Origin: Cyclobacteriaceae bacterium
Lineage (GTDB): Bacteria > Bacteroidota > Bacteroidia > Cytophagales > Cyclobacteriaceae
Length of the DNA stretch: 64,000 bases
Assembly: GCA_019638275.1 (NCBI GenBank)
Contig: JAHBUC010000013.1
Location: 1 to 64,000, forward strand
Reading direction: 5' to 3'
Numbering within the stretch: position 1 is the first letter of the stretch; the number at the start of each line of letters is the position of its first letter. The translations under genes and the position numbers were made by a program. Below, one piece after another: positions 1-64,000 of this stretch. The notes beneath the pieces are model-generated. The model made no database searches. It was not told where the DNA came from and saw only the letters and a program-made list of their open reading frames with translations.

Positions 1-2
1 TT

Positions 3-398
3 CAATTAGCTGAAGACGAACTCAAGAGACGAAAGTTGATCTTTGACTATTTGGATAATGATATTTCAGGCGAAAAGGAAAATAACTCGACAAGTAATCT
101 TGATCTAAACCGATTGAATACATGGAACTGGGGCGCTGTAATACTAACACCGGTTTGGGCTTTATCAAACAGACTTTCAATCTGGACATTTCTTTGGTTC
201 GTGCCTCTTGTCAATATTCTTGTAATAATTCACTTAGGGCTGAATGGAAATAGATTGGCTTTTGAGAAAAATACGACCCTGACCCTTGACGAATTTTTAG
301 CACTACAAAAAATCTGGAGTATATGGGGCATTAGAGCATTTTGGGTATTAACATTATTCGGATTGCTATCAGGATTCCTTTCAGCAATACTCAACTAG
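3..398 (+). CDS. Membrane protein, 5' end cut by window edge
   Basis: The frame is open from the left edge (visible residues begin QLAEDELKRRKL), so the true start lies outside; a TTG at 36 is only the first in-window candidate. The visible 131 residues hold a charged N-terminal part and two hydrophobic segments. The first follows a WNWGA motif and continues through PVWALSNR and a run ending GLNGNRLAF, a pattern I know from small Bacteroidetes membrane proteins that often carry an N-terminal GYF-like or zinc-ribbon domain. Function is unknown. It is the first of three small same-strand membrane-protein genes. Confidence 0.6.
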   Translation, partial: QLAEDELKRRKLIFDYLDNDISGEKENNSTSNLDLNRLNTWNWGAVILTPVWALSNRLSIWTFLWFVPLVNILVIIHLGLNGNRLAFEKNTTLTLDEFLALQKIWSIWGIRAFWVLTLFGLLSGFLSAILN

Positions 399-455
399 AA
401 ATCTATTTATGACTAATAACGATTCGTTAGATTAAAACCCAAAAAGGCATTCACC

Positions 456-968
456 TTGGAAAAGTTTCTAACCAGCATATTTGTAAAAAGAAAAGAAAAA
501 GGCACAAAACGCCTATTATATAATCTGGGAATATTTGGACTAATTATTGGCATTTGGATACTATACTTTATCGGGTTTCCTTTTGCTGGTTTGTATACGG
601 CTATAACCTTTTCAATCGCAATGCTCGGTATAAAGATTTACGATGATAAGTACATGGGCATATCCGCCTATGGTGATCGAAAAGCCACTTTAGTTATCGC
701 TGAGCAGTATTTAGAAATAAGGGGAGTACGAATTCCATTCACCGAGCTAGCCAATTTAGTGATCTACGTAGATGAGTATTCGGGTATGCCTAAGGAATTT
801 TTTGGCTCTTATCATGGTGGCAACAATAAAATTGAATTTGAGCGTGACGGAAAACGGTTTTCAATCAACTATATTATTAAAAACAGGCAGGACTTCGATA
901 GGGTAAGCCGATTGGTTGATGGAATAGAGAAGAATCCTAATTTACAAAAGTATTTACTCAAGCTTTAG
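456..968 (+). CDS. Hypothetical membrane protein
   Basis: A 170-residue protein starting at a TTG codon (456) after a 57-nt gap. It has a basic N-terminus (KRKEKGTKR), two closely spaced hydrophobic helices at about residues 24-60, then a soluble domain of about 100 residues that is probably cytoplasmic. The fold resembles the two-helix, PH-like proteins common in Bacteroidetes (STM3941-like), but I cannot assign a family firmly. The next gene follows after 4 nt, so the two are probably co-transcribed. Confidence 0.6.
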   Translation: MEKFLTSIFVKRKEKGTKRLLYNLGIFGLIIGIWILYFIGFPFAGLYTAITFSIAMLGIKIYDDKYMGISAYGDRKATLVIAEQYLEIRGVRIPFTELANLVIYVDEYSGMPKEFFGSYHGGNNKIEFERDGKRFSINYIIKNRQDFDRVSRLVDGIEKNPNLQKYLLKL

Positions 969-972
969 GAAA

Positions 973-1203
973 ATGGATTACATACTAATCATCAACATTG
1001 TACTTGCATTTGGCCCAATGCTGTACTTTCAATATAGATTCTTCAATTCAACATTAAAAGTTTCAAGAATAGAAAATGAAACGATTAAGAAAGAAGCTCT
1101 GAAAGATTTAAGAAATAAGACCACACCAATTGGTATAATATTACTCATTAATTTCATTTTGACATCATTCATTTTTTTTCTTATTAATAGCCTTAATCAC
1201 TAG
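973..1203 (+). CDS. Small hypothetical membrane protein
   Basis: A 76-residue protein with an ATG start 4 nt after the previous stop. It has an N-terminal hydrophobic helix (about residues 4-21), a charged middle (RIENETIKKEALKDLR) and a C-terminal helix (about 52-72). This suggests a two-pass inner-membrane protein with a cytoplasmic or periplasmic loop. No known family recognised. The AT-rich composition resembles the two genes before it and differs from the more GC-rich metabolic genes downstream. Confidence 0.5.
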   Translation: MDYILIINIVLAFGPMLYFQYRFFNSTLKVSRIENETIKKEALKDLRNKTTPIGIILLINFILTSFIFFLINSLNH

Positions 1204-1242
1204 CCGTTGTTTTCATTTACCAACAATGGATTTTATCTATAC

Positions 1243-2478
1243 TCACCCAATCCGCTCCAACCGTTGCAGCAAAGGCGGATGCGAGTAATGAAAGAACACA
1301 TATGCCGGGTGCGGATAGAGGTTTGATAAATTATCCACCGAAAGTTTTTTGAGTGCCCCGGCCAGGGCCTTACCGTTATAGGTTTCGCGGGCGTAGGCAT
1401 CAGCTTCAAACTCGTTTTTGCGGCTGTACACATTCATCAACAACCCGGTAATGGTCGAGATGGGTGAAAACAAAATGGTAAACGCCAGCAGGTTAAGGTG
1501 TACCGCCAGTTTTGATCCGCCCAGGGCCAACGAAAGGTTTTCATTAAATACCATCAAGGAAAGCACAAACAGCATAAACACTATCTGCACCACCGAAAGC
1601 ACATAACTCCAGATGATGTGCTTCTTCTTGTAATGCCCTACTTCGTGCGCCAGCACCGCTATCAGTTCTTCTGTGGTGTGATTGGCAATGAGCGTATCGT
1701 ACAACACAATCTTTTTCTTTTTGCCCATGCCTGAGAAAAAGGCATTGGCCTTTTTGGAGCGCTTTGATCCGTCTATGACAAAAATGTTGGTGATCGGGAA
1801 ATTAATCTTCCGTGAAAATTCTTCGATGGCTGTTTTCAATTCACCATCGGGTAAAGGCGTGAGTTTATTAAACAACGGTAAAATCAGTGACGTATAGAAC
1901 ATGTTCATGAACAACATGAACGCACAGGCAATGGTGGCAAACCAGATCCAGAAACCGGGACCCATCGTTTCAATGAGGTAAATCAACGCAGCCAGCAAGC
2001 CACCGCCAATGATCGCCCCCAGTACATAACCTTTTAGTTTATCGGTGATAAAGGTTTTTATAGTGGTTTTGTTGAAGCCGTATTTCTCTTCAATCACGAA
2101 GGTGCCGTACCATTGAAAGGGTAGCGTGAGCAAATCGGAAGCAATGCCGAGCACACCAAAGAAAAGCAGGGCGAGTAAAATCTGGTTTTCTGTTACGGTG
2201 CGCAGCAGTCCGTCTACCCAACCAAAACCACCCAGTAAGAGCATCAACAAGGAACCCATAAAACCTATGGTTGAGGTAAGGAAAGAAAAGCGTGTTACTT
2301 CTTTATGGTAACGTTGCGACTTCTCATATTTTTCGTGGTCGTAAAATGAAGCGATCTCAGCCGGGATGTCGGTGCGCATGGCCTTCAGGTTTATGTACTC
2401 CAGCACCTGGCCGAATACAAAGCTGACAGACACAATCCCTACAATAATCCACAAAAGCACTTCCGGAGATAAGGTCAT
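1243..2478 (-). CDS. M48 family metalloprotease (Ste24/CAAX prenyl protease type)
   Basis: A 411-residue integral membrane zinc endopeptidase of the Ste24 (M48A) type. The zinc motif HEVGH lies at about residues 276-280 in AHEVGHYKKKH, and the third ligand Glu is in the NEFEADAYA motif near residue 356. Several hydrophobic segments lie before and after the motif, and length matches the family. The N-terminal peptidase_M48_N region (residues about 30-200) is present. In bacteria such enzymes are thought to act in membrane-protein quality control; the substrate here is unknown. It is monocistronic on the minus strand and divergent from the gene at 2520. Confidence 0.9.
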   Translation of the reverse strand: MTLSPEVLLWIIVGIVSVSFVFGQVLEYINLKAMRTDIPAEIASFYDHEKYEKSQRYHKEVTRFSFLTSTIGFMGSLLMLLLGGFGWVDGLLRTVTENQILLALLFFGVLGIASDLLTLPFQWYGTFVIEEKYGFNKTTIKTFITDKLKGYVLGAIIGGGLLAALIYLIETMGPGFWIWFATIACAFMLFMNMFYTSLILPLFNKLTPLPDGELKTAIEEFSRKINFPITNIFVIDGSKRSKKANAFFSGMGKKKKIVLYDTLIANHTTEELIAVLAHEVGHYKKKHIIWSYVLSVVQIVFMLFVLSLMVFNENLSLALGGSKLAVHLNLLAFTILFSPISTITGLLMNVYSRKNEFEADAYARETYNGKALAGALKKLSVDNLSNLYPHPAYVFFHYSHPPLLQRLERIG

Positions 2479-2519
2479 AATGCGTTCAATACTTATTTTG
2501 CGGAAAAATAGTTCAACTT

Positions 2520-3011
2520 ATGCGCATACGAAAGGAGATATCGAAATGGAGTGTGAAAACTTTTTTGAAGTTGGCGGGGATCCTGCTGCTAATTTTCAAT
2601 GGCTTTTACCTGATCACGGCATGGCTCGATGGCGCGCTTGATCAAATGAACACTCAATATATATTGATGTTCTGTGTGTTTTATCCCGTATTGTTGGCAT
2701 TATTTCTTACAAGTGGATTCCGGACAGGCGCGATTTACATCAATGACTATGAGAACATTCCGGATTTCAAAAAGCTACTGGATAAAAAAATCCAGGAAGA
2801 AAATATGATACCTGAATCACAAACACCTGACCAAACGTTCTACAGACCAGGAAACAGTTTTTACAAGCTATTTAATGCTTGGGGAGGATCGGAAAAACTT
2901 ATCGCTTCGTGGGGAAGGGAAATCGTTATCTCTGGATCATTGCGAAAAGTTAGTGCACTGGAAGATGTGTTGAGGTGGAATAAGGATTTTAAGTCTGCAG
3001 GTTCTCCATAA
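2520..3011 (+). CDS. Hypothetical membrane protein
   Basis: A 163-residue protein with two N-terminal transmembrane helices (about residues 15-34 and 46-66) and a soluble C-terminal part rich in Lys, Asn and Trp. The ATG at 2520 lies 41 nt from the divergent protease start, so the two share a very short promoter region. I do not recognise the family. The C-terminal segment (SWGREIVISGSLRKVSALEDVLRWN) looks like a small globular domain. Confidence 0.6.
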   Translation: MRIRKEISKWSVKTFLKLAGILLLIFNGFYLITAWLDGALDQMNTQYILMFCVFYPVLLALFLTSGFRTGAIYINDYENIPDFKKLLDKKIQEENMIPESQTPDQTFYRPGNSFYKLFNAWGGSEKLIASWGREIVISGSLRKVSALEDVLRWNKDFKSAGSP

Positions 3012-3030
3012 TAAAAAAATTACAAAATAA

Positions 3031-3297
3031 CCCCTCACTATATGGTAGGAGCTAAACGTAAAGCCTGGTATTGCTTCACCCCAACGCACATCCTACGCTT
3101 CCGTTCGCAATGACGGGTAAAAATTTTTTCCGTCATTGCGAGGAACGTGCCAAGTAAGTTTCAAATAGACTAATCCTTTATGTGACGAAGCAATCCCTCA
3201 TTATATAGTGAGGACCAAACGTAAAACTTGGGATTGCTTCACTCTATCACGCATCCCACGCTTCCGTTCCTACCTGCAGCAGGCAGGCGCAATGACG
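3031..3297. repeat. Intergenic REP-like repeat pair
   Basis: Two diverged direct copies (about 3031-3115 and 3195-3297) share the phrases CCCTCA, TATATRGT, AACGTAAA, ATTGCTTCAC, CACGCATCC/CACATCC, ACGCTTCCGTTC and CGCAATGACG. Between them lies an inverted fragment (3131-3147, CGTCATTGCGAGGAACG) complementary to the end of copy 1, so the DNA can form a hairpin. The second copy carries an inserted CCTACCTGCAGCAGGCAGG palindrome (3269-3287) that recurs in related form near 46608. This phrase type is a common dispersed repeat in environmental Bacteroidetes. No gene lies here. Confidence 0.75.
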
Positions 3298-3308
3298 AAA
3301 ATAATATC

Positions 3309-4643
3309 TCAGAATAATAACTTTTGTGTAGCCTCATGCACACGATCAAACCTGAATTTAGCTAACGCCTCTTTCATCATACTTGCAATCTCACTCGTAC
3401 ACAAATTACCGATACTTCCTTCGTGTGTGTGGTTCACCATTCTTTCGGGTGAGTAATTTCCCTGCTCAATATCTCTTCCCACTTTCTGGTACGCTTCCCG
3501 GAAGGGCATTCCACTCAACACCAACTTGTTTACTTCCTCCACACTAAATAAAAACTTGTACTGATCATCCTCCAGGATACTTTCCTTCACCTGAACATTT
3601 TCCAGCATGAGTTGCGTCATGGTGAGGCAATCCTTCAAATGCTGAATAGCAGGAAACAGCACTTCCTTCAGGAGCTGCAAATCACGATGATAGCCGGAAG
3701 GCAGGTTGGCGGTTAATAGCGCAATATCGTTTGGCAACCCCATCATTTGATTGCAGCGCGCGCGTATCAACTCAAATACATCGGGATTTTTCTTATGCGG
3801 CATAATGCTTGACCCGGTGGTGAGCTCATCCGGAAAACGGATGAAGCCAAAATTCTGGTTCAGGAACAAGCAGGCATCAGCTGAAAGTTTACCCAATGTA
3901 GCCGCTACGTTAGCCATAGCATTGGCAACAATGCGCTCCGTTTTACCGCGACCCATCTGCGCATAAACCACATTATAGTTCAGGTCATCAAACCCTAAGA
4001 GTTCCGTTGTCAGTTTTCGGTTAAGCGGAAAAGATGATCCATAACCAGCCGCTGAACCCAACGGATTTTTATTGACAACCCGGTAAGCCGCTTCAAGTGT
4101 GACCACATCATCCACCAGACTTTCAGCATATGCCCCAAACCACAGTCCGAAGGAAGAAGGCATGGCCAATTGAAAATGCGTATAACCCGGCAACAAGTGT
4201 TGCTTGTACTTTTCACTTTGTGACTGCAACAATTCAAACAGGGTGTTAACCGATTTTACGATTTGTTCAAGTTCATAACGTAAATACAGTTTAATATCCA
4301 CCAACACCTGGTCGTTACGCGAACGACCACTGTGAATTTTCTTTCCGGCATCACCCAACTTTTTGGTTAGCTCAAGCTCCACTTGGGAGTGGATATCTTC
4401 AACGCCCTCTTCAATCTTGAAATCACCCGCCCCAATACGTTTAAAAATAAGTTTTAATTCAACGGAAAGTTTTTGCAGTTCATCTTTTGTTAGCAACCCA
4501 ATGGATTCAAGCATATGAATGTGCGCCAGCGAGCCTAACACATCAAACGGGGCGAGATACATGTCCAACTCACGATCTTTCCCTACTGTAAAAGTTTCCA
4601 CTGATTTTAAGGAGTCTTTATCTTTTTGCCACAACTTACTCAT
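3309..4643 (-). CDS. argH: Argininosuccinate lyase
   Basis: Cleaves argininosuccinate to arginine and fumarate, the last step of arginine synthesis, in the cytoplasm. The fumarase/aspartase superfamily signature GSSIMPHKKNP sits at about residue 276. Other conserved blocks are HSGRSRNDQV near residue 103 and HFQLAMPSS near 161. At 444 residues it is of usual length. It is the last gene of the nine-gene arginine operon, starting 10 nt after the argE stop. The C-terminal end (FDRVHEATQKLLF) is intact, and the REP-like repeat at 3031-3297 follows directly downstream. Confidence 0.96.
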   Translation of the reverse strand: MSKLWQKDKDSLKSVETFTVGKDRELDMYLAPFDVLGSLAHIHMLESIGLLTKDELQKLSVELKLIFKRIGAGDFKIEEGVEDIHSQVELELTKKLGDAGKKIHSGRSRNDQVLVDIKLYLRYELEQIVKSVNTLFELLQSQSEKYKQHLLPGYTHFQLAMPSSFGLWFGAYAESLVDDVVTLEAAYRVVNKNPLGSAAGYGSSFPLNRKLTTELLGFDDLNYNVVYAQMGRGKTERIVANAMANVAATLGKLSADACLFLNQNFGFIRFPDELTTGSSIMPHKKNPDVFELIRARCNQMMGLPNDIALLTANLPSGYHRDLQLLKEVLFPAIQHLKDCLTMTQLMLENVQVKESILEDDQYKFLFSVEEVNKLVLSGMPFREAYQKVGRDIEQGNYSPERMVNHTHEGSIGNLCTSEIASMMKEALAKFRFDRVHEATQKLLF

Positions 4644-4645
4644 AG

Positions 4646-4697
4646 GTTTACGGTTACCGACTACCGGTTACCGGTAACTGGAAACCGGAAACAGGCA
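4646..4697. repeat. CCGGTTACCGG-type repeat overlapping the argE 3' end
   Basis: Several drifting copies of a phrase like GGTTACCGR / GGAAACCGG stand in direct and inverted order (GGTTTACGGTTACCGACTAC, then CCGGTTACCGG, then GGAAACCGG). A related fragment (GGTTTCCGATAACCGGAGACC, about 5768-5788) lies at the other end of argE. The last dozen or so codons of argE lie within the repeat. Confidence 0.6.
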
Positions 4698-5757
4698 ACA
4701 AGGTTGAACATTGATTTATTAATTGAATATAGGTCTCCACTCCCGCTTTAATCTCCTCTACAAATATAAACTCATCAGCTGAATGAGAACGGGCCGAATC
4801 GCCCGGACCGATTTTAACTGAGGGAACCGGAATCAAGGCTTGATCGGAAGTGGTCGGAGAACCATATTGAGCCATGCCCAACTTCTCCGCAGCACGAATC
4901 AAAACATGATCAGCCGAAATTCCTGAAGGACGTAACCGCAACGAACGCGGAACAACTTCACAGGAAACATGTTGCTGAATAATCTCCAGCACTTCTTCCA
5001 GGGTATACGCGTCTGTTACCCGAACATCAACGGTAAACGTACATTCAGCGGGCATTACATTGTGTTGCTGACCGGCATGAATTACGGTTACTGACATTTT
5101 TACTTCACCTAAGGTTGGTGATGTTTTCGGAAACCGGAAGGAACGAAACCATTCTATATCATGCAGTGCCTTATAAATTGCATTCTCCCCTTCTTCCCGT
5201 GCGGCATGACCAGCCCTTCCTTTTGCAGTACAGTCGAGCACGAACAAACCCTTTTCAGCAACAGCCATCTGACATAAGGTAGGTTCTCCTACAATCGCAA
5301 AATCAATTTTTGGTAAGGATGCCCAAATGCTTTCAATACCACCCGTACCGGAGATTTCTTCTTCCGCGGTTGCAGCCAATACCAAACTAAAGGACAAATC
5401 TTTCTGATTGTAGAAGTGAAGAAACGTGGCGATCAATGAAACAAGCGGTCCGCCTGCATCATTGCTACCCAAACCAAATAATTTGTCATCAATAACCTCG
5501 GGACTAAACGGATCGCGCGTGTACGCTAAGTTTGGTTTAACCGTGTCGTGATGCGAGTTAAGTAAAATGGTGGGCTTGCTTTCATCGAAAAACTTATTCA
5601 CCGCCCACACGTTGTTTCCATGCCGGTTCACCAACACACCATAACCCTCTAAAAATTCTGTAATCAGCTGCGCAGTCTGCTCCTCTTCGCGACTGAAGGA
5701 TGGAGTCGAGATTAGCCGCTTTAAAAGATTCAGTATGTCATTGAATTCAGTCATCAA
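4654..5757 (-). CDS. argE: M20 family N-acyl-citrulline/ornithine deacylase (ArgE type)
   Basis: A cytoplasmic zinc-dependent M20 amidohydrolase that removes the acyl group late in arginine synthesis. Because the operon carries an N-acylornithine carbamoyltransferase, the expected substrate is N-succinyl- or N-acetylcitrulline, not N-acylornithine. Metal-site residues are visible: HHDTV (His70), SNDAGG (Asp100), ATAEEEISG (Glu132/Glu133), VGEPT near 176 and a late SHSADEF. Length 367 includes an odd C-terminal tail of about 15 residues (PVSGFQLPVTGSR) read from the overlapping CCGGTTACCGG repeat. ATG at 5757 or the next codon could both be used. Confidence 0.88.
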   Translation of the reverse strand: MMTEFNDILNLLKRLISTPSFSREEEQTAQLITEFLEGYGVLVNRHGNNVWAVNKFFDESKPTILLNSHHDTVKPNLAYTRDPFSPEVIDDKLFGLGSNDAGGPLVSLIATFLHFYNQKDLSFSLVLAATAEEEISGTGGIESIWASLPKIDFAIVGEPTLCQMAVAEKGLFVLDCTAKGRAGHAAREEGENAIYKALHDIEWFRSFRFPKTSPTLGEVKMSVTVIHAGQQHNVMPAECTFTVDVRVTDAYTLEEVLEIIQQHVSCEVVPRSLRLRPSGISADHVLIRAAEKLGMAQYGSPTTSDQALIPVPSVKIGPGDSARSHSADEFIFVEEIKAGVETYIQLINQCSTLLPVSGFQLPVTGSR

Positions 5758-5794
5758 TCTATTCTTAGAGGTTTCCGATAACCGGAGACCGCAA

Positions 5795-6583
5795 TTATTT
5801 CACAATCAACGTACCCTCCGTTTCTTGTCCTACATTTTGCAACAAGTGTGTTGCCTCGCCAATCAACACTTCCTTTACACCAGCGTTTATAGCCGCAAAC
5901 GCATTTTCAAGCTTGGGCAGAATACCATCGGCAAACGAACCTTGCGTCAACAAGGTCTTGTAACTGCTTTCATTGAGCAACCGAATCACCGAGGACTCGT
6001 CTTCAATATCTTTCAACACACCTTTTTTCTCAAAACAGAAAATAAGGCGCGTATCGAAATGTTTGCTGAGGGCTATCGCGAGCACCGAAGCAATCGTATC
6101 GGCATTGGTATTTAACATTACTCCATCGGCATGCGTAAGCGATGCGAACATCGGAACAACGTTTTGTTTGAGTAAAAAATACAAGAGTGAAGTATTAACA
6201 TCAGCCGGAGTAATATCGCCCACAAAACCGAAATCAACTTCACCAACCGGGCGTTTCCTGGCTTTGATCATGTTTCCATCCGCACCGGTTACGCCCAACG
6301 CATTGCAACCCAGTGTTTGAAGCTGCGCCACTAATTGTTTGTTCACCAATCCGCCATACACCATCGTTACCAGGTCGCGGGTATCGGCATCGGTAATTCT
6401 TCTGCCTTTTACAAAGTTGGCCTTTATTCCAAGTTGTTCACCAATCTTGGTGGCCAGTTTGCCTCCGCCATGCACAAGAATCTTCGGTTCACGGATATGC
6501 GAAAAATCCTGAAGGAATTTTTTCAAGGCCTCTGGGTTATCCAGAACGTTACCGCCAATCTTAATAACAAATAACCTATTCAT
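5795..6583 (-). CDS. argB: Acetylglutamate kinase (probable N-acylglutamate kinase)
   Basis: Phosphorylates the gamma-carboxylate of N-acylglutamate using ATP, the second arginine step. The amino-acid-kinase glycine motifs are visible: KIGGNVLDN at residues 8-16 and VHGGGKLATK at about 38-47. GVTGADGN, NADTIASVLA and a C-terminal region with GVKEVLIGEA follow. At 262 residues it matches the short single-domain kinases that lack the N-terminal helix of arginine-inhibited hexameric enzymes, so feedback inhibition of that type seems less likely. It lies between argF' and argE; the 71-nt gap to argF' holds a repeat. Confidence 0.93.
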   Translation of the reverse strand: MNRLFVIKIGGNVLDNPEALKKFLQDFSHIREPKILVHGGGKLATKIGEQLGIKANFVKGRRITDADTRDLVTMVYGGLVNKQLVAQLQTLGCNALGVTGADGNMIKARKRPVGEVDFGFVGDITPADVNTSLLYFLLKQNVVPMFASLTHADGVMLNTNADTIASVLAIALSKHFDTRLIFCFEKKGVLKDIEDESSVIRLLNESSYKTLLTQGSFADGILPKLENAFAAINAGVKEVLIGEATHLLQNVGQETEGTLIVK

Positions 6584-6591
6584 ATTATTAC

Positions 6592-6661
6592 TTAGTAGGC
6601 AGTAGGCAATATGCAGTAGGCAAATTGGAAGAATACATTGCCTATTGCCCTTGCCTACTGT
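6592..6661. repeat. AGTAGGCA-type inverted repeat between argF' and argB
   Basis: Three drifting copies of AGTAGGCA (TAGTAGGCAGTAGGCAATA, then GCAGTAGGCAA) at 6592-6621 face an inverted arm (TTGCCTATTGCCCTTGCCTAC) at about 6639-6659, so the transcript could fold into a long hairpin in the middle of the operon. The arm overlaps the last bases of argF' (stop at 6655-6657). Confidence 0.65.
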
Positions 6662-7605
6662 TTCAAAATTTCACTCAAAACCGCCTGCGCTGCCCACACC
6701 CGGTTGCCGGCTTGCTGTGTTACCAGGCTATTAGCACCATCAAGTACCTCATCGCTCAACTCCACATTTCTTCGCACTGGCAAACAATGCATTACTTTTG
6801 CTTGATTCGTTTTCGATAGTTTCTGATTAGTCAACATCCACGAGGGATCGTTGCAATAGATCTTACCATAATCGGTATAGGTGCTCCAGTTTTTTACATA
6901 TACATAATCGGCATCACGCAAAGCCTCCTCCTGATTATGCGTTATTGCTGCGCCTTTTGTAAACTGTACATCCAGCTCATAATCTTCCGGATGTGTAATT
7001 ACAAAATCAGCCTCGCCCCACGCGTTAATCCATTGTGCAAAACTATTGGCCACGCATTGCGGCAAAGCCTTTACGTGAGGCGCCCAGGTTAATACTACTC
7101 TGGGCTTTCGCTTTTCTTTAAAAGTTTCCGAAATGGTTATCACATCAGTCAGACTTTGCAGCGGATGCAAGGTTGCACTCTCCAAACTCACGATCGGGAT
7201 GCCGGAATATTTGATAAACTGATTGATAACCAATTCACTGTAGTCTTCTTCCTTGTGCTTCAACAACGGAAAGGTGCGTAATCCCAAAATATCAAAATAT
7301 TTACCCAGCACCGGGGCAGCATCCTTCACGTGCTCCACCGTGGTGCCGCTCATGATCACTTCTTCTTCAAACTCAAGCGCCCATCCTTCCGGACCAACAT
7401 TAAACACAATGGTATCCATGCCCAGGTTTTGCGCTGCAATTTGTGTACTTAACCGGGTGCGCATGCTGGGATTGAGAAATAACAAACCCATGCGCTTACC
7501 TGCACCAAGCGTTTTGTCCAAAAATGGATCAGCTTTATACGCCAGGGCTTTATCCACCAGGCTTGAAAGAGACGTTACATCCGATATGGAAATAAATTTT
7601 TTCAC
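6655..7605 (-). CDS. argF': N-acylornithine carbamoyltransferase, predicted N-succinylornithine type
   Basis: Transfers carbamoyl from carbamoyl phosphate to an N-acylated ornithine. The carbamoyl-phosphate site is NPSMRTRLST (residues 45-54), with HPLQS at 147-151 and HCLPVRR at 273-279. The loop residue that separates family members is Val90 (SGTTVEH). The Xanthomonas N-acetylornithine enzyme has Glu92 there and the Bacteroides fragilis N-succinylornithine enzyme has Pro90. The Lys302 of the Xanthomonas enzyme aligns with Glu282 here (RRNVELSD). Published E92V, E92P, E92A and E92S mutants gained succinylornithine activity, so I predict a succinyl substrate. It follows argD by 13 nt. Confidence 0.93.
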   Translation of the reverse strand: MKKFISISDVTSLSSLVDKALAYKADPFLDKTLGAGKRMGLLFLNPSMRTRLSTQIAAQNLGMDTIVFNVGPEGWALEFEEEVIMSGTTVEHVKDAAPVLGKYFDILGLRTFPLLKHKEEDYSELVINQFIKYSGIPIVSLESATLHPLQSLTDVITISETFKEKRKPRVVLTWAPHVKALPQCVANSFAQWINAWGEADFVITHPEDYELDVQFTKGAAITHNQEEALRDADYVYVKNWSTYTDYGKIYCNDPSWMLTNQKLSKTNQAKVMHCLPVRRNVELSDEVLDGANSLVTQQAGNRVWAAQAVLSEILKQ

Positions 7606-7618
7606 CCGCTTGTTATAA

Positions 7619-8770
7619 TTATACTTTTGATGGTGCCGACTGTTCTGTTGCAGCCAAACAAGATTTTAATGATTGAATAAAAACGTCAACTTCCGCTTTC
7701 GAAAGCGATAAAGGCGGAAGTATCCGAATGGTATTGGGGTACGATTCACCTGTAAAAATTTTGTACTTCATCAATAAGTCTTTGCGCAACGTCTTATGCG
7801 TTTCCGGAACATCCAACCCGATCATCAATCCACGGCCACGGATGGCTGTAAACTCAGGAATAGTTTTCAATTCATGTAACAGGTAATCACCCATTTCTTT
7901 AACATTGGCAATAAGCTTTTCACTTTCAATAACCTCCAGCACAGCCAATGCAGCCGCACAAGCCAGGTAATTTCCACCGAAGGTTGTGCCCAGCATGCTA
8001 CTCCAGGGCTTTATATCCGGATGAATCAACACACCCCCTATCGGGAAACCATTGCCCATTCCTTTAGCCACGGTAATAAGATGTGGCTTGATACCCGAAC
8101 GCTTATGAGCAAAAAAACTTCCGGAACGACCATAGCCGGATTGTATTTCATCCAGAATCAACATGGATCCGTTTTCGCGGCAACGTGCCTCCAAAAACTG
8201 AAGAAATGAATCGTCAGGTTCATGAATACCACCAAGCCCTTGTATACCCTCAATAAGTACCGCGGCAACTTCATTATCCATTACTTCATTAAAAGCGGTT
8301 GTGTCATTTAAAGGAGTAAAGACAATGTTGTGACCCGCATTTACGGGCGCAACAATTTTTGGATTATCCGTAGTGGCTACGGCTGCCGAAGTACGGCCAT
8401 GAAAAGCCTTTTTAAAAGCAATTATTTTTTTTCTACCCGTTGTAAACGAAGCAACCTTCAATGCATTCTCAACAGCCTCAGCACCGGAATTGCACAGGAA
8501 CAATTGATAATCCGGATAACCGGAAATTTCACCCAGTCTTTCCGCAAACTTCTCCTGCAATGGGTTCTGAACACTGTTGGAATAGAATCCGATTTGTCCG
8601 AGTTGTTGCGTTATCGCATTCATGTAATGCGGATGGGAATGTCCGATGGAGATAACAGCGTGTCCGCCATATAAATCCAGGTACTTGTTTCCCTGATCAT
8701 CCCACACCCAGCTTCCTTTAGCCTTTACCGGTGTGATCGGGAAAAGTGGATATACGTCAAACGTTTTCAT
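7619..8770 (-). CDS. argD: N-acylornithine aminotransferase
   Basis: A PLP-dependent class III aminotransferase converting N-acylglutamate semialdehyde to N-acylornithine with glutamate as donor. Visible blocks are NSGAEAVENALKVA (phosphate-binding region, near 93), FHGRTSAAVATT near 123, ILDEIQSGYGRSG with the cofactor Asp near 203, and VAKGMGNGFPIGG with the PLP Lys near 236. A late TFGGNYLACAAALAVL block follows. Length 383 is typical. Its ATG overlaps the proC stop by 4 nt (ATGA), indicating translational coupling. The acyl group is probably succinyl, given the carbamoyltransferase. Confidence 0.95.
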   Translation of the reverse strand: MKTFDVYPLFPITPVKAKGSWVWDDQGNKYLDLYGGHAVISIGHSHPHYMNAITQQLGQIGFYSNSVQNPLQEKFAERLGEISGYPDYQLFLCNSGAEAVENALKVASFTTGRKKIIAFKKAFHGRTSAAVATTDNPKIVAPVNAGHNIVFTPLNDTTAFNEVMDNEVAAVLIEGIQGLGGIHEPDDSFLQFLEARCRENGSMLILDEIQSGYGRSGSFFAHKRSGIKPHLITVAKGMGNGFPIGGVLIHPDIKPWSSMLGTTFGGNYLACAAALAVLEVIESEKLIANVKEMGDYLLHELKTIPEFTAIRGRGLMIGLDVPETHKTLRKDLLMKYKIFTGESYPNTIRILPPLSLSKAEVDVFIQSLKSCLAATEQSAPSKV

Positions 8771-9570
8771 TTCCGAATGTTATTTATTTTTTCAAAAGAA
8801 GCTACCAATCCTTTGATGATAGCCGAGCTTAATCCTTGATGCTCCATTTCATTGAGCCCTTCAATGGTACATCCTTCCGGTGTGGTTACCCGGTCAATTT
8901 CCATTTCCGGATGCAAGCCATGCTCCTGCAACAGCAAGGCTGCTCCCTTTGCCGTTTGTACAGCAATGGCTTGCGCATCTTCAGCATCAAATCCCAATTG
9001 AATTCCGCCTTGTGTGGTGGCCCGCAGAAAACGCATAAAGAAGGCAATGCCGCTGGCCGCGAGTACCGTAGATGCTTTCATTAACCGCTCTTCCACCACA
9101 AGCGTTTTACCTAAACCATCAAACAACCGGATTACTTCATTCACCTGTTGCTGCGATGCATTGCGAGAACAAATGCACGTCATAGATGAAGCAATGGCGA
9201 TGGCCGTGTTGGGCATAGCCCGAACAATGGGAATTTGCTTTCCACCGAGTTGAGAAGCAATCTCTTCCGTGCCAATGCCTGTAACCGTAGAAATCAATAC
9301 ATGTTCACCCTCCTTCAACCACGGAGAAATTTCGTTGACAACAGCCAGGGTTTGCTTGGGCTGTACGCATATCATAATAAGTGAAGTTTGTTGTATAGCT
9401 TCTACGTTGTTACTGGTAATTGAAAATCCTGAAAGGCGTATGGAGTCCAGTTTATCCAGGCTTCTCCGCGTAAGGGTAAGCTGCTCCGGCTTCATCAAAC
9501 CAGCTTGTATAATTCCTTGTGCTATTGAGACACCAAGATTTCCTGCTCCTATTATGGCTAACCGTTCCAT
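8767..9570 (-). CDS. proC: Pyrroline-5-carboxylate reductase
   Basis: Reduces pyrroline-5-carboxylate to proline with NAD(P)H. The N-terminal Rossmann motif IGAGNLGVSIAQGII spans residues 6-20. MPNTAIAI lies near 118, the dimerisation region ASGIAFFMRFL near 171, and the C-terminal signature VTTPEGCTIEGLNEMEHQG near 226. Length 267 is typical. It sits between argC and argD, overlapping argD by 4 nt and following argC closely, so proline and arginine branches are co-expressed from glutamate. Such proC placement in arginine operons is seen in other Bacteroidetes. Confidence 0.93.
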   Translation of the reverse strand: MERLAIIGAGNLGVSIAQGIIQAGLMKPEQLTLTRRSLDKLDSIRLSGFSITSNNVEAIQQTSLIMICVQPKQTLAVVNEISPWLKEGEHVLISTVTGIGTEEIASQLGGKQIPIVRAMPNTAIAIASSMTCICSRNASQQQVNEVIRLFDGLGKTLVVEERLMKASTVLAASGIAFFMRFLRATTQGGIQLGFDAEDAQAIAVQTAKGAALLLQEHGLHPEMEIDRVTTPEGCTIEGLNEMEHQGLSSAIIKGLVASFEKINNIRK

Positions 9571-9571
9571 C

Positions 9572-10546
9572 TTAAAAAACGGTTGACTTTAACTGAAGCC
9601 CGGCACGCTCATCCAAACCAAACATGATGTTCATATTTTGCACAGCTTGTCCGGATGCTCCTTTCAATAAGTTATCGATAGCAGCGTGTATCACCAATTT
9701 ATTTCCTTCCTTCTCCAGATGGATCAAACACTTGTTGGTGTTCACCACTTGTTTCAGATCAATCATGGTATCTGCCACATGCGTAAAGGCATGCCCTTTA
9801 TAGAATTCCTTATATAAGCGATTCAATTCATCCAACGACTGTTGACTCTCCACCACCGAACTCACGAAAATACCACGCGTAAAATCTCCACGCCACGGCA
9901 CAAAATTTACAGCGCCTTCAAATGTTGGTTGCAATTGCTTCAATGATTGATTGATCTCTGGTACATGCTGATGCGTAAGCGTCTTGTAAGCCGAAATGTT
10001 GTTGGCCCGCCAGGTAAAGTGTGTGGTATCCTGAAGTTTTTGTCCGGCACCGGTTGAGCCGGTTATGCCGGTTGTGTATACCTCTTTCAACAAACCTTTA
10101 CTCGCCAACGGCAACAACCCCAACTGAATGGCGGTAGCAAAACAACCCGGATTGGCAACATGTTTCGCAAAGCGGATTGACTCACGGTTCAATTCCGGCA
10201 GTCCATATATAAAGGAGCGGCCGGCTACGCTATCCCCCAACCGGAAATCGTTACCGAGATCAATGATCTTTACTGAACTGTCAATCGCGTTCTCCTGCAG
10301 AAACCTTTTACTTTCTCCATGTCCCATGCACAGGAACAATACGTCCACACCGAAAGAAAATGAATCAGAAAAATTCAGTGTAGTTTCTCCAATCAAATCA
10401 GTATGAACGGAATGCACAGGCTTACCCGCATGACTTCTGCTGTGGACAAACGTTACGGTTACACCGGGATGATTAATCAACAACCGAAGGGTTTCCCCTC
10501 CGGTATAACCTGCTCCGCCAACAATTCCTGCTTTAAGTTTCAACAT
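9572..10546 (-). CDS. argC: N-acyl-gamma-glutamyl-phosphate reductase
   Basis: NADPH-dependent reduction of N-acylglutamyl phosphate to the semialdehyde. The Rossmann motif AGIVGGAGYTGGETLRLL starts at residue 5, and the catalytic Cys lies in VANPGCFATAIQLGLLPL. The later block TGSTGAGQKLQDTTHF and the conserved HQHVPEI are present. I chose the ATG at 10546 (MLKLKAGIVGG) because the 13 upstream codons lie inside argG and have no counterpart in the family. The start overlaps argG by 14 nt. The product is 324 residues, usual for the family. Confidence 0.93.
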   Translation of the reverse strand: MLKLKAGIVGGAGYTGGETLRLLINHPGVTVTFVHSRSHAGKPVHSVHTDLIGETTLNFSDSFSFGVDVLFLCMGHGESKRFLQENAIDSSVKIIDLGNDFRLGDSVAGRSFIYGLPELNRESIRFAKHVANPGCFATAIQLGLLPLASKGLLKEVYTTGITGSTGAGQKLQDTTHFTWRANNISAYKTLTHQHVPEINQSLKQLQPTFEGAVNFVPWRGDFTRGIFVSSVVESQQSLDELNRLYKEFYKGHAFTHVADTMIDLKQVVNTNKCLIHLEKEGNKLVIHAAIDNLLKGASGQAVQNMNIMFGLDERAGLQLKSTVF

Positions 10547-11732
10547 CTTTCTTAATTGCGTGATATATCCCAACCTGATTGCCAAATATTTTCGTGAACC
10601 CTTTCACATCGTCACCGGTCCAGCCCAAATTCATCTCCCCATACTTACCAAATTTAGCCGACATCAAATCATAAGGTGATTCAATTCCCAACACCTGAAA
10701 GCGGTGCGGATAGAGTTCAGCATGTACTTCACCGGTAACGTGTTGCTGTGTGCTTATCAGAAATGCCTCGATGTCGCGCATTACCGGATCAAGATACTGC
10801 CCTTCGTGCAACCAGTTACCATAAAACTGCGCCAATTGATCTTTCCAACTCAGTTGCCACTTGGTGAGCACGTGTTTCTCCAACGCATGATGCGACTTGA
10901 TGATCAGCATGGGCGCAGCCGCTTCAAAACCAACCCTCCCTTTAATGCCGATAATCGTATCGCCTACATGAATATCGCGGCCAATGCCATATGGCCCGGC
11001 AAGCTGTTGCAGAAATTGAATGGCTTCAACCGGATGATCAAATTGTTTTTCATTCACTTTGTTCAACTCACCCTTCTCAAAATGCAATACCACCCGCTCA
11101 CTTCCGGATTTCGTTACCGGAGTGGGCCATGCTTCTTCGGGTAACATGCCCAATGAGTTCAGCGTTTCCTTTCCACCTACGGATGTTCCCCAGATACCTT
11201 TATTAATAGAGTATTGCGCCTTTTCAAAGTTCATCGCCACGCCTTTCTCTTTGAGGTAGGCAATCTCTGCTTCACGCGAAAGTTTCAATTCCCGAATGGG
11301 GGTTATAATCTCAATACCCGGCAGCAAAATATTCAACACCATGTCAAAACGCACCTGGTCGTTGCCGGCACCGGTACTGCCATGCGCCACCCCATCTGCA
11401 CCAATCGCTTTGGCGTAGTCGGCCACAGCCAACGCCTGCGACATCCGCTCCGCGCTTACACTTAAGGGGTAAGCGTTATTCTTCAATACATTTCCATAAA
11501 CCAAGTAGCGGATAACCTTGTCGTAATAATTACGGGTTTCATCAACCGTTTTATGGTCCACTGCGCCTAGCGATAAGGCATGTGCTTCAATGCGCTTTAA
11601 CTCTGCTTCATCAAAGCCACCGGTGTTTACCGTAATCGTATGCACATCCACATGCATATCATCTTTCAGGTACTTGACACAAAATGAGGTATCAAGCCCT
11701 CCGCTGAAGGCCAAAACAACTTTCTTCTTCAT
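10533..11732 (-). CDS. argG: Argininosuccinate synthase
   Basis: Condenses citrulline with aspartate using ATP to make argininosuccinate. The ATP pyrophosphatase P-loop AFSGGLDTSF starts at residue 8; HGSTGAGNDQVRFD near 117 and YSINKGIWGTSVGG near 173 complete the synthetase core. Length is 399. It is the second gene of the operon, starting 1 nt after the stop of the acyltransferase. Its substrate is free citrulline, so it acts after the deacylase (argE) and before argH. Confidence 0.95.
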   Translation of the reverse strand: MKKKVVLAFSGGLDTSFCVKYLKDDMHVDVHTITVNTGGFDEAELKRIEAHALSLGAVDHKTVDETRNYYDKVIRYLVYGNVLKNNAYPLSVSAERMSQALAVADYAKAIGADGVAHGSTGAGNDQVRFDMVLNILLPGIEIITPIRELKLSREAEIAYLKEKGVAMNFEKAQYSINKGIWGTSVGGKETLNSLGMLPEEAWPTPVTKSGSERVVLHFEKGELNKVNEKQFDHPVEAIQFLQQLAGPYGIGRDIHVGDTIIGIKGRVGFEAAAPMLIIKSHHALEKHVLTKWQLSWKDQLAQFYGNWLHEGQYLDPVMRDIEAFLISTQQHVTGEVHAELYPHRFQVLGIESPYDLMSAKFGKYGEMNLGWTGDDVKGFTKIFGNQVGIYHAIKKDVET

Positions 11733-11733
11733 C

Positions 11734-12501
11734 TTACCAAAAGAAAAAACTTAAAATAGAATTCTTCTTCGACTCGTTAGTACCGGAGCCATTGTTCTTG
11801 TTACGCGAACGCAACAGCACGTACTGTTTGAATTTAACCCAACGTTCAAACAGCTTAAAGTTGCCTTTAAACCTGCGCCTGCGCTTCCGCTTTAACTTTC
11901 CGTCAACAGTAACCACGGTTTGAGATTTTACCGGCTGTGCCGCCTGAATTTTTGCAGCGGCTTCTGCCGGGTCGAACAGCATAGCCGTGCACATGCAGTT
12001 TGTCCGGTTCTTGCTCATCAGGATTTCGAAGTTGATGCAACTCCTGCAGCCTTTCCAAAATTCTTCATCGGTGGTCAGCTCCGAATAGGTTACCGGCTCA
12101 TAACCCAGGTCGGAGTTGATCTTCATCACAGCCAGCCCAGTAGTAAGTCCGAATATCTTTGCTTCTGGATATTTCTTCCGCGACAGCTCAAATATTTTCC
12201 GCTTGATGTCGGTTGCGACACCACTCTTGCGAAACGCTGGCGACACAATGAGGCCGGAGTTGGCCACATACTTCTCGTGTTGCCACGCTTCGATGTAGCA
12301 AAAGCCCACCCACGTTCCATCGGGGGTAACGGCTATTACCGCCTTGCCCTCCTCCATCTTCATCTCGATGTATTCGGGTGAACGCTTGGCAATGCCGGTT
12401 CCACGCGCTTTCGCAGATTCCTCCATCTCCAGTGTGATGGTTGGTGCGTAGTGTTTGTCGTCTGCTGTGGCCAGCCGGACGATGATGTTGTTATTTTCCA
12501 T
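11734..12501 (-). CDS. GNAT N-acyltransferase, probable N-acylglutamate synthase of the arginine operon
   Basis: The first operon gene encodes a GNAT-fold protein (core about residues 5-165) with the beta4/A-motif region LIVSPAFRKSGVATDIKRKIF at about 83-103. A Cys-rich stretch (CRSCINFEILMSKNRTNCMC) follows, then a basic C-terminal tail with KRKRRRRFKG near 206 and a Ser/Asn-rich end. By position and the need for a first enzyme, it probably acylates glutamate; I recall that a Bacteroides arginine-operon GNAT was shown genetically to fill this role (BT3761). Succinyl-CoA or acetyl-CoA use is not readable from sequence. The Arg-rich tail is unusual for the GNAT fold. Confidence 0.75.
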   Translation of the reverse strand: MENNNIIVRLATADDKHYAPTITLEMEESAKARGTGIAKRSPEYIEMKMEEGKAVIAVTPDGTWVGFCYIEAWQHEKYVANSGLIVSPAFRKSGVATDIKRKIFELSRKKYPEAKIFGLTTGLAVMKINSDLGYEPVTYSELTTDEEFWKGCRSCINFEILMSKNRTNCMCTAMLFDPAEAAAKIQAAQPVKSQTVVTVDGKLKRKRRRRFKGNFKLFERWVKFKQYVLLRSRNKNNGSGTNESKKNSILSFFFW

Positions 12502-12840
12502 TGATCGTTACGATATGGATTACGCCCGGATACACGTGTAGTGCATCGGGCAGTGTTAGTAAAATTTAAAAAAGGGAGACGCAGTGTTACGCCAGAGCAC
12601 ATCCTGTGCTGCACAAGATGTGGGTTGCCAGTAAAATCGGGCTTACGGTATCAAATACGCACAAAGCGCGCGGGTCGGCATCGCCTGGTCACCATACAGG
12701 CTGGTGTGGAGAACAGAATTGTTCTGGGGAGTTGAAAAGCTGCCGTAGCTGCTTTTGTAGTGGTGATCGGTGTTTTCAATTTCTTTCGTTACGATTAAGT
12801 GAAACGTTAGATAAAAATCATGCAGTTAATTTGTTTAAAC
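12502..12840 (-). promoter_or_regulatory. Long leader of the arginine operon
   Basis: About 340 nt separate the predicted promoter from the first ATG, unusually long for this compact region. Read on the minus strand it contains a hairpin made from ACATCTTGTGC and GCACAGGATGT (plus-strand 12600-12622), a palindrome around CAGAATTGTTCTG (12714-12726), an AGCAGCTACGGCAGCT-type stem near 12740, and a tiny in-frame ATG-stop (MIFI) near 12820. I see no strong U-tract terminator and no riboswitch family I recognise. A regulatory role is inferred from length and structure only. Confidence 0.4.
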
Positions 12841-12846
12841 TTATTG

Positions 12847-12880
12847 CAAAGGTATACGATAATTTTTTAGAAATGGTCAA
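12847..12880 (-). promoter_or_regulatory. Bacteroidetes-type promoter for the arginine operon
   Basis: On the minus strand TTG (12880-12878) and TACCTTTG (12854-12847, matching TAnnTTTG) are separated by 23 nt, fitting the Bacteroidetes sigma-A consensus although at the long end of spacing. The predicted start of transcription is near 12840. Confidence 0.5.
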
Positions 12881-12931
12881 CTTTTTTTCAGGAATTAAAA
12901 AATTCTGCCTAACGAGAGTTAGCAACTCCCA

Positions 12932-12952
12932 AGGTCTGTGTCTCACAGACCT
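12932..12952. repeat. Short perfect hairpin
   Basis: AGGTCTGTG and CACAGACCT form a perfect 9-bp stem with a 3-nt loop, downstream of the TRIC-family gene and upstream of the arginine promoter. No T-run follows on either strand, so it is not a clear intrinsic terminator. GGTCTGTGTAA also occurs near 58428, suggesting a dispersed repeat phrase. Confidence 0.5.
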
Positions 12953-12980
12953 GTCTGAAAATCTTCTCAGTGTTTACGCG

Positions 12981-13592
12981 CTAAGTTTTCCTGAAGCCCG
13001 GTAAAGCCAACTTAAACTTCAGTGCTACCAGTCGGATGCAGATGATCACCAGAATTGAAATGGACAGGTTGTAGTTGCGCTCCAATGGCGTGTGGATGTC
13101 GATGAGCAGGTAAACGATGGCACCGGCCAGACACGCAGTGGCGTAAATCTCCTTACGGAAGATTACAGGCAATTCGTTGGTGAGCGTGTCGCGGATAACG
13201 CCACCCATCACGGCTGTGAACATACCCATGATGGCGGCAATCTCCGGTTGCACTCCCAACCCGATAGCCTTCTCAACTCCGAGGATAGTGAAGAACGAAA
13301 TACCAAGCGTATCGAACAGCATGAATGTTCTGCGCAGCCTGATAAACACACGGAAGAAGAGAATGGCTGCACCTACACCAATCAGCACTGCGTACAGAAA
13401 GTTGATGTCGCCAATCCACACTAACGGGTAACTTCCAAGCATCATGTCGCGGATGGTACCGCCACCAATGGCCGTTAAAAATCCTGTGAAGGCTGCAGCA
13501 AACCAGTCGTGCTCCTTGTCTTGCATGGCCAGCGCACCAGAGATGGCAAAGAAGAATGTACCGATAAGTTCAAGCGGGTATTGAAAGACCAC
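12981..13592 (-). CDS. TRIC-family (UPF0126/YicG-like) membrane protein
   Basis: A 203-residue protein with seven hydrophobic segments arranged as two similar halves. Each half contains a glycine-rich motif: AIGGGTIRDMMLG near residue 41 and VMGGVIRDTLTNE near 128. This duplicated GGGxxRD pattern defines the bacterial trimeric intracellular cation channel family; the E. coli homologue has been linked to glycine uptake. It would sit in the inner membrane. It is a single gene, transcribed like the arginine operon but separated from it by the long leader region. Confidence 0.88.
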   Translation of the reverse strand: MVFQYPLELIGTFFFAISGALAMQDKEHDWFAAAFTGFLTAIGGGTIRDMMLGSYPLVWIGDINFLYAVLIGVGAAILFFRVFIRLRRTFMLFDTLGISFFTILGVEKAIGLGVQPEIAAIMGMFTAVMGGVIRDTLTNELPVIFRKEIYATACLAGAIVYLLIDIHTPLERNYNLSISILVIICIRLVALKFKLALPGFRKT

Positions 13593-13644
13593 GAGGATTA
13601 AGGTTTCTGAAAGTTATAAAAGGATTGCACCAATCTTTAAAAGT

Positions 13645-13675
13645 TTTCACGCAAAGTCGCAAAGCGCGCAAAGGA
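13645..13675. repeat. ACGCAAAG-type intergenic repeat
   Basis: TTTTCACGCAAAG, TCGCAAAG and CGCGCAAAGG are three drifting copies of one phrase between the TRIC gene and the PorP/SprF gene. The same phrase recurs at 22051-22080 and 58319-58422. Confidence 0.6.
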
Positions 13676-13695
13676 ATCGTAAAGATTATTAAGTA

Positions 13696-14766
13696 TCAAA
13701 AATCCGGGCACGGAATCACCAGCTTGTCGCGGGGTGGTTTGCGTGGATCGCGCATAGGCCAGGTATACACCATACTAAACTCGTGTGCACCACCACTGCC
13801 GGCACCGAGTTTGGAAATGGTATAATCGTAGCTGTAGCCGATGTTCAATGCCTGCTTGGTGCCAATGTTGGTGAAGCCCAGCAGCAATACAATTGATTCG
13901 TTGTTCACAAATTCGTTAACCTGCTTGAACGGTACACCGCGGTACCACAAACCGAGCACAAGCGGTTCATTGGTAAAGTACAAACCGAGATCAAGCTGAT
14001 CAAACTGCCCTTGGTGACGGTATTGAAATGCCGGTGCAATGCTTCGCTCGGCTTCCCGTGCATACATGCCACTGCCCTTCACACCGGGGCGCATATAATA
14101 TTTGAATCCGCCATGTACCGAAAGCTTGATCGGCAGTGGACTTTCCTCATCAATGATTGATTGATTCGGCTGATTAAGGTGGAAAGCCGCCACACCAAGC
14201 CAGGCTGATTTGGTGAACAACACACCACCCAAAGACAGATCAATAAATGTTTTACTAAAGTTGGTGCGGAATTGTTCAGCTGTTGTCGGATTGATTATCT
14301 CACCTGTTTGCGAATCAAACTGATCGCCAAAAGTTAATCGGTCAAAGTTTATATCACGGTTATACAACGCAATCTGTGCACCGGGCCTGAAACCAAGATT
14401 CTTCGAAAACTGAAGTTCGTAGGAATATTGCAGGCCAACATTTAAGGAACGTAAACCTGCCAAACCTTCCACATCTCTATTTAAGATTATGCCTACTCCA
14501 CTCCGGGCATCCTCAATAAAATAATCGAAGTAAGCCGACATGGTAATAAAGTTCGCATCAATGGCTGGCCACTGGTTGCGGTAGTTAATACCCGCGCGAG
14601 CTTGCCCCGTACCACCTGTAAGAGCAGGATTCAGGTAAAGGGGCGCGGCATAAAACTGAGAGAACTGCGGATCCTGCGCAGTTACTTCCCCAGTCGAAAA
14701 AAGTATTAACCCTCCGGTAAGGAGAATCAAAAAAACGGAATAACGGGTCGGTTTACGCAACAGCAT
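13696..14766 (-). CDS. PorP/SprF family type IX secretion membrane protein
   Basis: A 356-residue outer-membrane beta-barrel protein with an N-terminal signal (hydrophobic run ILLTGGLILFSTGEVTAQ). The family hallmark QDPQFSQFYAAPLYLNPALTGG follows directly at residues 31-52. Alternating aromatic strands follow. Known members assist surface delivery of type-B-sorted adhesins, as SprF does for SprB in Flavobacterium johnsoniae. The divergent neighbour is a giant type B cargo, which makes it the likely client. The C-terminus (DKLVIPCPDF) is non-barrel-like and may be a short extension. Confidence 0.92.
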   Translation of the reverse strand: MLLRKPTRYSVFLILLTGGLILFSTGEVTAQDPQFSQFYAAPLYLNPALTGGTGQARAGINYRNQWPAIDANFITMSAYFDYFIEDARSGVGIILNRDVEGLAGLRSLNVGLQYSYELQFSKNLGFRPGAQIALYNRDINFDRLTFGDQFDSQTGEIINPTTAEQFRTNFSKTFIDLSLGGVLFTKSAWLGVAAFHLNQPNQSIIDEESPLPIKLSVHGGFKYYMRPGVKGSGMYAREAERSIAPAFQYRHQGQFDQLDLGLYFTNEPLVLGLWYRGVPFKQVNEFVNNESIVLLLGFTNIGTKQALNIGYSYDYTISKLGAGSGGAHEFSMVYTWPMRDPRKPPRDKLVIPCPDF

Positions 14767-14950
14767 CGGAGCAAATTAAAGCGATTCGTAGTATTTAAAA
14801 AACTCATGGCGAGTAAAAGCCTGCGTTTTCTGATTCTTAACGATATTTTTGGTCAAATTGTATACTTTCGTGATGGTTGGGCGTTTTTATGTTGCCCAAT
14901 TGCAGGGTTTAAACCAAGTTGAAGTATCTGAAGTTTTTAAAACGTTTAAC

Positions 14951-17900
14951 ATGATTCAGAAAATGCGGTGGTGGGTACTTGTTTTAGTAGGGTTAACGTT
15001 CCAGGTTTCGGCACAGGATTTTGCACGGTATAACTGGTATTTCGGAAACAGCAATACGGCCATCCGGTTTAGCCGTTCCGACAATTCAGCTTCTTTGGTA
15101 ACGAATCAAAAACTTCCGTTCGGAACAGGCGGTAGTGCGGTAGCCTCCAATCCCGTTAATGCCGACCTGATGTTTTATACAGATGGTTCACGCGTGTACG
15201 ACATTTCAGGTGTGGCCACGCCTATGCCCAACGGAACCGGGCTTCTCGGGAATACCAACGGAAACCAGCCGGTAGCCATTTGTCCGGTACCCGGTGCACC
15301 CAATCAATACTACATTTTTACCAATAGCGCCAATGGCGCTGCCGGTGGCTCCATTGTGTTCAGCATTGTCGACATGACGTTACCAGGCAATTCAGCTTTC
15401 GGTGCACCCTTTACCGGAGAAGTGACGACTAAAAACCAGGCGATTGCCGGATTGACCAATCGCTCAGAAGCCATGATTGTTTTACCGCACGATAACGGTA
15501 CAGATTACTGGCTGATTACCCATGAAAACGGAACCGACAACTATACGGTAACACACGTACAACCAGCAGGCGCTTTTGCATCAACAAATTTTGGCAACCT
15601 TTCAGGGGGACTGAATATTTCAGCCACCAATTTTGCCTACCACGAGGGCACTGCAAAAATTGCCGTATCACCCCTTACCGTAAACCGAAACATTGCCATT
15701 CTTGATTTTGATGATGCCACAGGTTTACTTTCGTTCGATCAATTTGTACTCAACTCGGCCAGCAACCTGTTGGGTGCCATCTATGATACCGAGTGGAGTC
15801 CTTCCGGAAGATTTTTGTACATCTCAAGAAGAAATGATTCCGGTACCGATGCACAGGTACTTCAATTTGATACAACTGACCCATCAACCTCACTTGCACC
15901 GATTTTACCTGTAGCCGTTAACAGCAGTTACGGCATACAGATCGCACCCGACACCGCCATCTATCACATCTACCAGGCAACCGGTGGCGGACCATTCTTA
16001 CTGGGACGATTAACCGATACCGACAGTGTAGGAACATTGGTGCAATATGAACCCATTGCGTTTACCGCAAACCCAAATATTAACGGAACACAATTTCCAT
16101 CCTTCTCTCCTGCGTTTGATCTGAATTTAAGTGTGTCGTTTGTTTCGGCAGGCACGTGTTCCAATTCACCCATATCGTTCTTCCCAACGGTTACGCCTGA
16201 TGCCGATAGTTTGGTTTGGGATTTTGGTGATGGACAAGGATCCAATGCCTGGAGTCCTGTACATATCTACCAGAATGGTGGAGCATTCAATGTTACCGTA
16301 ACCGCTTTCTTAAATGGCGAAACAGCCACGGCTTCCAATCCGATAAACATTACGCAGTTCGACCTTCAATTACAATTGGTGCAAGACACAACTGCTTGTC
16401 GTTGTGAATTGCCTGCCCGAAGACTTCCGGGTGATACCTGTACTGATTTTTCTGTAGAGGTTCAGGTTCAAGGGGGATCACCAACATCTTTTGAATGGTC
16501 GAATGGAGATTTAGGCCCTGTTTTAACTCCTGATTCTGCAGGATACTATTATGTTGTTGTTACGGATGCGACAGGTTGCAGCGCCTATGCCGGTGTGAAC
16601 ATCCGTGAATATGGTTTGCAAGATCAGCGCGCGAACATCTGGTACTTCGGGCAAAATGCCGGAATAGATTTTAATGAACAGCCACCCATTTCTATTTCAG
16701 GGCCGGTAAACAGTCCGGAAGGGGTATCGGTAATCAGTAACCGAAACGGCCAGGTAGTGCTGTCTACAGATGGTGTGCGGGTGTACGATCGGAATGATGT
16801 GGAAATTACGCAGACTGCTGATGGCACTCCCATTGTCATTCCACCCGGTATTGGCGGAGAGTCGGGTTCAACCCAATCAGCCTTGATCATTCCTGTTCCG
16901 GGTGATGAAACACTCTATTATATTTTTACCACACAAGAGGTTCACGGTAGCGGAACATACGAACTGCGCTATACACTTTTCGATGTAAAAGAAAATGGTG
17001 GCGATGGAGGCATTATTGAATTCAATCAACTGCTCTTCACCCGAAGCACAGAACGCATTACGGGTAATGCCAACTGGCTGATCGCGCACGAGTACGGAAA
17101 CAATTCCTTCCGCGCCTACCGCGTTACGCAAGCCGGTATTTTGAGCCCGGTAATTTCAAGCATCGGTTCGGATCATACGTTCAATTCGCCAGAAGCCGGA
17201 CAAGGCTACATGAAATTGGGTGCACAAAATTTACTAGCTGTTGCGTTATCCGAACCCGGTGTTTCCAATGTGCTGGAAATTTTTGATTTCGATGATGCCA
17301 CAGGCATTGTTTCCAACCTGCGTGTTGCTGATTTGAACAGTGCAACCGGTCAGGTTTATGGTGTTGAATTTTTTGGAAATAAAATTTTTGCCACACTGCG
17401 TGGCACCACTTCTCCCATTCGTGAATTTTTTATTAACTACTTAGGCGAACCTGAATTAATCGGGCCGCCACTAAATGGTATTAACGAAGAACTGGGTGCC
17501 ATCCAGGTGGGACCTGACGGGCAACTATATGTTGCCATTAATAATGGAAGTTCATTGGGTTTGATAACCGTTAATCCCGACACCTTACAAGTCTCTAACT
17601 TCAACGCAAACGGTTTTGCTTTAACTTCAGGTCAAAGCCAGTTGGGGTTACCCAACTTCATCCAAAACGTAGGCAACCCCATTCAACCACCAGGCATGGA
17701 TATAGCCGGTTTCTGCGAAGGCGAACCAACCTTTTTTACAGGCTTTGGTACTGATCCGATAGATCAGTTCTTCTGGACATTTGGCGATGGCTTCACCTCC
17801 GATTCTGCATCCGTGCAACACACGTACCCCGTTTTCAATGATGGAATTGCGCGAGATTACGTGGTAACGTTGCGCATCACCAACCGATGCGGCTTAGACA

Positions 17901-20167
17901 CATTGTTCACACAAACCATTACCATATTCCCGCCTCCGCCTAATCCTACATTCTTGCCGGCAGGCGTACCACAACCTGTTCTTTGCGATGGTAATCTGTT
18001 GCTGGAGGCCTTACCGGCTTCTACACCAAATTTGGCTGATCTTAGTTTCTTATGGTCAACCGGAGAAACAACACGGGAGATAACTGTATCACAACAAACC
18101 ATAGTAAGCGTAACCATCACCAACACAGTCAGCGGCTGTACTTCAGCAGGATCAACCATTGTGGCTGATAACCGGCCACCGTTAGAGCTTGGACCTGATC
18201 AAACGTTATGTCAGAATGTGCCTATGCTTCCGCTGAATGCAAACAATCCCGGTGCAGTATATGCTTGGGCAATATCGATAAATGGAGGAGCATTTATACC
18301 TGCAGGAACCGCACAAACGCAACCCGTTGACAGCAGTTTACCTGGAATATATCAATACACTGTTTCTGTAACTGATCCCATCACCACTTGCGTTGCCCGG
18401 GATACCGTAACCTTTACATTTAATGAATCACCAGCGTTCACGGCTGTTCCTTCCAATACAACTGCCTGTGGTCTGAATGACGGTCAAATTGCGCTAACCA
18501 TCAATAGTCCAGTGGGAAATTTGTTCAGCTATTTCATCACCGGGCCGTCAACTACACTTCAGGGAATTGATCAATCTACGGGTGTAGTTGTAAACGCAGG
18601 GGCTTTAGGAGCCGGGAATTACGGTATAACTGTTGCAGATCAAGTATCTGGTTGCGCAACCATTCAGGTTGTATCCATTAATGACAATGCATTCACAATT
18701 AATTCTGTTATCAGACAGAACACCTGTGACCCTCTGATACTCCGGGTAGATCATACTGCCCCGACCCCTTTTGATTTCAGAATTATTAATGATAGCGATG
18801 GAACAGTTGTAGCATCAGGAACAAGTAGTGATGCTCCTATTTTTGATACACCTGGCGTGCCCAGTGGAAGGTATATTGTAGAATTGACTGCGCTTGGATG
18901 TAGCTTCTCCTCACCCGCACAGGATTTCAACCAAGACCCAGCAGTACCCATCACTGGATTCTCTGTTAACGGCTGCGTTGACCCGATTACGATAAGCGTT
19001 AACGGTGGAACAGGCTGGACTTGGTCAGGCCCTAATATTAACGGCTCAAACACATTACAAACCATTACAGCTACGCCACCGCAAGGCAACCAGGTTTATA
19101 ATGTAATTGTTACTGAAGCAGGCTTTTGTCCGCTTGACACAACTGTGACCGTTGTAGTGAACAACAACGTTTCTGTTTCGCTGACACAAACCGATGCGTG
19201 CGACCCGCAAGTTACCATTACCGCAACACCATCACCTTCCGGAAACTATACTTACGTTTGGACTCGCGATGGCAATCCTATTCCAGGTGGGCAGAGTATT
19301 ATCGCCAATAGCAGCGCAACGTATGTTGTAAGCGCTAGAAACGCAGTTTCCGGATGTAGTTTCGATGAAACTTTACAAGTGGTTGTGGCCAACCTGCAAC
19401 TTACCATGACGACCACCATACCGTGTACGGGTTCTCCTTTTACCTTAACAGCAACTACCAATCAACCCGGCACAAACTTCCAGTGGTCGGTTAACGGATC
19501 TGATATTGCTGGAGCCACCAACGCCACGCTGCAACGCAGTACCGGAGGGTTGTATCGCATTACAGGAACACTGCCGGGTTGTACCCGCTTTGTTGAACGT
19601 CAGGTTACGCTGCTGCCCTCCACTCCGGGCGCTTTGCCACAACGGGCCCTCATTTGTAATAACCCGGCTAACCCGGATGAAAATACACGCGAAATTCTGC
19701 TTGATGCAGGGGCAGATTTTGTTAGTTACCAGTGGTCACAAGGAGGTGTACCATTAGCTGGCGAAACTGAACAATTCTATCTGGTAACTGAACCCGGTGT
19801 TTACAGTGTTGACCTGACCAACTCGTTTGGTTGTGTCAGTACAGATATAATTGATGTTATTGAATTATGTAAGCCCCGCATTGTGGCGCCCACGGCTTTC
19901 CGGCCGGGCAGCCCGATTGACTTAAACCGAGAATTCGGTGTGCTCACCTTCTTTATTGATGATAGCGGATTCCAGGTGTTTATTTTTAACCGCTGGGGTG
20001 AAATGGTGTACCAATCAAACGACCGCTTGTTTAAGTGGAACGGTGGTTACAACAATAACTTTTCGCAATTGCTTCCGGCCGGCACCTACACCTATGTGGT
20101 GAAATACCGAAGTATTTATGAGGAAGAAATTCAGGAGCAACGGGGTGGCGTGGTGTTGATGCGTTAA
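14951..20167 (+). CDS. Giant T9SS type B sorted surface protein with PKD domains
   Basis: A secreted protein of 1738 residues. I chose the ATG at 14951 because a signal peptide (MIQKMRWWVLVLVGLTFQVSAQ) begins there; upstream in-frame Met codons have none. Two similar propeller-like halves start NWYFGNSNTAIRF and NIWYFGQNAGIDF. Each is followed by a PKD domain (VWDFGDGQGSN; FWTFGDGFTSD). A long stretch of Ig-like/SprB-like Cys-paired modules follows. The end carries a type B C-terminal sorting domain (APTAFRPGSP, FNRWGEMVYQS, WNGGYNN, LPAGTYTYVVKY). It is probably exported by T9SS together with the divergent PorP/SprF protein. Confidence 0.9.
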   Translation: MIQKMRWWVLVLVGLTFQVSAQDFARYNWYFGNSNTAIRFSRSDNSASLVTNQKLPFGTGGSAVASNPVNADLMFYTDGSRVYDISGVATPMPNGTGLLGNTNGNQPVAICPVPGAPNQYYIFTNSANGAAGGSIVFSIVDMTLPGNSAFGAPFTGEVTTKNQAIAGLTNRSEAMIVLPHDNGTDYWLITHENGTDNYTVTHVQPAGAFASTNFGNLSGGLNISATNFAYHEGTAKIAVSPLTVNRNIAILDFDDATGLLSFDQFVLNSASNLLGAIYDTEWSPSGRFLYISRRNDSGTDAQVLQFDTTDPSTSLAPILPVAVNSSYGIQIAPDTAIYHIYQATGGGPFLLGRLTDTDSVGTLVQYEPIAFTANPNINGTQFPSFSPAFDLNLSVSFVSAGTCSNSPISFFPTVTPDADSLVWDFGDGQGSNAWSPVHIYQNGGAFNVTVTAFLNGETATASNPINITQFDLQLQLVQDTTACRCELPARRLPGDTCTDFSVEVQVQGGSPTSFEWSNGDLGPVLTPDSAGYYYVVVTDATGCSAYAGVNIREYGLQDQRANIWYFGQNAGIDFNEQPPISISGPVNSPEGVSVISNRNGQVVLSTDGVRVYDRNDVEITQTADGTPIVIPPGIGGESGSTQSALIIPVPGDETLYYIFTTQEVHGSGTYELRYTLFDVKENGGDGGIIEFNQLLFTRSTERITGNANWLIAHEYGNNSFRAYRVTQAGILSPVISSIGSDHTFNSPEAGQGYMKLGAQNLLAVALSEPGVSNVLEIFDFDDATGIVSNLRVADLNSATGQVYGVEFFGNKIFATLRGTTSPIREFFINYLGEPELIGPPLNGINEELGAIQVGPDGQLYVAINNGSSLGLITVNPDTLQVSNFNANGFALTSGQSQLGLPNFIQNVGNPIQPPGMDIAGFCEGEPTFFTGFGTDPIDQFFWTFGDGFTSDSASVQHTYPVFNDGIARDYVVTLRITNRCGLDTLFTQTITIFPPPPNPTFLPAGVPQPVLCDGNLLLEALPASTPNLADLSFLWSTGETTREITVSQQTIVSVTITNTVSGCTSAGSTIVADNRPPLELGPDQTLCQNVPMLPLNANNPGAVYAWAISINGGAFIPAGTAQTQPVDSSLPGIYQYTVSVTDPITTCVARDTVTFTFNESPAFTAVPSNTTACGLNDGQIALTINSPVGNLFSYFITGPSTTLQGIDQSTGVVVNAGALGAGNYGITVADQVSGCATIQVVSINDNAFTINSVIRQNTCDPLILRVDHTAPTPFDFRIINDSDGTVVASGTSSDAPIFDTPGVPSGRYIVELTALGCSFSSPAQDFNQDPAVPITGFSVNGCVDPITISVNGGTGWTWSGPNINGSNTLQTITATPPQGNQVYNVIVTEAGFCPLDTTVTVVVNNNVSVSLTQTDACDPQVTITATPSPSGNYTYVWTRDGNPIPGGQSIIANSSATYVVSARNAVSGCSFDETLQVVVANLQLTMTTTIPCTGSPFTLTATTNQPGTNFQWSVNGSDIAGATNATLQRSTGGLYRITGTLPGCTRFVERQVTLLPSTPGALPQRALICNNPANPDENTREILLDAGADFVSYQWSQGGVPLAGETEQFYLVTEPGVYSVDLTNSFGCVSTDIIDVIELCKPRIVAPTAFRPGSPIDLNREFGVLTFFIDDSGFQVFIFNRWGEMVYQSNDRLFKWNGGYNNNFSQLLPAGTYTYVVKYRSIYEEEIQEQRGGVVLMR

Positions 20168-20186
20168 AGGATCACGGTACCTAAAA

Positions 20187-20290
20187 ATCTCTGCGGCCCT
20201 CAGCGGGTTCTCTTGTATTCTCTCTGCGGTAAAATTTCCAACCGCGGAGTTTCGCAGAGGGCTTACGCAGAGCAACCGCAGAGAAAGTAG
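20187..20290. repeat. CTCTGCGG-type intergenic repeat with inverted arms
   Basis: Copies of CTCTGCGG (near 20189 and 20222), the degenerate TCGCAGAGG, and the inverted ACCGCAGAGA (20275-20284) fill the gap between the giant surface protein and the GH20 gene. TCTCTGCGGT (20221-20230) and ACCGCAGAGA can pair as a hairpin. Confidence 0.6.
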
Positions 20291-20377
20291 AAACCCCTTA
20301 GAAGTGTTTGCTTTGCTACAAACTGCACTTTTTTATCCTAACCCTCAACTGCTTAACTTGCCTTAAATCCTTTACCT

Positions 20378-21991
20378 ATGCTTCGATTTTCAATTTTTGC
20401 TTTTTCAGTATTCCTGTTGTGTTGCTGCAAACCCAAACAACAGGAACAACCCATCCAACCATTGGTGAATATCGTTCCCATCCCGGTAACGGTTAACCAG
20501 ACGGGTGGATTTTTTACCTTACCTGAAACCGTTACGATTGCTGCCGGGTCGGCTGCTGAACAAGGTGTAGCCCAATTCCTGCTCGACTTTTTTTCGACAC
20601 AAGGTGTTCCGGCCAAGCTTACGCAAGATTCTGCCGCCACCATTGTGCTGCGCAATTTTGTTTCGAAAGAAATGTTGCCGGAAGGGTATTACCACATGGT
20701 GGTGAATAAAGATGGGGTTGATATTTTTTCTACCACCACATCCGGATTATTCTACGGAGTTCAGTCGCTGATGCAACTTATTCAGGCTGAACAAAACACC
20801 TGGAAAATTCCTACCGTAACCATTACTGATTTTCCACGCTTCGCATGGCGTGGACTCCACCTGGATGTGTGCCGCCATTTCTTCCCGGTAGAATTTATTA
20901 AACGCTACATCGACCTGATGGCGCAATACAAATTCAACACGTTTCACTGGCACCTTACCGAAGATCAGGGCTGGCGCATTGAAATAAAGAAATATCCAAA
21001 GCTTGCCACCACGGCAGCTTACCGAAAAGAAACACTGATTGGTCATTATAGCGATCAACCTCATAAATTCGATGGACAACGTTACGGTGGATATTACACG
21101 CAGGAAGAAATCAAAGAAGTGGTTGACTATGCCGCCAAACGATTCATCACCATCGTTCCTGAAATTGAAATGCCCGGTCATGCCCTCGCAGCACTCTCGG
21201 CCTATCCGCACCTCGGTTGTACAGGCGGACCGTATGAAGCCGCAACCCTATGGGGTGTATTTGATGATGTGTTCTGTGCCGGAAAAGAAAGCACGTTTGA
21301 ATTTCTGGAAGATGTATTGGATGAAGTCATGGCCTTATTCCCGGGCGAATACATTCACGTGGGTGGGGACGAATGCCCAAAAACCCGCTGGGAAAAATGT
21401 ACGCATTGCCAGAAACGAATAAAAACAGAAGGGCTTCACGATGAACACGAATTGCAAAGCTACTTCATCACACGCATAGAAAAATACCTGAACAGCAAAG
21501 GCAAAAAACTGATTGGTTGGGATGAAATTTTAGAAGGCGGCCTTGCACCCAACGCTGCGGTAATGAGCTGGCGTGGAGAAGAAGGCGGCATAGCAGCCGC
21601 ACAGACCGGGCACAACGTGGTGATGTCACCGGGCTTTGCGCTTTACTTTGATCATTATCAAGGCGAACCCAAAGATGAACCTGTAGCCTTTGGCGGAAAC
21701 ACTCCGTTAAAAAAGGTTTATGAATATGATCCCGCCCCCTCGTCACTCAGCCAGGAAGAGATGGGCTACATTCTTGGTGCACAGGCCAATTTATGGACTG
21801 AGTATATCAAAACCACGGAACAAGCAGAATACATGGCGTATCCGCGCGCACTGGCGTTGGCTGAAGTTGTCTGGTCGCCCAAAGAAAACCGCGACTGGAA
21901 CAACTTTGTGCAACGGTTACCCCATCAATTCATGCTACTCGACCGCAAAAATGTCAATTACCGTAAGCCAAAACCCGAAGAACTGAAATAG
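20378..21991 (+). CDS. Beta-N-acetylhexosaminidase, GH20 lipoprotein
   Basis: Removes terminal N-acetylhexosamine from chitin-like or glycan substrates. An SPII lipobox (FLLCCC, Cys15-17) predicts a lipoprotein. An N-terminal GH20b-type domain (about 30-150) precedes the barrel. The barrel contains FHWHLTEDQGWRIE near residue 188 and the catalytic Asp-Glu in HVGGDEC at about 326-332. WRG near 405 and LGAQANLWTEYI near 469 shape the pocket. Length 537 is typical of Bacteroidetes exo-hexosaminidases. It is monocistronic; no chitinase or SusC/D pair lies next to it. Confidence 0.93.
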   Translation: MLRFSIFAFSVFLLCCCKPKQQEQPIQPLVNIVPIPVTVNQTGGFFTLPETVTIAAGSAAEQGVAQFLLDFFSTQGVPAKLTQDSAATIVLRNFVSKEMLPEGYYHMVVNKDGVDIFSTTTSGLFYGVQSLMQLIQAEQNTWKIPTVTITDFPRFAWRGLHLDVCRHFFPVEFIKRYIDLMAQYKFNTFHWHLTEDQGWRIEIKKYPKLATTAAYRKETLIGHYSDQPHKFDGQRYGGYYTQEEIKEVVDYAAKRFITIVPEIEMPGHALAALSAYPHLGCTGGPYEAATLWGVFDDVFCAGKESTFEFLEDVLDEVMALFPGEYIHVGGDECPKTRWEKCTHCQKRIKTEGLHDEHELQSYFITRIEKYLNSKGKKLIGWDEILEGGLAPNAAVMSWRGEEGGIAAAQTGHNVVMSPGFALYFDHYQGEPKDEPVAFGGNTPLKKVYEYDPAPSSLSQEEMGYILGAQANLWTEYIKTTEQAEYMAYPRALALAEVVWSPKENRDWNNFVQRLPHQFMLLDRKNVNYRKPKPEELK

Positions 21992-22050
21992 TTGGACAAA
22001 CGCGGTGATGTTTTGTAATTTCGAATCTGAGACGTCAATGAAATCAAAAA

Positions 22051-22080
22051 ATGCTTTGCGCCTTTGCGCCTCCGCGGTAA
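22051..22080. repeat. TTTGCGCC-type intergenic repeat
   Basis: TGCTTTGCGCCTTTGCGCC followed by CCGCGGTAA is the inverse orientation of the GCAAAG phrase seen at 13645. It lies downstream of the GH20 gene. Confidence 0.5.
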
Positions 22081-22132
22081 AGTAATTCAACATACGTTAT
22101 AAAAGATTTATTTTGAACAACATTAAATTCAA

Positions 22133-22492
22133 ATGCACATGAAAAAGCTTCTCTTAATACTCGGACTCATCATTGTATTCCCATCTTTCTCTACGATGCT
22201 GGAACAAATCATAAAAACCCAGATGCACATTACCATTCGCAATGAACTGGGCAACACGGTTGAAGGCGCCACTGTAAAACTGTTCGAAACAGAAGAGGAT
22301 TATAAAAACGAAACCAACGTGGCTTCCGAAGGTGTAACCGATGCAAAAGGCATTGTGAAATTCAAAGAACTGAAAGCCATCTCCTACTATGTACTGGCTG
22401 AAAAAGACGACCTGAATAATTTTGGAGGCGGTGAACAAACCGGGAAACTGGAAGAGAAACGCATCAATAAGGTTACGGTGGTGATTCAATGA
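22133..22492 (+). CDS. Small exported protein with a carboxypeptidase-regulatory-like fold
   Basis: A 119-residue protein with a signal-like N-terminus (KKLLLILGLIIVFPSFS). A single domain with the pattern ITIRNELGNTVEGATVKLFETEEDY, then GVTDAKGIVKFKEL, follows. This matches the beta-sandwich CarboxypepD_reg/Cna-B-like repeats used in Bacteroidetes envelope proteins. ATG at 22133 and 22139 are equally possible starts. The stop overlaps the Nudix gene by 4 nt (ATGA), so the two are translationally coupled, although a functional link is not obvious. Confidence 0.7.
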   Translation: MHMKKLLLILGLIIVFPSFSTMLEQIIKTQMHITIRNELGNTVEGATVKLFETEEDYKNETNVASEGVTDAKGIVKFKELKAISYYVLAEKDDLNNFGGGEQTGKLEEKRINKVTVVIQ

Positions 22493-23055
22493 GCCTGATC
22501 AACCGCGGGCAACTGCAGCACGCCCTCCGGGAGTATTCGTCATCCTTTAAAGAAGAGCTGGCCTTTCGGGAAGATTTTCTTGACCTGCTGGAAGCAAACA
22601 CATGCTATCAACGCGATCACCTGCCCGGACACATCACCGGTTCAGCCTGGATTGTAGATGAAACCATTTCGCATGTAGTTATGCTGCATCACGGCAAGCT
22701 GAACAAGTGGCTTCAACCAGGCGGGCATGCCGATGGTGATGAAAACATTTTCAGGGTGGCGTTGCGCGAAGCGGAAGAAGAAACCGGCATCACCACAGTA
22801 AACCTTGTGCAACACGGAATTTTTGATCTTGACATTCACCCCATTCCCGAACACAAGAACTTTCCGGAGCACCTTCATTTCGATGTACGGTTTATTTTCA
22901 CCGCTTCCGGAAAGCAGCCACTCACGTGTTCAGATGAATCGCATGAACTGAAATGGGTCCCGTTAAAAGAAGTTGAACTGTTAACGGATCACAGTACATC
23001 CATCAGCCGCATGGTACAAAAAACGTTGCTGTTAGCGCGAAGCAATCAGCGTTAA
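22489..23055 (+). CDS. Nudix hydrolase
   Basis: A 188-residue hydrolase of nucleoside-diphosphate-linked compounds. The Nudix box is perfect: Gly79, Glu85, then REAEEETGI at 93-101, matching GX5EX7REUXEEXGU. An N-terminal region of about 50 residues precedes the fold. Bacteroidetes proteins of this layout are annotated only as Nudix hydrolases and the substrate cannot be deduced. The start is fixed by the 4-nt overlap with the previous gene. The 3' end overlaps a convergent small gene by 24 nt. Confidence 0.88.
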   Translation: MSLINRGQLQHALREYSSSFKEELAFREDFLDLLEANTCYQRDHLPGHITGSAWIVDETISHVVMLHHGKLNKWLQPGGHADGDENIFRVALREAEEETGITTVNLVQHGIFDLDIHPIPEHKNFPEHLHFDVRFIFTASGKQPLTCSDESHELKWVPLKEVELLTDHSTSISRMVQKTLLLARSNQR

Positions 23056-23193
23056 CGCAAAGGCAATCACCACCATCCAGAATTTGTAAACCGCAAGGGC
23101 TGGAATCAGCACCCATTGCATCTGCATCATTACAGCCAGCAATACCAACAACACGGCAATGCCTTTAATGATGTTTCGGGTTTTGTTGCTCAT
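23032..23193 (-). CDS. Small two-helix membrane protein (53 aa)
   Basis: An ATG (23193) to TAA (23032) frame encodes 53 residues: a basic N-terminus MSNKTRNIIK, a helix GIAVLLVLLAVMM, a short turn QMQWVLIP, and a second helix ending LTLIASR. Two hydrophobic helices with a positive start look like a genuine inner-membrane mini-protein. The intergenic DNA here keeps the GC level of coding sequence. It converges on the Nudix gene and overlaps its last 24 nt. No family recognised; could be spurious but the composition argues for a gene. Confidence 0.55.
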   Translation of the reverse strand: MSNKTRNIIKGIAVLLVLLAVMMQMQWVLIPALAVYKFWMVVIAFALTLIASR

Positions 23194-23287
23194 ATCGTAA
23201 GATTTAATGTTTGGCTAAACTAAGATTTTAGAGGCAAAATTTCTAAAGCTTGCTCGGATAAAGTTAGCACTGAATGATTTTTTTTGA

Positions 23288-23355
23288 ACCACATAGACAC
23301 ATAGGGCACATAGGTTCCTTTATCACTTTCTATGCGATCTATGTTCCTATGTGGT
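23288..23355. repeat. ACATAGG-type intergenic hairpin repeat
   Basis: ACCACATAGACACATAGGG and CACATAGG (23288-23314) are drifting direct copies. The inverted arm runs to CCTATGTGGT (23346-23355). The element can fold into a hairpin of about 68 nt between two minus-strand genes. Confidence 0.7.
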
Positions 23356-23397
23356 CTTTAAAATTTGAACAGATACACCTTGTAATTCTTAGCAATC

Positions 23398-24300
23398 CTA
23401 ATACCATTCACTGATACCTTCAGCGGGTTGCCAATCAGCATCAGGTTCGTAGTGTTTCCACAGCAACGCAGAAATATCGCGCAGCAATACGTACCCTTCA
23501 TTGTCGGAGGTCCAGCTTTCATCTTCCTGATTTTTCGTAATCACACAAAACACATAATCGCCATGCGGAGCATTCACCAGCACCACTTCCGACCGGGATT
23601 TGTTTACCGCGCCTTGCTTGGATGCTGCCTGCACATACGGAGGAATTTGTGACAGCGCTTCCCCATCCCAATAAATGCGCGTGAGGTTCCGGTAGATGCG
23701 TTCACTGGCTCGTTTGGAAATGATATTCCCTTCGTGAATGCGCATCAGCAGTTCAGCCATTTCGCGCGGTGTGGTTTGTCCCCAACCGTATTGCTTCCAG
23801 TTTCCTTGCCGCCCTTCCGTTCTGGAATTCACACGGGTACCGGCAAAACCATGATCATCCAACCACGCATTGATGGTCGTTCCCGTTCCGGCCAGGTACT
23901 GGCACCACAAGCTGGCCGTATTGTCGCTGGTGGTGATCATCAACATCAACACCTTGCTCAACGCAATTTTTTCTCCGTCCTTGAATGATCCCAAAATATC
24001 ATCACCGGCATAGAGTAACGAATCGCGATAGGTTAAAACCGAATCATATTTTAATTCTCCTTTTTCAATCTTATCGAAGATGCCAATGGTAATGGGCACC
24101 TTAATCATGCTGGCTGTAGGAAACAGTGAATCGGCATGGATGGCTACCTCCTCGCCTGTCTTTAAGTTCTTTACAAAAATGCCAACATCACCGCGAAAGC
24201 CTGCTACACGCTTTTTGATTTTACTTTCAAGGCTTTCCGTTTCCGTAGAACACGCCAGGGTGCCGATTGCGATCAATAATGCGGATACATAAATTTTCAT
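23398..24300 (-). CDS. Class A beta-lactamase-like serine hydrolase, lipoprotein
   Basis: A 300-residue lipoprotein (lipobox LACS, Cys17) with the penicillin-binding/beta-lactamase fold. Active-site motifs are SMIK (Ser64, Lys67) and SDN (125-127). The third motif is KQG (228-230) instead of KTG. The omega-loop region (about 158-176) lacks the usual ExxLN motif; the only candidate Glu is in RTEGRQ. It may therefore be a poor lactamase, or act on other substrates such as peptidoglycan fragments. It is a single gene flanked by a repeat downstream and divergent from tsaC/sua5. Confidence 0.82.
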   Translation of the reverse strand: MKIYVSALLIAIGTLACSTETESLESKIKKRVAGFRGDVGIFVKNLKTGEEVAIHADSLFPTASMIKVPITIGIFDKIEKGELKYDSVLTYRDSLLYAGDDILGSFKDGEKIALSKVLMLMITTSDNTASLWCQYLAGTGTTINAWLDDHGFAGTRVNSRTEGRQGNWKQYGWGQTTPREMAELLMRIHEGNIISKRASERIYRNLTRIYWDGEALSQIPPYVQAASKQGAVNKSRSEVVLVNAPHGDYVFCVITKNQEDESWTSDNEGYVLLRDISALLWKHYEPDADWQPAEGISEWY

Positions 24301-24357
24301 TTCCGGATGGGTTTAAACGTTCATCAAAATGGTAAATAAATTTTAGTTTTACACCCT

Positions 24358-25317
24358 ATGGCCGAAATCGGTACAGACATTGAAAGGGCAGCAAGCCTGT
24401 TAACACAAGGTGAGTTGGTGGCGATTCCCACCGAAACCGTATACGGACTTGCCGGTAACGCATTGAATGTTGAAGCCGTGGCAAAAATTTTCGCTGCGAA
24501 AAACCGCCCGCAATTTGATCCGCTTATTGTTCATATTCCTGCCTTATCATTCGCCAAAAATTATGTAACCGAAATTCCAAAAAAGGCTGAACGACTGGCC
24601 CAGTTATTCTGGCCCGGGCCACTCACGCTGGTGCTTGAAAAAAAAGATGACACCATTCCTGCCCTGGTCACTTCCGGATTGAAAACCGTTGGCTTCCGGT
24701 GCCCCGATCATCCGCTTACCCGTAAATTACTGGCCACCCTCCCCTTTCCTGTAGCCGCACCCAGCGCCAACCCGTTCGGCTATGTAAGTCCCACTACGCC
24801 CGAACACGTTAATGAACAATTGGGCAACAAGATCGGCTACATCCTCGATGGAGGCACGTGTACCATCGGCATTGAGTCGACCATTGTGGGTTTTGAAGGT
24901 GGCGAACCCGTTGTGTTGCGCTTAGGCGGATTAAGCCTGGAGCGCATTGAAGCCGTTACCGGAAAACTAAAAGTACAGACGCACTCTACCTCAAATCCGC
25001 TGGCACCCGGGCAACTTAAAAGTCATTATGCACCCGGTAAGCCCCTGAAGCTCGGCACGCTGGAAGAACTTCTGCAAGAATATCCGGCACATGATTCGGG
25101 CATCCTGAGTTTTTCACGCGACTTCAATTCACCCTACCAGCGCATTCTCTCCCCCAGCAGAAATATGGAAGAAGCCGCCCGAAACCTGTTTCAGTTTCTT
25201 CGTGATTTCGATAAGATGCCAATAGACATCATCCTGGCCGAATTACTGCCCGAAGAGGGACTTGGCCGCGCCATTAACGACCGGCTAAAACGTGCCGCAG
25301 CTGTTGACAATTCATGA
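24358..25317 (+). CDS. L-threonylcarbamoyladenylate synthase (Sua5 type)
   Basis: Makes threonylcarbamoyl-AMP from threonine, bicarbonate and ATP for the t6A37 tRNA modification. The YrdC domain (about residues 8-195) shows PTETVYGLAGNA, KNRPQFDPLIVH, and the ligand motif APSANPFG. A separate Sua5 C-terminal domain follows (about 205-315). At 319 residues it is the long Sua5 form rather than the short TsaC form. The ATG at 24358 immediately follows a plausible AT-rich promoter. It is essential in many bacteria. Confidence 0.93.
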   Translation: MAEIGTDIERAASLLTQGELVAIPTETVYGLAGNALNVEAVAKIFAAKNRPQFDPLIVHIPALSFAKNYVTEIPKKAERLAQLFWPGPLTLVLEKKDDTIPALVTSGLKTVGFRCPDHPLTRKLLATLPFPVAAPSANPFGYVSPTTPEHVNEQLGNKIGYILDGGTCTIGIESTIVGFEGGEPVVLRLGGLSLERIEAVTGKLKVQTHSTSNPLAPGQLKSHYAPGKPLKLGTLEELLQEYPAHDSGILSFSRDFNSPYQRILSPSRNMEEAARNLFQFLRDFDKMPIDIILAELLPEEGLGRAINDRLKRAAAVDNS

Positions 25318-25366
25318 TTGTCCGTGTACTTTACACCTTTATCGAAAATAGTCTGATAAGATATTG

Positions 25367-25499
25367 GAAGCCATCTCAAAATACTTTCTGTGTCAGGTTG
25401 AGCCTGTCGAAACCGATTGTCAACACTAAAAAAAGCCTTCGACATCCCGATAATTATCGGGACAGGCTGACAAATGAAACTGATTTTTGAGATGGCTTC
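25367..25499. mobile_element. MITE-like 133-bp element with 15-bp terminal inverted repeats
   Basis: GAAGCCATCTCAAAA (25367-25381) and its exact complement TTTTGAGATGGCTTC (25485-25499) bound the element. Inside are the phrase CAGGTTGAGCCTGTCGAAA, its inverted partner GGGACAGGCTGACA, and a perfect palindrome TCCCGATAATTATCGGGA (25445-25462). It has no coding capacity. I see no clear target duplication. It lies between the Sua5 gene and the phosphofructokinase gene. No transposase is present, so any mobility would depend on an enzyme encoded elsewhere. Confidence 0.6.
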
Positions 25500-25551
25500 A
25501 AGTCAACTAAATTATCTGGTCATAAATTAATACGTTCGCAAACGTTTACAC

Positions 25552-26655
25552 ATGCTCGAAAAGAAAAAGAAAGTACTGGTGCTCACCGGTGGTGGCGATT
25601 GCCCCGGGTTGAATGCGGTGATCCGCGGCATTGTCAAACGCGCACGAAAAGAAAAAACCTGGGAAGTGTACGGCAGCATTGAAGCCTTTAATGGCGTGCT
25701 GAATGAACCCCAGCAGATTGTTCGACTGAATACACGAAAAACGGCAGGCATTCACGTGAAGGGTGGAACAATTTTAAAGACCACCAACAAATCAAACCCG
25801 CTTAAATTTCCATTCATTCAAAAAGATGGTTCGGTAAAAGAAACAGACCGCTCGGCTGAACTCATTGAGAAGATCCATACACTTGGCTTTGATGCCGTGA
25901 TCAACATTGGTGGCGATGGCTCACAAAAAATATCGCGGGTACTTTTTGAAAAAGGCTTAAACATTGTGGGCGTACCCAAAACCATCGACAATGATTTATC
26001 GGCTACGGATGTAACCTTCGGGTTTCAGACTGCCGTGCAAATAGCCACCGATAGTTTTGATAAATTGGTAACCACAGCCGAAAGCCACCACCGCGTAATG
26101 ATTATGGAAGTGATGGGCCGCGATGCCGGGTGGATTGCCCTGCACACCGCCATTGCCGGGGGCGCAGAGATTTGCCTGATACCCGAAATACCCTACGACA
26201 TTGAAAAATTAGTAAAGCGCATAGATGCACGCTACAAACTCGGTAAAGGCTTTGTAAACATTGTGCTGGCCGAAGGCGCCAAACCGAAAGAAGGAACCAT
26301 TGTATCAAGGAAAGGCGAAAAAGGCTCTGAACATGTGCGGCTGGGTGGCGTTGCCTTTCAGCTTTCCAAGCAATTGAAAGATGCTGGCTGCACAGCCGAA
26401 ATACGCGAAACGGTGTTGGGCCACATCCAGCGAGGCGGCACACCTACTGCGTTTGATCGTGTGCTGGCCTCTTTGTTTGGCGTAAAGGCTATGGAGTTAG
26501 TTATTCATGGTGAGTACGGCAAAATGGTATCGTACAAAAACAACAACATCACCTACGTTTCGCTGGAAGAAGCCACACGCGAATACAACATTGTAAACAA
26601 AGACTCCTTTTTGGTAAAAGCAGCCAAGGGGTTGGGGATTAGTTTTGGGGATTGA
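25552..26655 (+). CDS. pfkA: 6-phosphofructokinase
   Basis: Phosphorylates fructose 6-phosphate in glycolysis. The nucleotide loop TGGGDCPGLNAVIRG is at residues 13-27, the GGDGS motif near 123, and the catalytic PKTIDNDL near 142. The E. coli Gly104-equivalent is Gly, typical of ATP use. The Gly124-equivalent is Lys, typical of pyrophosphate enzymes. Phosphoryl donor is therefore uncertain, although many Bacteroidetes enzymes with this mix are annotated as ATP-dependent. Length 367 exceeds the 320 of E. coli PfkA and fits the mixed-substrate clade. It is monocistronic. Confidence 0.9.
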   Translation: MLEKKKKVLVLTGGGDCPGLNAVIRGIVKRARKEKTWEVYGSIEAFNGVLNEPQQIVRLNTRKTAGIHVKGGTILKTTNKSNPLKFPFIQKDGSVKETDRSAELIEKIHTLGFDAVINIGGDGSQKISRVLFEKGLNIVGVPKTIDNDLSATDVTFGFQTAVQIATDSFDKLVTTAESHHRVMIMEVMGRDAGWIALHTAIAGGAEICLIPEIPYDIEKLVKRIDARYKLGKGFVNIVLAEGAKPKEGTIVSRKGEKGSEHVRLGGVAFQLSKQLKDAGCTAEIRETVLGHIQRGGTPTAFDRVLASLFGVKAMELVIHGEYGKMVSYKNNNITYVSLEEATREYNIVNKDSFLVKAAKGLGISFGD

Positions 26656-26760
26656 GTTTCGTCAATTTCCCAATATTAGGTATATAGGTGAAAGTTTCTA
26701 ATAGGTCACTCGTTGAACAAATTGAGGTACAGGAAAAAAATAATTACTGTATAAATTAAA

Positions 26761-27126
26761 ATGAAATTTATGAAACTAGATGAATTTATCTTCGAATCAA
26801 TTAAGCAGGTAATTGATGGTATAGACAATGCCAGGGAGTATGCTGAGACAAAAGGAGCCAAAATATCAGGGGAGAATTTAAACTTTATTGGAGCAAAGAA
26901 CGGTGGAGGTGTAGTTTACATGAGTCAAATCAATAATGAAATAATTGAAAAAATAGATTTTGATATTGCTGTTGTGGCCAAAGAGGGTGATAAAGCAAAG
27001 GGCGGAGTTGGGCTTTTTGTTGGAGCTGTTGGCATGGGGATTCAGGGACATACAGAAAGTGAGAATAGTTCAATGAGTAGAATAAAATTCTCTGTTCCGT
27101 TACATTTACCCAAAAAGAAACAATAA
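26761..27126 (+). CDS. Trypco2-like small protein
   Basis: A 121-residue cytoplasmic protein with the layout of the Trypsin-co-occurring domain 2 family: N-terminal LDEFIFESIKQVIDGIDNA, a middle strand FDIAVVAKEGD, a glycine-rich hydrophobic stretch (GGVGLFVGAVGMGIQG), and a closing SRIKFSVPLHLP. Family members are often encoded near trypsin-like or conflict-system genes, but none is adjacent here. The DNA is more AT-rich than its neighbours, hinting at a separate origin. Family assignment is from memory of the pattern and is moderate; function unknown. Confidence 0.55.
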   Translation: MKFMKLDEFIFESIKQVIDGIDNAREYAETKGAKISGENLNFIGAKNGGGVVYMSQINNEIIEKIDFDIAVVAKEGDKAKGGVGLFVGAVGMGIQGHTESENSSMSRIKFSVPLHLPKKKQ

Positions 27127-27178
27127 ACACCAAGCAATCCTGAATTCTCTAAGAGTTGGGGATTAACCATAACCGACT

Positions 27179-28537
27179 ATGTTCAAAGGTTTAACATTCG
27201 GCTTTCTGTTACTATCCTTTGTTTCCAAAGGTACATCCATTGTTACCTTCCAATTGGAGACAGAAAAGCCTGTTGTGTTTTACTATTCATTGCTCAACTT
27301 AAAAAAGGAAATTCCTGCTACGTGGACTGAGAAAACGGCAACACTGCAGATCAGTGAACCGCTGCCAGCCCTATTCTATGTTTCAGTAGAAGAAATCACC
27401 CATCCTGTCTTCATAAAACAAACCGATTCACTTCAATTTGTTATTCGAAGCAATGGAAATCTTGAATTGCTGGAAACCAACACAGATGATATTGTGATTT
27501 TTGAGCAACTCAACAAACTCCATCCGTGGTTAATTCAAAATCCAAAGTATATTCCTGCAACGATGAACCTGGATTCTGCTTATGATAAGACTAAGGAATC
27601 GTTTCACAACCTGATGAAGAAGCACCTTGTATCAAAAGAATATTTTCAACTGGAAGAGGATCGGCTTTATTACAGATACCTTTTATTAAGTTCACTTAAC
27701 ATAAGATCATCGAACCCTGAATACCGGAAGGAAGCCAGGGAAACAATTAAATTTTTTCATGACGGGGGTAAAACTTTCCGCAGTTCAAACATCACGTTAG
27801 GAGAGTACATCACAACGGTAATTTATTATCAAGGTGCTTTAATCAATACAGGAAAGCTTCCGGCCTTTACAGTTAAGCAAGATCAGTACTGTGAAAAGAT
27901 ATATCAGTTTTTCGATAGCCTTTCCGCAGAAATATGTTTTGCCAGTATTGCTACCGCTGAAATCATGTCATCAACGCAAAGTAAATTTTTCAAGTCGCGT
28001 GTAACAAATTCACTGCTGCTTGAGTATTTGGAGGGCCGTAACCAACAGAAAATTCTGCTAAGGGAAAAGGCAAGAAAAGTAGAAAAAAGGGAGCAACTCA
28101 TACTGGAAGGTGAAAACACAATGGAGGTTTTTGAAAATTTTATTCAGGAACATCGGGGGAAAGTTATTCTAGTTGATTTCTGGACCACCTGGTGTGGGCC
28201 GTGTATCGCCAACTTTACCCATTCCAATCTGTTACATGATAGCCTGAAAAATGAACCTGTGGTATTCTTGTACATCTGTACGGATAAAGCCTCCACCAAA
28301 CCGACCTGGTCGAAAATTATTGAACGTGAAAACCTGGGTGGCTATCATCTTTTCGCCAAAGACAATTGGCCCATCAACCGAAACCCAATCAGCAAAAAGT
28401 TCGAGATCAATTCATTTCCCCGATACTTCATCATTGATAAAAATGGAACCATAGTCGATGACAAAGCAAGAAGACCCGATACATCAGAAGGCTATATCAA
28501 GATGCTTACTGCATTACTTACCGCAGAACTTAATTAA
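27179..28537 (+). CDS. TlpA-like thioredoxin-fold protein, exported
   Basis: A 452-residue protein with a signal-like N-terminus ([19 protein letters not shown]). A long region of about 300 residues without a recognised domain, rich in aromatic and charged residues, follows. A C-terminal thioredoxin-fold domain (about 315-450) contains the redox motif WCGPC near residue 339 in [15 protein letters not shown]. Bacteroidetes encode many such periplasmic thiol-disulfide reductases with an unknown N-terminal half. It precedes pgk by 34 nt in the same direction, so transcription may continue into pgk. Confidence 0.82.
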
Positions 28538-28571
28538 AGAATCCTATTACTGCACTAATTACTACTATCTC

Positions 28572-29756
28572 ATGAAAACCATTAACGACATCAATTTTTC
28601 CGGAAAGCGAGCCCTCATTCGTGTTGACTTCAACGTGCCACTCGATAAAAGTTTTAACGTAACGGATGACAACCGCATCCGCTCCACCATCCCTACCCTT
28701 AAAAAAATTCTGAACGATGGCGGCAGCTGCGTGTTGATGTCGCACCTGGGCCGGCCGAAAGAAGGTCCGGAAGAAAAATATTCACTGAAGCATACCCTAA
28801 AAACACTGGAGGCACTGCTGGGCAAACCGGTAAAGTTTGCCGGTGACTGCATTGGCGCAGAAGCGTATCAGCTTTCAGCTGCCTTAAAAGGCGGTGAGGT
28901 GTTGGTGCTGGAAAACCTGCGCTTCTACAAGCAAGAAGAAAAAGGCGACCTGGAGTTTGCCGAAAAACTCAGCAAGCATGGCGACATCTACGTGAACGAT
29001 GCCTTCGGTACCGCACACCGTGCACACGCCTCCACCACCATTGTGGCGCAGTTCTTCACTGAAAAATGTGCGGGCCTGGTAATGGCTGCCGAACTCGACA
29101 ACGCCAAACGTGTAATGGAGAAGGCGGAGAAACCGTTTACGGCCATTATGGGGGGTGCTAAAATCTCCGACAAGATTTTAATCATCGAGCGTTTACTCAA
29201 GCAGGTCGATCACCTGATTATCGGTGGCGGCATGGCGTATACATTCTTCAAAGCCATGGGCGGCAACATCGGCAACTCCTTGGTGGAAGCCGATAAACTT
29301 GATCTCGCCAAAGATCTGATCCAGAAAGCAAAGGGAATGGGTGTTGAGCTTCACCTGCCCATCGACAGCATTGTAGCCGATAAGTTTGACGCCAACGCCA
29401 ATACTTCCATAGCCAACAACACCGGCATACCCGAAGGCTGGATGGGGCTTGACATCGGGCCACAGGCCGCGGAAGTATTTTCGCGTGTTGTGAAGGAATC
29501 GAAAACCATTTTATGGAACGGCCCCATGGGCGTTTTTGAAATGGAGAAATTTCAGGCGGGTACCAAAACCATTGCCGAGGCTGTGGTGGAAGCCACAAAA
29601 AATAGCGCCTTCTCCCTGATAGGCGGAGGCGATTCTGCCGCGGCCGTAAGCAAATTCAACGTAGCCGACCAGGTGAGTTATGTTTCCACCGGTGGCGGAG
29701 CGCTGCTGGAATACTTTGAAGGGAAAATATTACCGGGTGTAGCAGCGTTGGAATAG
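28572..29756 (+). CDS. pgk: Phosphoglycerate kinase
   Basis: Transfers phosphate from 1,3-bisphosphoglycerate to ADP in glycolysis. I start it at ATG 28572 ([21 protein letters not shown]); the longer frame upstream overlaps the previous gene and lacks family similarity. The conserved block RVDFNVPLD is near residue 17, [11 protein letters not shown] near 56, and the C-terminal nucleotide site [12 protein letters not shown] near 350. Length 394 residues is typical. A strong terminator follows immediately. Confidence 0.96.
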
Positions 29757-29757
29757 G

Positions 29758-29784
29758 AGCCGCCAGCACCATGCGGCTGTTTTA
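29758..29784 (+). terminator. Intrinsic terminator after pgk
   Basis: AGCCGC (29758-29763) pairs with GCGGCT (29773-29778) across a 9-nt loop, and GTTTTAAAA follows. Confidence 0.65.
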
Positions 29785-29801
29785 AAAATCAATTATTTCT
29801 T

Positions 29802-29832
29802 TATATTTGATTAGCCGATGCGCAGTCGGCTA
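29802..29832 (+). promoter_or_regulatory. Promoter and 5' hairpin of the RRM protein gene
   Basis: TATATTTG (29802-29809) matches the Bacteroidetes TAnnTTTG element; I see no clear upstream TTG at normal spacing. Just downstream, TAGCCGA (29812-29818) and TCGGCTA (29826-29832) form a 7-bp stem with a 7-nt loop at the very start of the predicted transcript. It may protect the mRNA or be bound by the encoded RNA-binding protein. Confidence 0.4.
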
Positions 29833-29859
29833 TAATTTTAACTTAATTTCTCTGTTATC

Positions 29860-30114
29860 ATGAACATTTTTGTTGCCAAACTCAATTTCAAAACCCGGCA
29901 AGAGGATTTACAAAGTGCTTTTGCCCAGTATGGTGAAGTATCGTCCGTGAAAATTGTTAAGGATCGGGAAACCGGTCGCTCTAAAGGATATGGATTTGTG
30001 GAAATGCCTAACGACTCAGAAGCGCAGGCAGCCATTGCAGGATTAAACGAGAAAGAACTGGATGGCCGCGTGATTGTTGTGAAACCTGCCAATCCTAAAG
30101 GTGAACGCCCATAG
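29860..30114 (+). CDS. RRM-domain RNA-binding protein
   Basis: An 84-residue protein that is a single RNA recognition motif. RNP-2 is IFVAKL (residues 3-8) and RNP-1 is KGYGFVEM (about 43-50), with the usual beta-alpha-beta spacing and the aromatic positions Phe4, Tyr44 and Phe46. A short basic tail (KPANPKGERP) follows. Such small RRM proteins are common in Bacteroidetes and cyanobacteria and bind single-stranded RNA, often with cold-related expression. It stands alone between two terminators, with a hairpin in its own 5' leader. Confidence 0.92.
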   Translation: MNIFVAKLNFKTRQEDLQSAFAQYGEVSSVKIVKDRETGRSKGYGFVEMPNDSEAQAAIAGLNEKELDGRVIVVKPANPKGERP

Positions 30115-30149
30115 AGATAAAAATCTTTAACTTGACTTGCATAACCCCG

Positions 30150-30171
30150 ATAACCCCGGGGTTATTTTTTT
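30150..30171 (+). terminator. Intrinsic terminator after the RRM gene
   Basis: ATAACCCC and GGGGTTAT form a perfect 16-bp palindrome (30150-30165), followed by a run of six T. A second upstream ATAACCCC (30141-30148) could compete for the same arm. Confidence 0.8.
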
Positions 30172-30174
30172 ATC

Positions 30175-31647
30175 TTGAAATCCAAAGTTCATCACAACGT
30201 GAATTCAGCAAAGCGCATTGGTTTTTTTCTGGGCCCGGGGTTGTTCCTGCTCCTTTATTTCTTCTTTCCGGAAGATATCATCTCCCCACAAGCACCAAAA
30301 GTGCTGGCGTTGGCCGCCTGGATGTTAACGTGGTGGATTACCGAAGCTGTACCCATACCGGTAACTGCCTTTCTGCCCATGGTGGGGTTTCCGTTGATGG
30401 GCATCATGAAAATGGGCCAGGCTGCAGCACCCTATGCCAACCCGGTAATCTTTTTGTTTATGGGCGGGTTTATGATTGCACTCGCCCTGGAAAAGCACAA
30501 ACTGCATGAACGCATTGCTTTGCAACTCATCAAACTTACAGGCACATCCGGCAACGGAATTATCCTTGGCTTCATGGCAGCTTCTGCCCTGCTCAGCATG
30601 TGGATCAGCAACACGGCAACCGCCATGATGATGCTGCCCATTGCCGTTTCAGTTGTTCATTTAATTCTGCGTGATGTTAAAAACCTGCATGAACTTGAAA
30701 ATGTGCGCGAACGAAACTTTGCCATTGGCCTCATGCTTTCAATCGGATACGCCTGCTCCTTAGGGGGCATGGCCACCATTATCGGCACACCGCCCAATGT
30801 GGTGTTTGTTGGGCTGCTGAATGATTTTTACAACATTAAAATTTCCTTTGCCCAGTGGCTGATTATCGGATTGCCCGTGGCTACCCTGTTGCTGGCCGCG
30901 AATTACTTCATGGTAACACGCCTCCTGTTCCCGAATAAGCTTGAAACAATAAAGGGCTCACACGAGTTGATTACCAACCGGTTAAACGACCTCGGTCCGA
31001 TGCGTAAGGAAGAGAAACTGGTGTTGTTGATTTTCAGCATCACGGCACTGCTGTGGATATTTCAGCAACCCATTAATCGGATTGCTGAGTCGGAATTGTT
31101 CAATGACACCACCGTTGCCATGGCAGGCGGCCTGCTCATGTTTATTGTACCGGTGAATTTCAAAAGCGGGAACTTCATTCTGCGCTGGACAGACACTGAA
31201 AAATTATCGTGGGGGATTTTGTTTCTTTTTGGCGGAGGACTTTGCCTGGCGGAAGGATTGGACAAATCCGGAATTATTCCGGCTGTTGGTACGTGGATTG
31301 GCGGGCACAGCGAATTCACCATTGGGCTAACTTTTCTCCTGATTGTAATATCGGTTTACCTGTCGGAAGTAATGAGCAACGTGGCGCTGGTGAATGTTTT
31401 TGTGCCGGTGGTGTTTGGCATCTCCAATGTTATGGAAGTAAACCCGGTTCTTATGGGGTTGCCCGTAACCCTGGGGGCAAGCATCGCCCTGATGTTTCCG
31501 ATTGCTACACCCCCAAATGCCATTGTGTTTTCCAGCGGTTACATCCGCATTCAGGATATGATCCGGGCGGGCTTCTGGCTCAACATTGTTTCCATCATCA
31601 TCATCTGGGTTATCTCTATAACCCTGGTGCGATGGCTTTTCGCATAA
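30175..31647 (+). CDS. DASS family sodium-coupled anion/dicarboxylate transporter
   Basis: A 490-residue inner-membrane transporter of the SLC13/DASS family with about 11-12 hydrophobic segments. Family motifs are visible: the first conserved SNTATAMMMLP near residue 143, then GTPPNVVF near 205, and in the second half EVMSNVALVNVFVPV followed by ATPPNAIVFSSG. These paired SNT and TPPN motifs form the sodium and carboxylate sites. Substrate (dicarboxylate, citrate or sulfate) is not readable. The start is a TTG at 30175 or GTG at 30199; no ATG lies before the first helix. The TTG overlaps the terminator region. Confidence 0.88.
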   Translation: MKSKVHHNVNSAKRIGFFLGPGLFLLLYFFFPEDIISPQAPKVLALAAWMLTWWITEAVPIPVTAFLPMVGFPLMGIMKMGQAAAPYANPVIFLFMGGFMIALALEKHKLHERIALQLIKLTGTSGNGIILGFMAASALLSMWISNTATAMMMLPIAVSVVHLILRDVKNLHELENVRERNFAIGLMLSIGYACSLGGMATIIGTPPNVVFVGLLNDFYNIKISFAQWLIIGLPVATLLLAANYFMVTRLLFPNKLETIKGSHELITNRLNDLGPMRKEEKLVLLIFSITALLWIFQQPINRIAESELFNDTTVAMAGGLLMFIVPVNFKSGNFILRWTDTEKLSWGILFLFGGGLCLAEGLDKSGIIPAVGTWIGGHSEFTIGLTFLLIVISVYLSEVMSNVALVNVFVPVVFGISNVMEVNPVLMGLPVTLGASIALMFPIATPPNAIVFSSGYIRIQDMIRAGFWLNIVSIIIIWVISITLVRWLFA

Positions 31648-31677
31648 AAAAGCGATAATGTACATCACCGCTTTTTT
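31646..31677. terminator. Bidirectional terminator between convergent genes
   Basis: AAAAAAGCG (31646-31654) pairs with CGCTTTTTT (31669-31677), giving U-runs on either strand. It separates the transporter from the convergent DUF6249-like gene. Confidence 0.75.
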
Positions 31678-31700
31678 GATTGTTGATCAGATAATGTTGG

Positions 31701-32060
31701 TTAACTGTTTCGCTCTTCTTTCATCTTCTTTTCTTCAATCATATAGGCAGCACCGAGGCCCAAACCGCCAAAGATGAAGAGCATGGAGAAGTATGCCACT
31801 TCTTCCATATAGAAGGCACGATCAAGAAAATACGCGATCAGCAGGCCAAGTCCCGCACCGATAAACAAGAGCGAAGCGCGCAATGTGCCGGAAGTACCGG
31901 AGCGCTGCTTTTTAGCAAAAAGTGCCGGATCAACACCTTTTTCAATCATGGCCATGCGTTCAGTATTCTCAAACCTGCGCAGGTAAACAATCATTATAAA
32001 CGCGCCTACTATTCCCACTATCGGAATCATTACGCCAATCACTGAGGTTGCATCATTCAT
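31701..32060 (-). CDS. DUF6249-like membrane protein
   Basis: A 119-residue protein with an N-terminal helix (about 8-26), then a cytoplasmic stretch RRFENTERMAMIEKGVDPALF, then two more helices (about 61-79 and 88-106) and a charged tail (EEKKMKEERNS). The ERMAMIEKG motif is characteristic of the DUF6249 family, which in Bacteroidetes often sits next to ECF sigma genes, as here. Function unknown. It is divergent from the sigma factor operon and shares its 178-bp control region. Confidence 0.75.
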   Translation of the reverse strand: MNDATSVIGVMIPIVGIVGAFIMIVYLRRFENTERMAMIEKGVDPALFAKKQRSGTSGTLRASLLFIGAGLGLLIAYFLDRAFYMEEVAYFSMLFIFGGLGLGAAYMIEEKKMKEERNS

Positions 32061-32135
32061 ATTTCAAGTATTTAAGTGAAATCTGCCCCTATGACGCGAG
32101 GGTTTCAAACCAGGTTACAGGTGTAGGACAAAATT

Positions 32136-32186
32136 AGTTTAGCTTGTGGTTTAAGACTTGAAGCCCCTGAAAGGCCAAGCTAAACT
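32136..32186. promoter_or_regulatory. Inverted repeat in the sigma-operon control region
   Basis: AGTTTAGCTTG (32136-32146) and its exact complement CAAGCTAAACT (32176-32186) lie 29 bp apart, midway between the divergent starts at 32060 and 32239. It could be an operator or the stem of a leader hairpin; no T-run follows. Confidence 0.45.
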
Positions 32187-32238
32187 TACCCTATAAAAGC
32201 TGTAACTTAAGCAACAAATACTGCGTCCAAGCCTCGTC

Positions 32239-32793
32239 ATGACAGACCCCGAATTTGAGTTAATTGACAGGATTCTTGCCGGCAACCAGGCCGTTTATGC
32301 CGAATTGGTAGACAGGCATAAAAGTTATGCGTTTACCATTGCCTACAAAATTCTGGAAAACCGATCGGAAGCGGAAGAAGCCGCGCAGGATGCATTTATT
32401 AAAGCCTACCATCACCTGAAAAATTTCAAGCGTGATGCGAAGTTCTCTACGTGGTTGTACCGCATTGTGTTTAACACCGCAGTAAGCTATAAGCGGAAGC
32501 ACAAAGTGAAATTTCAGGACATTGAAACTACGGTGGTGGAATACGGACAGGAAGCAGAAGGCATCCTGGAGCGCAGCGATAAAAAAAAGTACATTCAGCA
32601 GGCGATGAACAAATTGAATGAAGCCGATAAATTAGCCATCAGTTTGTTTTACCTGGAGGAGTTCTCGTTGGAAGAGATAGCCGAAATTACCGGTATGCAG
32701 GCCAATACAATAAAGGCTCGGGTGCACCGGGCACGCCAACGATTGGCGGAAGAATTGACAATACTATTAAAGAAAGAAGCATTAACTTTATAG
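32239..32793 (+). CDS. RNA polymerase sigma factor, ECF family
   Basis: A 184-residue extracytoplasmic-function sigma factor. Region 2 covers about residues 20-90 (YKILENRSEAEEAAQDAFIKAYHHL, then FSTWLYRIVFNTAVSYKRK). Region 4 covers about 125-175 with the helix-turn-helix FSLEEIAEITGMQANTIKARVHRARQRL. The spacing between the domains is normal. The anti-sigma gene starts 10 nt after the stop, so the pair forms an operon. Target genes are not visible; many such factors regulate envelope functions. Confidence 0.93.
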   Translation: MTDPEFELIDRILAGNQAVYAELVDRHKSYAFTIAYKILENRSEAEEAAQDAFIKAYHHLKNFKRDAKFSTWLYRIVFNTAVSYKRKHKVKFQDIETTVVEYGQEAEGILERSDKKKYIQQAMNKLNEADKLAISLFYLEEFSLEEIAEITGMQANTIKARVHRARQRLAEELTILLKKEALTL

Positions 32794-32803
32794 CCATACG
32801 GCC

Positions 32804-33328
32804 ATGAAAAATATCAGTAAACAACAAGAAGATAACCTGATCGCGTACCTGGATGGCACCTTAACGCCAGCAGCGAAGGAACGTGTTGAGCAAGAGCTGG
32901 CTAACTCACCCGCCTTGCAGCAACGATTGGTTGCCTTACAAAACGTGACGCAGGTTTTAAAAAGCACAACGCTTGAACAGCCCTCGAAAAATTTCACACA
33001 GCGCGTGATGAACGGGCTGGATCAATACCCCTTACGCAGCGGGCTTTCATTGAAGAATGGAATTCTGTTATTGGTCGGTGTTATGATTGCGGTTGGCATA
33101 GGAGCTTTTCTATTGTCAGCTGGCGTTTTCGATAGCACTGGCGCCATTGATTTAAACAATATGGGGTTGCAGAATAAATACATCAAGGAAAGTTTGCCAA
33201 CAATACCGGTAAACGGAAAGCTGATCATGAACATCATTATCATGCTCAACATTGCGTTGGCCTTTCTTGTACTCGACCGGGCAATACTAAAACCCTGGTT
33301 TGAGCGTAGAACGCGCATGAACTTCTGA
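32804..33328 (+). CDS. Anti-sigma factor, membrane-anchored
   Basis: A 174-residue protein immediately downstream of the ECF sigma gene. The N-terminal part (about 1-45, QEDNLIAYLDGTLTPAAKERVEQELANS) resembles the anti-sigma domain but has no Cys-His zinc motif. A hydrophobic segment (about 85-107) is followed by a periplasmic part and a second hydrophobic segment (about 138-158) near the end. Assignment rests on operon position and this architecture. It probably holds the sigma factor at the inner membrane. Confidence 0.8.
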   Translation: MKNISKQQEDNLIAYLDGTLTPAAKERVEQELANSPALQQRLVALQNVTQVLKSTTLEQPSKNFTQRVMNGLDQYPLRSGLSLKNGILLLVGVMIAVGIGAFLLSAGVFDSTGAIDLNNMGLQNKYIKESLPTIPVNGKLIMNIIIMLNIALAFLVLDRAILKPWFERRTRMNF

Positions 33329-33425
33329 TAAAGTCGGTTTTCGGGGAAATTTCGGGGCATTTCTTACGGGGAATAAATTCCTCGGTTACATTTAGTAACT
33401 TCCCTTAACCAAAATCCCCCCTCCC

Positions 33426-33836
33426 ATGACAAAACTAATCCTACCCTTATTGATTATAAGCGTGTGCTTTGCTGCCTGCGATGGTAACGATGCAAAAAAA
33501 GAAATCTGCGATAACGGCATTGATGACGATAACGATAGCTTTATCGATTGTGAGGATCTTGACTGCCTTAAATCAAGCGTTAGTGAGTGCGATTGTACCG
33601 ATGGAATTGATAACGATAACAATGGCTTTACCGACTGTAAAGACATGGCCTGCCTTAACTCAACAGAAATTGAGTGCAACTGTGCAGATGGAATAGATAA
33701 TGACAACGACAGTTTCGTGGATTGCGCGGATCTGGATTGTCAAAATTCACCACTGGTGGAATGTAACTGCGATGACGGTGTTGACAACGACAGTGATGGC
33801 CTTACGGATTGTGAAGACTCAGATTGTGACTGCTGA
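33426..33836 (+). CDS. Lipoprotein with four Cys/Asp-rich repeats
   Basis: A 136-residue lipoprotein (lipobox FAAC, Cys18) whose mature part is four tandem units of 24-29 residues. Each unit follows the pattern C-x-D/N-G-I/V-D-D/N-D-x-x-x-F/L-x-D-C-x-D-x-x-C. The DNDNDG-like core resembles calcium-binding thrombospondin type 3 or MopE-like metal-binding motifs, and paired Cys suggest disulfides. It would sit on the envelope surface or in the periplasm. It may be co-transcribed with the sigma pair (97-nt gap) but could stand alone. Function unknown. Confidence 0.8.
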   Translation: MTKLILPLLIISVCFAACDGNDAKKEICDNGIDDDNDSFIDCEDLDCLKSSVSECDCTDGIDNDNNGFTDCKDMACLNSTEIECNCADGIDNDNDSFVDCADLDCQNSPLVECNCDDGVDNDSDGLTDCEDSDCDC

Positions 33837-33849
33837 AAGATTATCAAAT

Positions 33850-34128
33850 CTAGTCGCCATCTTTCTTAACCTCACAATCAATCTTCCAGTCTTTGGCCAA
33901 AGCAAGTTTACCATCCTTGGCCTTTTTCAGGATGTCGTCCTTTTTGCCCTTGCACCCGTTATCGATAAACCGGTACCGGATGCCATCAATGGTAAAATTG
34001 TAGTGGCACGTTTGTGTGGCCATCTGTTTCTTTACGCAGGTTAACTCAACCTCTTCGTTTGCGCGAAATGAAGAAGCGGTTAAAACAAGCATACAAACGC
34101 TTAACACAACTGCTGAGTTGAATTTCAT
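33850..34128 (-). CDS. Small exported hypothetical protein
   Basis: A 92-residue protein with a signal peptide (KFNSAVVLSVCMLVLTASSFRA). A mature domain with four Cys (ELTCVKKQ, ATQTCHYNF, DNGCKGKK, KIDCEVKK), likely two disulfides, and many Lys follows. No family recognised. It converges on the repeat lipoprotein with a 13-nt gap and lies downstream of ahcY in the same direction, after the ahcY terminator. Confidence 0.65.
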   Translation of the reverse strand: MKFNSAVVLSVCMLVLTASSFRANEEVELTCVKKQMATQTCHYNFTIDGIRYRFIDNGCKGKKDDILKKAKDGKLALAKDWKIDCEVKKDGD

Positions 34129-34156
34129 GACGCAAAGATAACCATCAGCATAAAAA

Positions 34157-34180
34157 AAAACCTGTATTGCTACAGGGTTT
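34157..34180 (-). terminator. Intrinsic terminator after ahcY
   Basis: On the minus strand ACCCTGTA and TACAGGT form a stem around a GCAA loop, followed by a run of at least eight T. It also precedes the small exported gene. Confidence 0.8.
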
Positions 34181-34206
34181 CTTGATCTTAAATTGATTCA
34201 CAACTA

Positions 34207-35508
34207 TCAATAACGGTAATACTCGGGCTTAAACGGCCCTTTAACTTCCACTCCAATGTATTTGGCTTGCTCCGGAGAAAGTGTCTCCAGCTCCACACCA
34301 ATTTTCTTCAGGTGCAGCATGGCCACTTTCTCATCCAGGTGTTTCGGTAGCATGTAAACTTTGTTTTCATACTTACCTGCATTGTTCCACAATTCAATTT
34401 GTGCCAGTGTTTGGTTTGTGAATGAATTCGACATCACAAACGAAGGGTGGCCTGTAGCACAACCTAAGTTCACCAAACGGCCTTCGGCCAATAAGATGAT
34501 CTGGTTTCCACTCTTCAACGTATACAAATCAACCTGAGGTTTAACTTCATCACGGCTGGCATTGGCTTTCAACCACGCTACATCAATCTCATTATCAAAG
34601 TGGCCGATGTTACATACGATGGCCTTATCTTTCATCGCCTGGAAGTGGCGGGCTTGTACAATACCAAAGTTACCGGTAGCCGTCACTACAATGTCGGCTT
34701 CTTTTACAGCATCGTCCATTTTCTTCACTGCGTATCCATCCATTGCAGCCTGCAGTGCACAGATCGGATCAATTTCCGTTACAATAACACGCGCACCGGC
34801 TCCACGCAACGAAGCAGCAGAACCTTTTCCAACATCACCATAACCGGCAACGACTGCTACTTTACCCGCCATCATCACATCGGTTGCTCTGCGGATTGCA
34901 TCAACAAGCGATTCCTTGCAACCATACTTGTTATCAAACTTCGACTTGGTAACCGAGTCGTTGATGTTAATGGCTGGCAATGGAAGTTTACCATTGTTCT
35001 CACGCTCAATCAGGCGATGAACACCGGTAGTAGTCTCTTCGGAAATTCCTTTAATGCCGGCAACCAATTCAGGGAAACGATCCAACACCATGTTGGTCAG
35101 GTCGCCACCGTCATCTAAAATCATATTCAAAGGCTTGCCATCTTTAAACGCAAATAAGGTTTGTTCAATGCACCAGTCAAATTCCTGTTCGTTCATACCC
35201 TTCCAGGCAAACACCGGGATACCCGCAGCAGCTATGGCCGCAGCGGCATGATCTTGTGTAGAGAAAATATTGCAGCTCGACCAGGATACTTCAGCACCTA
35301 GTTCGATAAGTGTTTCGATCAACACAGCCGTTTGAATAGTCATGTGTAAACAGCCGGCAATACGCGCGCCTTTCAGGGGCTGCTTAGCGCCATACTCTTC
35401 ACGGATAGCCATAAGGCCCGGCATTTCAGCCTCAGCCAGTTTAATCTCTTTTCTTCCCCAATCTGCCAGGGAAATGTCTTTTACTTTGAATTTGAGCGTG
35501 TCAACCAT
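34207..35508 (-). CDS. ahcY: Adenosylhomocysteinase
   Basis: Hydrolyses S-adenosylhomocysteine to adenosine and homocysteine in the methyl cycle, using bound NAD. The NAD loop [20 protein letters not shown] lies near residue 222, and the substrate residues appear in [13 protein letters not shown] near 56 and [16 protein letters not shown] near 182. The C-terminal [20 protein letters not shown] and the terminal KPEYYRY tail complete the active site of the neighbouring subunit. Length 433 is usual. It is monocistronic with a terminator. I see no SAH riboswitch in its leader. Confidence 0.97.
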
Positions 35509-35558
35509 TTTTTATTGAGTTTTTTGTGTTTAAAGCCAGTTTTTTCTTAAGCCAGTGG

Positions 35559-35566
35559 CAAAAATA
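35559..35566 (-). promoter_or_regulatory. TAnnTTTG element upstream of ahcY
   Basis: TATTTTTG on the minus strand, about 50 nt before the ahcY ATG, matches the Bacteroidetes -7 element. I do not see a TTG at standard distance, so this is tentative. Confidence 0.35.
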
Positions 35567-35689
35567 CCATAAAGGATTCAAAAATCCTTATGAGCCACGC
35601 TGCGCTCATTTTAACGATTACAGACCCCTTATTGTTTGAACCATTTCACAGAGCAACCTGTTTGAAAGTTTTGCCTAACTGAATTTATA

Positions 35690-36346
35690 ATGACCAAAAC
35701 ATCTATCAAGGTTGATGTGATTTCCGATGTGGTATGCCCCTGGTGTTACATTGGTAAACGCAGACTTGAAAACGCATTGAATCAACTGGCTGACTCCTTT
35801 TCTTTTGAGATCACCTATCATCCGTTTGAGTTGAACCCCTCCATTCCGGAAACAGGCGTGAATCAGAAAGCATATTTAGCGCAGAAGTTTGGCGGTGATG
35901 AGCGTTACGAGAAAATTACAGCGCACGTTACGCAAGTGGCCGCTGAAGAAGGCCTTGAATTCAATTTCCACAAACAAGCTGTTTCACCCAATACGCGTAC
36001 TGCACATCGCATTATTCAGTTGGCTAAACATGTGAACAAGCAAGTTGAAGTGAAAGAGGCTTTTATGAAAGCTTACTTTACTGATGGCGTTGATTTAAGC
36101 AAAGCAGATAACCTCATTGCTATCGCAGAACAAGCCGGCATGGAACGACCACTGGTGGCACAACTGCTCTCAGGAAATCAGGGTGTAGCAGAGGTTATTC
36201 AGGCGCAGAAAGAAATTCAACAACTCGGTATAACCGGAGTACCCTTTTACATTGTTCAAAACAAATACGGACTATCAGGTGCGCAACCCGCGGAAGCCTT
36301 TATTGAAGTCATTCAAAAAGCTGCCCAGGAAAAAGTATCAGTCTGA
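35690..36346 (+). CDS. DsbA family oxidoreductase, FrnE-like
   Basis: A 218-residue thioredoxin-fold protein without a signal peptide, so probably cytoplasmic. The CPWC redox motif (Cys16-Cys19) lies in ISDVVCPWCYIGKRRLENAL. The middle helical insertion follows, with the sequence SPNTRTAHRIIQLA near residue 102. The cis-Pro loop is GITGVPFYIV near 181. This layout matches the FrnE/2-hydroxychromene-2-carboxylate isomerase-like group, which can act as disulfide reductases or isomerases. Substrate unknown. The last 9 nt overlap the convergent BNR-repeat gene. Confidence 0.9.
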   Translation: MTKTSIKVDVISDVVCPWCYIGKRRLENALNQLADSFSFEITYHPFELNPSIPETGVNQKAYLAQKFGGDERYEKITAHVTQVAAEEGLEFNFHKQAVSPNTRTAHRIIQLAKHVNKQVEVKEAFMKAYFTDGVDLSKADNLIAIAEQAGMERPLVAQLLSGNQGVAEVIQAQKEIQQLGITGVPFYIVQNKYGLSGAQPAEAFIEVIQKAAQEKVSV

Positions 36347-37669
36347 TTTTTTCTTTTTCTTCTTCCCGGATGTTTCTTGCTCTTTTACACCTTCCAGGTC
36401 AGCGTGACGGATCGTGGCTGTCCAGATGCTGGCCTTACCATTATCCAGGCGTGTCCAGGTTGGAATAACAGTACCTCCATGTGCGGCAATACCAATGTGT
36501 GTTCCAAGTGATTCACCTTGCGGCAAAAATGGTGTTTCACTAACTTTTGCATTCTTAAAGGTTGCTCCATGATCAGTCGACCAGGCTAAGTACACATCTG
36601 TTTTATTATCTTCATGGTCTCTTCTGTCGTAATACAGAATGTAGATATGACCGGTAATCTGATCAATGGTCATGGCCGGCATAAACTGATACTTGCCCGG
36701 TTCATCATCATTGATGCGCATGGGTTGTGTCCAGTTATCGCCATAGTTCAGTGAGCGGGTAAAGAAAATATCCGTATCGCCTTCCTCAACCTGCTCGGCC
36801 CATACCAGGTAAAGCGCACCACTAAAGTTTCCCTTCGTATTGTTACACACCAGTGTGGGCAGGCCATTGGCCGACTGAATGCCCGGCACAGAAAAACTCC
36901 ATCCACCCCGTTGTTCCAAAACAGCTATGTCGTTGGTGAGCCAGAAATTTCCGCCATCAAATGAACGATCGAGAAACAGTATCCCATCGTGCGACCAGGC
37001 CACAAACAGCTTTCCATCCGAAGCAACAGCCGGAACAGCGCCTTTTACCGTTCCATCGCCATCATGGCAATCGCCTTCATTAACAGATAGCGTAATCGGT
37101 TTGGCCCATTTCGATCCACTCGAGGATTTACTGAATAAAATCCGTGAGGCACACCCCGGCTCATTGCTCTTTAATTTATCAACCTCTGTCCAGGCCATAT
37201 AAATATTTCCCTTACGGTCGGCAATGGCATTGGGTTGATATTGATCTTTAGGCGGATTGAATCCTACATCATTGCCACCATCCCAGGATTTACCGCCATC
37301 TTTTGATTTTTGTACAACGATCCGATCAAGGAGTTCATCGGTTCCTTCACCCTTTCCGGTTGGGTCAGATAAATGCACGTAGAAAAAATTGCCTGAGAAA
37401 TCAGACAAAACCCTGGCGCCATACCAGATGCCATGAGGGGAAATTAACCGAACATTCTGCCAGTTGGCACCCCCATCATCCGAAACGTACACGTTACCCG
37501 AAGAGGCACCTGCCACGAGTTGTTTCGGGTTTTTAAAGTTTATGGCAATACCCGGATCCGATGGGAACCTTCCACGCTTGTTCACCGTGCTGTCCAGCAG
37601 CCTGTTTACAACCTGGGCATGCGCTCCACAACACCAAAACAAGAAAACCAGTAAAACAGATAGCTTCAT
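36338..37669 (-). CDS. Exported BNR/Asp-box repeat protein (sialidase-like fold)
   Basis: A 443-residue protein with a signal peptide (KLSVLLVFLFWCCGAHAQ). Five Asp-box-like motifs form a beta-propeller: SDDGGANW near 64, KDGGKSWDGG near 128, FDGGNFW near 239, NYGDNWTQP near 303 and TDHGATF near 375. True sialidases also need an Arg triad and FRIP motif, which I do not see clearly, so enzymatic activity is not claimed. The C-terminus ends in a Lys run. Its stop overlaps the FrnE-like gene by 9 nt. Confidence 0.8.
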   Translation of the reverse strand: MKLSVLLVFLFWCCGAHAQVVNRLLDSTVNKRGRFPSDPGIAINFKNPKQLVAGASSGNVYVSDDGGANWQNVRLISPHGIWYGARVLSDFSGNFFYVHLSDPTGKGEGTDELLDRIVVQKSKDGGKSWDGGNDVGFNPPKDQYQPNAIADRKGNIYMAWTEVDKLKSNEPGCASRILFSKSSSGSKWAKPITLSVNEGDCHDGDGTVKGAVPAVASDGKLFVAWSHDGILFLDRSFDGGNFWLTNDIAVLEQRGGWSFSVPGIQSANGLPTLVCNNTKGNFSGALYLVWAEQVEEGDTDIFFTRSLNYGDNWTQPMRINDDEPGKYQFMPAMTIDQITGHIYILYYDRRDHEDNKTDVYLAWSTDHGATFKNAKVSETPFLPQGESLGTHIGIAAHGGTVIPTWTRLDNGKASIWTATIRHADLEGVKEQETSGKKKKKKSD

Positions 37670-37756
37670 ACCACAAACTTAAGCGGTGAAATAAACAAAT
37701 TAAGGGGTGGGATTCAAGATTTCATTATCTTCCAATCGAAATTTATTGTAAAGGTT

Positions 37757-39127
37757 ATGTCTTCAGAGAAGCGATTATTGGTCATGCTCACACAGTTTAT
37801 TCGCGATCGGTTCAACCTCGAAAGCGACAAAGCTGATGAACAGGAAACGCTGGAATACATCCGTAAAGGTGTTGAGTTTAAAGGAACCAACTTATGGATT
37901 CTCATCTTTGCGATTTTTATTGCCTCCATCGGGTTAAACGTTAACTCCACTGCCGTTATTATTGGTGCCATGTTGATCTCTCCGCTGATGGGCCCCATAT
38001 TAGGTATCGGCACCGGGGTTGCCATTAACGACCTTGAGTTGCTTAAGAAGTCGTTTAATAACCTGATGATCGCTACCCTGTTCAGTGTAGCCACCTCTAC
38101 GCTTTATTTTGCAATAAGTCCACTCAGTACAGCGCAATCTGAATTGCTGGCGCGCACCAACCCTACCATTTGGGATGTATTGATTGCCTTCTTTGGTGGA
38201 TTGGCCGGCATTGTGGCAGGTTCTCGAAAAGAAAAAAGCAACGCCATACCCGGTGTGGCCATTGCCACTGCACTTATGCCTCCGCTTTGCACAGCCGGGT
38301 TTGGATTAGCCTCCGGCAACATGTACTACTTCCTCGGTGCGTTTTACCTGTATTTCATCAACAGTGTCTTCATCAGTTTGGCTACTTACATTATTGTTCG
38401 GTTTTTAAAGTATCCCAAAAAGGAATTTTCGGATGAAGCCCGTGAACGTACCGTAAAAATGTGGATCGGTATATTTGTTTTGATAACGATTATACCCAGT
38501 ACCTACCTGGCTTATCGTACGGTTAAGCACAGCATCTTCGAGCGCAATGCGTATCGCTTTATTTCGCAAGAGCTTGACTTTGAAAATTCGCGGGTAATCA
38601 GTCGTGAGTTGTACTCTGATTCGGACGGACAGCGGATTGAGGTTTCATTGTTTGGTGAACCCGTATCGGAAGAACTTATTGAAAATGCGCGCAAGCAATT
38701 ACCAAATTACAATCTTGCTGAAACAGAGTTATCGGTGCTTCAAGGCTATAACGAAGGTGTAAACGAAGCCTCATTGGCCAGTAGCATAAAGAGTGGCTTG
38801 ATTGAAGAGTTGTACAAACAAAACGAACAATCACTGAAGAGCAAAGACGAAAAGATCAAGCTATTGGAATCAGAATTAACGCGTATCAAAACCATTTCAA
38901 ACTATACGCAAGAGTTGTCGCCTGAACTAAAAGCACTATACCCAACCATTACCAACTTTAGTGTAAACCAAAGTTTCCTCATGCGACTGGATTCGCTTCA
39001 ACAGGATACCGTTTACCTGGCTTATGCCAGATTTACCCGTAAACCCAATCGCACTGAAATCAAAAAACTGGATGCGTGGCTAAAAGCGCGGGTTAAATCG
39101 GAAAATGTACAGTTGGTGATTGAATAG
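37757..39127 (+). CDS. DUF389 family membrane protein
   Basis: A 456-residue protein with the DUF389 core: about six hydrophobic helices between residues 40 and 260. Blocks include IASIGLNVNSTAVIIGAMLISPLMGPI and GLAGIVAGSRKEKSNAIPGVAIATALMPPLCTAGFGLA. The C-terminal 190 residues are hydrophilic with a likely coiled coil around LKSKDEKIKLLESELTRIK. The end (NRTEIKKLDAWLKARVKSENVQLVIE) resembles an OmpA/BON-like soluble unit. Function of the family is unknown. It is convergent with the acyltransferase gene, leaving only 6 nt between stops. Confidence 0.88.
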   Translation: MSSEKRLLVMLTQFIRDRFNLESDKADEQETLEYIRKGVEFKGTNLWILIFAIFIASIGLNVNSTAVIIGAMLISPLMGPILGIGTGVAINDLELLKKSFNNLMIATLFSVATSTLYFAISPLSTAQSELLARTNPTIWDVLIAFFGGLAGIVAGSRKEKSNAIPGVAIATALMPPLCTAGFGLASGNMYYFLGAFYLYFINSVFISLATYIIVRFLKYPKKEFSDEARERTVKMWIGIFVLITIIPSTYLAYRTVKHSIFERNAYRFISQELDFENSRVISRELYSDSDGQRIEVSLFGEPVSEELIENARKQLPNYNLAETELSVLQGYNEGVNEASLASSIKSGLIEELYKQNEQSLKSKDEKIKLLESELTRIKTISNYTQELSPELKALYPTITNFSVNQSFLMRLDSLQQDTVYLAYARFTRKPNRTEIKKLDAWLKARVKSENVQLVIE

Positions 39128-39133
39128 TTTACA

Positions 39134-40069
39134 TTACTGAATCTCCTCACCCGGCTTTGTTTTCCAGCGCTCGTGTAACCACAACCATTGGGCCGGGTGC
39201 TTGCGTATCTCCGCCTCAATTACATCGCTGAGGCGTTGGGTGTTCACGCGCATGTCCGTTTCCTCATCACCGGTAATGGTCAACTCCACTTCCGGATAAA
39301 AATTCGCTTCCTGCATACCATCTTCACGCAAATGATAAAAGATGGGCACGATGGCCGCACCGGTTCTCAATGCAAGTAAGGTTGCCCCTATTGGTGTGGC
39401 GCACGGCATACCAAAAAAATCAACAAACACACTCTTTACCCGCGTATCCTGATCAATCAAAATGGCAATGGTTCCGCCAGACTTTAAAGATTTTATCAAC
39501 CGTACTGTTTCCTTTCCCCGTTCAATGGCCGATGCCCCTAATTTGTTGCGTTGTTCCCATAGCAGGTTGGTGAGCCGTTCATCTTTCATGGGCGTACCGA
39601 TAATCAACGGCTTGTAGCCACGAAAGGCAAGCTCGGTTGCTACAAATTCAAATGCTCCGAAATGAGCAGTTAAGAATATCACACCTTTTCCTTTGGCGAA
39701 AGCCCGCTCGGCAATTTCAACGCCATGCACCACCCTGATCTTATTGAAGTCCTCCAACGTGTGAACTTTAAACGCCCGAATGATGTCTCCGGCATTTTTA
39801 CCCATCATCACAAACACCTGTTTAGCAATCGCTTTAATTTCAGCTTCGGATTTTTCCTTTCCGTAAGCCATCTTAAGGTGTTTGGTGGCCAGCTTTCTTG
39901 AACGGCTGGCTACATGAAAGGCCATACCACCCAGAAACCCACACAGCGCCAACCAGGTTTTGCGCGGAAAAAGCCGCGAAATAAAAATCATAAAACGAAC
40001 CAGCCCAAGTATGAGCGGGTAGCGTATCTTTCTGCGGATCTTCTTAAATTTCTTCGATCGTTTTGTCAC
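39134..40069 (-). CDS. Lysophospholipid/lipid A acyltransferase family (LpxL-like)
   Basis: A 311-residue inner-membrane acyltransferase of the HtrB/LpxL family. An N-terminal hydrophobic anchor (LILGLVRFMIFISRLF, about 15-30) precedes the catalytic HX4E motif, HFGAFE near residue 136. RGKETVRLIKSLKSGGTIAILIDQD near 190 follows. The C-terminal HPAQWLWLHERWKTKP motif is characteristic. It probably adds a secondary acyl chain to lipid A or acts on other lipids. The start is 32 nt from the divergent sixA remnant. Confidence 0.88.
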   Translation of the reverse strand: MTKRSKKFKKIRRKIRYPLILGLVRFMIFISRLFPRKTWLALCGFLGGMAFHVASRSRKLATKHLKMAYGKEKSEAEIKAIAKQVFVMMGKNAGDIIRAFKVHTLEDFNKIRVVHGVEIAERAFAKGKGVIFLTAHFGAFEFVATELAFRGYKPLIIGTPMKDERLTNLLWEQRNKLGASAIERGKETVRLIKSLKSGGTIAILIDQDTRVKSVFVDFFGMPCATPIGATLLALRTGAAIVPIFYHLREDGMQEANFYPEVELTITGDEETDMRVNTQRLSDVIEAEIRKHPAQWLWLHERWKTKPGEEIQ

Positions 40070-40101
40070 GCGGCTAAGATACTATTTATCAACATCAAAC
40101 A

Positions 40102-40595
40102 ATGAAAACACTCATTCTCATACGCCATGCCAAGTCCAGTTGGGCCAACCACGACCTTTCAGATTTTGACCGTCCATTGAATAGCGAACGAGGTTTGCGC
40201 GACACGCCTCCGCATGGGTAAGCGTTTGAAAAAAGCCATTACACCCGATAAGCTGTTCCAGCCAGGCCAACCGAGCCCTTACCACCTGTATGTTGTTTGC
40301 TGAAACAATCGGTTTTCCGAAACAAAACATTAAAACAGAGGAACGGTTGTACCATGCCGATGAAGAAGAAATACTGGATATTGTTCAAAACCTGAAAGAA
40401 CCGGACGATGTGGTTATTCTGTTTGGGCACAACCCCGGATTTACCGACTTTGCTAATCACCTGATGAACATTCGCATAGACAATGTGCCTACGTGTGGCG
40501 TTGTGGCCTGTAAACTTCCGGTAAAGCACTGGAAAGATGTTACCTGGCAATCAGGACAACTGCTCTTTTTTGATTTTCCAAAGAATACAGATTGA
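40102..40595 (+). pseudogene. sixA: Phosphohistidine phosphatase SixA, disrupted by two frameshifts
   Basis: Three frames together encode a SixA-like phosphatase. The first (40102-40221) starts [14 protein letters not shown] with the catalytic His9 and stops at a TAA (40219-40221). The middle frame (from about 40210) gives [15 protein letters not shown]. The third (from 40257) gives SSQANRALTTCMLFAETIGF and runs to the end, including the second catalytic-site motif FGHNPGFTDFANHL. An extra C near 40210 and a second indel near 40256 would explain it. Real pseudogene or sequencing error cannot be told apart here. Confidence 0.8.
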
Positions 40596-40600
40596 TTGGT

Positions 40601-41614
40601 TTATAATCCCATCGGGATAAAATCAACAGCACGCTTTTCCAGAATGCCGATCTCGCGAAAGCGGTAGCCCACCACAGCCCGAAACATGGAGGTGGTATTT
40701 ACCACATGCAAATCGCCATACAAAATAGTACGTGCCTGCGCTGAAAAACCCACCCCGCCAAAAAACCGATCGCTGTTGTAGCCGATTCCCAACCTCAGGT
40801 AAGAAGTTGAGTTAATGGTTATGTCATTTTTTTCATCACCTATTTCTCTAAACCGTATCCAATGGTGCGCAGGTCCGATGGCCAACGTACCGTTTAAAAA
40901 CAACTTACGCCAAATCAAGGTATGCGAATAGCCCGGAGTCAGGCTCACGGTTGTGCTGCGCAGCATATCAAAATCAGCGCCTTCTCCCAATTCAGCACGC
41001 GATGCTTCCGTTAAAACAACTGAGTCGGCATCAAGCCTGAACGCATTTATCGTACCGCCTAAAATAAACGAACCCTTACTGCGCAGTTGCTGATCCGCAT
41101 AATTAAACGCTGAACGAAGGGAAAACTTTCGGTTGTTGAATACATAAATTCCCCCTAATCCGAAATTACGCGTGTCAATGTCCGCACGTTGCGGATACGG
41201 TAAACCTGAAGGAATCGTTGTACGCCTGTCATCAATGTAAAAGCCCGTGTACTTTTGGTAATAAACATCTGCTGCAAATTTTTTGGCGAGCAGATTCACC
41301 TGAAGATCACGAACATCGGATTCTCCATAAATCTGTTTGCTCTTCTCATTTAAGGGAATGGCAAATGTGGCCTCGATAGCCACATCAAAAATATAAGCAC
41401 CAACTCCCAATGAGAAGGAGTTATTGGGATAATAGTCGATCCGGTTTTTTTCTTCTTTACGATCGCGTACAGCAAATGACAACGACCGTTGCTTGAGCAC
41501 CGGCCATAGCGAAAACCGGTCGGGGTATTCCTGAATGTAATAAGCGCGTAACGAGTCTTGCGCGAAAACGCCTGTGAAGAGGAAAGTAAAAATCAAAAAA
41601 ACTACAACGCGCAT
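40601..41614 (-). CDS. DUF4421-like exported protein
   Basis: A 337-residue protein with a signal peptide (VVVFLIFTFLFTGVFAQD). Many alternating aromatic strands follow, consistent with an outer-membrane or periplasmic barrel. The pattern PDRFSLWPVLKQRSLSF followed by YYPNNSFSLGVGAYIFDVAIEA fits the DUF4421 family of Bacteroidetes. The C-terminus ends GYRFREIGILEKRAVDFIPMGL. Its ATG shares one base with the hslU stop (TAATG), so it is the last gene of the lon-porQ-hslU cluster. Function unknown. Confidence 0.75.
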   Translation of the reverse strand: MRVVVFLIFTFLFTGVFAQDSLRAYYIQEYPDRFSLWPVLKQRSLSFAVRDRKEEKNRIDYYPNNSFSLGVGAYIFDVAIEATFAIPLNEKSKQIYGESDVRDLQVNLLAKKFAADVYYQKYTGFYIDDRRTTIPSGLPYPQRADIDTRNFGLGGIYVFNNRKFSLRSAFNYADQQLRSKGSFILGGTINAFRLDADSVVLTEASRAELGEGADFDMLRSTTVSLTPGYSHTLIWRKLFLNGTLAIGPAHHWIRFREIGDEKNDITINSTSYLRLGIGYNSDRFFGGVGFSAQARTILYGDLHVVNTTSMFRAVVGYRFREIGILEKRAVDFIPMGL

Positions 41615-43017
41615 TACAGAATGTACTCGCTTAGGTCTTTATTCTTCGCCAACCCCGAAAGTTTTTCGCGTACCAAATCAGCATTGATCGTAATGCGGGC
41701 ATTTGTTGGAATTTTATCCGGTACATCAAACAAAAATTCATTCAACAAGCGACTCATCACCGTGTGTAACCTACGGGCGCCAATGTTCTCCACTTCAGCA
41801 TTGATGGTGAATGCAGTTTTTGCGAGTTCTTCAATCGCATCATCTGTAAATTCAACGGCTACACCTTCCGTTTCAAATAATGCCTGGTACTGACGGGTGA
41901 GTGCATTTTTTGGTTCTTTCAAAATGCGCACAAAATCTTCATGCGTCAGGTTGTTCAGCTCCACACGAATGGGGAAACGCCCCTGAAGTTCAGGAATCAG
42001 ATCAGAAGGTTTGCTGATGTGAAAGGCACCGGCCGCCACAAACAACACATGATCGGTTTTGATCACACCATACTTGGTATTCACCGTGCTGCCTTCCACA
42101 ATCGGAAGCAAATCACGTTGAACGCCTTCCCGGCTTACATCTGGTCCACCGCCACCTTTCTTTGAGCCTGAAGCAATCTTATCGATCTCATCAATAAAAA
42201 TAATTCCGGCATTTTCTGCCCGTTGAATGGCCTCATCCTTTACCTCATCCATATCAATGAGCTTCGAAGCTTCTTCTTCCAATAAAATTCTGCGCGCCTC
42301 TGCCACGGTAACCTTACGCTTTTTCGCCTTCTTTGGCATCATGCCGCTGATCATGTCTTGCAGGTTCATCATGGAAACTTCGTCCATCATGCCCGCTCCA
42401 ATCATGCCTATATTCGGATTACCGGAAGGCTTGATGTTAATATCAATCTTGCGTTCTTCCAGTTCTCCGTTCTTCAACTTCTCCCGAAACAAGGCGCGTG
42501 TACGTTCGTTCAATTCCAGATCGGATGTGGGTATTTGCTGCCCCTCAAGATCTGGCTGCGGAGAAAAACCAGCTTTGGAAGTCTGTTGCTTCAAGGGAGG
42601 AATCAACGCATCCAGAATAACATCTTCCACAATGGCTGCTGCCTTTTCCTTTACTTCCTCCTTCTTTCGCGATTTCACCATGTTCACCGATTGTTCCACC
42701 AGGTCGCGCACCATGCTCTCCACATCGCGGCCCACGTAACCCACTTCAGTAAATTTAGAAGCCTCTACTTTTACAAAAGGCGCATCCGCTAACTTGGCCA
42801 GCCTGCGGGCGATTTCTGTTTTACCCACCCCGGTGGCACCTATCATTAAAATGTTATTGGGAACGATTTCATTTTTTATCTCCGACTTCACACTCATTCT
42901 GCGCCAGCGGTTGCGTAACGCAATGGCCACATTACGCTTGGCATCGTGCTGACCGATAATGTACTTATCCAGCTCGGCAACAATTTGTTGGGGTGTTAAA
43001 TAACTTGAATCCATCAT
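41614..43017 (-). CDS. hslU: HslU, ATPase subunit of the HslUV protease
   Basis: An AAA+ unfoldase that feeds HslV peptidase. Walker [10 protein letters not shown] is at residues 60-68, Walker [13 protein letters not shown] near 276. A long I-domain lies between them (about 110-240), with [19 protein letters not shown] near its end. The C-terminal tail (KDLSEYIL) resembles the segment that activates HslV. Length 467 is typical. The hslV gene is not in this window. The start overlaps porQ by 4 nt and the stop overlaps the DUF4421 gene by 1 nt, indicating tight coupling. Confidence 0.95.
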
Positions 43018-44024
43018 ATCGTCTTCTTCTTTAAAATCATGTTGTTCAGGTTGGCGTTAAGGGTAACGGCATAATTTGCATTTCCCACGCTATACCGGCT
43101 CTGACTAATCACCAGATCAAATGCTTTGATCTTTGCTGAAATACCAAACGTAAATCCGGTACCGCCTCCGCCAGCATCCGAACGTAATTCATATTGCCTT
43201 AAAAAATTATACCCGGCAAGCACATGTATATTTCTATGCAGCAGTATCTCCGCACCAAAATTAACATGCCCAAGCACTTTGTTAAGGGATTTCAATTGTT
43301 CTTCAGCATTTGGATCATCATATACCTTACCGGGCTGCGTTAGCTTATATGCGGTAAAGGAAAAACGTACAGGCATGTGTTCGGGTTTAAACGTTATACC
43401 GGCCTGCACATCAAACGGTAACGTTGAATCTTCTGTTGCTGTATACTGCTGCAACACAAACCCTGCATTTCGAATCGTGAGTCCAACAGTAAGATCCTGC
43501 TCAGGATGAATGAAAAGTCCACCGATATCAAACAATAAAGCAGAGGATCGAAAACCAGCCAGGTTTGAAAACACGCCCTTCAAATTAATACCTAACCTGA
43601 AATTTGAAACCTGGTGACTCTTACTGATAACCAATGCCGTTTCGCCAGATTGAAAAGTACCGAGCGACAATCCGGTTTCATCAAATCCTTCTACAGCGCC
43701 ATAGTTTATATGTTGAACGCCAAAAGAAATAGCGCCCAGCTTATCGAACGAATGTGTATACGCAAACGTAGCCTGACCCACATCGGCAACATAAAACAGG
43801 TACCCGGCAGAGGCCCATCCGGAAAGTGAATCGCTGACTAAGGCTGGATTACTGAAAAAGAAATTCGGATCGCGATCGGCATGCGAAACATTTACTCCAC
43901 CCAATGCGCCAAGCCGGGCATGCGTGGGTAACGAAAGAAACTCATATGATGAACGACCGCCCATTTGCGCCCACGATCCTTCGCTTAGAGCAATCAGCGC
44001 AATTCCTAGCATGAATCGATACAC
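43014..44024 (-). CDS. porQ: Type IX secretion system protein PorQ
   Basis: A 336-residue outer-membrane beta-barrel with a signal peptide ending GSWAQ. The mature start [22 protein letters not shown] and [16 protein letters not shown] are characteristic of PorQ. PorQ belongs to the T9SS attachment complex that anchors cargo to the cell surface. It follows lon by 32 nt and overlaps hslU by 4 nt (ATGA). The neighbourhood with lon is one I recall from other Bacteroidetes; the hslU partner seems less usual. Start at M1 or M5 (FMLGIAL) cannot be distinguished. Confidence 0.87.
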
Positions 44025-44056
44025 AGGCGATCAGGGGTTAAAAAGATGGCTCTAAA

Positions 44057-46516
44057 TTACGCCACTGCTTTCACATCTGTAAAGGTAAATTTCATGGAGT
44101 TCTTAACCTTATCTTTCAATAAGGCAATTTTCAGCACATCGGCCACGGTATCCACATAATGAAATACAAGCCCTTTGATGTAGTGTTGTTCAATTTCATC
44201 AATATCGCGCTTGTTCTTTGCGCTTAGAATAATCTCCTTGATGCCGCTTCTTTTTGCCGCTAATATTTTTTCCTTGATGCCGCCCACCGGCAACACTTTG
44301 CCACGCAATGTGATTTCACCCGTCATGGCTACTTTGGCCTTCACTTTACGTTGTGTGTAAATGGAAGCCAGCGAAGTGAACATGGTAATACCTGCCGATG
44401 GTCCATCCTTCGGAACCGCACCAGCCGGCACGTGAATGTGCAGGTCGTATTGCTGAAAAATACGGTGATCAATACCCAATTCTTCGGCATGCGATTTTAA
44501 ATACGATAAAGCCGCCATAGCTGATTCTTTCATCACATCACCCAACTGACCTGAGATGGTAAGGCCACCTTTTCCCTTGCTGAGACTTGATTCTACAAAC
44601 AGAATTTCGCCCCCCACTTGTGTCCAGGCCAAACCGGTTACCACCCCGGCAATATCATTGCCCTGATAGAGTTCACCATCAAAAATTTCAGCTCCCAAAA
44701 CTTTGCGAATGGTCTCTTCCGTAATCTCCTTGTCAAACGCATCTTCCATCGCCACCGACTTGGCTATGTGACGTACCAGGCTTCCGATTTTTCGTTCCAG
44801 GTTACGTACGCCAGATTCACGCGTGTAGCTTTCGATAATTTTAGCAATTGCCTTTTTCGAGAACTTCACATCTGAATTTTTCAAACCGTGCTCTTCCAAC
44901 TGCTTGGGCACCAGGTGACGAACAGCAATTTCAATTTTTTCTTCTTGTGTGTAACCAGTTATCTCAATAATCTCCATCCGGTCGCGCAACGCAGGATGAA
45001 TCGTATCTAATGAGTTGGCTGTGGCGATGAACAACACCTTCGATAAATCGTACTCCACTTCCAGGTAGTTATCGCCAAACGTGCTGTTCTGTTCCGGATC
45101 CAATACTTCCAGCAAGGCTGATGAAGGATCACCCCGAAAATCTGAACGTACTTTATCAATCTCATCCAGAATAAATACCGGGTTACCCGATTGTGCCTTC
45201 TTGATGTTTTGCAACACCTTACCCGCCATAGCACCGATGTACGTTCTGCGATGCCCGCGTATTTCCGCTTCATCGTGCACACCGCCTAACGACATGCGCA
45301 CATACTTACGGTTCAATGCTTTTGCAATTGATCGGCCCAGCGAAGTTTTACCCACACCCGGAGGTCCGTACAAACACAAAATCGGGCCCTTCATATCCTG
45401 CTTTAGTTTAAGCACAGCCAGGTACTCCAGTATGCGTGTCTTCACCTTCTCCAATCCGAAATGATCTTTATCCAGAATCTTTCGGGCTTTCTTCAGGTCA
45501 AAATCATCAACCGTATAATCCTGCCAGGGTAAGTCGAGTAAGAACTCAACATAATTCATGGCAATGGGGTAATCGGGTGCAGCGGGGTTGGTGCGCAATA
45601 GTTTATCCAACTCCTTATTAAAGTGATCTGCTACCTGCTTCGGCCATTTTTTAGATTCACCTTTTTTACGCAGTTCATCAATCTCTTTATCGGGTGTATC
45701 GTATCCCAACTCATCCTGCAGCACCTTTATCTGCTGACGCAGAAAGTAATCGCGCTGTTGCTGATCAATATCGGTATGAACCTTCTTTTGAATTTCGTGC
45801 TTGATCTCCAGCATCTGAATTTCGCGCAGCATGAACTGGAGCAACAATGTACCCCGATCAATTATGTTTTGCGTTTCGAGAATGCGTTGCTTCTCGCCTA
45901 CTTCAACACTCAGGTTTGAAGACAGGAAGTGAATTAAAAAAGCAGTGCTATGAATATTATCCAACGCCACATGCGCTTCTTGCGGAATTTCCGGATTCAG
46001 TTTTAAAATTTTAAAGGCAGCATCTTTAAGCGATTGGACCAACGCCTTTACTTCCTTATTGGTTTGGTCGGGAGATTCATCATGCTGCAGATCAATCTGT
46101 GCAGTAAGAAAAGGTTCTTCCTGAATAAATTCCTTTACCTGAAAACGATTTTTTCCTTGAATGATGATGGTTGTATTTCCATCAGGCAACACCAGCATTT
46201 TGATGATGCGCGCAACCGTGCCGGTTCTGTAAATATCGTCTGTAGAAGGCTCTTCAGCCTGCGAATTTTTCTGTGCAACTACACCTATCACTTTGGTATC
46301 CTGATAGGCCTTCTTTACCAACTTGATGGACTTCTGACGACCAACCGTTATGGGGATAACCACACCGGGGAAAAGCACCGTGTTTTTTATGGGAAGAATG
46401 GAAAGTTCCTCGGGTAAATCAGTAGGCTTTAAATCACTCTCTTGCTCAGGATTGATCAATTGAATCAAGTCATCCGTCTCATCCTGAACCATCTGAATAG
46501 GCAATGCATTAAACAT
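44057..46516 (-). CDS. lon: Lon protease (endopeptidase La)
   Basis: An ATP-dependent cytoplasmic protease for misfolded and regulatory proteins. The N-terminal substrate domain (about 40-240) begins [19 protein letters not shown]. The AAA+ domain has Walker [16 protein letters not shown] near residue 384 and Walker [10 protein letters not shown] near 449. The Ser-Lys dyad is in [11 protein letters not shown] (about 708) and the Lys in [18 protein letters not shown] (about 748). Length 819 is typical. It is the first gene of a four-gene minus-strand cluster that includes porQ and hslU. Confidence 0.96.
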
Positions 46517-46607
46517 ATATAGGTGTCAAATTGGCACAAGGCCAATGGAGTTAATACTAAAAAACCAATGGGGCCTTAAAGGACAATAGTAGTGCCAAGC
46601 CGACTCG

Positions 46608-46624
46608 CCTGCCGGCCAGGCAGG
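46608..46624. repeat. CCTGCC/GGCAGG short palindrome
   Basis: CCTGCCGGCCAGGCAGG lies between lon and the PorE-like gene. A related palindrome, CCTACCTGCAGCAGGCAGG, is inserted in the repeat copy at 3269-3287, suggesting a small dispersed element. Confidence 0.5.
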
Positions 46625-46689
46625 TTGTAAAAGAAGCAAAATTGTATCAATTTTAACGATAAGCCCAGGCTTCAACCAACCCGGATGTT

Positions 46690-48663
46690 GTGAAAAAGCA
46701 TTTTTTAATCTTTCTACCGGCATTTTTACTGATACTTTCACTTCCTGCTACCGGCCAAAAACCCGACCGGAAGTTTAAAAAAGGTGGTGTTATTCAATTG
46801 AATGATACCCTGACAACCTACAGCCAATCTGACATCTTTAATTTTCCGAACATCAACAAAGTTTCCTTCTATTCGGATAAAAAATCGCTTGAAAAAATTG
46901 CCACCATCCCGAAGGATAATGCCAACCAAACACATTACACCTTGCTTAAGGCGTATGTGCAACAGTTTGGTGTTGAAAACTTTTCGCGCAACACCAACAT
47001 GCTTTGGCAACTGGCTAAACTTTCTGAGAAGTTCGGGCCACCGGGAGAAGCCGTACTACTTTACAAACTGGTTTTAAAACATCACCAGCAGGATATTGAT
47101 GGCCGACAGGTACGACAAGAATATGATAGCCTTACCAAATACCAGAGCGATTACTATGTACCCTTGAAATACTACTACGAATTGGTGGAGTACCGAAAGG
47201 AAATTGATACGCTGCGCCCTCCACAAGGTGTGTTACTCAACATGGGCATAGCAGTAAACTCACCCAAAGCCGATTACGGCCCTACCATTGGAAATGTGGA
47301 TACCGTTCTGCTTTTCACATCCAAACGCAACCTGCATACGCAAACACTGGAAAGAAGATATGATGAAGATTTATTTTACAGCGTGCAGGAGTTTGACATG
47401 TGGATGGATGCTGTTCCCTTCAAAAACATCAACACCAGTTACAACGAAGGCTCGGCTTGCCTAAGCAAAGATGGTAAGCAACTTTTCTTTGCCCGATGTG
47501 ATTCACCCGACTCAAAAGGCAGTTGCGATATTTTTGTGGCCGACCGAAAAGAAGACAACAGTTGGGGGAATGTGCGCAACCTGGGTGATAACATTAATAC
47601 CGTCTTCTGGGATTCACATCCTTCCCTCTCGCACACAGGCGATACGCTTTTCTTTTCATCCGACCGCAAAGGTGGTTTTGGGATGACAGATATTTACTAC
47701 AGTATAAAAGATAAAGATGGAAACTGGCAACCCGCCAAAAACATGGGGCCAATCATCAACACACGCGGTCAGGAAGTGAGCCCGTTCTTTCATCACAAGT
47801 TCAATGTGTTGTATTTCAGTTCAAACGGGCATCCGCTAAACTTCGGAGATTTTGATATTTTTAAAACTTACAAGCAAAACGGCAATTGGGCAGAGCCCAA
47901 AAATGTTGGGCCGTTGGTAAACGGTGCCGGAAGTGAATACTATTTCACCATCGATTCCAAATCAGAAAAACTGTATTACGCCCGGTCAGAAGGTGATGAT
48001 CCGGGCAACCTTGATCTCCACTCATTTCCAGTACCCATGGAAGCCCAACCAGAGGCCGTTGCTACATTGAAAGGATCACTCACCAACAGCCAGACCGGCA
48101 AGCCGATGAGAGGCATTGTTTCCATTATCGATTTGGATAAAGGTGTGGAAGTGGCACCAAAGTTTTTACGGCCCGATGGCACATTTGATTTTAAGCTGAT
48201 CAACAAACGAAATTATTTGTTAATCATTCAAGGTGATGACTTCTTCCGCATCGAAGAAATTTTCTTTATGGATGGTGACATGGAAATCAATAAAGAAACC
48301 GAGCCCATTGAGAGTAAGATTGCGTTTAAATCGTTGGAGTTTGAAAGTAGCAAAGCAGATATATTGCCTTCCATGCATGAAGACTTAAGTAAACTCGGAA
48401 ATTTTATGCTCGATCATCCGCACATTGATTTAACGATCAGTGGGCACACCGATTCAGAGGGCAGACCGGAAGCCAACCTTCGCTTATCACAGGAGCGTGC
48501 CGATGCCATAAAAGCTTACCTCGTGTATGAATATAAAGTTCCTTCATCGCGCATTACCGCCATTGGGTACGGGGGCTCAAAACCCATTGTTGAAGAAAAA
48601 ACGGATGACGACCGCAGGTTAAACCGCAGGGTTGAGTTTGAAATAAAGAATAAAATTGACTAA
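46690..48663 (+). CDS. PorE-like OmpA family protein with PD40 propeller
   Basis: A 657-residue periplasmic protein with a GTG start and a signal peptide (KKHFLIFLPAFLLILSLPATGQ). Domain order is a helical TPR-like part (about 75-180), PD40/WD40-like propeller repeats (about 240-450; DIFVADRKEDNSWGNVRNLG is one unit), a carboxypeptidase-regulatory fold (about 455-525), and a C-terminal OmpA peptidoglycan domain (about 545-657; GHTDSEGRPEANLRLS). This matches PorE of Porphyromonas gingivalis in architecture. Paralogues occur in many Cytophagales, so T9SS function is likely but not certain. It is followed by a mini-protein gene after 9 nt. Confidence 0.82.
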   Translation: MKKHFLIFLPAFLLILSLPATGQKPDRKFKKGGVIQLNDTLTTYSQSDIFNFPNINKVSFYSDKKSLEKIATIPKDNANQTHYTLLKAYVQQFGVENFSRNTNMLWQLAKLSEKFGPPGEAVLLYKLVLKHHQQDIDGRQVRQEYDSLTKYQSDYYVPLKYYYELVEYRKEIDTLRPPQGVLLNMGIAVNSPKADYGPTIGNVDTVLLFTSKRNLHTQTLERRYDEDLFYSVQEFDMWMDAVPFKNINTSYNEGSACLSKDGKQLFFARCDSPDSKGSCDIFVADRKEDNSWGNVRNLGDNINTVFWDSHPSLSHTGDTLFFSSDRKGGFGMTDIYYSIKDKDGNWQPAKNMGPIINTRGQEVSPFFHHKFNVLYFSSNGHPLNFGDFDIFKTYKQNGNWAEPKNVGPLVNGAGSEYYFTIDSKSEKLYYARSEGDDPGNLDLHSFPVPMEAQPEAVATLKGSLTNSQTGKPMRGIVSIIDLDKGVEVAPKFLRPDGTFDFKLINKRNYLLIIQGDDFFRIEEIFFMDGDMEINKETEPIESKIAFKSLEFESSKADILPSMHEDLSKLGNFMLDHPHIDLTISGHTDSEGRPEANLRLSQERADAIKAYLVYEYKVPSSRITAIGYGGSKPIVEEKTDDDRRLNRRVEFEIKNKID

Positions 48664-48672
48664 TTTAAAGTT

Positions 48673-49197
48673 ATGAAAGCACTACATACCCTATTGGTTA
48701 TCTGCTGTTTCGCAACAGCATCAGCACAAGAAATCAATTTAATCACTACCACAACTGAAAAACCCTTGTTTGTGATTAATGGCAAACATACCACGTACGA
48801 TGATTTGAGCCACATTAAACCCAACGACATCGAATCGATTCATGTATTGAAAAATGAAAAAGCCATTGATCAGTTTGGTGAAGCGGGGAAAAACGGTGTA
48901 GTGGTAATTACGCTTAAACATTCCGCCAAGTTGGAGCCAAATGAAGAACTTGAAAATGAAGCCACTTCAATAACATTACGTGAGCTCTCAACTGGTGTTA
49001 AGCCGCTTTTCGTGTTTGATGGTAAAATCATTCAATATGAGGACATTGAAAAGCTTGACAAAAGAAACATTGAGGCCATTGAAGTGCTGAAAGGAGAAAA
49101 AGCTACCGATCAATACGGGGATAAGGGCAAAAATGGTGTGGTTGTGATCAAATCGAAAAAAGCACCGATGAAAATCCGGCAATCGGACAAGGAATAA
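48673..49197 (+). CDS. Secreted mini-protein with two tandem TonB-plug-like motifs
   Basis: A 174-residue protein with a signal peptide (LHTLLVICCFATASAQ). It carries two copies of one unit exactly 80 residues apart: KPLFVINGKHTTYDDL near 30 and KPLFVFDGKIIQYEDI near 110. Each continues NDIESIHVLK or RNIEAIEVLK and ends GKNGVVVI. This resembles the end of the TonB-dependent receptor plug domain, and the tail of M56/BlaR1-type proteins, but no barrel or protease is present. It starts 9 nt after the PorE-like gene, so the two form an operon. Function unknown. Confidence 0.75.
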   Translation: MKALHTLLVICCFATASAQEINLITTTTEKPLFVINGKHTTYDDLSHIKPNDIESIHVLKNEKAIDQFGEAGKNGVVVITLKHSAKLEPNEELENEATSITLRELSTGVKPLFVFDGKIIQYEDIEKLDKRNIEAIEVLKGEKATDQYGDKGKNGVVVIKSKKAPMKIRQSDKE

Positions 49198-49223
49198 TTG
49201 CATTAAAAAAACCAACCAACAAA

Positions 49224-49256
49224 AAAGCCCCGCATAATGTGGGGCTTTCTGTTTTA
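49224..49256. terminator. Strong bidirectional terminator
   Basis: AAAGCCCC (49224-49231) pairs with GGGGCTTT (49241-49248), with TCTGTTTT following on the plus strand and an A-run preceding. It serves the mini-protein gene and the convergent rseP. Confidence 0.85.
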
Positions 49257-49269
49257 GTTAATCCGTCTA

Positions 49270-50595
49270 TCAGAATAATTTGATAATGTCGTTTGCGAAA
49301 ATCAGTACCATCAGTGTAAGCAAAAACACCATCCCGATTTTCTGTGCGGTCTCCAAAAATTTATCCGATGGTTTTCTTCGTGCTATCATCTCATAGCTTA
49401 AAAACATCACATGTCCGCCATCCAAAGCCGGAATAGGCAACAGGTTCATAAACGCCAACACCAACGAAAGTACTCCGGTCAATGACCAGAAACGTTCCCA
49501 ATCCCACACGGTGCCATACGCCTGCATAATTCCAATCGGCCCGGATAGTGATTCGCGAGGTGATAGCACACCTGAAATAACTTTACCAAATGCCTTTACC
49601 TGAACTACCAATGTGGTGAAGGCACGTTCGGTACCCAACGGAATAGACTCAAGGAAACCATAATTCATTTGTTTCTCAATTGTCTCTTCAAGCATTTTTG
49701 TATCGGCCCTAAAACCAATCGACTTCTGATCTTTAAAAGATTCCTTGAAGGCGATTGTCTGGCCTGCGCGAAGCACACCCAACTGAATAGAATCTCCGGT
49801 GGCTTTCACTGCAGCATTAACTTCATCAATATACGAAACCGGCTGTCCGTTAACTTCCACAATTTTATCTCCTGCCTGCAAACCCATACGATCTGCCAAG
49901 GTCTCCTTGCTAACTTCTGCGATAACCGGAGCTACCCGAAACGAAACAAACGTTCCCACACCCTCGCGTTTATTGAACTTCTGAATGAAATCAGGAGGAA
50001 TATTGATGTCGATTAATTTTCCATCGCGCTCAATGGTGTAGTAGGCGTTATCGGCCAATAATGTTTCAGGTCTGATGATATCCTGCAGGTATTCAAAATC
50101 CTGCCCGTTGATTTTTACAATCTTGTCACCGGTTTTTAACCCGATGCTCTCCCCTACCGGACCAACCTGAAAGCCTCCGTTTTCATTTATAACATCTTTC
50201 AAAAAATAAGTTTCACCAAACGTGTAAGTAACCCCGATAAAAATGAGAATACCCACCACGACATTCACGAAAATTCCACCCAACATCACAATCAGGCGCT
50301 GCCAGGCTGGCTTGGATCGGAACTCCCACGGCTGAGGCTCTTTATTCATGGTTTCCGTATCAAGTGATTCGTCAATCATGCCCGAAATTTTTACGTAGCC
50401 ACCCAATGGGATGGCACTTAAGGCATATTCGGTTTCACCTTTTTTAAAGGAAATAAGTTTTGGCGGAAAGCCAATTGAAAATTGTTCCACCCGCATACCA
50501 AAATATTTGGCCGCCAGCAGGTGACCCATTTCGTGTACAGCTACCAAAATTGAAATGCTCAACAACAATTGAGCAAGCGATACCATCCAATCCAT
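49270..50595 (-). CDS. rseP: RseP-type site-2 protease
   Basis: A 441-residue intramembrane zinc protease. HEMGH (His21-His25) lies in the first helix and the third ligand in NLLPIPALDGGH near residue 397. Two PDZ regions are visible between about 130 and 290 (VGESIGLKTGDKIVKING and ADRMGLQAGDKIVEVNGQ). RseP releases ECF sigma factors by cutting anti-sigma proteins, and two sigma/anti-sigma pairs lie in this window; whether they are clients is inference. Its ATG overlaps the dxr stop by 1 nt (TGATG), a coupling seen in many bacteria. Confidence 0.94.
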   Translation of the reverse strand: MDWMVSLAQLLLSISILVAVHEMGHLLAAKYFGMRVEQFSIGFPPKLISFKKGETEYALSAIPLGGYVKISGMIDESLDTETMNKEPQPWEFRSKPAWQRLIVMLGGIFVNVVVGILIFIGVTYTFGETYFLKDVINENGGFQVGPVGESIGLKTGDKIVKINGQDFEYLQDIIRPETLLADNAYYTIERDGKLIDINIPPDFIQKFNKREGVGTFVSFRVAPVIAEVSKETLADRMGLQAGDKIVEVNGQPVSYIDEVNAAVKATGDSIQLGVLRAGQTIAFKESFKDQKSIGFRADTKMLEETIEKQMNYGFLESIPLGTERAFTTLVVQVKAFGKVISGVLSPRESLSGPIGIMQAYGTVWDWERFWSLTGVLSLVLAFMNLLPIPALDGGHVMFLSYEMIARRKPSDKFLETAQKIGMVFLLTLMVLIFANDIIKLF

Positions 50596-51764
50596 CAGTT
50601 TATCAGTTCTAAAGCTTTAATTCGTGTTTCGTTATCCGTGTGAACGTAATCCTCAAAAGAAGGGTGCTGAATAAAAGACGCTTTTTCCAGGCATTTTTCC
50701 ACTACATCCGACATAGCGAGAAAACCAATTCTGTCCTGTAAAAATTCAGCCACCACCACTTCATTTGCGGCATTCAGCACGCACGGCATGTTTCCTCCCC
50801 GTTTAAGGGCTTCAAAGGAAAGTGCAAGATTACGAAAAGTTTCCATATCGGGCTTCTCGAATGTGAGGGCCGGGTAATTGACAAAATCGAAACGTGGAAG
50901 ATCAGATTTGAAACGTTCCGGGTACGTTAGGGCAAACTGAATCGGCAACCGCATATCGGGCAAGCCCATTTGTGCTTTCATCGAACCATCTTCAAACTGT
51001 ACAATGGAATGAATAATCGATTGCGGATGCACCACCACCTCCACCTGGTCGGCCGAAAGACCAAAGAGCCATTTGGCTTCAATCACTTCCAATCCCTTAT
51101 TCATCAGCGTAGCAGAATCAATGGTGATTTTAGCGCCCATCGTCCAGTTGGGATGCTTCAACGCCTGCGCCTTGGTTACCGCCAACAATTCATCACGCTT
51201 TTTTCCCCGGAAAGGTCCGCCTGAAGCGGTAAGAATGATTTTTTCAATTTTATTATGAAACTCCCCCACGATGCATTGAAAAATAGCCGAGTGTTCTGAA
51301 TCTACCGGATAAATGTTTACACCCATTTCACGCGCCAATGAGGTGATCAACTCACCGGCCACTACCAGTGTTTCCTTGTTGGCCAAGGCAATGGGTTTAC
51401 CCGCTTCAATGGCTTTGATGGTTGGTTTTAACCCGGAATATCCCACCAGCGCGGTAAGCACGATGTCAATGCTTTCCATTTGCACCACGGAACAGAGTGC
51501 ATTTTCACCGGCATACACTTTTATGTCATGAGGTAAAAGGGCAGCTTTGACTTTTTCATAATGATCCTCATTACCAATCACCACCACGTTGGGCCTAAAG
51601 TCAATGGCTTGTTGAATCAACAAGTCGGCATTGTTTTGCGCGGTAAGCACCTCCACTTCAAATTTATCGGGATAGGCGCGCACGACTTCCAAAGCCTGTG
51701 TGCCGATGGAACCGGTTGAGCCGAGTAGGGCTATGTGTTTTTTAGTTTGCAATTGATGAATCAA
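50595..51764 (-). CDS. dxr: 1-deoxy-D-xylulose 5-phosphate reductoisomerase
   Basis: Catalyses the NADPH-dependent conversion of DXP to MEP, the committed step of non-mevalonate isoprenoid synthesis. The NADPH motif ALLGSTGSIGTQALEVV is at about residue 13. Metal ligands sit in YPVDSEHSAIFQ near 157 and in TLMNKGLEVIEAKWLFGL near 227; SASGGPFRG-like LTASGGPFRGKKRDEL lies at 178. Length 389 is typical. It is the first gene of the dxr-rseP pair. Confidence 0.95.
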   Translation of the reverse strand: MIHQLQTKKHIALLGSTGSIGTQALEVVRAYPDKFEVEVLTAQNNADLLIQQAIDFRPNVVVIGNEDHYEKVKAALLPHDIKVYAGENALCSVVQMESIDIVLTALVGYSGLKPTIKAIEAGKPIALANKETLVVAGELITSLAREMGVNIYPVDSEHSAIFQCIVGEFHNKIEKIILTASGGPFRGKKRDELLAVTKAQALKHPNWTMGAKITIDSATLMNKGLEVIEAKWLFGLSADQVEVVVHPQSIIHSIVQFEDGSMKAQMGLPDMRLPIQFALTYPERFKSDLPRFDFVNYPALTFEKPDMETFRNLALSFEALKRGGNMPCVLNAANEVVVAEFLQDRIGFLAMSDVVEKCLEKASFIQHPSFEDYVHTDNETRIKALELIN

Positions 51765-51785
51765 ACAAGTAAAGAATGACGAATG

Positions 51786-52121
51786 TTACAACTTATTTTG
51801 CAAATCAAGCAATTGATTCTTCAATATCACTAAGTCAACTGCAACAACTTGCCAAACTGCCGGCAGATCAATACCAAAATATTCATGAATTATTTTATTG
51901 CGCATAGCACCTATCTTTCGCCATGGGATATGTGAGTTTGATTCTTTAAACGACTCTTCAAACTTTTTACTTGCTTCACCTATCACCTGAATATTTCTGA
52001 TTACAGCATCCTGAATAAGGAAATTAGTATAGAATTCGTCCTCAGAAATATCCCTGGTGTACTGCTCAATTCTTGAAATAGAATTAAGCATATGAAGAAT
52101 GTAAATCTCCGGGTTTTTCAC
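51786..52121 (-). CDS. hepT: HepT-like toxin (DUF86)
   Basis: A 111-residue all-helical protein with the HEPN ribonuclease motif RX4HXY: Arg74, His79, Tyr81 in RNKIIHEYF. In the type VII system the MntA nucleotidyltransferase adenylylates the Tyr of this motif and silences the toxin. WRKIGAMRNK and the family block NIQVIGEASKKFEE (near residue 43) support the assignment. Its gene overlaps the antitoxin gene by 4 nt. RNA-cleaving activity is known for the family but not shown for this protein. Confidence 0.88.
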   Translation of the reverse strand: MKNPEIYILHMLNSISRIEQYTRDISEDEFYTNFLIQDAVIRNIQVIGEASKKFEESFKESNSHIPWRKIGAMRNKIIHEYFGIDLPAVWQVVAVDLVILKNQLLDLQNKL

Positions 52122-52411
52122 TGTAGAATAAATTGCAGGTCCTTTTCCACGTAAGGGCGAACTAATGGATTAAGAGAACGCTCTGTAACTAAGTCTACTT
52201 TAATGCCCAACGCGTCCGATAGTTCCTGTTCCACACCAATGATGTCCAGCAGTGAAACTTTATTTGAACTGTCCAGAAAAATTAAAATATCCAGATCACT
52301 GGCGGCTTTTTGCTCACTACGAGCATAAGAACCAAATACACCGATTTTTTGGGGTGACAGAGTCCGCAGGTGGCTAATAATCAGGGCCTTTTGCTGTTCG
52401 GTTATCATCAA
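52118..52411 (-). CDS. mntA: MntA-like nucleotidyltransferase antitoxin
   Basis: A 97-residue minimal nucleotidyltransferase. The active site is GSYAR (residues 27-31) followed by SDLDILIFLD with metal-binding Asp39 and Asp41. In MntA/HepT systems it transfers AMP onto the toxin's Tyr. The normal GSxARGE/D is here GSYARSEQK, with Ser replacing the usual Gly after Arg; this is a mild change. The start may be the first or second ATG. The pair is transcribed toward dxr but has its own promoter region. Confidence 0.85.
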   Translation of the reverse strand: MMITEQQKALIISHLRTLSPQKIGVFGSYARSEQKAASDLDILIFLDSSNKVSLLDIIGVEQELSDALGIKVDLVTERSLNPLVRPYVEKDLQFILQ

Positions 52412-52493
52412 GCAAATTTACTCAATTTCCCCTTTTCTTTAACCTGCCATTTGACCAAACTACACTTCAGTCGTATAAGCATTAAATTTCTGC

Positions 52494-53060
52494 ATGGATA
52501 AGGAAATCGAGTTCAACCTGATTGAGCGATCGGCAAAAGGAAATACCGCGGCCTTTCGTGCATTGGTTGAAGCCAATCAGGCATTTGCCATTTCCCTGGC
52601 TTCGCGCTTCGTGCGCGATGTAACCGATGCAGAAGACATTGTGCAGGAGGCCTTTATACGGGTGTGGAAAAACCTGAACCGATATGATTTCAACTTCCGC
52701 TTTAAAACGTGGTTGGGAAAAATTATTACGAACCTATGCCTGGATGCCGGAAAATCAATAAAGCAGCGGCAAACGCAAGCACTTGACCATTCGATAACGC
52801 ATCAGGCTAACGAAAACGCAACCAACGAATTGGAACATGAGGAACTTCGAAAAATCATTTTACACCTGGCGCAACAACTTACACCCAAGCAACAAGCTGT
52901 ATTTGTGCTGCGCGATTTGGAACAACTTGAACCGGACGAGGTGTGCAAAGTGCTTGACATGAGCAACGGCAACATGAAGAGTAACCTGTATTATGCCCGC
53001 GTACACATTAAGGCAGGACTTGAAAAATATTACCAGATAAAACCACAAAATCAAACATAG
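52494..53060 (+). CDS. RNA polymerase sigma factor, ECF family (second)
   Basis: A 188-residue sigma factor. Region 2 includes VRDVTDAEDIVQEAFIRVWKNL (about 40-61) and FKTWLGKIITNLCLDAGK. Region 4 includes LTPKQQAVFVLRDLEQLEPDEVCKVLDMSNGNMKSNLYYARVHIKAGLEKYY, near 128-178. It is followed after 2 nt by a zinc-type anti-sigma gene. The pair and the next lipoprotein form a three-gene operon. It is different in sequence from the sigma factor at 32239, so the two probably respond to different signals. Confidence 0.93.
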   Translation: MDKEIEFNLIERSAKGNTAAFRALVEANQAFAISLASRFVRDVTDAEDIVQEAFIRVWKNLNRYDFNFRFKTWLGKIITNLCLDAGKSIKQRQTQALDHSITHQANENATNELEHEELRKIILHLAQQLTPKQQAVFVLRDLEQLEPDEVCKVLDMSNGNMKSNLYYARVHIKAGLEKYYQIKPQNQT

Positions 53061-53062
53061 TT

Positions 53063-53587
53063 ATGACGTGCACCATGTATGAACAATCGATTTACCTGTG
53101 GGAAGAAATTTCACCGGAGGAAAAAGCAGCGGTAAGCAAGCACGTAGAAGCTTGTCCGAACTGTGCCGAATTGTTTCAGCAAATTCAGGTGATGCAGGAG
53201 CGGGTTACTGAGGTCTCTGCAAAGAAAACTATTGCGCCCAACGCGGCCCAACTTACCTCACGCATTATGCAAGCTGTGCACGAGCAGCAAAGAAGCTCAC
53301 ACGTAAACCTGGCTACACGACTATTTTCTCCTTTCCAGCTGATTCGATATGCATGTGCAACACTCTCTTTGGTTTTAGTGATAAGCTTTGGCCTGGAGTA
53401 TACCCATACAGGAACTCAACAGAAAACACAAATAACAACACTGGAAGAAGGAGTCATTTTGAGCTCAGCAATCATTCGTTCATCTGCAGCAGATCGAAAA
53501 AAACGAAAATCAATTTTTAGTGCCTGCAAAGCACCCTTTACCGATCAATTGGCCTACCGGGAATGTATTAAACAACAATTTCAATAA
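53063..53587 (+). CDS. Zinc-finger anti-sigma factor, membrane protein
   Basis: A 174-residue protein with an N-terminal zinc-binding anti-sigma motif: MTCTMYEQ, then HVEACPNC at residues 27-34 (HX3CX2C). A single transmembrane helix lies near residues 92-111 (YACATLSLVLVISFGLEYT). The periplasmic part contains two Cys near the end. Architecture and the 2-nt gap to the sigma gene support a partner role. A RseP cleavage model is possible but not shown. Confidence 0.85.
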   Translation: MTCTMYEQSIYLWEEISPEEKAAVSKHVEACPNCAELFQQIQVMQERVTEVSAKKTIAPNAAQLTSRIMQAVHEQQRSSHVNLATRLFSPFQLIRYACATLSLVLVISFGLEYTHTGTQQKTQITTLEEGVILSSAIIRSSAADRKKRKSIFSACKAPFTDQLAYRECIKQQFQ

Positions 53588-53593
53588 GAAATT

Positions 53594-54622
53594 ATGAAAA
53601 CTACAACTGTATTTTATACCCTACTTGCACTGATCTTACTCACAGCATGCGAAAACCCCATCGCATTCAAGACTATTGTGCATGAAGATGGCTCCCTGGA
53701 CAAAACCATTGTGCTGGAGAAAACCGAAAAAGACAAAGCCGACCAAAATTACTTTGGCATTAACGAACAAAGTGGTTGGACTATAGAGATCACTGAAAAT
53801 GAATCAGAAAAAGACAATGATAAATTCCGCATTGCCTTCAGCAAACATTTCAATTCGGTTGATGATGTGAACAGCGAACTTGATCGCCCAGCTGATACCT
53901 TATTCCAGATTCATTCAACGTTCGAAAAAAAATTCCGGTGGTTTTACACGCACATCTATTATGCTGAAACCATTCGCCCGATTAACCGCTTTACCCTTAC
54001 CCCTGTTGAAAACTTTTTCAACCAGGAAGATTTCGCCTTCATTGAACGTCTGCCGGGTGAAGGCACCCCGATATCTAAAGCCGACAGTGTGTACCTGGAA
54101 GTGTTGAGTGAAAAAATATCTGACCGTTTCGTCAAAATGGCCATGTTCGATGAAGCCAATAATATGATTAAAACGGTAATCGCCAAAAACAACCTCGACA
54201 AAAGATGGCTGGACACACTGGATCAAAATAAAGAATTGATTTATCGTATTATCGATGACCCGAAAAGCGAAAACAATATACCTGCTCAAATTGCAGACAC
54301 ACTCGGCATTCCGCTCGACAAAGATCAGGCGCTTAAAGATTTTGAAGCGTTAAGTAAAAAATTTGAGTCGCGCCTGAATTTTATGAGCTACGCATACGAT
54401 GGCGGAAAATACGTAAACGAAATACATTTGCCTTGGGAAATTATAAATACCAATGCCGATTCAGTTGTTCAAAACGTGGCCGTTTGGAAACCACTGGCAA
54501 CCAAGTTTGCTCTTCGCGAATACACCATGTATGCGGAATGTCGGCAGATGAATTTGTGGGCGGTGTTGGTTTCGATTGGTATTGGATTGCTCACCGTGTG
54601 GCTCTTCATGAGGAAGAAGTAA
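53594..54622 (+). CDS. Lipoprotein with C-terminal membrane helix, sigma operon
   Basis: A 342-residue protein with an SPII lipobox (ILLTAC, Cys19) and a second hydrophobic helix at the very C-terminus (about 318-337, WAVLVSIGIGLLTVWLF) followed by MRKK. It would therefore be tethered to the membrane at both ends. The middle is charged and has no recognised domain (DGSLDKTIVLEKTEKDKADQ near residue 32). It starts 6 nt after the anti-sigma stop, so it belongs to that operon. Function unknown; a sensor or regulon member is possible. Confidence 0.75.
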   Translation: MKTTTVFYTLLALILLTACENPIAFKTIVHEDGSLDKTIVLEKTEKDKADQNYFGINEQSGWTIEITENESEKDNDKFRIAFSKHFNSVDDVNSELDRPADTLFQIHSTFEKKFRWFYTHIYYAETIRPINRFTLTPVENFFNQEDFAFIERLPGEGTPISKADSVYLEVLSEKISDRFVKMAMFDEANNMIKTVIAKNNLDKRWLDTLDQNKELIYRIIDDPKSENNIPAQIADTLGIPLDKDQALKDFEALSKKFESRLNFMSYAYDGGKYVNEIHLPWEIINTNADSVVQNVAVWKPLATKFALREYTMYAECRQMNLWAVLVSIGIGLLTVWLFMRKK

Positions 54623-54642
54623 ATTCGACACCATCCAAAATC

Positions 54643-55176
54643 TTAACGATGTTTGGCATCAGATAAATCAAGGTGTTGATCGGGAAATTCACCTAATGGA
54701 AACATGGCGAGAACGGTTTGAAGCATGTCCAGGTCAACACCTTCCCCACTCAAAATCAAATAAAATCTATTCTTGATCCCCAGAGACACCTGTGATGAAT
54801 TATTAAGCTTATGATAATTTTCCCAGCCATGACTATTGCCGTACAGAAAAGATCGTTCAAATATGGTATCGTTGACCACATCCGGTTGGTTTGCCCATTT
54901 ACTGGTGGCCTGCCGGTACATAATGGTGGCATTATTATAATCAAATAACAAGATTGTAATCTTTTTCTTATTCTTTACAAAACTTCTTTCCACCATCGAA
55001 TATGAAAGCGTACCTATTTTCATCGTACGCCCCTTATGTTGATCGACAAGATTGAATCCCTCAATTTTTTTTGGAACTAACTTGATCATTTCCTCAGGTG
55101 TCATCACTGAATTCCCCTGAGCAAACAGGCAAACTGACCATTGACATACAAGCGCTATCGTAACGACATAGTTCAA
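54643..55176 (-). CDS. Exported hypothetical protein
   Basis: A 177-residue protein with a signal peptide (YVVTIALVCQWSVCLFAQG). The mature part begins MTPEEMIKLVPKKIEGFNL. A likely mixed alpha/beta domain follows with GRTMKIGTLSYSMVERSF and a late SLGIKNRFYLILSGEGVD, ending before a hydrophilic tail. The EGF-like or zinc motifs are absent. I do not recognise the family. It is convergent with the sigma-operon lipoprotein (20 nt between stops). Confidence 0.6.
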   Translation of the reverse strand: MNYVVTIALVCQWSVCLFAQGNSVMTPEEMIKLVPKKIEGFNLVDQHKGRTMKIGTLSYSMVERSFVKNKKKITILLFDYNNATIMYRQATSKWANQPDVVNDTIFERSFLYGNSHGWENYHKLNNSSQVSLGIKNRFYLILSGEGVDLDMLQTVLAMFPLGEFPDQHLDLSDAKHR

Positions 55177-55217
55177 ATCAGGCTGTTGTTAAGGTCATGA
55201 TGAGGGTGAATTAGGAA

Positions 55218-56714
55218 TCAAACCATAAAAAGCTGAAGGGCATCCGCTATTTTTCGATCGTTCGATAGACGAGGCACTTTGTTTTGGCCACCCAGCTTGC
55301 CTTGTGATTTCATGTATTCAATAAACGATTGTGGCTTTAATGATGTAATCGTTAATGTTCTCAAAATATTTCCGGTAATCAAATCATCATAGTACACATT
55401 CAACTCCCGAAGACAATTATCCAACTCTAACGCAAAAGCATTGAAGTCGGTTGGTGGATGGGCGAATTCAATTAACCATTCGTGGTGAGGCAAGCCATTA
55501 GTAGGAGTTACCTGGGGTGCTACCGTAAATTCAATCAACTCCACTTCAGGAAACTTCTTCCTTGCCTGGTTCATGGCTTTCTCCACCTCCTCTCCGATTA
55601 CGTGTTCACCAAAAGCAGAAATAAAATGCTTGATTCTGCCGGTTACCAATAAGCGGTAAGGATTTTTAGAAACAAACTTTACCGTGTCGCCAATAGAATA
55701 CCCCCATAGACCGGCATTGCTGTTGATGATTAGTGCATAATTTTTTCCAAGTTCCACTTCATCAATACGCAGGCGTGTGGGATTGGTTGTGAAATATTCT
55801 TCAGTTGGAATAAATTCGAAAAACATGCCGTTGTTCAACAGCAACAACAATCCCGGATCGCGTTGCGAATCCTGGTAAGCAATAAATCCTTCCGATGCCG
55901 GGTATGTCTCTATCGAATCGACTTTTTTACCAATGGATTCTTCCAGCCTGGCGCGATAGGGCTCAAAGTTTACCCCACCATATACAAACACAGAAAAATT
56001 GGGAAACACATCTTTTATCTTCTTACCGGTCCGCGCATGAATGCGATCAAAATACATCTGCACCCAGGGTGGAATACCGGAGATAAGCGTCATGTTCGCA
56101 TGAAGCGTTTCATCAATGATGCGTTCCAGTTTTTCTTCCCAATCTTCAATGCAATTGGTTTGGTACGAAGGCTTTTGATTGGTGCGCAAATAACCCGGCA
56201 CCAAGTGGTTGGAAATCCCCGACAACCTGCCGGTTTTTATTCCCGCGGTTTCATCCATCTCCGGACTACCCGAAAGAAAAATCAGGTTTCCATCCAGGAA
56301 TGAAGCATTGCCCGTTTCATGCACATAACTTAAGGTTGAGTTTCGCGCACTCACAAAATGACTAAACTTCGATTCATGCGAGATCGGAATATATTTTGTT
56401 CCTGATGTAGTGCCCGATGTCTTGGCCAGGTAAGCCGGTTTTCCTTTCCACAGTACATCCGCTTCACCTTTAAGTATCCGTTCAACATACGGTTTCAGTT
56501 CTTCATAATCCCGTACTGGTATCTGCTTTTTAAAATCATCATACGTTTGAATGCTTTCAAAGCCATGATCCTTGCCAAATGCCGTGTGTTTGGCCTGTTG
56601 AATCAGGCTGAGCATAATGTTGTGCTGATACAATGCCGGATGAAGGGACCACTTTTGTGTTTGAGCCGCCACATAGGCAGCAAATGGTTTTGCCAGGAGA
56701 GAACGAATACCCAT
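55218..56714 (-). CDS. GH3 auxin-responsive promoter family protein
   Basis: A 498-residue member of the GH3 family, adenylate-forming ligases related to plant hormone-conjugating enzymes. The ATP-binding motif KTSGTTSGTKYIPIS lies near residue 108. VYGGVNFEPYRARLEESIG near 270 and YPASEGFIAYQ near 297 mark the acyl-adenylate core. The C-terminal RIKHFISAFGEHVIGEEVEKAM near 378 is the moving domain. Bacterial members are common in Bacteroidetes but the substrates are unknown. It is monocistronic and divergent from htrA. Confidence 0.9.
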   Translation of the reverse strand: MGIRSLLAKPFAAYVAAQTQKWSLHPALYQHNIMLSLIQQAKHTAFGKDHGFESIQTYDDFKKQIPVRDYEELKPYVERILKGEADVLWKGKPAYLAKTSGTTSGTKYIPISHESKFSHFVSARNSTLSYVHETGNASFLDGNLIFLSGSPEMDETAGIKTGRLSGISNHLVPGYLRTNQKPSYQTNCIEDWEEKLERIIDETLHANMTLISGIPPWVQMYFDRIHARTGKKIKDVFPNFSVFVYGGVNFEPYRARLEESIGKKVDSIETYPASEGFIAYQDSQRDPGLLLLLNNGMFFEFIPTEEYFTTNPTRLRIDEVELGKNYALIINSNAGLWGYSIGDTVKFVSKNPYRLLVTGRIKHFISAFGEHVIGEEVEKAMNQARKKFPEVELIEFTVAPQVTPTNGLPHHEWLIEFAHPPTDFNAFALELDNCLRELNVYYDDLITGNILRTLTITSLKPQSFIEYMKSQGKLGGQNKVPRLSNDRKIADALQLFMV

Positions 56715-56861
56715 ATGTTGTAAAAGTAGTGACGAAATTGCAAATACGAATGACAGATGGTGAACTACCGGACAGGGTAATCCGTTAATATTGGCAGAAA
56801 TTTTTCAAGTGGTTCAACTTTTGCTTATTCAGGATCATCGTTTTGGTGTTTAATTCATGTT

Positions 56862-58295
56862 ATGAAGACATTCTTTAAAATTGCCGTTATCGGTTTTATC
56901 AGTGGCCTGGCAGGAGCTTATGTGTTTTTTCAATACCTGACGAAAACGTCAGGTAATCCCTTTAAACAGGAACCAGCTTACGGCATGGCCCGCTACGACT
57001 CCCCGGCCATATTTCCACCCAATACGGTAGAACTTGATACCGAGAATGCAGAATCATCCGACTTCAGCCTTGCTGCCAACAAGGCCATCCCCAGCGTAGT
57101 GTACATCAACAGTATTTTTAAAGGTACCTCCTACTCGCCATTCGATTGGTTTTTTGGTGGAGGTACTACCTCGCAAACCCGGGTAAGCAGTGGTTCGGGG
57201 GTAATTTTCTCTGCCGATGGATACATTGTTACCAACAACCACGTGGTGGAAGCAGCCGAGAAGATTGAAGTGATGCACAACAAGAAAGTATATACCGCTG
57301 AACTGATTGGAACAGATCCTTCAACCGATTTAGCCGTTTTGAAAATAAATGAAACCAATTTACCGGCTGTGTCGATCGGTTCATCCAAGAATTTGCAGGT
57401 TGGTGAGTGGGTTATTGCAGTTGGAAACCCCTTTTCACTCTCATCAACAGTAACGGTGGGTATTGTGAGTGCAAAAGGCAGACGCATAGGTATCCTGGAA
57501 GATAAGTTTCCGATTGAATCATTTATTCAGACGGATGCGGCCATCAACCCCGGAAACAGTGGTGGGGCGCTTGTAAATAAGAGTGGTGAATTGGTCGGCA
57601 TCAACACAGCCATACTTTCACGCACAGGCAGCTATACCGGTTATGCATTTGCCGTTCCGGTTGATATTGCGCGCAAAGTGGTGGATGACCTGATCAAACA
57701 TGGCGTTGTACAAAAAGGAATTTTTGGCGGGCGCGTAATCGAATACGATTTTCAAAACGCAAAAAAGTACGACCTGAATACAAACGTAAAGAATTTTAAA
57801 GGTGTGTTGTTGGAAAGTCTTGATAGAGACGGCCCTGCCATGAAAGCCGGTTTACAATTAGGTGATGTGATCACCAAAGTGAACAACACAGAGGTAAACA
57901 GTCAGAGTTCTTTTGAAGAAGAACTGGCTTACAGATACCCGGGAGACAAAGTATCAATAACCTATGTGCGCGACAATAAGCCCGGAACAACAACTGTAAC
58001 ACTTACAAACAAAAAAGGCACAACTGATATTGTTAAACGTGAAATTGTTCCCTCTACTACACTAGGTGCCGATCTTGAAGCTACCGATTATGGTGTTAAG
58101 GTTTCCAAGATCAAAGGTGGATATATGAAGGAGTTGGGTGTTCCGGAAAACTATACCATCATTTCCATCAATCGCGTTCGCGTGAAAGATCCGCAGGAAG
58201 TAATTGACTTCTTTGAAAAGTATAAGGGAAGAGTAAGCTTGTACGGCATGAACAGTTCGAAGGAAGTGTTACCGTATAATTTTATACTTAGATAG
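56862..58295 (+). CDS. HtrA/DegP-type serine protease
   Basis: A 477-residue envelope protease anchored by an N-terminal helix (KIAVIGFISGLAGAYVFFQYL). The catalytic triad is His127 (NNHVVE), Asp156 (STDLAVL) and Ser233 (NPGNSGGALV). Two PDZ regions follow (about 290-375 and 395-470); the first contains MKAGLQLGDVITKVNNTEV. This fits the Do-like proteases that degrade or refold envelope proteins under stress. It stands alone, divergent from the GH3 gene. A direct repeat follows downstream. Confidence 0.93.
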   Translation: MKTFFKIAVIGFISGLAGAYVFFQYLTKTSGNPFKQEPAYGMARYDSPAIFPPNTVELDTENAESSDFSLAANKAIPSVVYINSIFKGTSYSPFDWFFGGGTTSQTRVSSGSGVIFSADGYIVTNNHVVEAAEKIEVMHNKKVYTAELIGTDPSTDLAVLKINETNLPAVSIGSSKNLQVGEWVIAVGNPFSLSSTVTVGIVSAKGRRIGILEDKFPIESFIQTDAAINPGNSGGALVNKSGELVGINTAILSRTGSYTGYAFAVPVDIARKVVDDLIKHGVVQKGIFGGRVIEYDFQNAKKYDLNTNVKNFKGVLLESLDRDGPAMKAGLQLGDVITKVNNTEVNSQSSFEEELAYRYPGDKVSITYVRDNKPGTTTVTLTNKKGTTDIVKREIVPSTTLGADLEATDYGVKVSKIKGGYMKELGVPENYTIISINRVRVKDPQEVIDFFEKYKGRVSLYGMNSSKEVLPYNFILR

Positions 58296-58300
58296 CTGGA

Positions 58301-58398
58301 CTTACACACGTTCTTTAATTTTCACGCAAAGCTGCAACGAAGGGTTTCAATAACCGGCCTTACACAGGTTCAATAATTTTCACGTAAAGCCACCAAGA
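58301..58398. repeat. Direct repeat with 58-bp period downstream of htrA
   Basis: CTTACACACGTTC...AATTTTCACGCAAAGC (58301-58332) and CTTACACAGGTTC...AATTTTCACGTAAAGC (58359-58390) are diverged copies, offset by 58 bp. The CACGCAAAG phrase is the family seen at 13645. A further GACGCAAAGG lies near 58419, followed by GTCTGTGTAA, which is complementary to TTACACA. Confidence 0.65.
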
Positions 58399-58470
58399 AC
58401 ACCATAAAAAATGCCTAAGACGCAAAGGTCTGTGTAACTCTAGCGCATAAATTTCAACACATTATACATT

Positions 58471-59103
58471 ATGCTGCAGCTTACTAACGTTACTAAAGCC
58501 TACGGCCCACGTATTGTCCTTGATATTCGTAATCTTACCATTCCGCAAGGGACGCATTGGGTGCAGGGAGGGAACGGATCGGGAAAAACCACATTGATGA
58601 GAATTCTTGCGGGCATAAACCCATTTGAAGGAAGTGTTGCACTTAACTCAATCGACTTAAAAAAAGAGCCCTTGGCATACCGTAAACAAGTGTCCTTTGC
58701 CGAGGCCGAACCACTTTACCCGGGTTTTCTCACCGGCCGGAATTTAGTCGAGTTTGTCCAAAAAATCAGAAATGAAACCAATAAAGGTATTCAAGACCTC
58801 ACTGACCACTTTGACATCAGTCATTTTCTGCCTTACAAAACAGGAACATATTCCAGCGGGATGACCAAAAAGCTTTCTATTCTTCTAGCTCTTATCGGCC
58901 AAACCAATCTGGTGCTGCTTGACGAGCCGCTCATTACACTGGAAAGTTCATTTCTTCCCCAGCTTTTAAATATTCTTAACAAGAGGCAGGCTAAAGGCAC
59001 ATCATTTTTAATCTCCTCGCATCAGCCTTTTCCAGATAGCTTTTCCGTGCCTACAGGCAAAATTATAGTAAAGGATCAGTCAGCTCAATTATCAAATACA
59101 TGA
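58471..59103 (+). CDS. ABC transporter ATP-binding protein
   Basis: A 210-residue ATPase. Walker A is GGNGSGKTT (residues 33-41), Walker B LVLLDEPL near 150, and the switch His is in LISSHQP near 184. The signature LSGGQ is replaced by YSSGMTKKLS, a variant seen in some exporter-type ABC proteins. It partners with the membrane protein that overlaps it by 4 nt. Substrate is unknown; export is more likely than import because no binding protein is present. Confidence 0.88.
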   Translation: MLQLTNVTKAYGPRIVLDIRNLTIPQGTHWVQGGNGSGKTTLMRILAGINPFEGSVALNSIDLKKEPLAYRKQVSFAEAEPLYPGFLTGRNLVEFVQKIRNETNKGIQDLTDHFDISHFLPYKTGTYSSGMTKKLSILLALIGQTNLVLLDEPLITLESSFLPQLLNILNKRQAKGTSFLISSHQPFPDSFSVPTGKIIVKDQSAQLSNT

Positions 59104-60200
59104 GAGAACTGCTTTACGTGCTGATAAAAAGCCTGGCTGTTCCGTTCTACAAAAGACATGCAGGTGTGTTGTTATTTGTGTTCTTCTTGATGTTCGGAAT
59201 AGTCGAATCTTCCCAAATCGTTGAATATCACTTTGCGCTGATTGGGGGTATGCTGAACTCGGAAGTGTTTTTTGCGATAGTTCTGGCAGTATGGACATTA
59301 TACAGTCTAAAAGCGCTGCACTTCCTGATCTCTACAATCAGGCAGGAGCCCTACAATTTTCTTCATCATCTTTCTGTGCTTCCTGTAGGGTTCGGCTTTC
59401 TCCTTTTTTTTACAGCAAGTGCTTTCATATTTCTTCCGGTAATCATTTATACGATATTCATTTATAGTGTTGCTTTTCAAAATCACTACTATACTATCAT
59501 AATATTTATTGTACTGTTTCAGGCATCCTTGTGCAGTATCAACGGATGGGTATTGACACGATTGCTGCACACTGCAAGCCTACCTCCGTTCATTACAGTG
59601 CCTTCGTTCACATTGCCTCATCTCAAAAGTCAATTCAGCTTTTATATTGGTTACATCTTTAAAGAAGGAAAGACGTCTCTTTTGTTGAGTAAGATGTTTT
59701 CACTCACACTACTGTACATTATAAGAGAAACCCTTGAACCTGGGGACGATTTCAGGATAATTGGCCTCACCTGGGTATTCGTCTTACTGTCGCATACATT
59801 TTTGGTGCAGAGACTTAAAATATTTGAAGACCAACACCTTGCCTGGATCAGGGGGTTCCCAATTTCCTTTGGTCGTACTTTTGTTATGTACGTTCAACTC
59901 TATGGACTTCTGATGCTACCCGAACTGATGCTGATCACAGCCTCATTATGGCGTGATATTTTTTACTATGAGTACCTGTTGTTACCATTATATTCCGGTG
60001 GACTTCTGACGCTGGTCCACACCTATTTGTTCAAACCCGATCGCAATCCTGAGCGGTTTACTTCATACCTGTTCTGGCTATTCATGCTATGCTTTATGCT
60101 CGTACTTGGCAAGCTGATTGTGCTGGTTACCGTAGGCGTTATGGTGCTTTCATTTATACTGCTCAGAAAACGATACAGGCAGTATGAAGCGGTGGTTTAG
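59100..60200 (+). CDS. ABC-associated membrane protein (permease)
   Basis: A 366-residue polytopic protein with about nine or ten hydrophobic segments, starting ATGA-overlapped with the ATPase gene. It has little recognisable sequence similarity, as is usual for ABC-2-like permeases. Basic loops such as QRLKIFEDQHLAWIRGFPIS (about 237-256) may face the cytoplasm. It is the obvious partner of the ATPase. The downstream 124 nt to the convergent dnaA hold no gene I can support. Confidence 0.75.
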   Translation: MRELLYVLIKSLAVPFYKRHAGVLLFVFFLMFGIVESSQIVEYHFALIGGMLNSEVFFAIVLAVWTLYSLKALHFLISTIRQEPYNFLHHLSVLPVGFGFLLFFTASAFIFLPVIIYTIFIYSVAFQNHYYTIIIFIVLFQASLCSINGWVLTRLLHTASLPPFITVPSFTLPHLKSQFSFYIGYIFKEGKTSLLLSKMFSLTLLYIIRETLEPGDDFRIIGLTWVFVLLSHTFLVQRLKIFEDQHLAWIRGFPISFGRTFVMYVQLYGLLMLPELMLITASLWRDIFYYEYLLLPLYSGGLLTLVHTYLFKPDRNPERFTSYLFWLFMLCFMLVLGKLIVLVTVGVMVLSFILLRKRYRQYEAVV

Positions 60201-60324
60201 TTTTGCATACTAGAAACGTGAAAATGTGATAGAAATATTATGAGTATTGCACCAAATAATGGATATCCCTGACCACTTGGAGCAACCCTAAGGGAGTGTA
60301 TTTAATCGAAAGCCTGAACTTTAA

Positions 60325-61734
60325 TTAATTCATCCGCATTTTCAACTTCTTACCCAGTTCTTCCACTGAAGCTTTGAAGTTGGAATCTGTCTTCATCATG
60401 TCTTCAACCGATTCAAGTGCGTGGATAACCGTGCTGTGATCGCGGCCACCAAAATTTTCACCGATCAGCGCAAGCGTTAATTGCGTGTAGCGCTTGCAGA
60501 AGTACATAGCAACCTGGCGTGGAATGACAATTTCACGCTTCTTCACCTTGCCCTTCATGGCATCTAAATCAACCTTGAAGTATTCGGAAACGGTTTTTTG
60601 TATAAAATCAACACTCACATCCGACTGAATTTCGCGAATGATGTTTTTCAACACTTCCTTCGCCAGATCCAGATCAATTTCCTTTTTCAACAATGTAGCG
60701 TGGAAAATAAGTGAGTTTAACACACCTTCCATGTCGCGTAGGTTGGTGTCTACGCTGTAGGCCAGGTATTCAGCAACTTCCGTTGGAATATCAATGCCAT
60801 CGGCCTGCATCTTACGATGAATAATGGCCAGCTTGGTTTCGAAATCAGGCTCTTGTAAGTCGGCTGTGAGGCCCCACTTGAAGCGCGATAACAAACGCTC
60901 CTGAAATCCCTTCATATCCCGTGGAGGACAATCACTGGTCATGATTACCTGCTTACCGGATTGGTGTAACTGGTTGAAGATGTGGAAAAACATTTCCTGC
61001 GTTTTTTCACGACCAGCCAAAAACTGCACATCATCAAGAATCAACAAATCAACCTGCAAATAAAAGTTTTGAAATTCCTGAAGTTTATGATTTTGAAGTG
61101 CATTCAAAAATTGCGTGGTGAAATCATTCTGATCAACATACAGCACAATTTTATCAGGCATGTTATTTTTAATCTCGTTGCCTATGGCTTGCACCAGGTG
61201 CGTTTTACCAACACCTACCCCACCATAAAGCATCAACGGATTAAATGACGTTACGCCCGGCTTCTTCGCAACCGCAACACCCGCTGAACGCGCCAACCGA
61301 TTACAATCACCTTCAACAAAATTATCGAAAGAGTAACTTGGGTTAAGTCTTGAGTTAACGGTTTGTGGATTTAATGCGCGGAAGGTGAATGGAGAATAAT
61401 CCGTATCGGCACCATTGGCACGCTTGCCATTCATGCCATTGGGATAATTAACCGTTACCGGTGGGTTTTGTGTATTACCACTATCTACAATAACCGAGTA
61501 CTCCAAACGTCCATCAGGGCCTATGGCTTTGTGCACGGCCTTCTTCAAAACAGTTACATAATTATCTTCCAGCCACTCGTAGAAAAATTGCGAAGGCACC
61601 TGAATGGTGAGCACATCACCTTCTACACGCAATGGAACAATTGGTTTAAACCAGGTATTGAAATTCTCTTCCCCTACACTTTCCTTAACGATTTCGAGAC
61701 AATCATTCCATACTGTTGTGCAGTCAGCTACCAT
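60325..61734 (-). CDS. dnaA: Chromosomal replication initiator DnaA
   Basis: A 469-residue initiator ATPase that binds DnaA boxes and opens the origin. Domain I is N-terminal (about 5-80, CLEIVKESVGEENFNTWFKPI). The AAA+ Walker A is GGVGVGKTHLVQAIG near residue 171 and Walker B LLILDDVQFL near 230. Domain IV ends with the DNA-binding signature GGRDHSTVIHALE near 440. It is transcribed away from mutA, with a 236-bp AT-rich intergenic region between them. A DnaA-box cluster lies 0.74 kb upstream of its start, inside mutA. Confidence 0.97.
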   Translation of the reverse strand: MVADCTTVWNDCLEIVKESVGEENFNTWFKPIVPLRVEGDVLTIQVPSQFFYEWLEDNYVTVLKKAVHKAIGPDGRLEYSVIVDSGNTQNPPVTVNYPNGMNGKRANGADTDYSPFTFRALNPQTVNSRLNPSYSFDNFVEGDCNRLARSAGVAVAKKPGVTSFNPLMLYGGVGVGKTHLVQAIGNEIKNNMPDKIVLYVDQNDFTTQFLNALQNHKLQEFQNFYLQVDLLILDDVQFLAGREKTQEMFFHIFNQLHQSGKQVIMTSDCPPRDMKGFQERLLSRFKWGLTADLQEPDFETKLAIIHRKMQADGIDIPTEVAEYLAYSVDTNLRDMEGVLNSLIFHATLLKKEIDLDLAKEVLKNIIREIQSDVSVDFIQKTVSEYFKVDLDAMKGKVKKREIVIPRQVAMYFCKRYTQLTLALIGENFGGRDHSTVIHALESVEDMMKTDSNFKASVEELGKKLKMRMN

Positions 61735-61970
61735 TTAGATTCAACGTTTGAGTTAAAGATCGTTTCCGCAACGGGAAAGGGAGACAAAGATGTAAAAAAA
61801 GGATTTAAGAAAACAACCCCGGTACCTCTTGATTTTTTTGAAAAATATGCTGTTATAAAAAGAGCACAAATACCAAAGTCAAGACGCAAGAAAACTTTTT
61901 TAAAATATTTTTCTATTCGAAATCATACTTTGCCATATTCAAACGATTGAAGGTTTGTTAACTTGGCGCG
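61735..61970. other. AT-rich intergenic region between dnaA and mutA
   Basis: A 236-bp divergent gap with an AT-rich part (about 61860-61935, including AACTTTTTTAAAATATTTTT). Promoters for both genes must lie here, but I cannot place them firmly. I see no TTWTNCACA DnaA box in it. It could contribute an unwinding element if the nearby DnaA-box cluster is part of an origin. Confidence 0.5.
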
Positions 61971-63089
61971 ATGGAAAATAATAGTGGGCTTAACGATCTG
62001 CTTTCAGGGTTTTCTCCTGCTAATCGTAACGAATGGATTCAAGCTGCCTCGTCTGAAATTGATGGTAAAAATCCGTTGGAGGCACTTCAATGGCATAAAT
62101 CTGGAATTACAGGCCTGCCTTATTACGACTTAGAAAACACACCCACGAATCCGTTTTCGCTCACCCCGTCCGATAGTGAATTTTTCGGTGCCCGCTCATG
62201 GCACAACCTTCCGAAAATCAAGGCGTTAGATGTGAAGGCAGCCAACCAAAAAGCATTGCACTATTTGTCTGCCGGTGCAGATGGCATTCTCTTCGAACTG
62301 CAAGATGATTTTTCATTCGAAACCCTGCTCAACAACATTGAATGGCCGTTTTGCAGCATTGGGTTTTCGCTGGACGTAATAACACCCGATTTCTGCAATC
62401 AGCTTGAAAAGTACCTCGGGCAAAAAAAAATTGACCCGACCTCCATTCAGGGTTTTATCTATCAAAAAACTTATCCACATCATCCACAAGTTTTGCACAA
62501 GCTTATCCACATGTTGGATTCGTATAAGAAAACCCAATGTATCGGCATCACCTCGGATAAGCAACTCGTGCCCGACCAAATCAGCGACATGCTGATAAAA
62601 GCAGTTGAGACACTCGACCTACTCGAAAGCAAAAACCAAACTGCAGGCGCTGAAAAAATTTTTTTTTCTGTAAACCTCTCAACGGATTTCATCATTGAAA
62701 TTGCCAAACTAAAAGTGTTACGGAAGCTGTGGTATAAAATTCTGAATGCATATGGTTCAACACTCGAATCAAAATCAATTCGTATTCACGCCACCAGTGA
62801 AGCGTGGATTAATGAAAGCTTTGAACCACATGGAAATATGTTAAATGCCACCACAGCGGGCCTGGCGGCCATTCTGGGTGGATGCACATCCATTACCCTG
62901 ATGCCGGCTGATGAAACCGATGAACGACTCGCCCGAATCGCACAAAATGTGTCGCACATTTTACGCGAGGAGTCACACATCAACAAGGTCGCTGATCCAA
63001 CAGCTGGTTCATACTACCTCGAACAATTGATTCAGGAGTTAAGCGAAAGCGCGTGGAAAAAATTTCTTCAAAACGTTAAAGCATCATGA
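61971..63089 (+). CDS. mutA: Methylmalonyl-CoA mutase small subunit (MutA-like)
   Basis: A 372-residue catalytic-barrel protein related to MCM but without the C-terminal B12 domain. Recognisable blocks are [20 protein letters not shown] near residue 16 and a C-terminal [22 protein letters not shown] near 338. The active-site signature seen in the large subunit is absent, as in non-catalytic small subunits. It is short for the family. Its stop overlaps the start of the large subunit by 4 nt (ATGA). Its coding sequence contains four DnaA-box-like 9-mers (62471-62511). Confidence 0.88.
62471..62511 (+). promoter_or_regulatory. Cluster of four DnaA-box-like 9-mers inside mutA
   Basis: TTATCCACA at 62471-62479, TCATCCACA at 62480-62488 (one mismatch), TTTTGCACA at 62491-62499 and TTATCCACA at 62503-62511 all have the same orientation with starts 9, 11 and 12 bp apart. 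Two are perfect consensus boxes and three fit TTWTNCACA. The site lies 0.74 kb from the dnaA start. It could be part of an origin, a DnaA-titration site, or a coincidence of coding sequence ([11 protein letters not shown]). Confidence 0.55.
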
Positions 63090-64000
63090 GGCCTGATTTT
63101 TCAAAAATCGACATCCATAAAAAAAGCAACGAACCTGCTGATGCTGTTTTAAAATCCTGGAACAGTCCGGAGCAAATTCAGATTAAACCAGTCTATTCCG
63201 AAAACGACATTCACGATTCTGCTCATACAAAATTCGCGTCAGGCATTCCACCGTATTTACGCGGGCCATACGCCAGCATGTACACCGTTCGTCCGTGGAC
63301 GATACGGCAGTATGCGGGTTTTTCAACAGCAAAGGAGTCCAATGCATTCTACCGCAGAAACCTCGCAGCTGGTCAGCGTGGGTTATCCGTTGCATTTGAT
63401 CTGGCCACCCATCGGGGTTATGATTCCGATCACCCGCGCGTTGCCGGTGATGTGGGTAAAGCCGGTGTAGCCATCGATTCGGTACTGGATATGAAAATTC
63501 TGTTCGATCAGATACCATTGGATAAGATGTCTGTGAGCATGACCATGAACGGTGCGGTTATTCCCATCCTCGCATTTTATATTGTGGCGGCAGAAGAACA
63601 AGGTGTAAAACCTGCGCAACTCAGTGGAACTATCCAAAACGATATTTTGAAAGAGTTCATGGTGCGTAACACGTACATCTATCCACCTGAACCTTCCATG
63701 CGCATTGTAGCCGATATTTTTGAATACACTTCGCGCCACATGCCGAAGTTCAACTCCATCAGCATAAGCGGCTACCACATGCACGAGGCTGGTGCACCTG
63801 CTCACATTGAGTTGGCATATACATTAGCAGACGGACTGGAATATATTCGCACCGGAATAAAAGCGGGTATTGCCATTGATGATTTTGCTCCACGTCTTTC
63901 TTTCTTCTGGGGCATCGGCATGAATTTCTTTATGGAGATTGCCAAGATGCGTGCCGGACGTTTACTCTGGTCGAAGATTGTGCAACAATTCAATCCCGAA
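63086..64000 (+). CDS. mutB: Methylmalonyl-CoA mutase large subunit, 3' end cut by window edge
   Basis: The first 305 residues of the catalytic subunit, which interconverts methylmalonyl-CoA and succinyl-CoA with adenosylcobalamin. [20 protein letters not shown] carries the Tyr that supports methylmalonyl specificity (isobutyryl-CoA mutases have Phe). The Arg that contacts the substrate carboxylate is in [27 protein letters not shown] is the later active-site block. The ATG overlaps the mutA stop. The B12-binding domain lies beyond the window, so completeness cannot be judged. Confidence 0.93.

Follow-up and report, generated by a model that had tools for sequence, protein, structure and literature searches.

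A small, probably exported protein of two barrel-free half-plug units encoded beside a PD40/OmpA gene in a Cyclobacteriaceae bacterium

Plug domains are usually studied as gates within barrels, and the domain structures of TonB receptors in Bacteroidetes were reportedly the subject of work by Pollet et al. in 2021. Barrel-free half-plugs were not found described in the titles and abstracts among the matches listed from the open-licence PMC literature. A precedent for the action of a detached receptor domain is given by FecA, whose signalling domain, when made separately, competes with intact FecA for FecR (PMC9249621). As this signalling domain is a different domain, only the logic of action in trans carries over. 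The neighbour of the gene considered here loosely resembles two described envelope proteins. PorE has been proposed, in a 2025 paper (PMC12204202), to be a CpoB-TolB-CP-Pal fusion that tethers the outer membrane to peptidoglycan and that might draw force from a TolA/TonB-like protein. Deletion of CHU_0125 impairs outer-membrane integrity (PMC5891637).

The window, that is, the whole stretch of 64,000 nucleotides that was analysed (positions 1 to 64,000 of contig JAHBUC010000013.1), contains a short gene that encodes two plug-like units and no barrel. The features of the locus are as follows, in window coordinates.

46690..48663, + strand: PD40/OmpA-domain gene, 657 aa, loosely PorE/CHU_0125-like, 9 nt upstream of the half-plug gene (Pfam PD40 and OmpA)
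48673..49197, + strand: half-plug gene, 174 aa, ATG start, two half-plug units (ORF and translation; Pfam and NCBIfam; purifying selection in the units of six orthologues)
48673..48726, + strand: predicted signal peptide, cut before Gln19, between A-S-A and Q-E-I (read from sequence)
48760..48927, + strand: half-plug unit 1, residues 30-85 (Pfam, unit comparison, AF2 bbabab at residues 32-81)
48928..48999, + strand: fast-evolving linker, residues 86-109 (low pLDDT, high dN)
49000..49167, + strand: half-plug unit 2, residues 110-165 (Pfam, unit comparison, AF2 bbabab at residues 112-161)
49224..49248, + strand: terminator-like hairpin with an 11-pair stem, between the half-plug and M50 genes (consensus scan)
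49270..50595, - strand: M50/PDZ (RseP-type) protease gene, convergent, boundary of the unit (Pfam Peptidase_M50 3.2e-65, and PDZ)

The original prediction described a plug-like unit occurring twice, 80 residues apart, in a small secreted protein without a barrel. Indeed, the two units are identical at 30 of 56 residues with a start-to-start spacing of 80, and 2000 shuffles of copy 2 gave a mean of 4.3 and a maximum of 13 identities to copy 1. The whole protein matches Pfam Plug (PF07715) in two stretches, with an E-value of 1.4e-10 and 42.1 bits against a cut-off of 23.9; taken singly, copy 1 (19.5 bits) and copy 2 (22.9 bits) each fall just below that cut-off. The NCBIfam SusC/RagA signature TIGR04057 is likewise matched in two stretches (57.0 bits, cut-off 46.2), and the best match among sequences of solved structures is RagA (E 6.5e-6). 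These results and the identity between the copies agree on a repeated plug-like unit. Of the 107 positions of the Plug profile, 41-107 are covered at most (56-107 by copy 1 alone, 46-107 by copy 2 alone), and the cut-off for the full-length SusC/RagA receptor, TIGR04056, is missed (81.7 versus 368.25 bits). Judged from sequence, then, each unit is the C-terminal half of a SusC/RagA-type plug, and a complete plug domain is absent. A C-terminal β barrel is absent too, as predicted: the ORF stops 9 residues beyond unit 2 and is followed by the terminator-like hairpin and the convergent M50 gene. The Pfam, NCBIfam and solved-structure sequence matches, together with the shuffle test, ruled out a chance motif. 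A Pfam match to XPG_N (E 0.0013, below its cut-off) and matches to flap-endonuclease and other PDB sequences (E 0.0015 and weaker) were taken as chance.

At its N terminus, the protein carries a hydrophobic leader that, read by eye, ends in A-S-A followed by Q-E-I. Cleavage by SPI in Bacteroidetes often exposes Gln (PMC5837995). All six orthologues aligned retain an intact leader and two intact units, and A18, Q19, E20 and I21 are invariant among them. Since these residues are invariant while the cysteines of the leader are not, a lipoprotein appears unlikely, and the product is likely to be a soluble protein exported by the Sec/SPI route.

An AF2 model computed from the six orthologues shows two modules of bbabab order (residues 32-81 and 112-161), with a mean pLDDT of 62.2 and a pTM of 0.37. 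With a 14-row alignment, ten-residue blocks within the modules reached pLDDT values of 77-91, the mean rose to 69.1 and the pTM was again 0.37; in both models, pLDDT is below 50 over most of the linker. High block values but a pTM of 0.37 mean that each module is clear and that their mutual arrangement is not. Foldseek placed mostly TonB-receptor plugs at the top, led by those of SusC/RagA. Single units superpose on RagA/SusC plugs over 52-55 columns with an rmsd of 1.3-1.8 Å and a probability of up to 1.00, with the caveat that all E-values are 0.001 or higher and that some top rows span both units with one plug at an rmsd of 15-18 Å. The best VIA-align match is a SusC (Z 5.4, 68 residues, 2.8 Å, model range 51-163); as a Z below 8 may reflect a common arrangement, the plug claim is carried by the sequence evidence. 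Structure prediction, which had been proposed as a check, returned two plug-like modules. The protein has no new fold; it is a known domain in a new arrangement and not an ordinary receptor fragment.

The ORF is a real gene under selection. Pairwise dN/dS over the whole gene lies between 0.08 and 0.23 among the six orthologues. When pairs with saturated dS are excluded from the segment means, dN averages 0.103 against a dS of 1.33 in unit 1 (residues 29-83, 13 of 15 pairs) and 0.123 against 1.32 in unit 2 (residues 109-163, 9 of 15 pairs), and it averages 0.535 in the linker (residues 84-108, 13 of 15 pairs). Change is faster in the half-plug protein than in the upstream PD40/OmpA protein: between the window genome (G000) and G001, their identities are 82% and 97%, respectively. 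With both units intact and constrained in six orthologues, a receptor fragment or pseudogene was set aside as the main reading, although the copy in one genome, G007, has decayed.

The same strand and the 9-nt gap make co-transcription of the PD40/OmpA and half-plug genes plausible. The downstream hairpin is a weak argument for the boundary, as the region contains 7 terminator-like hairpins where shuffling gives a mean of 3.1 (sd 1.8); a convergent M50-like frame was seen by eye downstream in 16 own-genus loci. The upstream gene had been called PorE-like. It has a PD40 propeller and an OmpA domain in common with the PorE of the T9SS, and it scores 208.5 bits against NCBIfam T9SS_PorE (cut-off 600) and 215.4 bits against CHU_0125_OmpA (cut-off 620). 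With T9SS_PorE, a paralogue encoded in the same genome reaches 330.2 bits, more than the neighbour yet still below the cut-off. Neither a TPR nor a carboxypeptidase-regulatory (CP) domain was matched by Pfam in the window neighbour, and hhalign gave a weak CP match (probability 7%, E 0.005) at residues 459-514, a plausible place flanked by the PD40 and OmpA parts. On these scores, the name PorE-like seems only loosely right.

To place the linkage within the genus, 17 genomes were searched, the window's own included, and 16 of them have an orthologue of the PD40/OmpA gene; G010 (81% complete) gave a paralogue-level match only. An intact two-unit gene follows the orthologue in six of the 16 (G000, G001, G004, G009, G015 and G016), and every intact copy found in the genus, six of six, adjoins the PD40/OmpA gene. 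At the same place, G007 has an 82-aa remnant (L021:4495-4740) with unit 1 only and several conserved residues changed. In G008, the PD40/OmpA gene is followed after 4 nt by a different, 142-aa ORF (L041:3476-3901) whose single half-plug-like unit is weak (E 4e-5 with the unit HMM built here, no Pfam match at E 0.01). No half-plug lies behind the orthologue in eight of the 16. The half-plug gene is thus dispensable, being missing in half of the own-genus genomes that have the neighbour and decayed in G007. Across the 99 relatives searched, 79 have a PD40/OmpA orthologue, 63 of these outside the genus. In the 40 regions read from these 63 genomes, two of which are shortened by contig ends (199 and 749 nt), no half-plug unit was found downstream of the orthologue. 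As the PD40/OmpA gene is present in 79 of 99 relatives, mostly without a half-plug neighbour, it does not need the half-plug gene. A scan of genome contigs yielded a single relative. The two genes are truly linked, yet in the regions read the link does not extend beyond one clade. The predicted linkage thus stands as an adjacency within the genus; the PorE identity of the neighbour is not supported, and the pair did not recur in the 40 regions read outside the genus.

The comparisons establish or strongly indicate a real, clade-restricted gene for a probably exported two-domain protein without a barrel, in which the domains are constrained and the linker is free. The search for other single- or multi-copy members returned single- and two-unit barrel-free relatives. 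In a search across the taxonomic class, with at most 8 candidates scored per genome and only those with E ≤ 1e-13 counted, matches were present in at least 25 of 395 genomes. Barrel-free half-plugs were read in several settings. M56/BlaR1-type proteins end in two or three units, and some of them also have TonB_C or carboxypeptidase-regulatory domains. Other frames combine TonB_C domains with half-plugs; one of these (L015) runs into a contig end and may be the tail of an M56 protein. G033 has a single-unit protein (103 aa, in a frame of 117 aa), the T9SS-tailed proteins of G080 and G095 have one unit each, and Spy-like proteins have one unit at the C terminus. Of the units compared, those of M56 tails and one from a frame containing TonB_C reach the highest identity to the window units, 30 of 56.

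The M56/BlaR1-type sensors with half-plug tails (L022, L023, L127, L108) resemble the window protein in their tandem units and differ from it in having a membrane protease domain in the same chain. The Spy/CpxP-like proteins (LTXXQ, Metal_resist) share with it a leader, a barrel-free half-plug and a similar charge; unlike it, they have one unit fused to a Spy-like domain and lie within a run of genes that begins with an ECF sigma gene. This run, ECF sigma gene, small protein and Spy-half-plug gene, was present in all ten Spy-like loci read among those found with the window protein as query (L026, L117-L124, L311). These calls are ORF readings, with Pfam checks of the L120 sigma gene, of the G447 pair described below and of the Spy-like domain in L026 and L120. 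The small second gene encodes 104-112 aa with one hydrophobic stretch and the conserved C-terminal motif W-[E/D]-x-P-[T/S]-x-x-L-[L/I]-x-x-[F/Y]. It has no Pfam family at cut-off in the two examples tested, one from a Spy run and that of G447, and looks like an anti-sigma factor.

Three stand-alone two-unit proteins from other taxonomic families of the class are built like the window protein, with a leader, two units and a length of 176-230 aa, and are unlike it in their neighbours. In G447 (L309:3948-5429), an ECF sigma gene and a gene for a small membrane protein precede the two-unit protein with its leader. In G176 (L288:727-3195), the two-unit gene lies 36 nt after an M56-TonB_C-half-plug gene, and a pair made of an M56 sensor and a soluble half-plug partner is possible. 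In G324 (L308:4626-6046), it lies beside a 297-aa gene with a leader, among genes that, judged by motifs, look like a respiratory complex I cluster.

Among 99 loci found by PF05569 (29 of the same genus, 30 supplied by the search and 40 more picked roughly by rank from the matches listed; 81 of all show an HExxH-type frame), M56 proteins carry the unit in six; some tails are possibly cut by stretch ends, and three of the six carriers (G034, G047, G050) were already query hits. None of the 29 own-genus loci with M56-like proteins (16 above the Pfam cut-off) has the unit. The occurrence in M56 proteins that the original prediction mentioned was seen elsewhere and in none of these own-genus loci. 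Spy-like proteins found by PF13801 alone carry the unit in 7 of 30 loci, three of the genes (G036, G055, G056) being shared with the query-found set. An ECF-like frame is present in six of these seven and the end motif of the small protein in five, by a crude motif within a flank of about 1.5 kb. At E 0.01, the unit is found at 16 places in the window's own genome. Apart from the half-plug gene, these are 13 frames with lengths of 718-1171 aa and single frames of 586 and 264 aa.

The relationship to receptor plugs was assessed with a tree of 59 units, built on 56 columns from hand-picked rows, with a bootstrap that had not settled. Left out were the units of L095, L097, L100, L102, L104, L122, L125 and L126 and of the loci from the later search across the taxonomic class. 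All 23 units labelled SusC, a label taken from the locus and mostly a long frame (that of L133 has only 264 aa) with no barrel search, form one starred group with four others (96/99). By length or tail, these four are non-receptors: the T9SS-tailed proteins of G080 and G095, a 222-aa protein of G018 and a 2029-aa protein of G094. The 12 units of the window family lie outside this group and join units of M56, TonB_C and Spy-like proteins and of the single-unit protein at a weak fork (60/81). Charged residues make up 0.186 of the 23 SusC units, 0.290 of the 12 window-family units and 0.321 of 20 other barrel-free units, which were found with the window protein as query, so that their likeness to it is partly selected. 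At several positions, the Ala, Ile or Ser of SusC units is often replaced by Glu, Asp or Lys in the barrel-free ones. In units found by domain alone, the charged fraction is 0.298 for Spy-like proteins (PF13801, 7 units from 30 loci) and mildly raised, at 0.23, for M56 proteins (PF05569, 7 units). The signature of raised charge thus extends to the Spy-like proteins and only weakly to the M56 proteins. Judged by tree and charge, the window units resemble barrel-free half-plugs more than receptor plugs. In sequence and in predicted fold, the protein matches the C-terminal half of a SusC/RagA plug; it differs from such a receptor in lacking a barrel and the N-terminal plug half, in its two tandem copies and in its greater charge.

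Our tentative preference, which we hold at somewhat less than an even chance, is that the protein is a soluble periplasmic partner or competitor with two sites, acting in trans through its two barrel-free half-plug domains. Each half-plug would be a protein-binding module, and the flexible linker would allow one molecule to hold two sites. It may act at contacts usually made by receptor plug-type domains or, alternatively, at those made by the half-plug tails of envelope sensors. In the window clade, the likeliest place would be the outer-membrane/peptidoglycan anchor encoded just upstream, or TonB-type machinery near it. Its adjacency to the anchor gene and the company of its relatives suggest that it modulates signalling or envelope tethering. 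Plug homology and fold, selection, the adjacency of all six copies, the tree, the charge and the signalling context of the relatives were counted in favour. Counted against were the absence of a sigma or M56 partner next door in the window clade, the respiratory-chain-like surroundings of the G324 gene, at odds with a signalling role, the dispensability of the gene, the mild charge of the M56 units, the few columns, unsettled bootstrap and weak fork of the tree, and the low pTM. The original prediction, that the protein may mimic or dock to a receptor or signalling partner, appears right in kind, as a barrel-free plug relative with a probable partner-binding role, and was too strong on the PorE linkage. 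The idea of docking is indirectly supported by the barrel-free half-plugs that occur in M56 tails or in ECF sigma gene runs.

The units might instead act as a decoy that binds TonB-type proteins or empty SusC barrels and damps uptake, like a free plug. The nearest structures are mainly TonB-receptor plugs with SusC/RagA first, half-plugs share polypeptides with TonB_C domains, and SusC plugs can exit the barrel in vitro (PMC7782687). A decoy is nevertheless unlikely: the protein has only the C-terminal plug half, with at most positions 41-107 of the 107-position profile; inspection of residues 19-30 by eye revealed nothing like a TonB box; and where SusC units have apolar or small residues (Ala, Ile, Ser) the barrel-free ones are often charged, which argues against a seat inside a barrel. 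A closer tie to the neighbour is offered by the possibility that the protein is a dedicated subunit of the PD40/OmpA anchor in the window clade, with no signalling or TonB role. The shared strand and 9-nt gap, the adjacency of all six intact copies and of the G007 remnant, and the weak single-unit ORF at the same place in G008 all fit such a subunit; so does CHU_0125, which gives the neighbour its highest NCBIfam family score and supports outer-membrane integrity (PMC5891637). We consider this rather improbable as well, given that the anchor gene is present in 79 of 99 relatives and followed by a unit in none of the 40 extra-genus regions sampled, and that the half-plug protein changes faster than the anchor (82 versus 97% identity).

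An M56-tail or receptor fragment captured beside the PD40/OmpA gene and drifting with little or no function would explain why the gene is lineage-restricted, decayed in G007 and missing in 8 of 16 genomes. It would also suit the observation that each unit is as close to a unit of an M56 or TonB_C protein as to its sister (30/56). Drift is, in our view, very unlikely, because unit dN is about 0.10-0.12 against a dS of about 1.3, with 0.54 in the linker, and because none of the six aligned orthologues has lost the leader or either unit.

A wider reading, speculative and decidedly unlikely as it stands, would be that the C-terminal plug half is a mobile barrel-free signalling module in Bacteroidota. 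Soluble half-plugs of one or two units would then carry the state of outer-membrane receptors or of the envelope to M56/BlaR1-type sensors and to ECF sigma/anti-sigma pairs, and in the window clade the module would have become attached to an outer-membrane/peptidoglycan anchor. Were this true, the anchor and the half-plug protein together may be equivalent, without a barrel, to the part of a SusC receptor that faces TonB. The half-plugs beside ECF sigma and M56 genes are the more interesting wider pattern, beyond the window locus; given its small size and two intact units, the window protein would be convenient for purification and as bait.

Several further observations were made. The 586-aa frame of the window's own genome (L142:1201-2958, G000:C12) has a weak unit (E 4e-7 with the unit HMM) and no Pfam match at 0.01. 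A 102-aa frame, L126, looks like a broken copy of a Spy-like gene of the same genome. Half-plugs also occur in proteins with a T9SS tail (Por_Secre_tail), which may be surface-exposed: L024:4262-5602 (G090), L114 and L115 (G080, G095), with the tail assigned by Pfam for L024 and L114 and by eye for L115. The G090 protein has two TonB_C stretches as well. Within the window, a zf-HC2 (anti-sigma-like) gene follows an ECF sigma gene at 52494-53587; this pair is 3.3 kb from the half-plug gene, with the M50 gene, a DXP reductoisomerase gene and two short ORFs in between.
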